In this document: piece by piece, positions 1 through 34,939 of the stretch | Numbering within the stretch: the first letter of the stretch is position 1 | Layout: every line of letters starts with the position of its first letter | Origin: Thermoplasmata archaeon | GTDB taxonomy: Archaea; Thermoplasmatota; Thermoplasmata; Lutacidiplasmatales; UBA184 | Length of the DNA stretch: 34,939 nt | Reading direction: 5' to 3' | Assembly (NCBI GenBank): GCA_021806135.1 | Contig: JAJZYB010000019.1 | Coordinates: 1 to 34,939 of the forward strand | Program-made: the position numbers and the translations under genes | The notes under the pieces: model-generated | Database searches by the model: none | What the model was told of the DNA's origin: nothing | The model's input: only the letters and a program-made list of their open reading frames with translations

Positions 1-36
1 TATGCGAGGAAGAAGATGGAGGAGGTACGAGCATGA
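1..36 (+). pseudogene. C-terminal tail of an unknown upstream gene, possibly an IS607-type serine recombinase
   Basis: Only the last 11 codons are inside the window, reading YARKKMEEVRA and then TGA. The stop overlaps the ATG at 33 as ATGA, the translational coupling typical of tnpA-tnpB pairs in IS607 elements. The basic, helical tail fits the end of a serine recombinase, but 11 residues cannot establish a family. The assignment rests mainly on the TnpB remnant that follows. It is cut by the window edge, so whether the rest is intact is unknown. Confidence 0.3.
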
Positions 37-417
37 GCGGAGCGAACACGACGAACGAGCGTCTCCCTCCCCACACCCCTCCCACCCTCCTTACCCTAGG
101 TGTGCAGTTTGAGGGGGTACACGTCAGCGTGGGCGTACCGCGATTGGTTGAACCGGATAGAATGGGCCTGCGAAGCGAACCGTGTTCGCTTCGAGCGTGT
201 GCCTCCGGCCTACACCAGTCAACGGTGCCACGCATGCGGCCATACCGAGAGGGGGAACCGGAAAGGGGAGGTATTCTGTTGTCGGGCGTGTGGTCACACC
301 GACAACGCGGACGTCAATGCCGCAAAGAACCTCCTGGTACGGTTCTGGGGCCAAGAGCCCCACCCCACCCGAGCCTACGGTCCGGGTTTCCAAGGAGGAG
401 GTCATGAAACGCTATGA
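33..417 (+). pseudogene. tnpB: Internally deleted TnpB remnant
   Basis: The C-terminal part, in the frame of 100-417, is clearly TnpB: an SAWAYRDWLNRIEW helix, then PPAYTSQRC, a four-Cys zinc ribbon (CHAC and CRAC pairs) and NADVNAAKNLL with the last RuvC acidic residue. RuvC I, RuvC II and the whole N-terminal domain are absent. An ATG at 33 follows a GGAGGT and overlaps the previous stop, so 33 to about 105 probably encodes the original TnpB N-terminus (MSGANTTNERL...) in another frame. An internal deletion of roughly 250-300 codons with a frame change would join the two pieces. No nuclease activity is expected. The C-terminal identity is sure; the N-terminal assignment is inference. Confidence 0.75.
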
Positions 418-647
418 CTTCCGAACGGTTGGCTTCCCCGTAACTCGCCTGAGGTGGGGCAGCGCGTCGGCTCTGCGTCCCGGCTCCGTACCAGGTCGCC
501 CGGGCACCGGGCCACCGCTACGGGGTCCCCCCCGCGGTTGAAACGACCGGGTGCGTTCCGCGGTCCGCGCCCGGCGGCGTTTCCTGGCCCGGAACGTTGA
601 TAAGGCGGTGTCCTCCTGAACATTGTGCCGTTCCTGGCAGCGATTTC
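418..647. other. Intergenic region after the TnpB remnant
   Basis: About 230 bases with no convincing gene. The first part presumably holds the right end of the decayed insertion element, but I cannot see a clear terminal repeat. There are several short GC-rich inverted repeats, for example CCACCGC near 510 against GCGGTTG near 535, which are expected by chance at this composition. A weak TATA-like stretch (GTTGATAAG, about 596-604) lies 45-50 bases before the ATPase start at 648. Confidence 0.4.
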
Positions 648-2144
648 ATGAGCGCAGCCATCAGCCTACCGCCCGAGTTGGTCCAGTTTCTCAACCTGCG
701 CCAGCCCCGGTCCCTGCTCATCCGCGGACCCCCGGGCACCGGAAAGACCACCCTGGCCCTCTCGCTCCTCGAAGCCTTCCCCGGCCGACGCATCTACGCG
801 AGCTTCCGCACCTCCGACGTCGAACTGCACGACCAGTTCGCATGGCTGGGAGGACCGGGGAATGGGTCCATCGAGGTCATCGACGCATCGTCATCGGTGG
901 GAGGGGTCGCCAAGGCGGCACGCGCCATCGAAAGGGTGCCCGCGATCGTCTCCAACGGCCCGGATGAGAGGCTGACCCGGGCCCTCTGGCTTCCCGAACC
1001 CCTCCTGGAGGCCTGGAGCCGGACCGACCCCGACCACCCCTCCCTCATCGTGATCGATTCCTGGGATGCGCTGGTCGAGGGATATCTCGCTCGGAGCTCT
1101 CCCCTCGTCACCCAGCCTCCCGACCGCTCCGAGATCGAACGCTTCGCGCTATCCGAGCTCGCCCAGGGGAACGCCACGCTGGTCTTCGTGGTCGAACGGG
1201 AGCATCCCACCCAGCTCGATTACCTCGTGAACGGCGTGCTGGACCTCCATGTCGACCGGTTCGACGACCGGCTCGAGCGATGGGTCTACCTGCTGAAGCT
1301 ACGCGGGACCCGGATCCTGAGCTATGGCTACCCTTACACCCTCGAGGGCTCCCGTTTCACCTGCATCACCCCCATGCCGGGAGGCTTCCGGGCCCGGCTC
1401 CATGCCCCCGAGCCGGATCCGGCCCCCAGCCCGGGCTCGCTCTGGCCGGGGTCGACGGATTTCTGCGACTTCTTCGGCCGCCTTCCGCTCAACCGGGTGA
1501 TGCTGTTCGAGACCGATCCCAACGTCCCCCAGGAAGCCGTCCGGCTCCTGTTCTTCCCCCTCCTCGCCCAGGTGCTCCATCTGGGAGGGAGGATCTTCCA
1601 TGTCCTTCCGCCCGGCCTTCCCCCGGAGGAGGTCTGGGAGTGTTACCGGCCGTACCTCTCGGAGGAGGCCTTCCTTCGGCAGGTCCGTTTCCAGACCCCG
1701 ACCCCGCCCCGTACGGGTTCCGCCCTTCTCGATCGGGTCATCTTCCCCCCCCTCTCCCCTCCCGAGTTTCCGAACAGTCCCCACAACCCCAAGGCCCGTC
1801 AGTTCATTCGCGAGGGAGGACGGGAAGGGGCTCCGAGCTTCATGGTGGTCTGGACCGCGGGCCTCAAGGTCGGCGGAGGCGACGATCCGTCCCCCCCGTA
1901 CCTCCCGGCGGCGCTTCCGGGCATCTCCGCGGCCTACATGGGGAGCGCGCCCCTGGTGCAGCTGTACGTCGGGGAACACGGGGACCCGTACATGGAGAGC
2001 CTGCGACCCATGGCCGCCCTCAGGATACGCGTGCGGGCCCGGAGGGGACGCGTCTTCCTGTACGGAGAGAACCCCACGACCCCGCTGCTGGTCCTGGTCG
2101 AGAACGGGAGCGATGGCTCCTTCCATCTGCTTCCCATGGTCTGA
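648..2144 (+). CDS. RecA/KaiC-superfamily ATPase (GvpD/RAD55-like)
   Basis: 498 residues from the ATG at 648. A TTG 51 bases upstream is in frame but adds a sequence with no domain character. Residues 27-35 form a Walker A loop (GPPGTGKTT) directly after a beta strand. Residues 132-140 (SLIVIDSWD) form a Walker B strand, the arrangement of KaiC, RAD55 and haloarchaeal GvpD ATPases. The C-terminal 270 residues have no domain I recognise. Such proteins act as ATP-driven signalling or regulatory switches in archaea, usually without a known partner. It stands alone, convergent with the kinase gene at 2226. ATP binding is well supported; the biological role is unknown. Confidence 0.75.
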   Translation: MSAAISLPPELVQFLNLRQPRSLLIRGPPGTGKTTLALSLLEAFPGRRIYASFRTSDVELHDQFAWLGGPGNGSIEVIDASSSVGGVAKAARAIERVPAIVSNGPDERLTRALWLPEPLLEAWSRTDPDHPSLIVIDSWDALVEGYLARSSPLVTQPPDRSEIERFALSELAQGNATLVFVVEREHPTQLDYLVNGVLDLHVDRFDDRLERWVYLLKLRGTRILSYGYPYTLEGSRFTCITPMPGGFRARLHAPEPDPAPSPGSLWPGSTDFCDFFGRLPLNRVMLFETDPNVPQEAVRLLFFPLLAQVLHLGGRIFHVLPPGLPPEEVWECYRPYLSEEAFLRQVRFQTPTPPRTGSALLDRVIFPPLSPPEFPNSPHNPKARQFIREGGREGAPSFMVVWTAGLKVGGGDDPSPPYLPAALPGISAAYMGSAPLVQLYVGEHGDPYMESLRPMAALRIRVRARRGRVFLYGENPTTPLLVLVENGSDGSFHLLPMV

Positions 2145-2225
2145 CGGCGGGTCGCATCGGCGGACGGACCCCCAGAGCGGTCGGTTTTCCCCCGGGACGC
2201 GGTGGACGCCTGGTCCCCGGTCCCG

Positions 2226-3266
2226 TCAGGCGAACCGGACCGGCCAGGTCTGGACCCCTTCGAGCTCGAACCGGAAGTCCGCCACCCGCCCGCCGGAGTC
2301 CGTCACCGCTTTGGCCACCTCGGCCCGACGGGCAAAGTCACAGAAGAGCAGCAGATATCCCCCACCCCCCGCGCCGGTGAGCTTCCCGCCCAGCGCCCCG
2401 GCCCGCCGGGCCCGTTCGTAGAGCGAATCGATCTGCGGCGTGCTGATCCCCTCGGTGAACCGCTTCTTCAGCTCCCAACCCTCGTTCAGGAGCTTCCCCA
2501 TCCCGTCGATGTTGCCCCGCAGAAGCTCGTTCTTCATCTCCACGGCCAGCCGGCGAGTCTCGTCCAGGGAGCGGACCGTGTCCCCCCTCCCCTGCCGGTA
2601 ATCCTGCTGCTGCTTCGCGATGATGTCCCCGGAATAATGGGTGGTCCCCGTGTAGCAGAGGAGGAGCCGGTAGGAGAGCTCGTTCAACGTGTCCCGCGGG
2701 ATCTTCAGCGGGTTCACGATGGCCCCGGCCCGGGTGAACTCCATGAAGTTGAACCCGCCGAAGGCCGCCGCATACTGGTCCTGCCGCCCCCCCTTGATCC
2801 CCAACTCCTCCCGTTCCACCCGGTACGCCAGCTCGGCCACCTCGTACGGCGTCCAGGGTTGGTGATACAGACGTTGGAAGGCCCCCACCAGCGCCACCAC
2901 CAGCGCCGAGGACCCTCCCAACCCCGTCCTGGGGGGAGCATCGGTGTGCAGGAAGAGCTCCAACGCCTCCCCGTCCGCCCCGTTCCCCACCGGCCGCAGG
3001 AGCTTGATGGCGGCCTTCACCAGGTCCAGTTCCCCGTTGTAGGTGAGGTCCGCCGGGGTCTGGTAGTTCGCCATCACATCGTAGTCCAGGGAGTGCACCC
3101 GGAGCCCCCCCGAGCCCCCGGGGATCCGGGAGAGCGTGGCGTAGGCATACCGGTCGATGGTGCAGTTGAGCACCGCGCCCCCCTTCTCCTCCGGGTAGGG
3201 CGAAACATCCGTCCCGCCGCCGGCAAAACTCAAGCGCAGCGGAGCCCGGCTGCGGACCACATCCAT
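2226..3266 (-). CDS. GHMP-family sugar kinase, heptose-7-phosphate kinase (HddA)-like
   Basis: 346 residues. The N-terminus RAPLRLSFAGGGTD with EEKGGAVLN is the signature of the D-glycero-D-manno-heptose 7-phosphate kinase/fucokinase branch of GHMP kinases. Motif 2 is PPRTGLGGSSAL (about 111-121), the phosphate loop. Motif 3 is KLTGAGGGG (295-303). Length is normal for the family. In bacteria these enzymes phosphorylate a sugar at C1 before nucleotide activation for surface glycans. In an archaeon the substrate is unknown, and no other nucleotide-sugar genes lie beside it. I chose the ATG at 3266 over 3281 because it lies 36 bases from the TATA element at 3300-3305, whereas 3281 would lie at or upstream of the expected transcript start. 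Confidence 0.85.
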   Translation of the reverse strand: MDVVRSRAPLRLSFAGGGTDVSPYPEEKGGAVLNCTIDRYAYATLSRIPGGSGGLRVHSLDYDVMANYQTPADLTYNGELDLVKAAIKLLRPVGNGADGEALELFLHTDAPPRTGLGGSSALVVALVGAFQRLYHQPWTPYEVAELAYRVEREELGIKGGRQDQYAAAFGGFNFMEFTRAGAIVNPLKIPRDTLNELSYRLLLCYTGTTHYSGDIIAKQQQDYRQGRGDTVRSLDETRRLAVEMKNELLRGNIDGMGKLLNEGWELKKRFTEGISTPQIDSLYERARRAGALGGKLTGAGGGGYLLLFCDFARRAEVAKAVTDSGGRVADFRFELEGVQTWPVRFA

Positions 3267-3298
3267 GCGAACGCCGCCCATCCCAGCCGGCCGAACAC

Positions 3299-3307
3299 CA
3301 TAAATCC
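3299..3307. promoter_or_regulatory. Shared divergent TATA element
   Basis: The sequence CATAAATCC stands out in GC-rich surroundings. It is centred near 3302, exactly 36 bases from the ATG of the leftward kinase (3266) and of the rightward membrane gene (3338). With an archaeal transcript start about 26 bases from the TATA centre, both genes would have leaders of around nine bases. One element read in both directions is the simplest explanation, though two overlapping promoters are possible. Confidence 0.5.
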
Positions 3308-3337
3308 TTTCTTCGGGAGGACCCTCCGAGGTCCCCC

Positions 3338-3850
3338 ATGAGGCAGAACCCCCGCGCCGCTCCAGAGACCCCCGGGGAGGGGGCGGCCGATACCGGCACC
3401 TCTCCACGGACCGAGAGCCCGCCGCGGTTGAACCTCTACTCCCGGATCCGCTACTGGTCACTCACCAACCGCTTTGCCCTCTCCCTCCTGGTGCTGGTCG
3501 TCGGGGGGATCCTCACCGCCATCGCCATCGCCGCCTGGACCCCGCTGATCTCCTCTCCCTTGTTCAGTGGCTTCGTCCCGGGACTGAAGGGGACCGATGG
3601 CCCCAGCGGCTCCGGCCCGGACTGGACCCTCGCCATGGCCATCGTCGGACCGATCCTGGTCATCGTGGGAGGGTACCTCGCCGGCAGCTACATCATCGCC
3701 CGGGAACGCTTCGAGCACCTGATGAAGACCCGGAGCAAGGCCGAGTTCCTCCGGAACGTCCCCGAGGTGGAGGACCTCATCTGGGACCTCACCCCCCGGG
3801 ACCACGAGCGTCTCATCCGCAAGAAGCAGGAGTTCAAGATCCGCGGGTAG
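3338..3850 (+). CDS. Two-helix membrane protein with cytoplasmic C-terminal domain
   Basis: 170 residues with no recognised enzymatic motif. A Pro/Gly/Thr-rich N-terminal tail (1-35) is followed by a hydrophobic segment at about 46-68, a Gly/Ser/Pro-rich loop, a second segment at about 97-120, and a charged tail (121-170) with AEFLRNVPEVEDLIWDLTPRD and a basic end. This layout resembles small conserved membrane proteins of Thermoplasmata of unknown function, such as the DUF3198 type, but I cannot confirm the family. The charged tail should be cytoplasmic, since both helices are followed or preceded by Arg/Lys. It is divergent from the kinase gene and shares its promoter region. Confidence 0.75.
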   Translation: MRQNPRAAPETPGEGAADTGTSPRTESPPRLNLYSRIRYWSLTNRFALSLLVLVVGGILTAIAIAAWTPLISSPLFSGFVPGLKGTDGPSGSGPDWTLAMAIVGPILVIVGGYLAGSYIIARERFEHLMKTRSKAEFLRNVPEVEDLIWDLTPRDHERLIRKKQEFKIRG

Positions 3851-3908
3851 GCAGCGCACCGGTCCGGTTCCCGGGGCTTCATGTAACCCGGGCCCCTCCG
3901 CACCCGGG

Positions 3909-4790
3909 ATGGTGGAGATCACCTTCCGTCGCCTCAAGACCCCGGAGGAGCTTCGCCAGGCCGAGGAGGTCCAGCAGGCTGCCTGGGGGATGCGCACCGA
4001 GCACCCGGTGCCGGTCTCCATCCTCCGGGCCATCCAGGACAACGGAGGGTTCGCCCTCGGGGCCTTCGTGGACTTCCATCTGGTGGGGTTCACCCTCGCC
4101 TTCCTCGCCTGGGACGGACAGGAGCTCTACCAGTGGTCCCACATGAACGCCGTCCTGCCCGAGTTCCGGAACCACCGGGTCGGGTTCCGGCTCAAGATCG
4201 CCCAGCGCGAGGAGGTGCTCCGCCAGGGGCTCGCCAAGATCCGGTGGACCTTCGATCCCCTGGTGAGCCGGAACGCCCACCTGAACGTCCACCGCCTGGG
4301 CGCCCTCCCCGACCAGTACCTCCCCCACTATTACGGCACCCTGGATTCCGACGTGAACGCCGGGCTTGCCACCGACCGGGTCCGGGTCACCTGGAACCTG
4401 AACGACCCCGAGGTGGTCCGACGGCTCCAGGACCCGGGCCCCCTTGGCCCCGAGACCGTCGCCCGGGTGGAGGCGAGCCAGGTGCTCCTCAAGACCGAAC
4501 CGGGCGAGGCCGGGCTACGGGTCCCCCAGGCCGTGGAGGAACCTGGCGCCGGGTTCCGCTCGGGGATCCTCGAGATCCCATTCGACCTCGAGGCGCTCAG
4601 GGAGCACCAGCCCGACTGCCTCCGGCCCTGGCGCCAGGCCAGCCGGGAGGCCTTCCGAGCCTGCTTCGACCTCGGCGCCCGGGTGGACGACTTCGCGGTG
4701 GTCTCCCGGGAACACGAACGCCGGGCCTACTACCTCCTCTCCCCCGGCCCAACGACCCCCCCGGTGGCCACGGATGCTCCCCCCGCGTGA
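3909..4790 (+). CDS. GNAT-superfamily acyltransferase, COG3375-like
   Basis: 293 residues. The opening ITFRRLKTPEELRQAEEVQ...AW, then FALGAFVDFHLVGFTLAF, YQWSHMNAVLPEFRNHRVGFRLK and WTFDPLVSRNAHLNVHRLGA, matches the predicted GNAT family typified by COG3375. The segment around 79-92 is the acyl-CoA-binding core, with a degenerate R/Q-x-x-G/A loop. Some members are encoded beside N-acylamino-acid racemases, and in Geobacillus such a protein was shown to succinylate D-amino acids from succinyl-CoA. The next gene overlaps by 17 bases and encodes that partner. Substrate and acyl group here are inferred from context. A TATA-like CATGTAAC lies about 30 bases before the ATG, suggesting a leaderless start. 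Confidence 0.8.
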   Translation: MVEITFRRLKTPEELRQAEEVQQAAWGMRTEHPVPVSILRAIQDNGGFALGAFVDFHLVGFTLAFLAWDGQELYQWSHMNAVLPEFRNHRVGFRLKIAQREEVLRQGLAKIRWTFDPLVSRNAHLNVHRLGALPDQYLPHYYGTLDSDVNAGLATDRVRVTWNLNDPEVVRRLQDPGPLGPETVARVEASQVLLKTEPGEAGLRVPQAVEEPGAGFRSGILEIPFDLEALREHQPDCLRPWRQASREAFRACFDLGARVDDFAVVSREHERRAYYLLSPGPTTPPVATDAPPA

Positions 4791-5940
4791 GCTCCCCCCG
4801 CTCCGGCTCCGGCGAGCCACCCTGAGGGAGCTGGAGCTTCCCCTGGTCCACCCCTTTGCCACCAGTTTCGGCGTGGAACGCCGCCGTCGCCTGCTCCTTC
4901 TCGCGCTGGAGGAGGTGGGCGGGAAGGTCGGGTGGGCGGAGTGCGTCGCCGGCCGAGACCCCCTATACTCCAGTGAGTCCGTCTCCACCGCCCGTGAGAT
5001 GCTGCGCCGCTACCTTCTACCCCTGCTCGGGACGGTGCCGGAGACCACCCCAGAACGCTTCCTCACGGCGGCCGGCGCCTATCGGGGACACCCCATGGCC
5101 AAGGCGACGGTGGAGATGGCCCTCTGGGACCTCTCCGCCCGGGTCCTCCGGACCCCCCTCTGCCGCCTCCTCGGAGGCCGGGACCGCCCGATCCCGGTCG
5201 GAGTGTCCGTGGGGCTGGAGGCCTCCCCCCAGGCCCTCGTCGACCAGGTGGCAGCGTACCGCACCGCCGGTTACGGCCGCATCAAGCTCAAGGTGACCCC
5301 CCGGAAGGACGAGGCCTACGTGGCCCAGGTCCGTCGCACCTTCCCGGACATCCCCCTGTGGATCGACGCCAACCAGGCCTACGCCCTGGAGGATCTCTCC
5401 CGCCTGGCCCGGTGGGCTGCTCGCTACCGGGTCCAACTCATCGAGCAGCCCTTCCCCGAGGATCGGCTGGTCTGGCATGCGCGGCTCGCCCGGCGCCTCC
5501 GCCCACCGACCCGACTTTGCCTCGACGAGTCCGTCACCGGTCCGGGAAGGCTGGAAGAGGCCCTGGCCCTCAGGGCCATCGGTGTCCTCAACCTCAAGCC
5601 CGGGAGGGTCGGAGGACTCGGCCCCTCCCTCGAGCTCCACGCCCGGGCAGCCCGGGCCGGGATCCCCGTATGGTGCGGGGGGATGCTGGAGACGGGTGTC
5701 GGGCGGTCCCACAACCTCTCCCTCGCCACGCTGGACGGTTTCATCCTTCCCTCCGACCTTTCCGCCTCGGACCGGTATTACCGGGAGGACCTGGTGGAGC
5801 CTCCCTTCGCCCTGGGGCCGGGAAGCACCCTGCGGCCGCGCCCCGGCCCGGGGATCGGCGTGGACCCTGTGGAAGCCCGGGTGGCACGGTGGACCCGACG
5901 GCAGTGGGAGCTCCCGTTTCCCTCCGCCGCCCGGAATTAA
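4774..5940 (+). CDS. N-acylamino-acid racemase / o-succinylbenzoate synthase, enolase superfamily
   Basis: 388 residues from the ATG at 4774, overlapping the acyltransferase gene by 17 bases. All catalytic residues of the MenC/NSAR branch are visible: the KxK pair at 171 and 173 (IKLKV), metal ligands D198 (WIDANQ), E224 (LIEQPF) and D251 (CLDES), and the second base K275 (NLKPGRVGG). The N-terminal capping domain (about 15-130) and TIM barrel are complete. MenC-type enzymes either dehydrate SHCHC in menaquinone synthesis or racemise N-succinyl amino acids, and many do both. No other menaquinone gene is nearby while a GNAT partner is coupled, so I favour N-acylamino-acid racemase. A separate N-succinyl-amino-acid hydrolase is not in the window. 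Confidence 0.88.
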   Translation: MLPPRELPPLRLRRATLRELELPLVHPFATSFGVERRRRLLLLALEEVGGKVGWAECVAGRDPLYSSESVSTAREMLRRYLLPLLGTVPETTPERFLTAAGAYRGHPMAKATVEMALWDLSARVLRTPLCRLLGGRDRPIPVGVSVGLEASPQALVDQVAAYRTAGYGRIKLKVTPRKDEAYVAQVRRTFPDIPLWIDANQAYALEDLSRLARWAARYRVQLIEQPFPEDRLVWHARLARRLRPPTRLCLDESVTGPGRLEEALALRAIGVLNLKPGRVGGLGPSLELHARAARAGIPVWCGGMLETGVGRSHNLSLATLDGFILPSDLSASDRYYREDLVEPPFALGPGSTLRPRPGPGIGVDPVEARVARWTRRQWELPFPSAARN

Positions 5941-5949
5941 ATCTATATG
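5937..5949 (+). promoter_or_regulatory. TATA element of the DUF4129-MoxR-DUF58 operon
   Basis: TTAAATCTATATG overlaps the racemase stop codon and is the most AT-rich stretch in the neighbourhood. Its CTATATG part is centred 29 bases before the ATG at 5975, so the operon transcript would start within a few bases of the start codon and be leaderless. Confidence 0.6.
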
Positions 5950-5974
5950 AAGCGGGCTACGGCTACGGAGCCTC

Positions 5975-6982
5975 ATGGGGAAGCCCGGAGACGTCCCCTC
6001 CGGGGGGCCCCCTCCACGGTCCAGGACCTTCGGCACCGGGACACGGCTCGGCCTCGTTGTCCTCCTCCTCCTCGCCGTGGTCGTCGGGCTGACCGCCGGT
6101 TCCCTGGTCAAGGCCTCCCCTTTCCCTCCGGCGGCGGTCCACAGCGACCTCATCTCCTCGGTGGAAGGGGTGCTCGTCCTGGTGATCTTGGGCTTCGCCG
6201 GTCTCGGGGGGCTCGTGGTGCTGGCGATCATGAACCGCGGCCGGGGCATGTTCGGGGGGCAGACGGCCGCCCTCGCCATCGGCCTCGTCATCACCGCGCT
6301 CCTGGTGGTCATCATCCTCGCCATCGGAGCGCTCTTCACCCCACAGGGAACCCTCTCCACCGCCCCCGTGGGGAACGGGACCGGTCCGCCGGGCGGCGGA
6401 ACGACCCCCCCCGGCGGAGGCCCGAACGGCACCGGGAACAACACCGGCGCGAACGGCACGGCCCTGGCCCCCCCGCCGACTCCCGTCCCTCCGCTCAGCC
6501 TCCCTCTGCTGCTCGGCATGCTGGCCGCTGTCATCGCCTTGGTGCTCGTCCTGCCCACGCTCCTGAAGAAGCCCTCCTGGGGAGAGGATGCGAGCGATGC
6601 CCAGGGCCCATCCGTCAACCTGGTGAAGGGGTTGGAGGATGCCCTGGCCGCGCTCCGGACCGGCGAACCCGAGACCGCCAGAGAGGAGATCCTCCGGGCC
6701 TACGGGCTGCTCCTCCGGGAGCTCAAGGACCACCGGATGGGCCACCTCCTGTCCGCCACCCCCCGGGAGATCGAGGAACGCATGGTCACCCGCCTGTCCT
6801 TGAGCCGGGGCTCCGCCCGGGGGCTCAGGGAACTGTTTGAGGAAGCCCGCTACTCCACCCACCTCATGAGCCCGGACCAGGCCCGTTCCGCACAGAGGTG
6901 CCTGGATGGCGCCCTGTCGGAACTCGGGGCCTTGCCCGGGAAGCCCGTTCCCGCTGGCAACCCGACCGGGGTGGCGTCGTGA
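5975..6982 (+). CDS. DUF4129-domain membrane protein with sequon-rich linker
   Basis: 335 residues. Hydrophobic segments lie at about 24-43, 63-86, 98-121 and 175-196. Between the last two is a Gly/Pro/Thr/Asn linker (122-174) with four N-x-T sequons, at N134, N151, N155 and N160, consistent with an outward-facing N-glycosylated loop. The tail (about 210-315), with EEILRAYGLLLRELKDH, PREIEERM and FEEARYS, matches the DUF4129 domain normally found at the C-terminus of transglutaminase-like membrane proteins. No transglutaminase domain is present here. First gene of a five-gene operon; its stop overlaps the next start as GTGA. Probably part of a membrane complex with the MoxR ATPase and DUF58 protein; the exact function is unknown. 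Confidence 0.82.
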   Translation: MGKPGDVPSGGPPPRSRTFGTGTRLGLVVLLLLAVVVGLTAGSLVKASPFPPAAVHSDLISSVEGVLVLVILGFAGLGGLVVLAIMNRGRGMFGGQTAALAIGLVITALLVVIILAIGALFTPQGTLSTAPVGNGTGPPGGGTTPPGGGPNGTGNNTGANGTALAPPPTPVPPLSLPLLLGMLAAVIALVLVLPTLLKKPSWGEDASDAQGPSVNLVKGLEDALAALRTGEPETAREEILRAYGLLLRELKDHRMGHLLSATPREIEERMVTRLSLSRGSARGLRELFEEARYSTHLMSPDQARSAQRCLDGALSELGALPGKPVPAGNPTGVAS

Positions 6983-7365
6983 TCGCCCGCGGCGTGTTGG
7001 GATTCCTCGTCGGCGGGACGATCTTCGCCCTCTCCCTCCTTCTCGTGGGACAGGACCGGGCCCTCACGCTGATCTTCGCCGGGACCTCGACCGGGTTCTT
7101 CATCCTCGCCGGGCTCTCGTCCATGAGCCTCAGGATGCCGCCGCTTCCCGCCCTCGCCGTCAACCCTCCTCCTCCCCTGGAGGAGCGCATGCGCCTCGCC
7201 CTCGGAGGGGACACGCTGGCCCGGGTCAAGGTGCTGGAGAGCCTGGAGGCCTCGGGCACGCTTCAAACGCAACGGGCGGAGCGCGACCGGGTCCTGGAAC
7301 TCCCCCCCCGGGAGTTCGAACCCTGGCTCCGCCGAGAGATTGAACGGCTGGAGGAAGGGACGTGA
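6979..7365 (+). CDS. Small two-helix membrane protein of the MoxR operon
   Basis: 128 residues from the GTG at 6979, chosen because it overlaps the preceding stop as GTGA, as at other junctions in this operon. An earlier ATG at 6898 lies inside the previous gene and would add a sequence without membrane character. Two hydrophobic segments occupy about residues 3-23 and 28-50. The remainder is a soluble tail ending in an acidic helix (PREFEPWLRREIERLEEGT). No domain is recognised. Small membrane genes of this kind often sit between DUF4129 and MoxR genes in archaea, so a structural or adaptor role in that complex is likely, but this is inference. Confidence 0.75.
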   Translation: MIARGVLGFLVGGTIFALSLLLVGQDRALTLIFAGTSTGFFILAGLSSMSLRMPPLPALAVNPPPPLEERMRLALGGDTLARVKVLESLEASGTLQTQRAERDRVLELPPREFEPWLRREIERLEEGT

Positions 7366-8312
7366 GCTCCCCCCCCTCGGTCCTCCCCATGGACCGCGTC
7401 CTGGACGCCGTGGGCGCCCGGGTGGTGGGGAAGACCGATGCCCTGAGAACGCTGGCGGCCGGTCTCCTGGCCGACGGGCACGTGCTCCTGGAGGACCTCC
7501 CCGGGCTGGGGAAGACCCTCATCGCCAAGTGCTTCGCCTCGGCCCTCGGCCTCACCTTCCAGCGGGTCCAGTTCACGGCGGACCTCATGCCCACGGACAT
7601 CACCGGGGGGGAGGTGTACGACCCGGGCACCGGGAAGTTCAGCTTCCGGCGCGGCCCCGTCTTCACCCAGGTGCTGCTCGCGGACGAGATCAACCGGGCC
7701 CCCCCCAAGGTCCAATCCGCTCTCCTGGAGGCGATGCAGGAGTACCAGGTGACCGCGGGGACCGGGAGCCTGGCCCTGGACCGGCCCTTCCTGGTCCTCG
7801 CCACCCAGAACCCCATCGAGCTGGAGGGTACCTACCCGCTCCCGGAAGCGCAGGTGGACCGTTTCCTCATGCGCCTGACGCTAGGGTACCCGGATGCCCA
7901 GGAGGAGCGGCTCATCCTGTCCCGACGGCGGGAGACCAAGGCAGAGATCTCGCCCCCTCCCCCCGTCCTCGGTCCGGGCGAGTTCCGGGGCCTGCAGCAG
8001 GCCGTGGAGGAGATCACGCTCGACAGCGCCCTGGAAGGGTACGTGGTGGACCTGGTACGGGCCACCCGGGAGGATCCCCGGGTGGAGGTGGGGGCCTCCC
8101 CGCGGGGGTCCCTCGCGCTGGCCAAGGCCGCCCGGGCCCGGGCCCTGCTGGAACGCCGGGATTACGTGGTTCCCGATGATGTGAAGGCGCTGGCCGTTCC
8201 GTGCCTGGCACACCGGCTGGTGATCCGCCCCGAGCCCTGGATCCGGGGGCTCCGTGGCCCCACGGTGGTCTCTGAGGCCCTCCGACGCGTCCCGGTCCCG
8301 AAGATCGAATGA
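7362..8312 (+). CDS. MoxR-family AAA+ ATPase
   Basis: 316 residues from a GTG that overlaps the previous stop by four bases. It has the MoxR/AAA_3 architecture: Walker A at about 44-52 (EDLPGLGKT), Walker B at 104-109 (VLLADEINRAPPK), sensor 1 in LVLATQNPIELEGTYPLPEAQVDRF, and the C-terminal lid with PRGSLALAKAARARALL. MoxR ATPases act as chaperone-like hexamers that help mature or insert cofactors into partner complexes. They are nearly always encoded with a DUF58 protein and membrane proteins, as here. Every core motif is present, so it should be active. Its client in this archaeon is unknown. Confidence 0.95.
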   Translation: MSSPPSVLPMDRVLDAVGARVVGKTDALRTLAAGLLADGHVLLEDLPGLGKTLIAKCFASALGLTFQRVQFTADLMPTDITGGEVYDPGTGKFSFRRGPVFTQVLLADEINRAPPKVQSALLEAMQEYQVTAGTGSLALDRPFLVLATQNPIELEGTYPLPEAQVDRFLMRLTLGYPDAQEERLILSRRRETKAEISPPPPVLGPGEFRGLQQAVEEITLDSALEGYVVDLVRATREDPRVEVGASPRGSLALAKAARARALLERRDYVVPDDVKALAVPCLAHRLVIRPEPWIRGLRGPTVVSEALRRVPVPKIE

Positions 8313-9657
8313 GGGGGGGCTGACCACGGCGACCCAGGACCTCGCCCCAGAGCCCCCCCGGACGCCGGGAACCCTGGTCTGGCGGGGCCGGGCCTTCCTC
8401 CTCTTCGCTTTGGCGGGGCTCGGGGTGATCCTGGGCCTCCTCTTCGCCTCTCCCCCGGCCCTCCTCCTCGCCGTCCCCCTTCTCGCGGCGCCCCTCTCCC
8501 CCTGGCTTCTCGCCCCCTCGGGCCGGACCGAAGCTACGGTGGACGGCAGCGTGGAGGATGTGGATGGGGCGCTCGAGATCCGGTGGACCGTCGGCCTCGA
8601 TCCCCCTCCATCGGGCGGGGTCGTCTCGCTGTTGGAAGAGGGCGTGCCGGGAGCCGAACCGCCCGAGCCCCTCACCGGGACCTGTGCCCTCTCCCCCCGG
8701 GGAACAGCCACGGTCCCCTTCCGCGTGCATCCCTGGCGCCCGCTCTTCCAGCGCGTGGACCCACCCCGGGTCTTCTGGCGGGACCCGCTCGGCCTGGCCG
8801 AGGTGGAGATCCGGGTCCGGGGGGAGGGGGTGCTCCTGGAGCGCTATCCGCCCGAACTCCGGCGCCTCCGTCAGGTGAACCTGCGACGGACCACTGTCCT
8901 CCCCGGGGAGGTCCGCTCCCAGAGGACAGGCACTTCAGGGGACTTCAACACCCTCCGCCCGTACTCCCCGGGGGACGGCCGGCGGACCATCAATTGGTGG
9001 GCCAGCGCCCGACGCGGCCAGTGGATGAGCAACGAGTACCTGGCGGAGCGTAGCGGAGAGCTCCTGCTCATCCTGGACCTCCGGACCGGAGAACCACCTG
9101 TCCCGGGTCTGGAGCATCTCCTCGGCGTGGGGAGGGCGGCCTGCGTGGGGATCGCCCGGGAACTCCTCCGGGAAAAGACCCGGGTGGGGCTCGCGCTCTT
9201 CACGGAGTTCCCCCAGGTGCTCCCCCTGGGCACCGGTCGGCTCCAACGGTACCGACTGGAGCAGATGCTCTCGGAGGCGAAGTCCACCTCCGCGGACCCC
9301 CCGGTGGAGCGGCTGGCCGTGAACCTCCGTCGCTCGGTCCCCGCCGGGACCCAGGCCCTCCTGGTCACCCCCCTGGAGGACCCGGAGACCCTGACCCTGG
9401 GCTTCTACCTGGAACGGCGCGGGTTCCCCACGGTCCTCCTGAGCCCCTCTCCTCTCTCCCTCGAGCAGGCGGCACTGGACCGGACCCATCCGGCCGGGGA
9501 CCTTGCCTACCGGCTGGCCCGGTTGGCCCGCCGGGCCCGTCTCCGCCAGGCCTGGGAGTACTCCCCCGTCGTCGATTGGTCCGAGTTCGAGACGCTGGCT
9601 CCCCTCGTGGAGTTCCTGCGTCGCCCGGCGATCTCCTCTGGAGGGCGACGGGTATGA
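8254..9657 (+). CDS. DUF58-domain membrane-associated protein
   Basis: 467 residues if started at the GTG at 8254. Two hydrophobic segments near residues 48-85 are followed by a beta-rich domain and the DUF58 signature TSGDFNTLRPYSPGDGRRTINWWASAR at roughly 227-253 (split: GDFNTLRPYSPGD, then RRTINWWASAR). A von Willebrand A-like fold follows (LLLILDLRTG). The start is uncertain: 8254 lies 58 bases inside moxR, while an in-frame CTG at 8320 sits just after the moxR stop behind a G-rich tract. The ATG at 8309 is out of frame. DUF58 proteins partner with MoxR ATPases. The stop overlaps the next start as ATGA. Confidence 0.9.
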   Translation: MAPRWSLRPSDASRSRRSNEGGLTTATQDLAPEPPRTPGTLVWRGRAFLLFALAGLGVILGLLFASPPALLLAVPLLAAPLSPWLLAPSGRTEATVDGSVEDVDGALEIRWTVGLDPPPSGGVVSLLEEGVPGAEPPEPLTGTCALSPRGTATVPFRVHPWRPLFQRVDPPRVFWRDPLGLAEVEIRVRGEGVLLERYPPELRRLRQVNLRRTTVLPGEVRSQRTGTSGDFNTLRPYSPGDGRRTINWWASARRGQWMSNEYLAERSGELLLILDLRTGEPPVPGLEHLLGVGRAACVGIARELLREKTRVGLALFTEFPQVLPLGTGRLQRYRLEQMLSEAKSTSADPPVERLAVNLRRSVPAGTQALLVTPLEDPETLTLGFYLERRGFPTVLLSPSPLSLEQAALDRTHPAGDLAYRLARLARRARLRQAWEYSPVVDWSEFETLAPLVEFLRRPAISSGGRRV

Positions 9658-10214
9658 CGCCCACCACCCGCCGCCTGGGTTGGTACCGCCCCACCCCGGT
9701 CTCCCTGGGGGAGGGTGCCGTTGCGTTCGCCACCTTGGGCGTGACCGCCCTCCTCGGCTCGTCCAGCGGCGAGCCCTACCTGCTCTTCTTCCTGATCCTC
9801 GCCGGGAGCCTGGCGGTGGTCTCCAGCCTCCTGCGGCGCCTGCCGGAACCGGTCCCGTGGGCCTACAGCCTGCCGCTGGCGCTCCTCTTCCTTGCCGAAG
9901 GGATCACGGTCCCTCCGACGGAGGACACGCTGGCCGGGGGCTTCCTCGCCGGCCTGGTCCTGCTCGCCGCGGTCACCCTCGCCTTGCCGTCGGAGCAGAG
10001 CGGGGGCCGGTCCCTCTCCCTCCTCCAGTTCAGCCTTCCCACGGTCTCGGGGGCCCTGGCGCTCACCATCGCCCTCGTCCTCTCCTTCCCCACGGTGGAC
10101 CTTCCCTACCTCCTCCTGCCGCTCCTGGGGATCCTCGCCGGGTTCGTCCTTCTTCTGGAGGGGGGTTGGGGAGAGCCCCAATCGAGCTCCTCTGGCCGGC
10201 AGGAGGCTTCTTGA
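9654..10214 (+). CDS. Polytopic membrane protein closing the MoxR operon
   Basis: 186 residues from the ATG at 9654, which overlaps the DUF58 stop as ATGA. An upstream ATG at 9576 is inside the DUF58 gene. About six hydrophobic segments are visible (roughly 20-36, 42-62, 68-86, 94-112, 121-144 and 148-168), joined by short loops. The C-terminus is Ser-rich. No family is recognised. By position it replaces the large membrane subunit, or the transglutaminase TgpA/DUF3488 part, seen in related MoxR-DUF58 clusters, but it has no enzymatic domain. It is probably a membrane anchor or channel-like component of the same complex. Confidence 0.75.
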   Translation: MTPTTRRLGWYRPTPVSLGEGAVAFATLGVTALLGSSSGEPYLLFFLILAGSLAVVSSLLRRLPEPVPWAYSLPLALLFLAEGITVPPTEDTLAGGFLAGLVLLAAVTLALPSEQSGGRSLSLLQFSLPTVSGALALTIALVLSFPTVDLPYLLLPLLGILAGFVLLLEGGWGEPQSSSSGRQEAS

Positions 10215-10431
10215 CCCGTGGCGGGATGGGGTCCCCCGGTCCCCCCACAAGGGGGATCCTGGATGCCGACGAAGGGTCCCTCCGGACCGTTCTGTGGGCG
10301 AGTCGCCCCCAGGGAATGAAGAGAGGACAACCCCGGCGTCCAACAGCCCCGACCGGGTCAGGGCGCGGAGGGGGCCGGAGGGCCCACCGTGAAGCGTGCC
10401 GTTGCGGTCGGGGGACACCGGGAGCCCCTCC
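10215..10431. other. Intergenic region after the MoxR operon
   Basis: About 217 bases with no gene I can support. A short hairpin-capable sequence (CCCCC, ACAA, GGGGG, around 10240-10254) lies some 30 bases beyond the operon stop and might mark transcript ends, but no clear T tract follows. I see no convincing TATA element before the gene at 10432. Confidence 0.35.
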
Positions 10432-11046
10432 ATGAGCCACCACGACACCCAGGCCCAGTACCTCGCCTCCCGGGAACGGCGCTGGGGAGGGGCCGTGGGG
10501 GGCCTCCTCCTCCTGGGCCTCGCCGGCTATTTCGTGGCCGAGTACGCCTACCTGGTGGCCACCAGCGATCACCCTGTGACCACGTTCTACCTCGTGCTCG
10601 CTCTCCTGGTGGGCTTCCTTTCCCTCGTCCCGTTCAGCATCGGCTTCCTGCGGCGGATGCACCCCACGTCCTTCGAGGTGCTTCCCGCGGGCCTGCTCCT
10701 CCAGTACCCGAAGGGCAAGGAGGTGAAGCTCCCGTGGGCCTCCCCCCCGGTGGACTACGCCTGGGATACCCGGGACGCACCGGTCTCCCAGCGGCGGCCT
10801 GCCGGGCTCGAGGTCCAGCTCTGGGTGACGCTGCCCGGACGCTATCCCGAGAGCACGCCCTTCCGGCCCCAGGAGCTCTTTGTCAGCGGGAGGGCCTTCG
10901 ACGAGATCCGGGCCCAGATGACCCGGGCGGGGTACCGGCCGGTCTCCCAACCGTGGCGGAAAGGCCGGCCCGGGAAGCTCGTACAGTTCGTCCCCCCCGG
11001 CAAGGAAGCCGCCCAGCCTCCTCCAATGCCCTTCCGCCGCTGGTAG
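10432..11046 (+). CDS. Unknown two-helix membrane protein
   Basis: 204 residues from the ATG at 10432; an earlier ATG at 10396 adds only twelve residues. Two hydrophobic segments (about 19-43 and 50-73) are followed by a soluble part. It opens with a beta-type pattern (HPTSFEVLPAGLLLQYPKGKEVKLPW), reminiscent of the PH-like domains that follow paired helices in bacterial membrane proteins, and contains FDEIRAQMTRAGYRPV. The end is basic and Pro-rich. I do not recognise a family; the PH-like suggestion is pattern-based only. It stands apart from the MoxR operon (217-base gap) and converges on the metal transporter gene. Confidence 0.7.
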   Translation: MSHHDTQAQYLASRERRWGGAVGGLLLLGLAGYFVAEYAYLVATSDHPVTTFYLVLALLVGFLSLVPFSIGFLRRMHPTSFEVLPAGLLLQYPKGKEVKLPWASPPVDYAWDTRDAPVSQRRPAGLEVQLWVTLPGRYPESTPFRPQELFVSGRAFDEIRAQMTRAGYRPVSQPWRKGRPGKLVQFVPPGKEAAQPPPMPFRRW

Positions 11047-11105
11047 CGGGCGGCGGTTCCCATCCCCCTCGGGAGGAGGCCCGCCGGGGCGGCTCCCGAG
11101 GGCCC

Positions 11106-12059
11106 TCAGCCCAGCGTACGGTTCGTCTGATCGGGAGGCGCGGTGACCTCTCGGTAAGCCTTCCAGATGCTGCTCCCGCCGATGATCCCCACCACGGCGA
11201 TGACGAGCACCGTGGCGTAGCCGATGGAGCTGAGGTTCGGGATGGGGTTCCCCGTGGACAGGGCCACTCCGCTCATCCAGGGAGCCGCGGCCACCACGGC
11301 CCCCACCGCCATGAACGCCAGCCCACCGAGGTACAGCGTGCGGGCGGCGGTGGAGCGGCCGATGCGCTGTATCTGGGTCGTGGTCAGGCGCTTGAGCCGG
11401 GCCAGCCGGGCGAAGAGGGCGCCGGTGATCACCTGCATGGTCATGGTCCCCAGGCCGAAGCTGGTGCCGACGAGCGCGGCCCACCAGACATTGGGCATCT
11501 GGGGGGCCAGGAGGAAGACGATGATGACGGCGAAGCCGCCGAACCCCCAGCCGGCCACGAACCCATGGAGCAGGGCCATGCGCAGCGGGACGGGCCTGAT
11601 CCCGGTCTCCCCTTCCTCGGCCACCTTCCGGGGCTTAGCGGAAGTGGTGTGGTGGCGGTGGTCCTGGAAGAAGCGGCCCAGGAGCCGTTCCAACGCGTGG
11701 TCCAGGGGCAGGTGGAGGTCGCTTCCCCGGACGAGGTAGTAGCCGGCCACGAGCATGACCCCGCCGACGACGAGGTAGACCGGGCCGTCCAGGTTGTAGA
11801 CGGCGTAGATGGAGGCGAGGCCCAGGAACCCCAGGGCGGTCAGGATGGACCGCTGGAGGGTGAAGCCGGAGGAGAAGACGAACCCCGCCTTCATTCCGCC
11901 TCGGCTGCTGTAGCTCCCGACCGAGTAGCTGAAGGTGATGGGCCAGGTGTGCTCATCGGGGGTGGCGCCGTGCATCAGTCCCAGGAGGAACCCCAGACCC
12001 AGGATGACCGGGATGGTGAGTCCTCCGGGAGGGTCCAGGAGGAAGCTGAGGTTCCACAT
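11106..12059 (-). CDS. NicO/RcnA-like nickel-cobalt (metal) transporter
   Basis: 317 residues, with about six to seven hydrophobic segments. The first helix region ends in GLMHGATPDEHTWP (H30, D35, H37), a variant of the HxxxPDH metal-binding motif of NicO and NiCoT transporters. A second His motif (LLHGFVAGWGFGG, about 164-175) lies in the second half. The central loop carries a His-rich patch (FFQDHRHHTT, 130-139), common in Ni/Co transporters. It lies nine bases downstream of the DtxR-type regulator gene and is surely co-transcribed, so metal-dependent control is likely. Whether it imports or exports metal, and which metal, cannot be read from the sequence. Confidence 0.75.
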   Translation of the reverse strand: MWNLSFLLDPPGGLTIPVILGLGFLLGLMHGATPDEHTWPITFSYSVGSYSSRGGMKAGFVFSSGFTLQRSILTALGFLGLASIYAVYNLDGPVYLVVGGVMLVAGYYLVRGSDLHLPLDHALERLLGRFFQDHRHHTTSAKPRKVAEEGETGIRPVPLRMALLHGFVAGWGFGGFAVIIVFLLAPQMPNVWWAALVGTSFGLGTMTMQVITGALFARLARLKRLTTTQIQRIGRSTAARTLYLGGLAFMAVGAVVAAAPWMSGVALSTGNPIPNLSSIGYATVLVIAVVGIIGGSSIWKAYREVTAPPDQTNRTLG

Positions 12060-12068
12060 GAGGCCCCG

Positions 12069-12500
12069 TCAAGCGCGCTCGGGCCGGCCCTGGCACGGGA
12101 CGATGGGCTGGCCGTGAGGGCAGGTGGGGGGATGTCCTTCGGACCGGCAGAGGCGGTCCACCGTGTTGTGGCCCAGGGCGAGGTCGATCTCCCGGGCGGC
12201 CCGGCAGGTCTCCTCCGGGGAGAACCCCACCCGGGCGAACAGATGCTCAGCCACCCGGTGGTGGCGCCGGTACTCCACGAGGGTGCTCCGCCCCCGGGGG
12301 GTGAGCCGGGACTTTCCCCGGCGCCGGGCGATGAGGCCCAGCGCTTCCAAGGGGGTCAAGTGCGATAGGGCGGAGGGGGGGCGGACCTTGAGGGCCGAGG
12401 CCACGCTCTTGAGAGGGACGGCTTTGATCGGGGTTTCCACGGCCGCGATGATCTCGAGGGTCTCCACCTGCCGGCGGGTGAGCCGCTGGAGCGTTTCCAT
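12069..12500 (-). CDS. DtxR/MntR-type metal-dependent transcriptional regulator
   Basis: 143 residues. Residues 1-60 form the winged helix (QVETLEIIAAVET..LKSVASALKVRPPSALSHLTPLEALGLIARRR). The C-terminal half has the dimerisation and metal site of the DtxR family: HHRVAEHLF, EETCRAAREID and GHPPTCPHGQPI. The His that normally follows the acidic residue in the primary site appears to be Leu (EIDL), so metal preference may differ from IdeR or MntR. There is no SH3-like domain, as in short MntR forms. First gene of an operon with the NicO-like transporter. Its ATG lies 26 bases from a palindrome that overlaps the TATA element, suggesting autoregulation. Confidence 0.85.
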   Translation of the reverse strand: METLQRLTRRQVETLEIIAAVETPIKAVPLKSVASALKVRPPSALSHLTPLEALGLIARRRGKSRLTPRGRSTLVEYRRHHRVAEHLFARVGFSPEETCRAAREIDLALGHNTVDRLCRSEGHPPTCPHGQPIVPCQGRPERA

Positions 12501-12518
12501 GGCGGGGGTCAGCGGATG

Positions 12519-12532
12519 CCCCTATTTTAGGG
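12519..12532 (-). promoter_or_regulatory. TATA element with overlapping palindrome (possible operator)
   Basis: Read on the plus strand it is CCCCTATTTTAGGG. CCCTA (12520-12524) and TAGGG (12528-12532) are inverted copies separated by TTT. The AT-rich centre lies about 26 bases before the regulator ATG at 12500, the position of a TATA box for a leaderless transcript. A palindrome covering the TATA box is a natural place for an autorepressor, and DtxR-family operators are AT-rich inverted repeats with short G/C-flanked arms. The operator role is inference. Further AT-rich sequence (GTAATTATTT, 12538-12547) lies just upstream. Confidence 0.5.
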
Positions 12533-12610
12533 TGCCAGTAATTATTTCCGTGTATCTAAACGTAGGGCTCGGGGAACGGCGGTTCCGCTGACGACGGCGG
12601 CGAGCGCAAG

Positions 12611-12630
12611 CCCCCCTACTTGTAGGGGGG
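12611..12630. repeat. Left-end palindrome of the TnpB element
   Basis: CCCCCCTAC (12611-12619) and GTAGGGGGG (12622-12630) are perfect inverted copies around TT, preceded by AAG. The right-end hairpin has the same nine-base arms, the same ACTTGT core and the same AAG prefix but different arm bases, so the shape rather than the sequence is conserved. Such sub-terminal hairpins are what Y1 TnpA recognises in IS200/IS605 elements. Confidence 0.75.
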
Positions 12631-12640
12631 TTAGCGAGCC

Positions 12641-12647
12641 ATTTATG
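12641..12647 (+). promoter_or_regulatory. TATA-like element before tnpB
   Basis: ATTTATG stands out in GC-rich sequence. Its centre is 40 bases before the ATG at 12684, allowing a leader of roughly 14 bases, and only 16 before the ATG at 12660, which would be too close. It therefore supports 12684 as the start. Confidence 0.45.
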
Positions 12648-12683
12648 CGGGATAGTTCCATGCCCTCCTTGCTACCGTCGAGG

Positions 12684-13916
12684 ATGTATCAGCCCAACAA
12701 GTATCGCCTCTACCCGTTCCCGAACCATGAGCGGGAACTCCTCGCCCAGATGGGCGAACTCCGATTCCTGTGGAACCACGCCCTCGAACAACGACAGGAG
12801 GCGTGGCGGAAGGAGAGGAAGTCCCATTCCTACGTCAGCCAGTGTCGGGACCTCACGCGGTGGCGGGCCTACGACAAGGGTGGCATCGGTCGAGTCTACG
12901 GTCACGTGGCTCAGGAGATGCTCGCCCGCCTCGACGACGGGTTCAAGCATTTCTTCCGGCGCGTGAAAGAGGGCGGCCGGCCCGGGTTCCCCCGGTTCAA
13001 GAGGGAGGTCACATCGCTAACCTACCCAGACTCGAACGGTTCCGCCGCCATCGTCCGTGGGCGGAACGGCACGCACCGCCTTCATCTATCGATGATCGGG
13101 GATGTTCCCATCAAGGTTCACCGTGCCCCGCCCGATGGCCGCATCAAGACCTGCACGGTGGAGCGCGAGGGCGACCGATGGTTCGCCGTCCTCACCTACG
13201 AGGTCGCCGACCCCGCGCTACCTGCTCCCACGGCGTCCGAGAGCCCGGTCGGCGTGGACCTCGGCCTCTCCCACCTCGCCATGTTGTCGACGGGGGAGAC
13301 GGTCGAGCCGCCGAAGTTCCTCCGCGCCTCCGAACTGCGCTTGGCCCGCGCCCAGCGGACCGTCTCCCGGAGGAAGAAAGGCTCCCACAACCGGGAGAAG
13401 GCGAAACTCCGTGTATCCCGGTGCCACGCGAAGGTGCGGGACCAGCGGAGGGACTTCGCCCACAAGCTCACGACCGGGTGGGCGAGGCGCCACGACCTGA
13501 TCGCGTTCGAGGATCTGTCGGTTCCGGAGATGCTCGGAAACCACCACCTCTCCAAGTCGATCTCCGACGCGGGATGGGGGATGCTCCGGCAGATGGCGGC
13601 GTACAAGGAGGCCCGGCGGTCGGGGCGCTACGTCGAGGTTCCCGCGAAAGGAACGACCCAGACATGCTCGAAGTGCGGACGCCTCGCCGATCCCCCGCTC
13701 CCGCTCCACGACCGGACGTACTCGTGTCCGTGCGGTCTTCGCCTCGACCGAGACCTGAACGCGGCGAGGAACGTCCTCGCCCGCGCGCTCGCCAAGATAC
13801 CCGGGGGCACCGGGGAATCCACGCCTGTGGAGACCAGACCTCCACCGCACCGCAAGGGGCGGCGAGTCCGGTCGTCGAAGCAGGAACCACTCTCGGATTC
13901 GGCGGTAGCACGATGA
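12684..13916 (+). CDS. tnpB: TnpB, RNA-guided RuvC-like nuclease of an IS605-group element
   Basis: 410 residues from the ATG at 12684. Earlier in-frame ATGs at 12645 and 12660 exist, but TnpB proteins normally begin close to the YKYRLYP-like stretch (here NKYRLYPFPNHE), and the TATA element at 12641-12647 lies 40 bases upstream. The RuvC acidic residues are all present: D192 (VGVDLGLSH), E276 (IAFEDLSV) and D357 (DRDLNAARN). A zinc ribbon has C328/C331 and C348/C350; the second pair is CxC instead of the usual CxxC. Length is typical, so the protein may be active. Its guide RNA would come from the 3' part of the gene and the right end. Confidence 0.95.
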   Translation: MYQPNKYRLYPFPNHERELLAQMGELRFLWNHALEQRQEAWRKERKSHSYVSQCRDLTRWRAYDKGGIGRVYGHVAQEMLARLDDGFKHFFRRVKEGGRPGFPRFKREVTSLTYPDSNGSAAIVRGRNGTHRLHLSMIGDVPIKVHRAPPDGRIKTCTVEREGDRWFAVLTYEVADPALPAPTASESPVGVDLGLSHLAMLSTGETVEPPKFLRASELRLARAQRTVSRRKKGSHNREKAKLRVSRCHAKVRDQRRDFAHKLTTGWARRHDLIAFEDLSVPEMLGNHHLSKSISDAGWGMLRQMAAYKEARRSGRYVEVPAKGTTQTCSKCGRLADPPLPLHDRTYSCPCGLRLDRDLNAARNVLARALAKIPGGTGESTPVETRPPPHRKGRRVRSSKQEPLSDSAVAR

Positions 13917-13949
13917 GTCCCGAGGGAAGCCCCCGAACTTGTTCGGGGG
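13800..13949 (+). ncRNA. Probable TnpB guide (omega/re) RNA region
   Basis: By analogy with IS605-family TnpB systems, the guide RNA overlaps the 3' end of tnpB and runs to the right end of the element, with the guide in the flanking DNA beyond. Here this stretch ends with the right-end hairpin (13930-13949). Structure upstream of the hairpin cannot be established by eye; the limits are approximate. Confidence 0.4.
13930..13949. repeat. Right-end palindrome of the TnpB element
   Basis: CCCCCGAAC (13930-13938) and GTTCGGGGG (13941-13949) are perfect inverted copies around TT, preceded by AAG and followed by AGGATGTCAC. It is the counterpart of 12611-12630. The element end, and so the point where a TnpB guide would begin, should lie within a few bases downstream, near TCAC at 13955-13958. 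Confidence 0.75.
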
Positions 13950-13952
13950 AGG

Positions 13953-14243
13953 ATGTCACATGCCCGACCCGGAACCCCCAGGGGTGGCCGCCGACGGGCC
14001 GTCCACGAGCCGAGCCCGCCGCCCCCCCGGCGCTGGAAGGCGATCCGGGAGGCGAAGGAAGAGGGCCTCTCCATCCTCGGTACCGTGCCCGGTGGTTCGA
14101 GCGGGCCCTCTCCGGTAGCTCTCCCCCTCCATCGGTCTCCCTTGGCGGGGGGCAGAGCCCCGCCGACCAAGCACTTAGCTCCCGACGGGGCGCGTCCACC
14201 TCGACCGCCCGGGGGACGGGCGTCCTACGGGAGCTCCTCATGA
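13953..14243 (+). pseudogene. Possible gene remnant beside the TnpB element
   Basis: The frame that starts at ATG 13953 contains, at about 14025-14100, a stretch with strong third-position G/C bias and protein-like content: RRWKAIREAKEEGLSILGTVPGG. Sequence on both sides in that frame looks non-coding. A different frame from ATG 13960 gives a plausible N-terminus (MPDPEPPGVAADGPSTSR) that runs into the same C tract. A frameshift in the run of seven C near 14023 would join them. This may be a gene broken by the insertion, or a chance open frame; no family is recognised. Confidence 0.25.
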
Positions 14244-14249
14244 TTTAAG
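14243..14249 (+). promoter_or_regulatory. TATA element of the small membrane gene
   Basis: ATTTAAG is centred 31 bases before the ATG at 14277, giving an almost leaderless transcript. Confidence 0.5.
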
Positions 14250-14276
14250 AGCCGGACGGCCTCCTCCCTCGTTGCC

Positions 14277-14540
14277 ATGGGCTCGGAGGAGCACTTCGAA
14301 GAGCATCACGCCGTCGCACGGTGGAACACCGGCGGACACCCGCTGGCCTGGGAGATCATCGTGGGCGGGGCCATGTTCTTCACTGGCCTGACCTTCATCT
14401 ACGTCTGGGTGGCCACGTTCATCTGGTACTGGGGCCTCGGCATTTTCCTGGTCCTGTTCGGGGGCATCCTGGTCTTCCATGACCAACCCCTCCTTCGCTC
14501 CCGCGCGGCTGCCAGGAAGCGGTCCGGCCCATCACCGTAG
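14277..14540 (+). CDS. Small two-helix membrane protein
   Basis: 87 residues. A His/Glu-rich N-terminus (SEEHFEEHHAVARW) precedes two closely spaced aromatic-rich hydrophobic segments (about 26-48 and 50-67) and a basic tail (RSRAAARKRS). The tail predicts a cytoplasmic C-terminus, and with two helices the N-terminus would be cytoplasmic too. The HFEEHH cluster could bind metal, but nothing else supports this. It has its own TATA element and is 37 bases from serA. No family recognised. Its strong hydrophobic pattern and promoter make it likely to be a real gene. Confidence 0.7.
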   Translation: MGSEEHFEEHHAVARWNTGGHPLAWEIIVGGAMFFTGLTFIYVWVATFIWYWGLGIFLVLFGGILVFHDQPLLRSRAAARKRSGPSP

Positions 14541-14547
14541 GGGAAGC

Positions 14548-14553
14548 CTTTAG
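14548..14553 (+). promoter_or_regulatory. TATA element of serA
   Basis: CTTTAG is centred about 28 bases before the ATG at 14578, suggesting a leaderless serA transcript. Confidence 0.4.
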
Positions 14554-14577
14554 CCCCGGCCCTCCTCCTCCGCCAGC

Positions 14578-15528
14578 ATGCTCGGCGCTCGCCCGGTCGT
14601 CCTGGTCGCCGATGAGCTCGATCCCCGGGCGCTGGAGGACCTCGGACGGAGCGCGGAGGTGGTGAACGCCTCCGCCGCGCCGGAACTGGTCTCCGCCACC
14701 CTCCCCCGGGCCGAGGGCCTCATCGTCCGGAGCCGGACCAAGGTCACCAAGGAGCTCCTGGCCACCGTGGGGCCGCTACGGGTCATCGGGCGGGCCGGTG
14801 TGGGGGTCGACAACATCGACATGGCGGAGGTGAACCGGCGCCGGATCCCGGTGGTCAACGCCCCGGCGGCGGCCACCGCGAGCGTGGCCGAGCTCACGGT
14901 GGGCCTCCTGGTCGCCGTGGCCCGGGACTTCGGGAGCCAGATGGTGGCCGTGAAGTCCGGGACATGGAAGAAGGCCGGGAACGGGACCGAGCTCTCCGGA
15001 CGCACGGTCGGTTTCGTGGGATATGGCCGCATCGCCCGGGAAGTGGGGGTCCGGCTCCGGGCGTTCGGCATGGGGGCCCAGGCGTACGATCCTTTCCTCT
15101 CCAGCACCGGGGACGAGACCCCGTTGGTCCCCTTGCCCCAGCTCCTGGAGACCAGCGATGTGGTCTCCGTACACAGCCCCCTCACTCCCGAGACCCATCA
15201 CCTGATAGGGGCCCGGGAGCTGTCCCAGATGCGGCCCGGGGCCATCCTGCTCAACGCCGCACGGGGCGGACTGATCGATGAAGGGGCGCTCCTCGCGGCG
15301 CTGGAGTCCGGGAGGCTCGGTGGGGTGGGACTCGACGTCTTCGAGGTCGAGCCTCCCCGGGACCCCCGGCTCCTCTCCCACCCGAAGGTGGTGGCGACCC
15401 CGCACATCGGTGCCTCCACCAGGGAGGCGCAGGCCCGGGCCGGGGCGATCACCGTGGCGCAGGTCTTGAAGGTCCTCCGGGGAGAGACGCCCGAGTTCTG
15501 TGTCAATCCCGAGGTTTGGAAACGATGA
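14578..15528 (+). CDS. serA: D-3-phosphoglycerate dehydrogenase, short form
   Basis: 316 residues. It catalyses the NAD-dependent oxidation of 3-phosphoglycerate to phosphohydroxypyruvate, the first step of serine synthesis. The substrate domain (1-100, with IGRAGVGVDNID) is followed by the NAD-binding domain with GFVGYGRIAREVG (145-157). The catalytic residues are R229 (NAARGGLIDE), the Glu in DVFEVEPP (near 258) and H276 (TPHIGAS). No ACT domain follows, so serine feedback of the classic type is not expected. Closely related D-2-hydroxyacid dehydrogenases are possible, but coupling (ATGA overlap) to a class V aminotransferase supports the serine pathway. Confidence 0.9.
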   Translation: MLGARPVVLVADELDPRALEDLGRSAEVVNASAAPELVSATLPRAEGLIVRSRTKVTKELLATVGPLRVIGRAGVGVDNIDMAEVNRRRIPVVNAPAAATASVAELTVGLLVAVARDFGSQMVAVKSGTWKKAGNGTELSGRTVGFVGYGRIAREVGVRLRAFGMGAQAYDPFLSSTGDETPLVPLPQLLETSDVVSVHSPLTPETHHLIGARELSQMRPGAILLNAARGGLIDEGALLAALESGRLGGVGLDVFEVEPPRDPRLLSHPKVVATPHIGASTREAQARAGAITVAQVLKVLRGETPEFCVNPEVWKR

Positions 15529-16742
15529 CGAACAGCGTAAGGAGCGCCAGTGCCCCGTCGAAGAGTCCGGCCACCCCCGTCCCCTCCCCCGAGGGGGTCC
15601 CCATCCCCGACGCTTTCGATCCCTACACCAGCACGTTCCTCTTGGCCGGTCCGGTCCAGATGCATCCCCGGGTCCTCCAAGCCATGGCCACTCCGGCCCT
15701 CAACCACCGCGGAGAGTACTTTCACTCGGTGGTCCGGGAGATCGTCGACCTCCTGCCGCTGGTCTTTGGTCGGCCGGGCCGCCAGGCGGTCCTCACGGGG
15801 AGTGGCACGGCCGGGCTCGAAGCCGTGGTCGCCGGGTTGGTCCGGCCCGAGGATCGCGTCCTGGTGATCTCCAATGGCCATTTCGGGGACCGGATGGAGA
15901 AGATCGTCCAGCGGTTCGGCAAGGCCGTCCCGCTCCGGGGCACCTGGGGCGAACCGGTGAGCTCCGAGGCCCTGAAGGAGGCTTTGGAGACCGGACCGTT
16001 CCGGGCCGTGACCCTGGTCTACAACGAGACCAGCGTGGGGTTCACCAACCCGGTGGAGGAGATCGGATCCATGGTTCGGCGCCAGGGGGCGCTCTTCCTG
16101 GTGGACGCGATCAGCGCCCTCCCCGGGCTCGATCCCCCTTCGGACCGGGCGGGCGTGGATGCCCTGGTGGTGGGCGCGCAGAAGGGGCTCGCGGCCCCCG
16201 CCGGGCTTTCCCTGGTCCACCTGTCGGACCGGGCGTACGGCGAGCTCGCGCCCCGGACCTACTATAACGATCTCAAGGAGCATCTGAAGAGCCTGGAGAA
16301 GGACGACACGCCGTTCACCCCCGCGGTCCCGCTCTTCCTCGCGCTCAAGGAGGCCCTGCTCCTGCTGAAAGAGGAGACCCCCGAGCGCCGGCGGGCCCGG
16401 AACCACCAGCAGGCGGAGGCGCTCCGGGCGGCGGTGGCCGCCGTGGGGCTACGGCTCTATCCCAACCCGGCCTACGCTTCGGACACCGTCACCGCCATCC
16501 GATACCCCCCGGGCGTGGAGGACTCGGCGTTCCGGGCCGGGCTCCGGGAACGCCACAACGTGATCGTCTCAGGAGGCCAGGGCATCGCCAAGGGGGCGAC
16601 CTTCCGGATCGGGCACATGGGGATGGTGAAGGACGGCGATCTGCTCGCCGGGATCGCGGCCGTGGAGCGGGAGCTCCTCCGGGCCGGGGTCCTCTCGGAG
16701 TTGGGAGAGGGCGTCCGGGCCTACCTGAGGACCCGAGGGTGA
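15525..16742 (+). CDS. Class V aminotransferase (phosphoserine/serine-pyruvate type)
   Basis: 405 residues from the ATG at 15525, which overlaps the serA stop as ATGA. Family signatures: LLAGPVQMHPRVLQAM, the phosphate loop LTGSGTAGLEA, D194 (FLVDAISALPG) that pairs with the PLP ring nitrogen, and the Schiff-base lysine K220 (GAQKGLAAPAGLS). The sequence is of the alanine-glyoxylate/serine-pyruvate aminotransferase type. Many archaea use such proteins in place of SerC to aminate phosphohydroxypyruvate, which fits the coupling to serA. A serine-glyoxylate role cannot be excluded. The phosphoserine phosphatase is not in the window. The first 28 residues are a Pro/Ser-rich extension. Confidence 0.88.
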   Translation: MTNSVRSASAPSKSPATPVPSPEGVPIPDAFDPYTSTFLLAGPVQMHPRVLQAMATPALNHRGEYFHSVVREIVDLLPLVFGRPGRQAVLTGSGTAGLEAVVAGLVRPEDRVLVISNGHFGDRMEKIVQRFGKAVPLRGTWGEPVSSEALKEALETGPFRAVTLVYNETSVGFTNPVEEIGSMVRRQGALFLVDAISALPGLDPPSDRAGVDALVVGAQKGLAAPAGLSLVHLSDRAYGELAPRTYYNDLKEHLKSLEKDDTPFTPAVPLFLALKEALLLLKEETPERRRARNHQQAEALRAAVAAVGLRLYPNPAYASDTVTAIRYPPGVEDSAFRAGLRERHNVIVSGGQGIAKGATFRIGHMGMVKDGDLLAGIAAVERELLRAGVLSELGEGVRAYLRTRG

Positions 16743-16754
16743 TGGTCGACCTTC

Positions 16755-17216
16755 TCAGATGTCCAGAATGACCGAGGCCCTGCCGGCCCTGCGGTCAAAC
16801 GTGAGATCGTGCAAGGTGACGGCCTTCACGCCCACCTTGACCGGATGACGGGCCGGTTGGAGCGTCTCCCCGAAGGCGCTTCCCCAGGCCGTGGGGGTCC
16901 CTCCCGGGTCCAGGTGGACCTCCACGTGATGGGGTAGCCAGCCGGCGTCCTGCCAGTAGAGGATCTCCCCCAGGAACGCCACGACCAACCCTTCGTCCGT
17001 CTGTCCCTCCACCCGGAACCGACGGCCCTCCCGGGGAGCGATCCTTCCGCGGTCGGTGACGACCTCCACGAGCGCTTCCGCCAGTTCGGCCAGGAGGCGG
17101 GCGCCATCCCCGGCCCGGGCCGCGATCCCCACGTCCGCCGTGGTCCCGAAGGACCAGTGGGCGGGCTCCTGCCCGGGGGGCTCCTCGGAAAGGGCGGGAG
17201 GCTCCGGCGGGGCCAT
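16755..17216 (-). CDS. Archease, activator of the RNA ligase RtcB
   Basis: 153 residues. The segment WSFGTTADVGIAARAGDGARLLAELAEALVEVV is the archease signature, with the metal-binding Asp at 28 (the family usually has HTADIGI; here GTTADVGI). The C-terminus HDLTFDRR...ASVILDI carries the conserved terminal Asp. Archease stimulates RtcB in tRNA splicing and RNA repair by promoting ligase guanylylation. The rtcB gene is not in this window. A Pro/Glu-rich N-terminal tail (1-18) is unusual but fits this genome's style. The ATG lies 26 bases from a symmetric TATA element shared with the glycosyltransferase gene. Confidence 0.85.
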   Translation of the reverse strand: MAPPEPPALSEEPPGQEPAHWSFGTTADVGIAARAGDGARLLAELAEALVEVVTDRGRIAPREGRRFRVEGQTDEGLVVAFLGEILYWQDAGWLPHHVEVHLDPGGTPTAWGSAFGETLQPARHPVKVGVKAVTLHDLTFDRRAGRASVILDI

Positions 17217-17238
17217 GGTGGCGGACCGGACCCGTCCC

Positions 17239-17248
17239 TAAGCTTAAG
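17239..17248. promoter_or_regulatory. Shared divergent promoter of archease and GT2 genes
   Basis: TAAGCTTA (17239-17246) is a perfect palindrome extended by AG, so it presents a TATA-like element on both strands. Its centre is 26 bases from the archease ATG and about 40 from the GT2 ATG at 17282. This matches a leaderless start to the left and a short leader to the right. Confidence 0.5.
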
Positions 17249-17281
17249 ACGGCATGCGGGGTTGGAGTACCTCACCTTCCC

Positions 17282-18061
17282 ATGAGGGCGAGCGTTGTCA
17301 TCCCCACCCTGAACGAGGCCGAAGGGCTACCGCGGACCCTGGAGGTCTTCTACCGGGCGGCCGCGTCGGCCAACCGGACGCTCTTCCCGCAGGACCCGGT
17401 GGACTGGGAAGTGCTGGTCGTCGACGGGGCCTCCACGGACGGAACCCCGGAGATCGCCCGGCGCCTCGGGGCCCGGGTGGTGAACGAACCGCGCAAGGGG
17501 TATGGCCGGGCCTACCGGACCGGCTTCGACCTGGTCCAAGGGGAGTACGTGGCCACCCTGGACGGGGACGGGACCTACCCCGCCGACAAGATCCCCTGGA
17601 TGCTCCTTCACCTCATCCACCACGACCGGGACTTCCTCACGGGTGACCGGCTCACCTACCTCGAGCAAAAGGCGATGACCACGGAGCACCGGATCGGGAA
17701 CCTGGCCCTCAACCTCACCTTCCGGGTCCTCTTCCACACCTGTTTGAAGAACGCCCCGGCCCGGGCGCTGGTGGACTCCCAAAGTGGCCTCTGGGTCTTT
17801 CGGCGGTCCATCCTGCCGAAGCTCCGGCTGACCCAGGACGGGATGGCCTTCTCCGAGGAACTGAAGCTGGAGGTGCTCCTCCGGGGCTTCCGGCTGGAGG
17901 AGATCCCGATCCACTACACCGAGCGGTGGGGACGGCCGAAGCTCTCCAGCTGGCGGGACGGGTACCGGAACCTCACCTACCTGTTCCGGAAGCGGGTGGA
18001 GATCTCCCAGGAGACCCGGCGGGCCCGGCAAGTACCGGTCCCTGCCGAAGTGGGTGCGTAG
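17282..18061 (+). CDS. Family 2 glycosyltransferase, dolichyl-phosphate sugar synthase-like
   Basis: 259 residues. A GT-A fold: SVVIPTLNEAEGLPRTL at the N-terminus, VVDGASTDGT (47-55) for nucleotide binding and the metal-binding DGD at 94-96 (TLDGDGTYP). These are followed by a segment resembling dolichyl-phosphate glucosyl/mannosyl transferases (GDRLTYLEQKAMT, ... DSQSGLWVFRR, FSEELKLEVLL, IPIHYTERWGRPKLSSWRDGYRNL). No membrane helix is visible, so it probably works at the cytoplasmic face, transferring a sugar from a nucleotide donor to a polyprenyl phosphate. This would support the N-glycosylation suggested by the sequons at 5975-6982. The exact sugar and lipid are unknown. Confidence 0.88.
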   Translation: MRASVVIPTLNEAEGLPRTLEVFYRAAASANRTLFPQDPVDWEVLVVDGASTDGTPEIARRLGARVVNEPRKGYGRAYRTGFDLVQGEYVATLDGDGTYPADKIPWMLLHLIHHDRDFLTGDRLTYLEQKAMTTEHRIGNLALNLTFRVLFHTCLKNAPARALVDSQSGLWVFRRSILPKLRLTQDGMAFSEELKLEVLLRGFRLEEIPIHYTERWGRPKLSSWRDGYRNLTYLFRKRVEISQETRRARQVPVPAEVGA

Positions 18062-18073
18062 GCGGAGCGCCGC

Positions 18074-18226
18074 CTACTTCGTCTTGCCGGACCGTTCCCG
18101 GGACTTCACCCGGAGTCCGTGGTAGCCGCACTTGCGGCACTGGACCGCCCGCATGGGGTTGCGAGCGGAGCAGTTCATGCAGATCTTCTTCAGCAACAGC
18201 CGTTGCGTGGCTTCGGGGAAGGGCAT
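18074..18226 (-). CDS. rpl40e: 50S ribosomal protein L40e
   Basis: 50 residues, the normal size. [23 protein letters not shown] is followed by a C-x2-C...C-x2-C zinc ribbon (C16, C19, C30, C33; CMNC and CRKC) and [11 protein letters not shown], the standard archaeal L40e pattern. The N-terminal Met at 18226 is the only sensible start; longer upstream frames run back into non-ribosomal sequence. It is a component of the large ribosomal subunit. The gene is divergent from the AMMECR1 gene and lies about 30 bases from the shared TATA element at 18252-18260. Confidence 0.95.
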
Positions 18227-18251
18227 AGGGAGGCGGTGGACCCTCGGCGGC

Positions 18252-18260
18252 GTATTTGAG
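18252..18260. promoter_or_regulatory. Shared divergent promoter of L40e and AMMECR1
   Basis: GTATTTGAG is the only AT-rich patch in the 63-base gap. It is centred 30 bases from the L40e ATG (18226) and 34 from the AMMECR1 ATG (18290), so it could serve both directions. Confidence 0.45.
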
Positions 18261-18289
18261 GTTGGTGGGGATGGGGTCGTGGGAGGTCC

Positions 18290-18940
18290 ATGACCCGAAG
18301 CCCTCGGTACCGGGAGGAGGTCCCCTCCCCCCCGGCACCGGGACCCACCGGGCCGGTCGCGGTGAGGTTGGTCCGTCGGACGCTCGAAGGCTACCTTTCC
18401 CTGCCGGAAGAGCAGGCGGTGGCGGAGGTCCCAGGGGAATACGCGCGGGTCCCAGGACTCTCCATCCTGCGGGGGGTGTTCGTGACCCTCCGAACCCATC
18501 CGGAAGGGGAACTTCGGGGCTGTGTCGGGTTCCCCGTCGGCCGGGAACCCCTCTACCGGGCCCTTCCCCGGGCGGCGCTCTACGCCGCCCGGGCGGATCC
18601 CCGGTTCCCACCGTTGTCGTCCTCCGAGCTTCCCCGGATCCGGGTGGAGGTCTCCCTGCTCACCCCTCCCCGCCGGTTGACCGTCCCGGCCCCGGAGGAC
18701 CTCCCCCGGGCGATCCGGGTGGGCGTCGACGGCCTCATCTTTCGGGGGTTCGGACAGGAAGGGTTACTCCTGCCTCAGGTGGCGCCGGAGCAGGGTTGGG
18801 ATGCCGAAGACTTTCTGGACGGGGTGAGCCGGAAGGCAGGTCTTCCTCGCGGGGCCTGGCGAGAGAAGGGGGTGGAGATCTTCACCTTCCAGGCCGAGGT
18901 CTTCGAGGAACCGCTGCCCGGGGGACGACCGGGCCCTTGA
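18290..18940 (+). CDS. AMMECR1-domain protein
   Basis: 216 residues. The invariant motif ELRGCVG (74-80), after [10 protein letters not shown], and the second conserved block with [25 protein letters not shown] identify the AMMECR1 family. The motif [26 protein letters not shown] is also typical. Family members occur throughout archaea and eukaryotes. A radical SAM partner (AmmeMemoRadiSam system) is often linked in archaea, but none is in this window. The molecular activity is unsettled. The Cys in RGCVG is preserved. It shares a promoter with L40e. Confidence 0.92.
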
Positions 18941-19314
18941 CCCATCTTTCGGGCATGGTCGGCAACAGGCCCCTCTGACCAGGCCGGACTCCCACGAGAC
19001 TCGGTCGCCGCAGCGGCACCCCCTCGATCCGGGCTGGCACCCATCAGGCACCATGCCCTGTCGAGGTGGTGTCCCCCACCGGCAACAACGCCGATGGCAG
19101 ATCGTCCGGTCGGCGCCGGTCGGTTGCCTGCGGGATCCGAAAGATGGGTACATGGAAGGGGAGCCACGACTTGCCCTCCCCTACCGGGGAACGGTTCGTC
19201 CAGGGGAGTCCGGAGGCCCTGGCCGACCGGAGACCCATCCTCACCCGCCGGGGCGAGTTCCCCTCCGAGCGCAAGTCTCCCGGGCAGCCACAGGCGGCTT
19301 CCCCGGCTCGTGCG
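18941..19314. other. Gene-free interval between AMMECR1 and the cupredoxin gene
   Basis: About 374 bases between two convergent genes. Open frames exist on both strands but lack family motifs and regular third-position G/C bias. I see no RNA gene and no strong terminator. It may be the remains of a deleted gene, but there is no recognisable fragment. Confidence 0.35.
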
Positions 19315-19971
19315 TCACGTCACGGTGACGTTCCCGTACATCATCCCGGGTTCCGTCATGGGGCCGCACCGGCACATGCATCCCCACTGGTAGGTGCCTT
19401 GGGAACCGAAGGTGGCGGAGAACGTCACCGTGATCGGGGTGCGGTCGTTCGGGGCGGGGGGAACGGGGACATTGAGGTTGTAGAGCGTGTCATACATGGT
19501 GAAGGTGTGGCTGACGCCTGTGGTGGCCAGGCAGGTGACCTGACTCGGAGGATGCGAGGAGTTGACCTGGACGAACTCTTCGCCTCCCACGGTCCCAGCC
19601 ACGCAATTGTCATTGGGAACCAGGAGATAGTTCGTCGAGGGATCGTAGTTGGTGATGGTGAAGACCACCCGGGACATTGCCGGTACGGCGAAGTTCCCCG
19701 GCGTGTACCACGAGTCGCCGGTGGCGGGCGAGTAGTGGATGGTGAGGTTCACGTAGGAAGTGAGGGGAAAGGGCGAGGAGGCACGGCCCGGCACCCCGCC
19801 CAGGAAGTTCCCCACCTCGAGGCCAGCGACGACGACGAGAACGATCAACAGGACCCCGGCGATGATCGCCACGACCTTCTTGGAGCCAGAGGCGGAGGTC
19901 GTGGCGGAGTGGGGGGGGAGCCCGACCGTCTGGACTTGGCGGAAGGAGGCGGGTGCGACATTGCGGTACAT
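19315..19971 (-). CDS. Membrane-anchored cupredoxin-domain protein
   Basis: 218 residues from the ATG at 19971, which has a GAGGTG ribosome-binding sequence six bases upstream, unlike the leaderless neighbours. A single N-terminal helix (about 32-51, after two Lys) anchors it, with the rest outside the cell. The copper-site pattern of a cupredoxin is visible: H155 (GVSHTFTMYD), then YQWGCMCRCGPMTEPGMM with C198, C200, C202 and M210/M211. The CxxxC spacing resembles the CuA motif of cytochrome oxidase subunit II, but the usual His of CxxxCxxxH is Thr here (T206). Several N-x-T/S sequons occur. Likely an extracytoplasmic copper electron carrier or copper-binding protein; its partner is unknown. 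Confidence 0.78.
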   Translation of the reverse strand: MYRNVAPASFRQVQTVGLPPHSATTSASGSKKVVAIIAGVLLIVLVVVAGLEVGNFLGGVPGRASSPFPLTSYVNLTIHYSPATGDSWYTPGNFAVPAMSRVVFTITNYDPSTNYLLVPNDNCVAGTVGGEEFVQVNSSHPPSQVTCLATTGVSHTFTMYDTLYNLNVPVPPAPNDRTPITVTFSATFGSQGTYQWGCMCRCGPMTEPGMMYGNVTVT

Positions 19972-20543
19972 AAGATGCACCTCAGTGAGGGAAGGGCTTC
20001 TCGTGGTCAAGGACCCTCTCTCCTTACCGCACTGACGGTCCGGACATCGGTTACTGGCACGATCTCCCGTCCCCGGTCCGCGGGGATCCGCATTCCGGCG
20101 TCTTCGGTGAGGCTGCCCGAAGACCCCACCCCCCAAGGTAGACTCAGCGCAGGGGCTCAGGGGGGTAGGCGACCGGACGGTGAACCGTCGGTCGGTCCAG
20201 CCCACTTCCGTCACCGGAAGGCGGACTTGAAGACGAATCTCCCGGGTGGTCTGGCTCAGCCTTCACGGACGCGGTAACGTGGCGGCGGTCCTCACGACGC
20301 GCTTCGCTCGGCCGGGGAACGGAGGCCGAGGCGCGAGGACGCCGGGTCAAGGCCCGGGAAGCGGGTGGGGCGAAGGGCCGCGCCGACCCCACAGGAGACC
20401 GGAAGGGAGGGGTCAGCGCCCCTCGCGAACCGCGTCTGCGGGGACGCAGGACCTCGTCACCAGGGCTGACCGTTCGGGCCGGCAGGCGGTGTCCTGGGGG
20501 CCAGAGAGCGTACCTTCTTGACCCGGAGCACCATCGACCGGCC
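19972..20543. other. Long gene-free interval with several strong hairpins
   Basis: About 570 bases lie between the divergent cupredoxin and VOC genes. No frame is convincing as protein. From about 20285 to 20450, perfect stems follow one another: GTCCTC 20288-20293 with GAGGAC 20335-20340 (enclosing CGGCC/GGCCG), GTGGGG 20365-20370 with CCCCAC 20387-20392, GAGGGG 20407-20412 with CCCCTC 20419-20424, and GCGTC 20432-20436 with GACGC 20443-20447. This could be an unidentified structured RNA or long untranslated region. High GC content makes some stems expected by chance. Confidence 0.35.
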
Positions 20544-20987
20544 GTGGTCGGCGACGCCCGCTTCCTCTACTCCGGGATCCGGGTCCGGGACCTTCCGGGG
20601 TCTCTCCGATTCTACCGGGCCCTGGGCTTCCGCGTCTTTCGTCGGGGGGTGATGGACCACGGGGGAGAATGGGTGGATCTGAAGTTCCCGGGGTCCCACC
20701 ATCGCCTGGAGCTGAACTATTACCCTCCCGGGTCCCCGTTCTACGAGCCTTTCGGCCCGGGATCTGAGTTCGACCATTTCGGCATCTACGTCACGGACCT
20801 CGCGCGGTGGGTCTCCCGGGCGAAGCGGGCTGGAGGACGGCTGAAGGCGGAGGTCCCCGGCGGGAAGACCCGCCTCCTCTACGTCGAGGACCCGAATGGC
20901 ATCTGGCTCGAGTTCATCGGGCCGGCCACCCCGGCCCCCCGGCCCCGGGCCAAGCGGACCCGCCGCCGGTCCCCGCCCAAACCATAG
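20544..20987 (+). CDS. VOC-superfamily (glyoxalase/dioxygenase-like) protein
   Basis: 147 residues from the GTG at 20544; no ATG start is available. Two beta-alpha-beta-beta-beta modules typical of glyoxalase I are visible: GIRVRDLPGSLRFYRALGFRV, then FDHFGIYVTDLARWVSRAKRAGG. Expected metal ligands E56 (LELNYY), H78 (FDHFGI) and E123 (WLEFIG) are present, but the first ligand, normally His just before the first strand, is Tyr (Y9). It may therefore bind metal with three residues or use another reaction. The end is a basic Arg/Pro-rich tail. The specific substrate cannot be told. Confidence 0.85.
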   Translation: MVGDARFLYSGIRVRDLPGSLRFYRALGFRVFRRGVMDHGGEWVDLKFPGSHHRLELNYYPPGSPFYEPFGPGSEFDHFGIYVTDLARWVSRAKRAGGRLKAEVPGGKTRLLYVEDPNGIWLEFIGPATPAPRPRAKRTRRRSPPKP

Positions 20988-21201
20988 GCCCCCGCGCCCG
21001 GGCGACGGGACCTCCCCTCACGCTCCCCTCCTTCGCCGGACGCGGGCGTCCTCCGCCCCTCCAGCGTCCCGGGCCCCCCTCCCGGGGATGGTTCGCGGGC
21101 CTCCCATCCTGGGCCCGTTCATTCGCCCGCTCCACCTCGGTCGGCGTGGTCGGCGGGGAGAGGCAAGCGGACGGGACCCCGGGGCTCCGCCCGCTCACCG
21201 A
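20988..21201. other. Short intergenic region between convergent VOC and IleRS genes
   Basis: 214 very GC-rich bases. A frame on the minus strand is open but is made of Pro/Gly/Arg-rich sequence without a motif. Nothing functional seen. Confidence 0.35.
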
Positions 21202-24201
21202 TCAGTCCCGGGGGATGAGCTCGATCCAGAACCCTGGGTCCGGGAAGTGATGGAGGCCGGGGGGCTTCTCCCGAGCGGTCGAATCGTGCAGGGTCAGCGG
21301 GTCGGCCTGGACCTCGTTCGCGATCCAGGTCTCCCGGAGACGGACGGCCTCGAGCACTTCCCCGCCGGCCCAGATGTCGAGACGGACCCGCTGGTCGAAC
21401 CGGAGGCGCCTCTCCTTCCGGAGGGCCTGGATCCGGCGGACCACCTCCCGGGCCAGCCCCTCCATCCAGAGTTCCGGAGAGGGACGACGGGAGAGGGCGA
21501 GGAAGGTCTGGCCGGGGCCGGTCTGGACCACCCAGTCCTGTTCGGGGAAGCGGTCCAGCAGGGGCTCGTCCCCGGTGAGCCAGGCCAGGTGCTTCACGTT
21601 GAGCTCTCCCTCCAGCAGCTCTGACCATTCGTTCCCCAGGACCTGGGCGACCTCCGGTTCCGGCCAGTGGGCCACCGCGAGCTCCGCCAGCGGGATCCGG
21701 GCCTTCACCCCCGCCTCCCTCCGGAGCCCTCTCCCGAGTTCCACCAACTCCCGGACCTGGACCATGGCGCGTTCCAGACCGGGGTCGAACCCCGGAGGCG
21801 GAGGCCCCAGCTCGGTCAGGTGCACGCTCGGGGCGGGAGAAGGCCCGGTCCCGTAGAGCGCCTGCCAGAGGTGTTCCGCCGTGAAGGGTGCCAGGGGGGC
21901 GAGAAGGAGCGCCAGCTCCCGCAGGGCGAAGCTGAACGTGGCATACGCCTCGACCTTCTCCCCGTCGAGCCCCTCGGCCCAGAACCGGACCCGGGAACGA
22001 CGGAGCCACCACGTGGAAAGGTCGTCGACGACTTCCCGAAGGGTCTCGGCGGCGCGGTGGGCATCGTAGCGGTCCAACGCTTCCCGTACCGTGGCGTGGG
22101 CGTCCGAGAGCCGGCTCAGGATCCACCGGTCCAGCGCCCGGGAGACCCGCGGAGGGGCGTCCACGGCCGGCACCCGGTCCAGGGACTGGTTGGTCCGGTA
22201 GAACTCGACCACGTTCATCAGCGTGGTCAGCATCCGCACCCCGCTCTGCCGGAAGGCCTGTTCGGTGTAGCGGACGGCCTCGGTGTAGGAGCTCAGGTAG
22301 ATGCCCATGCGTAGGGCGTCGGCCCCCATCCGCTCCACCAGCGCCATGGGGTCCTCCGCGTTGCCCCGGGACTTCGACATCTTCCGGCCCTGGGCGTCCA
22401 GCGCGAACTCGTTCACGATGGCGTGGCGGTACGCCGGCCGATCGAAGAGGGCGCCCGCCAGGACATGGAGCGTGTAGAACCAACCCCGGGTCTGGTCCAC
22501 CCCTTCGGAAACGAAGTCCAACGGCACCGGGGGTTCGTCGGGCGGCCCGGTGGCGAAGGGCCAGTGGATCTGGGCGAAGGGAGCGGACCCGCTGTCGTAC
22601 CAGACGTCGATGACGTACGGCTCCCGGGAGAGCGTCTCTCCGTGCGTGGGACAGACGAGGGTCAGCTCGTCCAGGTACGGCCGGTGCGGGTCGAACGGCT
22701 CCGGCAACGGACCCCGCGCCAGGGTCTTGAGCTGGGCGAAGCTCCCGACCACCTCCACGTGCCCTCTCGGGCAGTTCCAGATGGGGAGCGGGGTCCCCCA
22801 GTACCGGCTCCGGGAGATCGCCCAGTCCCGTCCCTCCTTGAGGAAGTTCCCGAACCTTCCCTCCCGGACGTGCGCGGGGATCCAGTCCACCGTGGCATTG
22901 TGCCGCAGCAGCCGCTCGGTGATCTCGTGGGTGCCCACGAACCAGCTGTCCAGGGCCCGGTACATCAGCGGCCGGTCGCACCGCCAGCAGTGCGGATAGG
23001 TGTGGACGATCTTCTCGTTCCGGTAGAGGAGCCCCCGGTCCGCCAGGTCGGTGAGGAGCCGGGCGTCCGCCTCCTTGAACGAACGCCCCTCCACGAGCGG
23101 GAGGACGGAGGTGAAGCGCCCGGAACTGTCCAGCGGGTCGAAGACCCCGAGCCCGACGCGCTTCCCCAGGGCATAGTCGTCGGCGCCGAAGGAGGGGGCC
23201 GTGTGCACGAGACCGGTCCCGTCCTCCAAGGTCACAAAGTCCGCCGCATAGACCCGATGGCGGGCATCGCTCTCCGGGACGAGGCCCGGGAACGGCGGGC
23301 GATACCGCCGTCCGACCAGGTCCTTCCCGAGGAGGCGCAGGACCACCCCGGGCCGATGGGCCTCCTCGGGGAAGTACCGGGGCAAGGCGGCCTCGGCCAG
23401 GACGTGGAGGGCCCCTTCTTCCCCCCGGAAGGCCACGTACGGGAGCTCCTCTCCGACCGCCACGGCCAGGTTCGCCGGTAGGGTCCAGGGAGTGGTGGTC
23501 CAGACCAAGAGGTAGCTTTCCGTCCCGGGGAGGAGGGGCTCTTCCAGCCGGAGGCGGAGCGTGACCGAGGGGTCCGTGGTCTCGCGGTACCCCTGGGCCA
23601 CCTCGTGGAGCGCCAGGGAGGTCTCGCACCGGGCACAGTAGGGGACGACGTAGTGCCCCTTGGTCAACAGGCCCTGGTCGTGGAGCTCCCGGAGGGACCA
23701 CCAGACGCTCTCCACGTACGCGGGATCCATGGTGAAGTAGGCGTGATCGAAGTCGAGCCAGTACCCGACCCGTTCCGAGAACCGTCGCCAGGCCGCCTCG
23801 TAGGTCATCACGCTCCGGCGACATTCCTCGACGAAGGCGGCCACCCCGAACTCCGTGATCTGCTTCTTGTTCGTCCAGTGGTGGGCCTTCTCCACCTCCA
23901 CTTCCACCGGCAGGCCATGGCAGTCCCAGCCGGCCAGGGGGAAGGCGATCCGGTAGCCGGTCATCCTGCGATAGCGCAGGAACGCGTCCTTGAGGGCCCG
24001 GGTCATGGCGCTGCCCAGATGGGGGAGGCCGTTCGCCGTGGGGGGACCTTCGGTGAACCGGAAGACCGGTCCCCCCGGGTTCAGGGCCAGCGCCTGGGCG
24101 GGAACGTTCTGCCGCTTCCAGAGGTCGAGGATCCCTTCCTCCATCTGCCGGAGGAGGCGGGTGGGTTCGTGAGCCGGAGCGGGAACAGGGTCGTCCGTCA
24201 T
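21202..24201 (-). CDS. ileS: Isoleucyl-tRNA synthetase
   Basis: 999 residues, normal for archaeal IleRS. The catalytic domain has PTANGLPHLGS at 54-64, where the class I HIGH signature reads HLGS: the last His is Ser. GWDCHGLPVEVEVEK (91-105) is conserved. The CP1 editing domain shows VWTTTPWTLPANLAVAV (233-249) and VHTAPSFGADDY (332-343), with its Asp. KMSKS is at 607-611, and the anticodon-binding domain follows from about 680. CYS pairs typical of zinc sites occur at 189/192 and near 405/408. It charges tRNA-Ile in the cytoplasm. ValRS and LeuRS are close paralogues, but GWDCHGLPVE and the overall order point to IleRS. Confidence 0.95.
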   Translation of the reverse strand: MTDDPVPAPAHEPTRLLRQMEEGILDLWKRQNVPAQALALNPGGPVFRFTEGPPTANGLPHLGSAMTRALKDAFLRYRRMTGYRIAFPLAGWDCHGLPVEVEVEKAHHWTNKKQITEFGVAAFVEECRRSVMTYEAAWRRFSERVGYWLDFDHAYFTMDPAYVESVWWSLRELHDQGLLTKGHYVVPYCARCETSLALHEVAQGYRETTDPSVTLRLRLEEPLLPGTESYLLVWTTTPWTLPANLAVAVGEELPYVAFRGEEGALHVLAEAALPRYFPEEAHRPGVVLRLLGKDLVGRRYRPPFPGLVPESDARHRVYAADFVTLEDGTGLVHTAPSFGADDYALGKRVGLGVFDPLDSSGRFTSVLPLVEGRSFKEADARLLTDLADRGLLYRNEKIVHTYPHCWRCDRPLMYRALDSWFVGTHEITERLLRHNATVDWIPAHVREGRFGNFLKEGRDWAISRSRYWGTPLPIWNCPRGHVEVVGSFAQLKTLARGPLPEPFDPHRPYLDELTLVCPTHGETLSREPYVIDVWYDSGSAPFAQIHWPFATGPPDEPPVPLDFVSEGVDQTRGWFYTLHVLAGALFDRPAYRHAIVNEFALDAQGRKMSKSRGNAEDPMALVERMGADALRMGIYLSSYTEAVRYTEQAFRQSGVRMLTTLMNVVEFYRTNQSLDRVPAVDAPPRVSRALDRWILSRLSDAHATVREALDRYDAHRAAETLREVVDDLSTWWLRRSRVRFWAEGLDGEKVEAYATFSFALRELALLLAPLAPFTAEHLWQALYGTGPSPAPSVHLTELGPPPPGFDPGLERAMVQVRELVELGRGLRREAGVKARIPLAELAVAHWPEPEVAQVLGNEWSELLEGELNVKHLAWLTGDEPLLDRFPEQDWVVQTGPGQTFLALSRRPSPELWMEGLAREVVRRIQALRKERRLRFDQRVRLDIWAGGEVLEAVRLRETWIANEVQADPLTLHDSTAREKPPGLHHFPDPGFWIELIPRD

Positions 24202-24419
24202 GAGGGTCCTGAACCGTCCTCACCTTCCCCCAGGCAGGACAAAACGGTTCCGGTCCGAGCTTGCCCGACGCCCCCCTCCAGCCCAGGCGCACGGGGTTCA
24301 CGGGAGGGAGGTCCCGTCCCCCCGGGGGGAGTCCGCCTCGGCGGAGGGGGGCCAGTCGGGCCGGCCCCTCGCCGAACCGGCTCCCTGGGAAAGGTAGGCT
24401 CCCCCGGGAACGGGGCGGT
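24202..24419. other. Intergenic region upstream of ileS
   Basis: 218 bases. Near 24240 an ACCGTTTTG stretch (minus strand) lies about 40 bases before the IleRS ATG and may be its promoter. I see no T-box or other riboswitch and no gene. Confidence 0.35.
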
Positions 24420-24878
24420 TCAGCCGGGACTTTCCGGGGCGACCAGCCGGCGGTGCTCCTGCATGATGCAATGGTCCTGGACGAACTCCACCCCGGACGC
24501 TTGGAGCCGGGGCCCGGACTCCGGGTGCCGGACCGTGAGCTGGAGCCAGACCGCTCTCGGGGGTGGCGACCGGGCCAGCGCCTCCTCCACGATCTCGGGG
24601 ACGGCATCGCTCCGGCGGAAGACATCGACGATGTCCACCCGGACCGCCGGGGGGATCGCCCCCAGGCGGGGGTACGCCGTCTCCCCGAGGACCTCCTTCA
24701 GCGCCGGGTTCACCGGGATCACCCGGTACCCGCGGGCCTTCAGGTACGCGCCCACCTGATAGGAGTCCCGGTCGGGGTTGCCACTCATCCCGACCACCGC
24801 CACGGTCCGCGTCTGTCGCAACAGCGCACGCACCTCCTCGTCGTGCATCGTCCCCGCGGGATGGGCGACCGTGCCCAT
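24420..24878 (-). CDS. CoA-binding (YccU-like) protein
   Basis: 152 residues from the ATG at 24878; a second Met ten codons in is also possible. The Rossmann-type CoA-binding domain is clear: TVAVVGMSGNPDRDSYQVGAYLKARGYRVIPVNPALKEVLGE, then VDIVDVFRRSDAVPEIVEEAL, VWLQLTV and DHCIMQEHRRL. These match the stand-alone YccU/CoA_binding_2 family found in bacteria and archaea. The physiological role is unknown; the domain is related to the acyl-CoA synthetase alpha subunit but lacks the catalytic parts. It follows the CPBP protease gene by 20 bases, so the two are probably co-transcribed. Confidence 0.9.
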   Translation of the reverse strand: MGTVAHPAGTMHDEEVRALLRQTRTVAVVGMSGNPDRDSYQVGAYLKARGYRVIPVNPALKEVLGETAYPRLGAIPPAVRVDIVDVFRRSDAVPEIVEEALARSPPPRAVWLQLTVRHPESGPRLQASGVEFVQDHCIMQEHRRLVAPESPG

Positions 24879-24898
24879 AGCGCTTCCGGAGCGCCCGG

Positions 24899-26026
24899 TC
24901 ACGGGGGTGGCCAGGCACCGGCAGGGAGGGGGTCTGGATCGGAGGGAACGACCCTCCGCGCAGGCCCCTCGGGTTGGAAGGGAGCGGACAGCGAGAACGC
25001 GGGATGAGCGTAGGCTCCAGCTTCCCAGGGCAGCGGAACTCCCAGGTCCGCTCCGCAGCGGGGACAGTGGGTCGGGATCCCGCGGACATCCCCCACCACC
25101 AGGGTCCCGCAGGTGCGGCAAGGGACCGGGGCGAACGCCAGGGGGGAGGGTCCGCTCGCTCCGGGGCCGGCCGAGGGGGGACCCGGGGAGGTCGCGCCGG
25201 GCTCGGGTCGGGGTTGCGGACCTCTTTTCCAGTAGGCGAGCGCCACCGCGAAGAGCGCCGAGGCCACCAGGAGGCCGTAGTGGGCTCCCAACGACACATC
25301 CTGGTTCACGAAGGAGGCGAAGCTGATCACGTCGAAGGAGGCGTGCAGCAACGCCACCACCAGGAGGTTCCCCCCGGACTTGTAGTAGGCGATGGCGAAG
25401 GCCAACCCCAGGAGGAAGATCTGCACGTAGAACAGGGGGGAGACCTCCAGGTAGGTCTGGGCGTAGTAGACGTGGACCCCGGTGAAGACCAACGTGGTCC
25501 AGAGGGCATGGCCCCGCCACCGGGCCGTCCCGTCCAGGGTGAGGACGCTCCCGAAGAGCCAGCCCCGGAACAGTCCCTCCTCGATGAACCCCACCGGGAT
25601 GGAGAAGAGCATGTAGAAGTAGGGGTCGGAGGCCCCTGCCTGGGCCACCGGGCTGCTCTTGGTGAGCAGTTCGTCGAAGCGGGGATCGACGGCCAGGTAG
25701 ACGATGGTCAGGAGGACCACCACGACGAAGGAGAGGATCCCGAGGATCCCGTACCACCGGAACCCCTCCCGGGCGCCGGCCCGGTTATGCCTAAAGTAGT
25801 TCCGGAGCGGTCCCACCCCGACGAAGACGAGGAAGCCGGCCGCCCCGATGCCGTAGGCCAGGAGGAGGCCCTCGAAGAATCCCCCCCATCCTGGGAGCAC
25901 CCAGGCGGCCGGGACCAGATACTGGGAGAGGATGCCGGCCACGAGGAGCCCGCTCGCTACGGCGTAGCCGGCCCATCCGAACCGACGCCCTGCTGCGGGC
26001 ACCTCGCCGGGACCGGGGACCCCCAT
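24899..26026 (-). CDS. CPBP/CAAX-type intramembrane protease fused to a zinc ribbon
   Basis: 375 residues. About eight hydrophobic segments are followed by a soluble tail. The CPBP (ABI/Rce1) motifs are complete: EEGLFRG (E149, E150, R154), FTGVHVYY (H185) and LLHASFD (H228, D232). Rce1 cleaves the last residues of prenylated CaaX proteins; archaeal members have little-known targets. From about 270 on is a Pro-rich linker, then PCRTCG and HCPRCGADLG (C303, C306, C321, C324), a zinc ribbon probably on the cytoplasmic side. This fusion is unusual, and the ribbon could recognise the client or regulate the protease. It starts at ATG 26026 and is probably in one operon with the CoA-binding gene. 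Confidence 0.88.
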   Translation of the reverse strand: MGVPGPGEVPAAGRRFGWAGYAVASGLLVAGILSQYLVPAAWVLPGWGGFFEGLLLAYGIGAAGFLVFVGVGPLRNYFRHNRAGAREGFRWYGILGILSFVVVVLLTIVYLAVDPRFDELLTKSSPVAQAGASDPYFYMLFSIPVGFIEEGLFRGWLFGSVLTLDGTARWRGHALWTTLVFTGVHVYYAQTYLEVSPLFYVQIFLLGLAFAIAYYKSGGNLLVVALLHASFDVISFASFVNQDVSLGAHYGLLVASALFAVALAYWKRGPQPRPEPGATSPGPPSAGPGASGPSPLAFAPVPCRTCGTLVVGDVRGIPTHCPRCGADLGVPLPWEAGAYAHPAFSLSAPFQPEGPARRVVPSDPDPLPAGAWPPP

Positions 26027-26077
26027 CGCGAGGCCCCACCACCCCCAGGGTTTGAGGGTTCCCGACGACCCTTCGGC

Positions 26078-26638
26078 TCAGGGGAGCCCCAGGGCGTGGC
26101 GGCGCTCCTCCCGAAGATGGCGGACCTGGGTAGCCACCGTCATCTCCGCGATGACGTAGAGCCCCCAGAAGAGCCCTCCCAGGGCCAGGATGAGCCATCC
26201 CTCCCACGCCGCCGAGGACGTCAACGGAGGCAGGGGAGCGAGGCTGCTCGACCCGTAGGTGAGCTCCCAGAGCCCGACCGGCGTGGTGATCGAGCAGAGC
26301 GCGGAGACCGCCAGGAGGCCCCGGGCACGCCCCTTCCGCATCTGGTAGGTGGCCTGCCAGGCGGCCACGAGCGAGGCGAGCACCCCCACCAGGATGAGCA
26401 CGTAGTAGCCGAGCGAACTGGTGCACCGGGCGGCGGCCCCGGGGAGCGAAGGGGGACAAGCGGCGCCGAAGGAGAGGAAGGCGGCCGCGAGGAGGACCCC
26501 CACCCCTCCCAGGAGCCCCAGGCCCGGGAGGAGGAGACGGATGAGGAGGTTACGGGAAGGGGCGAAGGTCGGGTCGGGCGGGGGCTGGGGGCCCAGCGGC
26601 AGGAGGAGGGTGCCCAGCAGGCCCACGGGAGCCCTCAT
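26078..26638 (-). CDS. Four-helix membrane protein, last gene of the ferredoxin-GGR operon
   Basis: 186 residues from the ATG at 26638, which overlaps the Pcc1 stop as ATGA. An upstream Met at 26713 is inside the Pcc1 gene. Hydrophobic segments lie at about 35-57, 76-98, 107-127 and 145-165, and the tail is basic (QVRHLREERRHALGLP). Two Cys (61 and 72) flank a short loop expected outside the membrane. No family is recognised. The first 30 residues look like a Pro-rich leader. Its position after Pcc1 implies translational coupling but not necessarily related function. Confidence 0.75.
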   Translation of the reverse strand: MRAPVGLLGTLLLPLGPQPPPDPTFAPSRNLLIRLLLPGLGLLGGVGVLLAAAFLSFGAACPPSLPGAAARCTSSLGYYVLILVGVLASLVAAWQATYQMRKGRARGLLAVSALCSITTPVGLWELTYGSSSLAPLPPLTSSAAWEGWLILALGGLFWGLYVIAEMTVATQVRHLREERRHALGLP

Positions 26639-26892
26639 CCTTCCTCCTCCTCCCCTTCGTCGCGTTCCTCCGGGGCCTGGAGCTCCCAGGTCCGCTCGGC
26701 CCCGGACAGGCAAGCGAGGGCATCCTCCAGCGTCCGGCGGAGTTCGCCGACGCTCTTCGCCTCCACCGAGAGGAGCAGGCGGCGGCCCCGGGCGTTGCTC
26801 TTCACGTAGCCTTCGTCGTCCGGCGCGAGGGCCCGGGCCAGGGCGAGGGCCTCCTCGGCGCTGCGGTACTCCCGCTGAAGCTCCGCCCTCAT
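26635..26892 (-). CDS. pcc1: KEOPS complex subunit Pcc1
   Basis: 85 residues. ALALARALAPDDEGYVKSNARGRRLLLSVEAKSVGELRRTLEDALACL is the Pcc1 fold: two helices packed on a three-stranded sheet, with the APDDEGYV motif. Pcc1 is the dimerising subunit of KEOPS, which makes the t6A modification at position 37 of ANN-decoding tRNAs together with Kae1, Bud32 and Cgi121, none of which lies in this window. An acidic tail (EERDEGEEEEG) is added. Both ends overlap neighbouring genes by four bases (ATGA), so it is translated from the DUF1028-membrane protein operon. The sequence is small but the identification is firm. Confidence 0.88.
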   Translation of the reverse strand: MRAELQREYRSAEEALALARALAPDDEGYVKSNARGRRLLLSVEAKSVGELRRTLEDALACLSGAERTWELQAPEERDEGEEEEG

Positions 26893-27896
26893 CGGGACCG
26901 ACCCTTCCGGCGCGGGGAGCCCGGCCCGGGGCGGTCGGGGCCGGCGGCGGGACGTCCGGGGCCGGACTCCAGGGCGCCGTAGACCGGGCCGGTGGCCCGG
27001 GAAACCTTCCGCTCCGCGTCCCGGGCGGCGCGCTCGAGGTAGGCCATCACCGAGGGCCAGATCGTCCCGTCCGATCGTTCCTTCTCCTCGAAATTGTTCA
27101 CCCCCAGGAACTTCCGGAAGGCCTCTTGGGTCGCCGGGTCCCACTGACCGTTGCCGGGACCGAAGTAGAACCCGAGCGACCGGAGGTCCCCCTGGACCGT
27201 GGCGACGCGCTCCCGGTCAAGGGGCAGGAGCGTGGCGGGATCCTCCCGGGTCAGCAGCGTGAGGTCGTAGAGCCCGAAGATGCGCTTGAGCTCCTCGATG
27301 GGGGAAGGGTGGTCATCGACCCGGACGTCGATCCAGCGGTCCAGCGTGCCTCCGTAGCTTCCCGCCGGCTTCACCACGAGCAGGGCCGCCGACTGCATCC
27401 CCCGCCGGTCCCCGCCCATCCGCTGCCCGGCGGCGAGGGCCGCGAGCAGACGCTCGGGCAGGTCCCCCGGGGTGTTCTCCATGGCCCGGGCCATGGCCTC
27501 GACCACCTCCGAGGAGAGCAGGATGTTCCCCTGGCAGGCGAAGCCCTCCCCCACCACGTGTCCGGCCCAGTCCATGCACTTCGAGCCGGTGAAGGCGGCC
27601 GCCTGGCCGTCCCGGTCCACGATCCCCAGTTGCCGGTGCTCCCGGTCCGGATCGGCCCCGGTCAGGCGCCGGACCACCTCCTGGGCCTTGGTCCCGGACC
27701 GCAGGAGCTCGAGCCCCTTCGGCCCGTAGGACGCGTTGGCGAGCGCCTGGGTGGCCACGGCGCCGGCGCCCGCCTCGGCCCAGGGGACCACGGCGCCGAC
27801 CGAGATGAACTTCGACTGGACGGCGACCCCGAACTCCCGACGATCCCTATCGGCGGCGACCACGGAGAAGGTCCCGAAGCGCGTCCGGGTCGGCAT
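26889..27896 (-). CDS. DUF1028 (Ntn-hydrolase-like) protein with peptidoglycan-binding-like tail
   Basis: 335 residues from the ATG at 27896. The DUF1028 core has FGTFSVVAADRDRREFGVAVQSKF, VGAVVPWAEAGAGAVATQALANASYG and FTGSKCMDWAGHVVGEGFACQGNIL, the hallmark of this family, which has an Ntn-hydrolase-like fold but no proven activity. After about residue 225 comes a segment resembling a putative peptidoglycan-binding domain (VATVQGDLRSLGFYFGPGNG, AFRKFLGVNNFE), as in many family members. The end is Pro/Gly/Arg-rich. It lies 14 bases after the GGR gene and overlaps pcc1 by four bases. An archaeon without peptidoglycan presumably uses the tail for another ligand. Confidence 0.88.
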   Translation of the reverse strand: MPTRTRFGTFSVVAADRDRREFGVAVQSKFISVGAVVPWAEAGAGAVATQALANASYGPKGLELLRSGTKAQEVVRRLTGADPDREHRQLGIVDRDGQAAAFTGSKCMDWAGHVVGEGFACQGNILLSSEVVEAMARAMENTPGDLPERLLAALAAGQRMGGDRRGMQSAALLVVKPAGSYGGTLDRWIDVRVDDHPSPIEELKRIFGLYDLTLLTREDPATLLPLDRERVATVQGDLRSLGFYFGPGNGQWDPATQEAFRKFLGVNNFEEKERSDGTIWPSVMAYLERAARDAERKVSRATGPVYGALESGPGRPAAGPDRPGPGSPRRKGRSR

Positions 27897-27910
27897 GGAT
27901 CCACTGCGGG

Positions 27911-29101
27911 TCAGAGGAAGGCCTCGAACTCCTTGGTGACCTCGGGATACTTGTCCCGGACGGCCTTGAGGATGTTGAGCACGGAGAGCTTCTCGAGCTT
28001 CACCCCGCTGAGCGCATCGATGATCTTGTCGAAGGTGGCGTCGGGGAGGGTCACCAGCTTCTCCTTGGCGATCCAGTTCCGCAAGAGCTTCTCCTCCAAG
28101 GCCTTGCGCCACCGGCGGTCGTAGTCCAGGAGCGCCTCCAAGGAAGCATCGCCCTGAAGGGAGGCCCGGGCGGCCACCTCCCCGGCGATCTTCCCGGCGA
28201 TGCAGCCGTTCGCGATGCCCCCACCGGTCAACGGGTCGATCGTCCGGGCCGCATCGCCCACGAGCATGAAGCCGGGGAGGACCGACTGCTTCACCGGCTG
28301 GGAGATGGAGACCCCGCCCCCGACCATGTCGATGGTCTTCCCCTTCGCGTAGCCGGGGTGCTTGTCGATCCAGCGGTCCAGGTAGCTCTTCACCTCGGCG
28401 GCGTTCCTCACCTGGGAGACCTGCACGCCGATCCCCACGTTGGCGATCCCCTCCCCCTTGGGGAAGATCCAGACGTAGCCGCCCGGGGCCACCTTCCCCA
28501 GGTAGAAGTCGCAGTAGCGGGGATCGCAGTCCACGTTGGTCATCCGGTACTGCAGGCAGGAGTCCATGTCCCGCAACTGCAGGTTCGTGGGCAGCCCGGC
28601 CCAACGCCCCATCTGGCTCTCGAACCCGTCCGCACCGACGGTGACCTTGGCCCGGATGGTGAACGGCTCCCCGAAGTGCTTGGCGCGGACTCCCACCACC
28701 CTTCCGTCCTCCTTGAGGATCCCCGTGGCATGGGTCTTCAGGTGGATGGTGGTGCCGGCGTTGGCCGCGTCGATGGCGAGCGCCTTGTCGAAGGCGTCCC
28801 GCTCCACCACGTAGCCCACCTCGTTGCCGGCGTGCTTCTCGTTGATCTCCATGACCTTCTCGGAGGGGGAGAAGATCCGCGCCCCCTCCACTTCCACGTT
28901 GATCCAGCGGTGGGAGGGGACGATCCCCACCTCGGTGAGCCAGCTCTTCGAAATGCCCTCGCCGCAGCGCACGGGGCTCCCGATCTCCTGGCGCTTCTCC
29001 AGCATGACCACGTTCGCGCCGTGCTTCGCCGCCCACTTGGCGGTCATGCTGCCGGCCGGTCCGGCCCCCACCACGAGGACGTCGCAGGATAGGTCTTCCA
29101 T
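27911..29101 (-). CDS. Geranylgeranyl reductase family flavoprotein (digeranylgeranylglycerophospholipid reductase)
   Basis: 396 residues, the usual length. FAD-binding motif GAGPAGS at 12-18 with the Glu at the end of strand two (MLEKRQEIGS), the PVRCGEG signature with C46, GYVWIFPKG and the second FAD block GDAARTIDPLTGGGIANG identify the archaeal geranylgeranyl reductase family. These enzymes saturate the isoprenoid chains of archaeal membrane lipids at the membrane. A ferredoxin gene lies directly upstream (39-base gap), as in Methanosarcina, where that ferredoxin supports full lipid reduction in a heterologous host. A strong GGAGG ribosome-binding sequence precedes the ATG. Other family members act on chlorophyll or menaquinone side chains. 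Confidence 0.92.
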   Translation of the reverse strand: MEDLSCDVLVVGAGPAGSMTAKWAAKHGANVVMLEKRQEIGSPVRCGEGISKSWLTEVGIVPSHRWINVEVEGARIFSPSEKVMEINEKHAGNEVGYVVERDAFDKALAIDAANAGTTIHLKTHATGILKEDGRVVGVRAKHFGEPFTIRAKVTVGADGFESQMGRWAGLPTNLQLRDMDSCLQYRMTNVDCDPRYCDFYLGKVAPGGYVWIFPKGEGIANVGIGVQVSQVRNAAEVKSYLDRWIDKHPGYAKGKTIDMVGGGVSISQPVKQSVLPGFMLVGDAARTIDPLTGGGIANGCIAGKIAGEVAARASLQGDASLEALLDYDRRWRKALEEKLLRNWIAKEKLVTLPDATFDKIIDALSGVKLEKLSVLNILKAVRDKYPEVTKEFEAFL

Positions 29102-29140
29102 GTTGTTCCCCTCCTTCCCAAGCTCCGGACGACCGTTCCC

Positions 29141-29332
29141 CTAAGCGATGGTGATGGCTCCCACCGGGCAGGCCTTCACGCAGATCCCGCACCGGGTGCA
29201 GACATCCTCGTCGAAGCCGATCCGCCACTCATCCAGGTAGATGCAGTTCAACGGGCAGATGCCCACGCAGGCTCCGCAGGAGATGCAGGTCTCGCCGAAG
29301 GAATCGATGTGACGGTCTCGCTTGCCCGGCAC
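29141..29332 (-). CDS. Small 2[4Fe-4S] ferredoxin
   Basis: 63 residues from the GTG at 29332, which is preceded by GGGGAGGT at six bases; no ATG is available in frame. Two classic cluster motifs: C16-x2-C19-x2-C22-x3-C26-P (CISCGACVGICP) and C45-x2-C48-x2-C51-x3-C55-P (CTRCGICVKACP). The short N-terminus (PGKRDRHIDSFGE) is basic. It probably passes electrons to the geranylgeranyl reductase encoded just downstream. The AT-rich TATA region at 29365-29377 lies 38 bases upstream, giving a short leader. Confidence 0.95.
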   Translation of the reverse strand: MPGKRDRHIDSFGETCISCGACVGICPLNCIYLDEWRIGFDEDVCTRCGICVKACPVGAITIA

Positions 29333-29364
29333 GCGACCTCCCCGGGCTATCCTCCGGCGACGGG

Positions 29365-29377
29365 TAATTAAACTTTT
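29365..29377 (-). promoter_or_regulatory. TATA element of the ferredoxin-GGR operon
   Basis: On the coding strand it reads AAAAGTTTAATTA, the most AT-rich stretch in the region. It is centred about 38 bases before the ferredoxin GTG. With the GGGGAGGT sequence between, this operon has a leader with a ribosome-binding site, unlike many neighbours. Confidence 0.6.
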
Positions 29378-29415
29378 GTCGGCGAGGACGCGAACATCCT
29401 CCCGGAGGTCTGCCC

Positions 29416-30381
29416 TCAGCCGGTCGGGCGGGCCCCGGGAGACGCGCCTTCCTGCTCCGCGAGCCAACGCTCCGCGTCGATGGCCGCCATGCATCCGGAA
29501 CCGGCGGCGGTGACCGCCTGCCGGTACCGGTGATCGAACACGTCCCCGCAGGCGAAGACCCCCTCCACGCTCGTCCGGGTCCCCTCCTGGACCTTGAGGT
29601 ACCCGGTCGGGTGGAGGTCGAGGGCCCCTTGGAAGGCCTCCGTGCTCGGCGTATGGCCGATGGCCACGAAGAGGCCCTGGCAGGGAAAGAGGGTCTCCTC
29701 GTTGGTCTGCACGTCCCGTAAGCGGACCCCGGTCACCGTCTGGTCCCCGACGACCTCGGTGACCACCGTGTTCAGGCGGAGGGAGATCTTGGGGTTCTGC
29801 CGGGCCCGCCCCTCCATCACCCGGCTCGCCCGGTACCGGTCCCGACGGTGGACCACCGTCACCCGGCTGGCGAAGTTCGTCAGGAAGAGCGCCTCCTCCA
29901 TGGCCGTGTCCCCGCCGCCCACCACCACGAGCTCCTTGCCCTTGAAGAAGAACCCATCGCAGGTGGCGCAGGCGCTGACCCCGTGCCCCCGGAGCTTCTC
30001 CTCCCCGGGGATCCCCAGCCACCGGGCGTTCGCCCCGGTGGCCACGATCACGGCGTCGGCCACGACGGTGGTCCCTCCCCCGGTGAAGAGCTGGAAGGGG
30101 CGCGCTCGGAAGTCGACCCGGGTGACGTTCTCGTCGCGCATGGCGGCACCGAAACGCTCCGCCTGCTCCCGGAAGAGCGCCATGAGCTCTGGCCCCTGGA
30201 TCCCTTTGGGGAACCCGGGGTAGTTCTCCACGTCCGTGGTGGTCATGAGCTGGCCCCCCGCAGGAACGCCGGTGAGGACCAGCGGTTTGAGCTCCGCCCG
30301 GGCGGCGTACAGCGCGGCGGTGAGCCCTGCCGGGCCGCTCCCGACGATGGCAAGCTTCACCCGGAGCGAGGGACCGGTCAC
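29416..30381 (-). CDS. trxB: Thioredoxin reductase-like flavoprotein
   Basis: 321 residues from the GTG at 30381, which overlaps the flavin reductase stop as GTGA. FAD site [32 protein letters not shown], the redox-active pair C138-ATC-141 (SACATCDG), NAD(P)H site [16 protein letters not shown] followed by HRRDRYRAS, and the second FAD site VFACGDVFD are all in order. It reduces thioredoxin or another small dithiol partner. The RR after the second site (HRRDRYRAS) fits NADPH use. No thioredoxin is next to it; the upstream gene is a flavin reductase-like protein. Length and order are normal. Confidence 0.93.
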
Positions 30382-30995
30382 GGGGCCCCCTCGCGCAGGG
30401 CCCCCGGAGCGCCGAGCCGCCCCGTGCTCTCCCGGAGCCCCCAATAGTCCCGGTCCCAGTAGACCAGCGGCTTGCCCGGCCGTCCGCCGTGGACCGTGAC
30501 CACCCGGCCCAAGAAGAGGTAGTGGTCACCAACGGGGACCTTGGCCTCGGTCCGACATTCCAAGGTCCCGAGCGTCCCTTGGAGGAGCGGTACCCCTCCC
30601 ATCCCCCGTTCCAGGGAGAGCCCTTCGAACTTCTGCTCCGGGGGGATCCGGTCCGCAAACCGGATGGAGAGCTCCCGCTGCTCCTCCCGGAGCAGGTTAA
30701 CGGCGAAGGACCCGGACCGCTCCACCAGGGGGGTCGTGTCGGCCGACAGGGCGAGCGAGACCACCACCATGGCCGGGTCCAGGGTCACGGAGAAGAAGGC
30801 GCTCACCGTCATCCCTCCGTCCTGTTCGCCGGCCCGGCTGGTGACCACGGTCACCCCGGAGGCGAAGGCCGCCATGAGGTCCCGGAAAGCCTCCTCGGAG
30901 GGGCTGGTGGTCACGGTCGGAGACCCCGTAAGCGCCTGGGTGGCCGGCGAGGGTCCCGGGAGGGTCGTGTGACGGCGGCGGGGTCCTCCCACCAT
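30378..30995 (-). CDS. Flavin reductase-like FMN-binding protein
   Basis: 205 residues. The DIM6/NTAB-type fold is visible: [45 protein letters not shown], then [17 protein letters not shown] and [14 protein letters not shown]. The TVSAF(F)S and DP patterns are typical of the FMN-binding loop. It is similar to NADH:FMN reductases of two-component monooxygenases. The first 25 residues are a Pro/Gly/Thr-rich leader, so the true start may be a later codon; the ATG at 30995 is 41 bases from the TATA element at 31031-31040. Translationally coupled to the thioredoxin reductase gene, suggesting a shared redox role. Confidence 0.85.
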
Positions 30996-31030
30996 GTTCC
31001 TCTCATCCCAGTTCCTACGGACCCGTCGGG

Positions 31031-31040
31031 GGTATAAAGC
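31031..31040 (-). promoter_or_regulatory. TATA element of the flavin reductase operon
   Basis: GGTATAAAGC on the plus strand (GCTTTATACC on the minus) is close to the archaeal consensus. Its centre is about 41 bases before the ATG at 30995. A second AT patch, CCATAAC at 31084-31090, is centred 28 bases before the plus-strand gene at 31115, so the divergent gap holds two separate promoters. Confidence 0.6.
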
Positions 31041-31114
31041 GGGCGAGACCCCTCTCCTCGTCGAGGCCTGGCAAGGGCCGGCTCCATAACCCCTTGCCCC
31101 CCCCCTTAGACCTC

Positions 31115-32827
31115 ATGCACGGCACCCCGGCGACCCCTGCCCAGAACCTTCGCTGGTGGTCCTGGGGGGAGATGGGTCGGGGACTTCCCCCGGAGCAGGT
31201 CCAACGGGTGAAGGACTACCTCCTCGTTCGGCTCGGAGCTCCCCCGGAGGGGGAGGCCCCGGTCCCCACCTCCGCCCTGAAGTTACCTCCTGGCCGTCTC
31301 ACCCCGGACGACGTCACGGGGCTCCGGGCTCTCCTCTCCCTGGGGGCGGTGAGCGTGGAGGCCGAGGAACGTCTCGTGCACTCCTACGGTCGCAGCTACC
31401 AGGACCTCCTCTCCCTCCGGTCGGGTCGGCTCCACGCCCTCACCGACGGGGTCGTCCATCCCGCCAGCGCGGAGGAGGTGGCCCAGGTCCTGCGATTCGC
31501 GGAGGAAAGGGACCTCGCCGTGGTCCCTTTCGGGGGAGGGACCTCCCTGGTCGGGGGGGTGGATCCCCTCCCGGGAGCCCACCGAGCGGTCCTTGCCCTC
31601 TCCCTGGAACGCATGGTGGACCCGCTCGCCTTGGACGAGGTCGGCCGGTTGGCCCGCTTCCAGGCCGGGATCCGGGGACCGGAGCTCGAGCGTTACCTGA
31701 GCGAACGGGGCTTCACCCTGGGACACTTCCCGCAATCCTTCGAGCGATCGACCATCGGGGGTTGGGTGTCCACCCGGAGCTCCGGGGAAGCGGTCCGCCG
31801 CGAAGGCGAGCTGTCCCAATGGCTCCGGGGGGTCACGGTGGTCACCCCCCGGGGCATCCTCCGGTTCGAAGAACCCCTCCCGGAGGCCGCGGGACCGGAT
31901 CCCTTTGCCCTCTTCCCGGGCAGCGAAGGGAGCCTCGGGGTCATCGTCGAGGTGACGGTGGCCGTCCGGAGGAAGCCGGAGGAGACGCTCTATCGGGGAA
32001 CGCTCTTTCCGAACTGGGAGGCCGGCGTGGAGGCCGGGCGGGAACTGGCCCAGGGACATCTTCCCCCGTTCCTGTTCCGGCTCACGGACAGCGAGGGGAC
32101 GGCGCTCACGTTGGAAGGTCGGGGCCCCGGTCCCGGGCTCTCCGGTCGCGTCCGGGAACGCATCGAACCGCGGTATCTGGAGTTCAAACACTTCGACCCG
32201 GGGACCATGTGCCTGGCCCTGCAGGGCTGGGAGGGGACGCCGGAGGAGGTCTCCCTGTCGGAGCGAGAGGCCCGGCGGGTGACCCGGGAGCACGGCGGCA
32301 TGGACCTGGGGCGGGCCTTTACCGAGTTCTGGCGCCGGGAACGCTTCGCCTTCCCCCACCTCCGGGACGATCTCGTGGAGGCCGGCTGGATGGTGGAGAC
32401 CTTCGAGACGGCAGCCGCCTGGTCGGAGGTCACCGGGGTGGCGCTGGGGGTACGGCAGGCGCTGGAGGAGCGGGCCCGGGCCGGTCGATGGGCCCTCCTG
32501 GTGGCCACGCACCTCTCCCACGTCACCGTGACCGGGGCGGTCCTGAACTTCCAGTTGATCGCGCCCCGGGACCCGGAAGATGCTCCCGGGCAGGCCCAGG
32601 CGCTGGTCCAGGCGGGCCTGGAGGCCGTGATGAAGGCCGGGGGCAAGTTCAGTCACCACCTGGGGGTGGGCCGGGACCGCCTCAACCTGTTGGCCAGCCA
32701 ACGCTCCCCGGTCGAAACGACGCTCCTCGCGAGCCTCAAGAGGGCGCTGGACCCCCGAGGGGTCCTGAACCCCGGCAAGACCCTGTCCCTGGAGGAGGGG
32801 CCCTCCAACCCTCCCAAGGGGCAGTGA
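31115..32827 (+). CDS. Alkylglycerone-phosphate synthase-like FAD-binding oxidase
   Basis: 570 residues from the ATG at 31115, 28 bases after a TATA-like CCATAAC. The N-terminal RWWSWGE is characteristic of alkyl-dihydroxyacetone-phosphate synthases (AGPS). The FAD_binding_4 domain has PFGGGTSLVGGV (138-149), QSFERSTIGGWVSTRSSGE and FPGSEGSLGVI. The C-terminal FAD-oxidase part has WMVETFETAAAW, SHHLGVGRDR (H514, H515) and LDPRGVLNPGK. AGPS has HHHG where this has HHLG. The eukaryotic and bacterial enzyme makes ether bonds on glycerol lipids. Archaea use a different route, so the substrate here may differ; D-lactate/glycolate-oxidase-like activity is the alternative. Confidence 0.8.
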   Translation: MHGTPATPAQNLRWWSWGEMGRGLPPEQVQRVKDYLLVRLGAPPEGEAPVPTSALKLPPGRLTPDDVTGLRALLSLGAVSVEAEERLVHSYGRSYQDLLSLRSGRLHALTDGVVHPASAEEVAQVLRFAEERDLAVVPFGGGTSLVGGVDPLPGAHRAVLALSLERMVDPLALDEVGRLARFQAGIRGPELERYLSERGFTLGHFPQSFERSTIGGWVSTRSSGEAVRREGELSQWLRGVTVVTPRGILRFEEPLPEAAGPDPFALFPGSEGSLGVIVEVTVAVRRKPEETLYRGTLFPNWEAGVEAGRELAQGHLPPFLFRLTDSEGTALTLEGRGPGPGLSGRVRERIEPRYLEFKHFDPGTMCLALQGWEGTPEEVSLSEREARRVTREHGGMDLGRAFTEFWRRERFAFPHLRDDLVEAGWMVETFETAAAWSEVTGVALGVRQALEERARAGRWALLVATHLSHVTVTGAVLNFQLIAPRDPEDAPGQAQALVQAGLEAVMKAGGKFSHHLGVGRDRLNLLASQRSPVETTLLASLKRALDPRGVLNPGKTLSLEEGPSNPPKGQ

Positions 32828-32870
32828 CCCGGCAAAGCATTTTTCTCCTCCAAGAGGGCTGGAGGACCAG

Positions 32871-33827
32871 ATGACTGGTTGGGAGGCCGTGGTCCCGTAC
32901 GAAGGGAACAGCCCCTACTGCTATTCGAGCGCCTTGAGGATGTGCCTGGAGACCTGGAGGGCCTCCGAGTCTCCCTGGCCCTCGGTGGGGTTCCTCGAGT
33001 CCCTTTCCACCATGCCCTTCGGGGTCTTCCTCCATCCTTCGCCGGAAGGTCCCAAGCTCTTCTTCAGCCCATTGAGCGTGGACCCTGACCTCGGGCTCGA
33101 GCGGACCGTGGACTCCCTGGCGGCGCGCTGGCGGACCGAGCACCCGCCCGGTCCCGTGCAGGCCCGGGGCCTCCTGCGCCGGGCGCTGGAGGAGGGACCG
33201 GTCCTCGCCGGCCCGCTCGACAAGTCCAGTCTTCCGTACCATCCCGGACACGAGCACCTTCGTGGAGTGGACCACTACGTGGTGATCACGGGTCTGGAAG
33301 GGGACCGGATCCGGATCCAGGACCCGGGAGGATACCCGGAGATGGTCCTCCCCCAGGGCACTTTCTTCGAGGCCTGGCGGGGGGAGGGGATCCCCTTCCC
33401 CCATCATCCGTACACCTTCCGCTGGGAGCTACGACGCACCCTGGTGCCGAGCCCGGAGGAGATCTTCCAGCGGGCGCTGCCCCGGATCGTGGAGACCGTG
33501 CGCATGGACCCGGGCGGGCAAGCGGTGCCGGTGGGTCCCCGGGCGATCCGGGAGGCCGCGGAGGCATTCCGGGGGCCTGTTTCCGCTGAGATGTCCCGGT
33601 TCCACGCCCGATTCTCCTTCCCGTTGGGGGCTCGACGCAGCGCGGATGCCGCCGTCTTCCTCCGGCGCTTCGGGTTGTGCCCGGCCGCCGACCTCCTCGG
33701 GGAGAAGGCCCGTCTCCTCGGGGAGGCGGTCTATGCGCTCTCCCTCTCCGACGGCCCGGCGGTGGCCCGGACCCTGGACCTTCTCTCCGGGGTGGAGGAG
33801 AGGATCCGGACCACCCTCTCCGGCTGA
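32871..33827 (+). CDS. C39/BtrH-like papain-fold protein
   Basis: 318 residues. The first half has a possible papain-type triad: C17 (NSPYCYSSALRMCLE), H135 (VDHYVVITGLEGDRIRI) and D151 (IQDPGGYPE), the arrangement of BtrH-N and C39-like peptidases. The G-x-D-H-Y-V-V-I pattern is strong. BtrH transfers an acyl group in butirosin biosynthesis; C39 peptidases cleave leader peptides. The second half (about 200-318) is helical with no domain I know. It follows the alkylglycerone-phosphate synthase-like gene with its own TATA-like stretch (GCATTTTTC), centred 29 bases upstream, so it may be separately transcribed. Function is uncertain. Confidence 0.75.
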   Translation: MTGWEAVVPYEGNSPYCYSSALRMCLETWRASESPWPSVGFLESLSTMPFGVFLHPSPEGPKLFFSPLSVDPDLGLERTVDSLAARWRTEHPPGPVQARGLLRRALEEGPVLAGPLDKSSLPYHPGHEHLRGVDHYVVITGLEGDRIRIQDPGGYPEMVLPQGTFFEAWRGEGIPFPHHPYTFRWELRRTLVPSPEEIFQRALPRIVETVRMDPGGQAVPVGPRAIREAAEAFRGPVSAEMSRFHARFSFPLGARRSADAAVFLRRFGLCPAADLLGEKARLLGEAVYALSLSDGPAVARTLDLLSGVEERIRTTLSG

Positions 33828-33845
33828 ATGCCTGGGGGCATCCCG

Positions 33846-34796
33846 CTAGGCCATCCGGAAGACCGGCGACGACGACCGGTCCGAACGGAACGCGAACGCC
33901 AGGTTCTCGGTGTTGCGTCCCCAGCCGAAGTGCCCCTTCCGGTCCAGGGCGATGAGCCCGGCGGTTCCCCGGGGCAGGGGACGGAGCGCCCGGCGCACGG
34001 CCTGGTCGAGCGTGAGCCCCGAGGTCCGGAGCGTCTCGGCGACCGATCGGGCGAGGGTGTGCCGGATGATCACCTCCCCCGTGCCGGTGCAAGAGACGCC
34101 CACGGTTCGGTCCGCGTACGTCCCGCACCCAGGGAGACAGCTGTCGGAGACCCGTCCCTCCATCTTGAGGGTGATCCCGCCGGTGGACGTCCCCGCGGTG
34201 AGCCTCCCCTGGGCGTCGAGGGCGACGGCCCCCACCGTCCCATGGAGCAGTTCCGGGTGCTCCGAGACCAAGGACTGCAGCCGGGGCCACCAATCCGGTC
34301 GGGCGGGGTCCATGGGGTCTCGGTCGTTGGCCTTCCCACGGGAGGCCACGGAGGCCTCCAGCCGGCGGCGGAGGTCCTGGTAGACCGCCACGCGGCGGGG
34401 GGGGCGTATCCGGACCGGAGGGAAGCCCAGGGCCCGGGCGAACCGGTCCGCTCCCGGACCGGCGAGAAGGACGTGGGGGGTCTTTTCCATGACCTGGCGC
34501 GCCACCGCGATGGGGTGGGCGGTCCGGGTGAGCCCGGCCACCGCACCCACCTCCAGCTCATGGGTCATGAGGGCGGCGTCCATCTCCACCCGGCCCTTCA
34601 GGTTGAGCACCGACCCCAGTCCTGCGTCGAAGATCCCGGAACCCTCCATGCTCTGGATGGCCGCCTCCACGGCATCGGTGGCGTGGTCCATCCGGGACCA
34701 GCCGGATTCCAGGGCGGCCCGGAGGCCCCGTTCGACCTCGGGAGCACGGGACGAGGGGATCGAACCGGCGCCGCCGTGGAGGATCAGACGCTGCAT
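33846..34796 (-). CDS. Ntn-type asparaginase / isoaspartyl peptidase
   Basis: 316 residues from the ATG at 34796; a GGCTTATGC element is centred 27 bases upstream, so it is leaderless. Earlier in-frame codons to 34868 are 5' of the promoter. The opening LILHGGAGSIP and DAVEAAIQSMEGSGIFDAGLGSVLN are the alpha-subunit signature. Autocleavage should occur before T187 in HGTVGAVALD, releasing the nucleophilic Thr, followed by TSTGGITLKMEGRVSDS...GCGTYAD and CTGTGE. It hydrolyses L-asparagine or beta-aspartyl peptides in the cytoplasm. SDSCLPGCG replaces the usual GDSPLIGAG, a modest variation near the substrate loop. Confidence 0.92.
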   Translation of the reverse strand: MQRLILHGGAGSIPSSRAPEVERGLRAALESGWSRMDHATDAVEAAIQSMEGSGIFDAGLGSVLNLKGRVEMDAALMTHELEVGAVAGLTRTAHPIAVARQVMEKTPHVLLAGPGADRFARALGFPPVRIRPPRRVAVYQDLRRRLEASVASRGKANDRDPMDPARPDWWPRLQSLVSEHPELLHGTVGAVALDAQGRLTAGTSTGGITLKMEGRVSDSCLPGCGTYADRTVGVSCTGTGEVIIRHTLARSVAETLRTSGLTLDQAVRRALRPLPRGTAGLIALDRKGHFGWGRNTENLAFAFRSDRSSSPVFRMA

Positions 34797-34873
34797 ACCC
34801 TGGCGGAATCCCTCCAAGGCATAAGCCTCCCCACGCGGGGGGGGGTTCTGAACTGTTAGGGCGCACATAGCGT

Positions 34874-34880
34874 CTTATAG
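34874..34880 (+). promoter_or_regulatory. TATA element of the recombinase gene at the right edge
   Basis: CTTATAG is centred 26 bases before the ATG at 34903, consistent with a leaderless start there; the in-frame ATG at 34891 would be too close. Confidence 0.45.
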
Positions 34881-34890
34881 CGACTTGTAT

Positions 34891-34939
34891 ATGCCACAAC
34901 CGATGAAACTCGTAGAGTGGGCACGGCAAGCCGGGGTGC
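34891..34939 (+). CDS. N-terminus of an IS607-type serine recombinase (cut by window edge)
   Basis: Only 16 codons are in the window: MPQPMKLVEWARQAGV. MKLVEWARQAGV is the start of the MerR-like DNA-binding domain that opens IS607-family serine recombinases (consensus MKLSEWAKxxGISYKTA). The TATA element favours the second ATG (34903). In IS607 elements the recombinase is followed by tnpB, which would lie beyond the edge. The match is short but distinctive. Whether the gene is intact cannot be seen. Confidence 0.65.
   Translation, partial: MPQPMKLVEWARQAGV

What the first reader, a model, noticed from the sequence alone, without database searches (positions are those of the whole stretch)
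12590..13960. TnpB-only element whose two end palindromes conserve shape but not arm sequence
Left (12611-12630) and right (13930-13949) palindromes both have nine-base arms, an ACTTGT core and an AAG prefix, but the arms are CCCCCCTAC/GTAGGGGGG versus CCCCCGAAC/GTTCGGGGG. Paired changes keep both perfectly complementary. This indicates selection on structure, either for a Y1 transposase supplied in trans or for the guide RNA scaffold. The TnpB has all RuvC residues and may be active. Its zinc ribbon has an uncommon CxC second pair.
Basis: partly seen in the sequence, partly recalled or inferred. Interest (0 to 1): 0.6.

Follow-up and report, generated by a model that had tools for sequence, protein, structure and literature searches.

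The report
Archaeal TnpB-only jumping gene, hairpin ends
This is an archaeal jumping gene carrying only a guide-RNA-directed DNA cutter (TnpB); its two end hairpins keep their shape through paired mutations because the transposase that moves it, and at one end also the guide RNA, needs that shape. It is an ordinary but unusually clear member of the IS200/IS605 family.

Summary
About 25 copies or end fragments in related Thermoplasmata genomes, plus empty sites, fix the element: TGAC target (12589-12592), element 12593-13959, no target duplication. Both hairpins occur in nearly every copy whose ends could be read. Their arms change by compensation (LE: 17 double-sided cells against 5.2 in shuffles; RE: 22 against 3.7; 0/500 shuffles reach either). 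The tetranucleotides 5' of each hairpin (LE CAAG, RE GAAG) pair with the cleavage sites (TGAC, TCAC) by the code solved for IS608. A variant GAAT/TCAA pair has changed on both sides together. So LE and RE are Y1-transposase ends. The last 120 nt of tnpB show 0.91-0.93 synonymous-codon identity, against about 0.4-0.78 elsewhere. With the RE they form a covarying fold resembling the ISDra2 omegaRNA, so the RE hairpin serves both transposition and guide RNA; the LE hairpin serves transposition only. TnpB is under purifying selection (dN/dS 0.17-0.28), RuvC D/E/D present. The CxC zinc pair is common in this TnpB clade. The host's only tnpA is truncated; relatives carry tnpA in a separate IS605-type element. 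Verdict: a real tnpB-only (IS1341-group) element; new member of a known kind.

The parts
12589..12592 (+). TGAC: insertion target / left cleavage site (CL), retained in the left flank; predicted TnpB TAM
   Evidence: TGAC precedes the element in 17 of 19 LE copies at the expected position, in L066 shifted by 2, TGGC in L069; empty sites and restored reading frames end at TGAC
12593..13959 (+). tnpB-only IS200/IS605 (IS1341-group) element, 1367 bp
   Evidence: copies in relatives share sequence between these ends; syntenic site in same-genus genome G011 lacks it
12607..12610 (+). left guide tetranucleotide CAAG, pairs with TGAC by the IS608 rule
   Evidence: invariant in all 19 LE copies
12611..12630 (+). 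LE subterminal hairpin (Y1 TnpA recognition hairpin)
12684..13916 (+). tnpB, 410 aa, RNA-guided nuclease; RuvC D (GVDLG), E (FEDLS), D (LDRDLNAA); zinc ribbon CxxC...CxC
   Evidence: Pfam OrfB_IS605 and Cas12f1-like_TNB, NCBIfam guided_TnpB, aligned to ISDra2 TnpB 8h1j, dN/dS 0.17-0.28
13794..13959 (+). predicted omegaRNA (reRNA) scaffold overlapping the 3' end of tnpB and the RE; 5' limit approximate
   Evidence: synonymous-codon identity 0.91-0.93 at 13794-13913; conserved fold with covariation
13861..13869 (+). 5' half of closing/pseudoknot-like helix (GGC, GTCC) pairing with 13951-13957 (GGATGTC)
   Evidence: 97.4% of cells paired across 22 sequences, little variation
13890..13926 (+). omegaRNA internal stem-loop with compensatory changes
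   Evidence: 10 pairs, 4 with double-sided changes
13926..13929 (+). right guide tetranucleotide GAAG, pairs with TCAC by the IS608 rule
   Evidence: covaries as GAAT/TCAA in L088 and L090
13930..13949 (+). RE hairpin: TnpA hairpin on DNA and last stem of the omegaRNA scaffold
13956..13959 (+). TCAC: right cleavage site (CR), right end of the element
13960..13975 (+). predicted guide segment of the omegaRNA (host flank), matching the empty donor site next to TGAC
   Evidence: inferred from ISDra2 architecture (PMC8612924)

Best explanation
The feature is a tnpB-only IS200/IS605 element (IS1341 group). A Y1 HUH transposase supplied in trans recognises the two top-strand hairpins on single-stranded DNA. 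It positions the cleavage sites by pairing CAAG with TGAC at the left and GAAG with TCAC at the right, then excises and inserts the element 3' to TGAC. The arm sequence is free as long as the stem forms, so LE and RE drift by compensatory change. The RE hairpin is also the terminal stem of the omegaRNA transcribed from the 3' end of tnpB. That RNA guides TnpB to cut the TGAC-flanked donor site left empty by excision, so that the element is restored by repair. Shown here: ends, target, empty sites, covariation, guide/cleavage pairing, overlapping conserved RNA, purifying selection on TnpB. Inferred: TnpA binding, RNA expression, TnpB cleavage, TAM = TGAC, and homing.
For: Multiple copies with the same boundaries. 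Precise empty sites: the L070 locus is continuous in G040 and G037 (TGAC and TTAC at the junction), and joining L066 flanks restores a GNAT frame (LNVTDGNARAERLYRSMGF) and L071 flanks a start at ATGACG. Same-genus G011 lacks the element at the syntenic site. Compensatory change in LE and RE, with slid controls far lower. IS608 pairing rule met, counting a wobble in three copies, in 21 of 23 RE; in 18 of 19 LE at the standard position and in the 19th with a 2-base shift. Held-out copies L123 and L124 also have perfect RE hairpins with GAAG/TCAC. Three 97%-identical copies in G043 at unrelated sites show past mobility. Synonymous constraint over the last 120 nt of tnpB and covarying fold. TnpB family and ISDra2 alignment.
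Against: No intact tnpA in this 94%-complete genome: the only Y1 gene (C44:43378-43695) lacks the N-terminal part and its LE-like hairpin has a mismatch. G061 has three copies but no tnpA hit. The G043 TnpA has HUH changed to YVH. No copy of the element was seen to contain tnpA, so which tnpA serves it is unproven. No expression data exist.
Confidence: 0.93

Rival explanations
1. The hairpins are conserved only as RNA structure: the RE as guide-RNA stem and the LE as a 5' leader or regulatory hairpin of tnpB mRNA. Transposition plays no present part.
For: RE lies in a covarying RNA fold; LE lies 53 nt upstream of the tnpB start; no intact tnpA in this genome.
Against: LE and RE both carry a guide tetranucleotide that pairs with a cleavage site by the DNA-DNA rule of IS608, including a matched change GAAT/TCAA. 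The LE cleavage partner TGAC lies outside the element in host DNA. Near-identical copies at different sites in G043.
Confidence: 0.04
2. Domesticated or dead remnant: the element stopped moving long ago and the palindromes are inherited relics without present selection. (Overlaps with the best explanation, which concerns how the ends work and why they were kept; this one concerns the present state in this host.)
For: Single full-length copy in this genome, with only a 548-bp deletion derivative and a solo LE besides; truncated tnpA.
Against: Window hairpins are both perfect, its guide/cleavage pairs intact, TnpB complete with dN/dS 0.17-0.28 against relatives. This shows selection in the lineage, not necessarily now.
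Confidence: 0.2
3. Chance palindromes or transcription terminators unrelated to a mobile element.
For: GC-rich inverted repeats are common in this genome.
Against: Same hairpins at the ends of unrelated insertions in many genomes, compensatory changes, no T-run after either hairpin.
Confidence: 0.01

Closest known systems
IS1341-group (tnpB-only) elements of the IS200/IS605 family
   Same: Only tnpB between hairpin ends, 1252-1393 bp for the shorter members (PMC9956272); this one is 1367 bp
   Different: Archaeal (Thermoplasmata), TGAC target, omegaRNA not matched by any Rfam family; here ends, target and empty sites are resolved
ISDra2 (Deinococcus radiodurans) TnpB and reRNA
   Same: TnpB alignable over 20-383 with D191/E278/D361 equivalents; scaffold from the tnpB 3' end plus RE; 3'-terminal bases pair about 100 nt upstream (-5..-3 with -99..-97 here; -5..-3 with -105..-103 in ISDra2, PMC10097598)
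   Different: No tnpA in the element; target TGAC instead of TTGAT; CxC instead of CxxC in the second zinc pair
IS608 (Helicobacter pylori)
   Same: Hairpin 3' of a guide tetranucleotide that pairs with the cleavage site by the same rule (GL AAAG/CL TTAC, GR GAAT/CR TCAA; PMC5934647); 14-nt spacer here against 15
   Different: Guide/cleavage pairs CAAG/TGAC and GAAG/TCAC; transposase not encoded
IS605-type tnpA+tnpB element of the same archaeal family (G030, G043, G101)
   Same: Similar LE hairpin CCCCCCAACTTGTTGGGGGG; guide/cleavage pairs fit the same rule (GAGA/TCAT, CAAG/TGAC)
   Different: Carries tnpA and a much more distant tnpB (about 26-29% identity)

Membership tests
IS200/IS605 family (IS1341 group) | tnpB of the OrfB_IS605 / guided TnpB type | tested here: met
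IS200/IS605 family (IS1341 group) | no tnpA inside the element | tested here: met
   the element holds only tnpB as a recognisable gene; the only Y1 gene in the genome is on contig C44
IS200/IS605 family (IS1341 group) | subterminal hairpins at both ends on one strand | tested here: met
IS200/IS605 family (IS1341 group) | insertion 3' of a short specific target without duplication | tested here: met
   TGAC; empty sites, copies
IS200/IS605 family (IS1341 group) | guide tetranucleotides pairing with both cleavage sites | tested here: met
   with the code from PMC5934647
IS200/IS605 family (IS1341 group) | mobilised by a Y1 HUH transposase | not testable with these tools
   intact HUH TnpA in G101 and G030; no binding or transposition data
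TnpB/omegaRNA (OMEGA) RNA-guided nucleases | RuvC D, E, D residues | tested here: met
   alignment with 8h1j
TnpB/omegaRNA (OMEGA) RNA-guided nucleases | structured RNA from the tnpB 3' end and RE | tested here: met
   by conservation only; expression not tested
TnpB/omegaRNA (OMEGA) RNA-guided nucleases | four-cysteine zinc ribbon in TNB | tested here: met
   four cysteines, second pair CxC, shared by the clade
TnpB/omegaRNA (OMEGA) RNA-guided nucleases | TAM-dependent RNA-guided cleavage | not testable with these tools
   TAM TGAC is a prediction

The most novel reading that the evidence does not exclude
In this archaeal family the same DNA guide/cleavage pairing is reused in exchanged roles: CAAG/TGAC is the left pair in the tnpB-only element and the right pair in the IS605-type tnpA element. 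Since TnpB reads the left cleavage site as TAM, the transposition code, the TAM and the omegaRNA scaffold may co-evolve, tied together through one RE hairpin. TnpB-less derivatives that keep the omegaRNA (C63) may supply guide RNAs to the full copy.
Probability: 0.12. Interest if true: 0.5.

Novelty: new member of a known kind. Interest (0 to 1): 0.33.

Why it matters
The element separates two constraints on IS200/IS605 ends that are usually confounded. The LE hairpin covaries without any guide-RNA role, and the RE hairpin covaries under both roles. A natural, matched change of guide and cleavage site (GAAG/TCAC to GAAT/TCAA) is evolutionary support for the IS608 pairing code in archaea. The family gives a compact TnpB with a predicted TGAC TAM and a well-resolved predicted omegaRNA that could be tested directly.

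Tried and rejected
Rfam: no omegaRNA family match, only a sub-threshold HgcC hit, judged chance. The 12645 start codon was rejected for 12684. TCAC as left target of the IS605-type element was first considered, then replaced by TCAT, which fits the guide GAGA and a 15-nt spacer. L097 was first read as an RE of this family; it is the LE of a deleted IS605-type element. A second target for the window guide in its own genome: the best matches outside the element have 2 mismatches to TAM plus 12 nt and no TGAC (TCAC or TGGC), and control counts are of the same order, so nothing convincing. A terminator reading was rejected. The co-occurrence of tnpA and tnpB-only ends (4 of 8 tnpA genomes among 13 with element ends, hypergeometric P = 0.008) is suggestive but not corrected for phylogeny or incomplete genomes. 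Similar TnpBs on plasmids are all below 60% identity, so no close relative was found there.

Full report
What was checked. Both palindromes exist at 12611-12630 and 13930-13949 with perfect nine-base arms and a two-base loop. The window is contig C5 of a 1.85-Mb genome, 94% complete. Relatives found with the same TnpB are labelled Thermoplasmata archaea, and one is labelled only 'bacterium'.

Ends of the element. A DNA search of 103 genomes of the same family gave many copies whose similarity begins at window 12589 and stops at about 13959. Stacking them shows random host sequence up to TGAC, then a conserved LE, and a conserved RE ending GGATGTCAC, then random host sequence. Empty sites confirm the exact junction. 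The G061 copy L070 sits in a gene whose homologues in G040 and G037 run through the site without interruption (TGAC in G040, TTAC in G037). Removing the element from L066 restores a GNAT motif, LNVTDGNARAERLYRSMGF. Removing it from L071 restores a start codon, ATGACG, and a protein beginning MTPFECVPNFSEGRD. For the window copy itself, genome G011 of the same genus has the same two neighbouring genes and no element between them, although the intergenic DNA is too diverged to place the junction to the base. The element is therefore 12593-13959, inserted 3' of TGAC, without target duplication.

Covariation. Seventeen aligned LE copies pair in 96.7% of cells. Six of nine pairs show double-sided changes and 17 cells are compensated, against 5.2 expected in shuffles (0/500 reach it), and slid structures score far lower. 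Twenty-two RE copies pair in 96.0%, again with six pairs changed on both sides and 22 compensated cells against 3.7 (0/500). Examples: CCACCGAAC/GTTCGGTGG, CCCACGAAT/ATTCGTGGG, CCCCCCGTT/AACGGGGGG, CCCAGGATT/AATCCTGGG. Relatedness inflates such counts, but the number of different pair types and the slide controls make the structure secure. Two further copies not used in the alignments, L123 and L124, have perfect RE hairpins too; the L123 LE is not recognisable and the L124 LE carries an insertion in the hairpin. In G043, three copies that are 97% identical show the process under way: TAC/GTT mismatches in two copies and an AAC/GTT stem in the third.

Why the structure is kept. In IS608, TnpA does not read the cleavage sites directly; a guide tetranucleotide 5' of each hairpin pairs with them (PMC5934647). 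The same rule was tested here: guide base 1 with cleavage base 2, 2 with 1, 4 with 4. At the LE the guide CAAG is invariant in 19 of 19 copies. TGAC is at the standard place in 17, TGGC in L069 keeps the three pairs, and L066 has TGAC shifted by 2 bases. At the RE, 18 of 23 copies have a full match, three have GGAG/TCAC with one wobble, and L069 and the highly diverged L086 fail one pair. Sixteen of the full matches are GAAG/TCAC; L088 and L090, from one genome, carry GAAT/TCAA, a matched change on both partners. This is the signature of Y1 single-strand transposition. It applies to the LE, which is not in the guide RNA.

The guide RNA. Synonymous-codon identity among copies rises to 0.91-0.93 over the last 120 nt of tnpB (13794-13913), against about 0.4-0.78 before. 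The region folds with the RE into one structure: a closing helix pairing 13861-13869 with 13951-13957, a short stem, a covarying stem-loop (13890-13926) and the RE hairpin; 11 pairs have double-sided changes and 41 cells are compensated against 10.9 expected. Pairing of the 3' end about 100 nt upstream resembles the pseudoknot of the ISDra2 omegaRNA (PMC10097598). Expression was not tested, and the closing helix itself hardly varies, so it is supported by conservation, not covariation.

TnpB. It matches OrfB_IS605 and the TNB domain, the NCBIfam guided_TnpB model and ISDra2 TnpB, with the RuvC aspartate, glutamate and aspartate in place. dN/dS against relatives is 0.17-0.28. The CxC second zinc pair recurs in many TnpBs of these genomes, while other TnpBs in the same genome have CxxC.

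Transposase. The only Y1 gene in this genome lacks the N-terminal part. Relatives G030, G043 and G101 carry tnpA in an IS605-type element with a similar LE hairpin and the same pairing rule. HUH is intact in G030 and G101 and is YVH in G043. Thus trans-mobilisation is the best explanation of past movement; present movement in this organism is doubtful unless an intact tnpA lies in the missing sequence.

Verdict.

Noticed in passing
L009 511-1062 (G000:C63:5110-5661): A 548-bp internal-deletion derivative of the same element in the same genome that has lost most of tnpB but keeps both ends and the whole omegaRNA scaffold.
   Followed up: partly
G000:C44:43378-43695 (L011, L016): The only Y1 tnpA of the genome; N-terminal strand missing, LE-like hairpin beside it with one mismatched pair.
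   Followed up: yes
L097 about 1044-1458 (G000:C59): MITE-like deletion derivative of the separate IS605-type element, with LE and RE hairpins and the last stretch of its tnpB.
   Followed up: partly
L105, L106, L107: In the IS605-type element the tnpA reading frame runs through the LE hairpin, so the hairpin encodes the TnpA C-terminus (ASSPQQVGGSPPA).
   Followed up: no
window 1-333: 3' part of another, unrelated TnpB (zinc ribbon CxxC...CxxC) at the contig edge, similar to the one on C47.
   Followed up: no
L010 182-240 (G000:C13): Solo LE, 93% identical to the window LE, followed near the contig edge by what looks like the end of another transposase gene.
   Followed up: partly
G104 (same order): 28 TnpB matches in one genome of a sister family, several broken by stop codons.
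   Followed up: no
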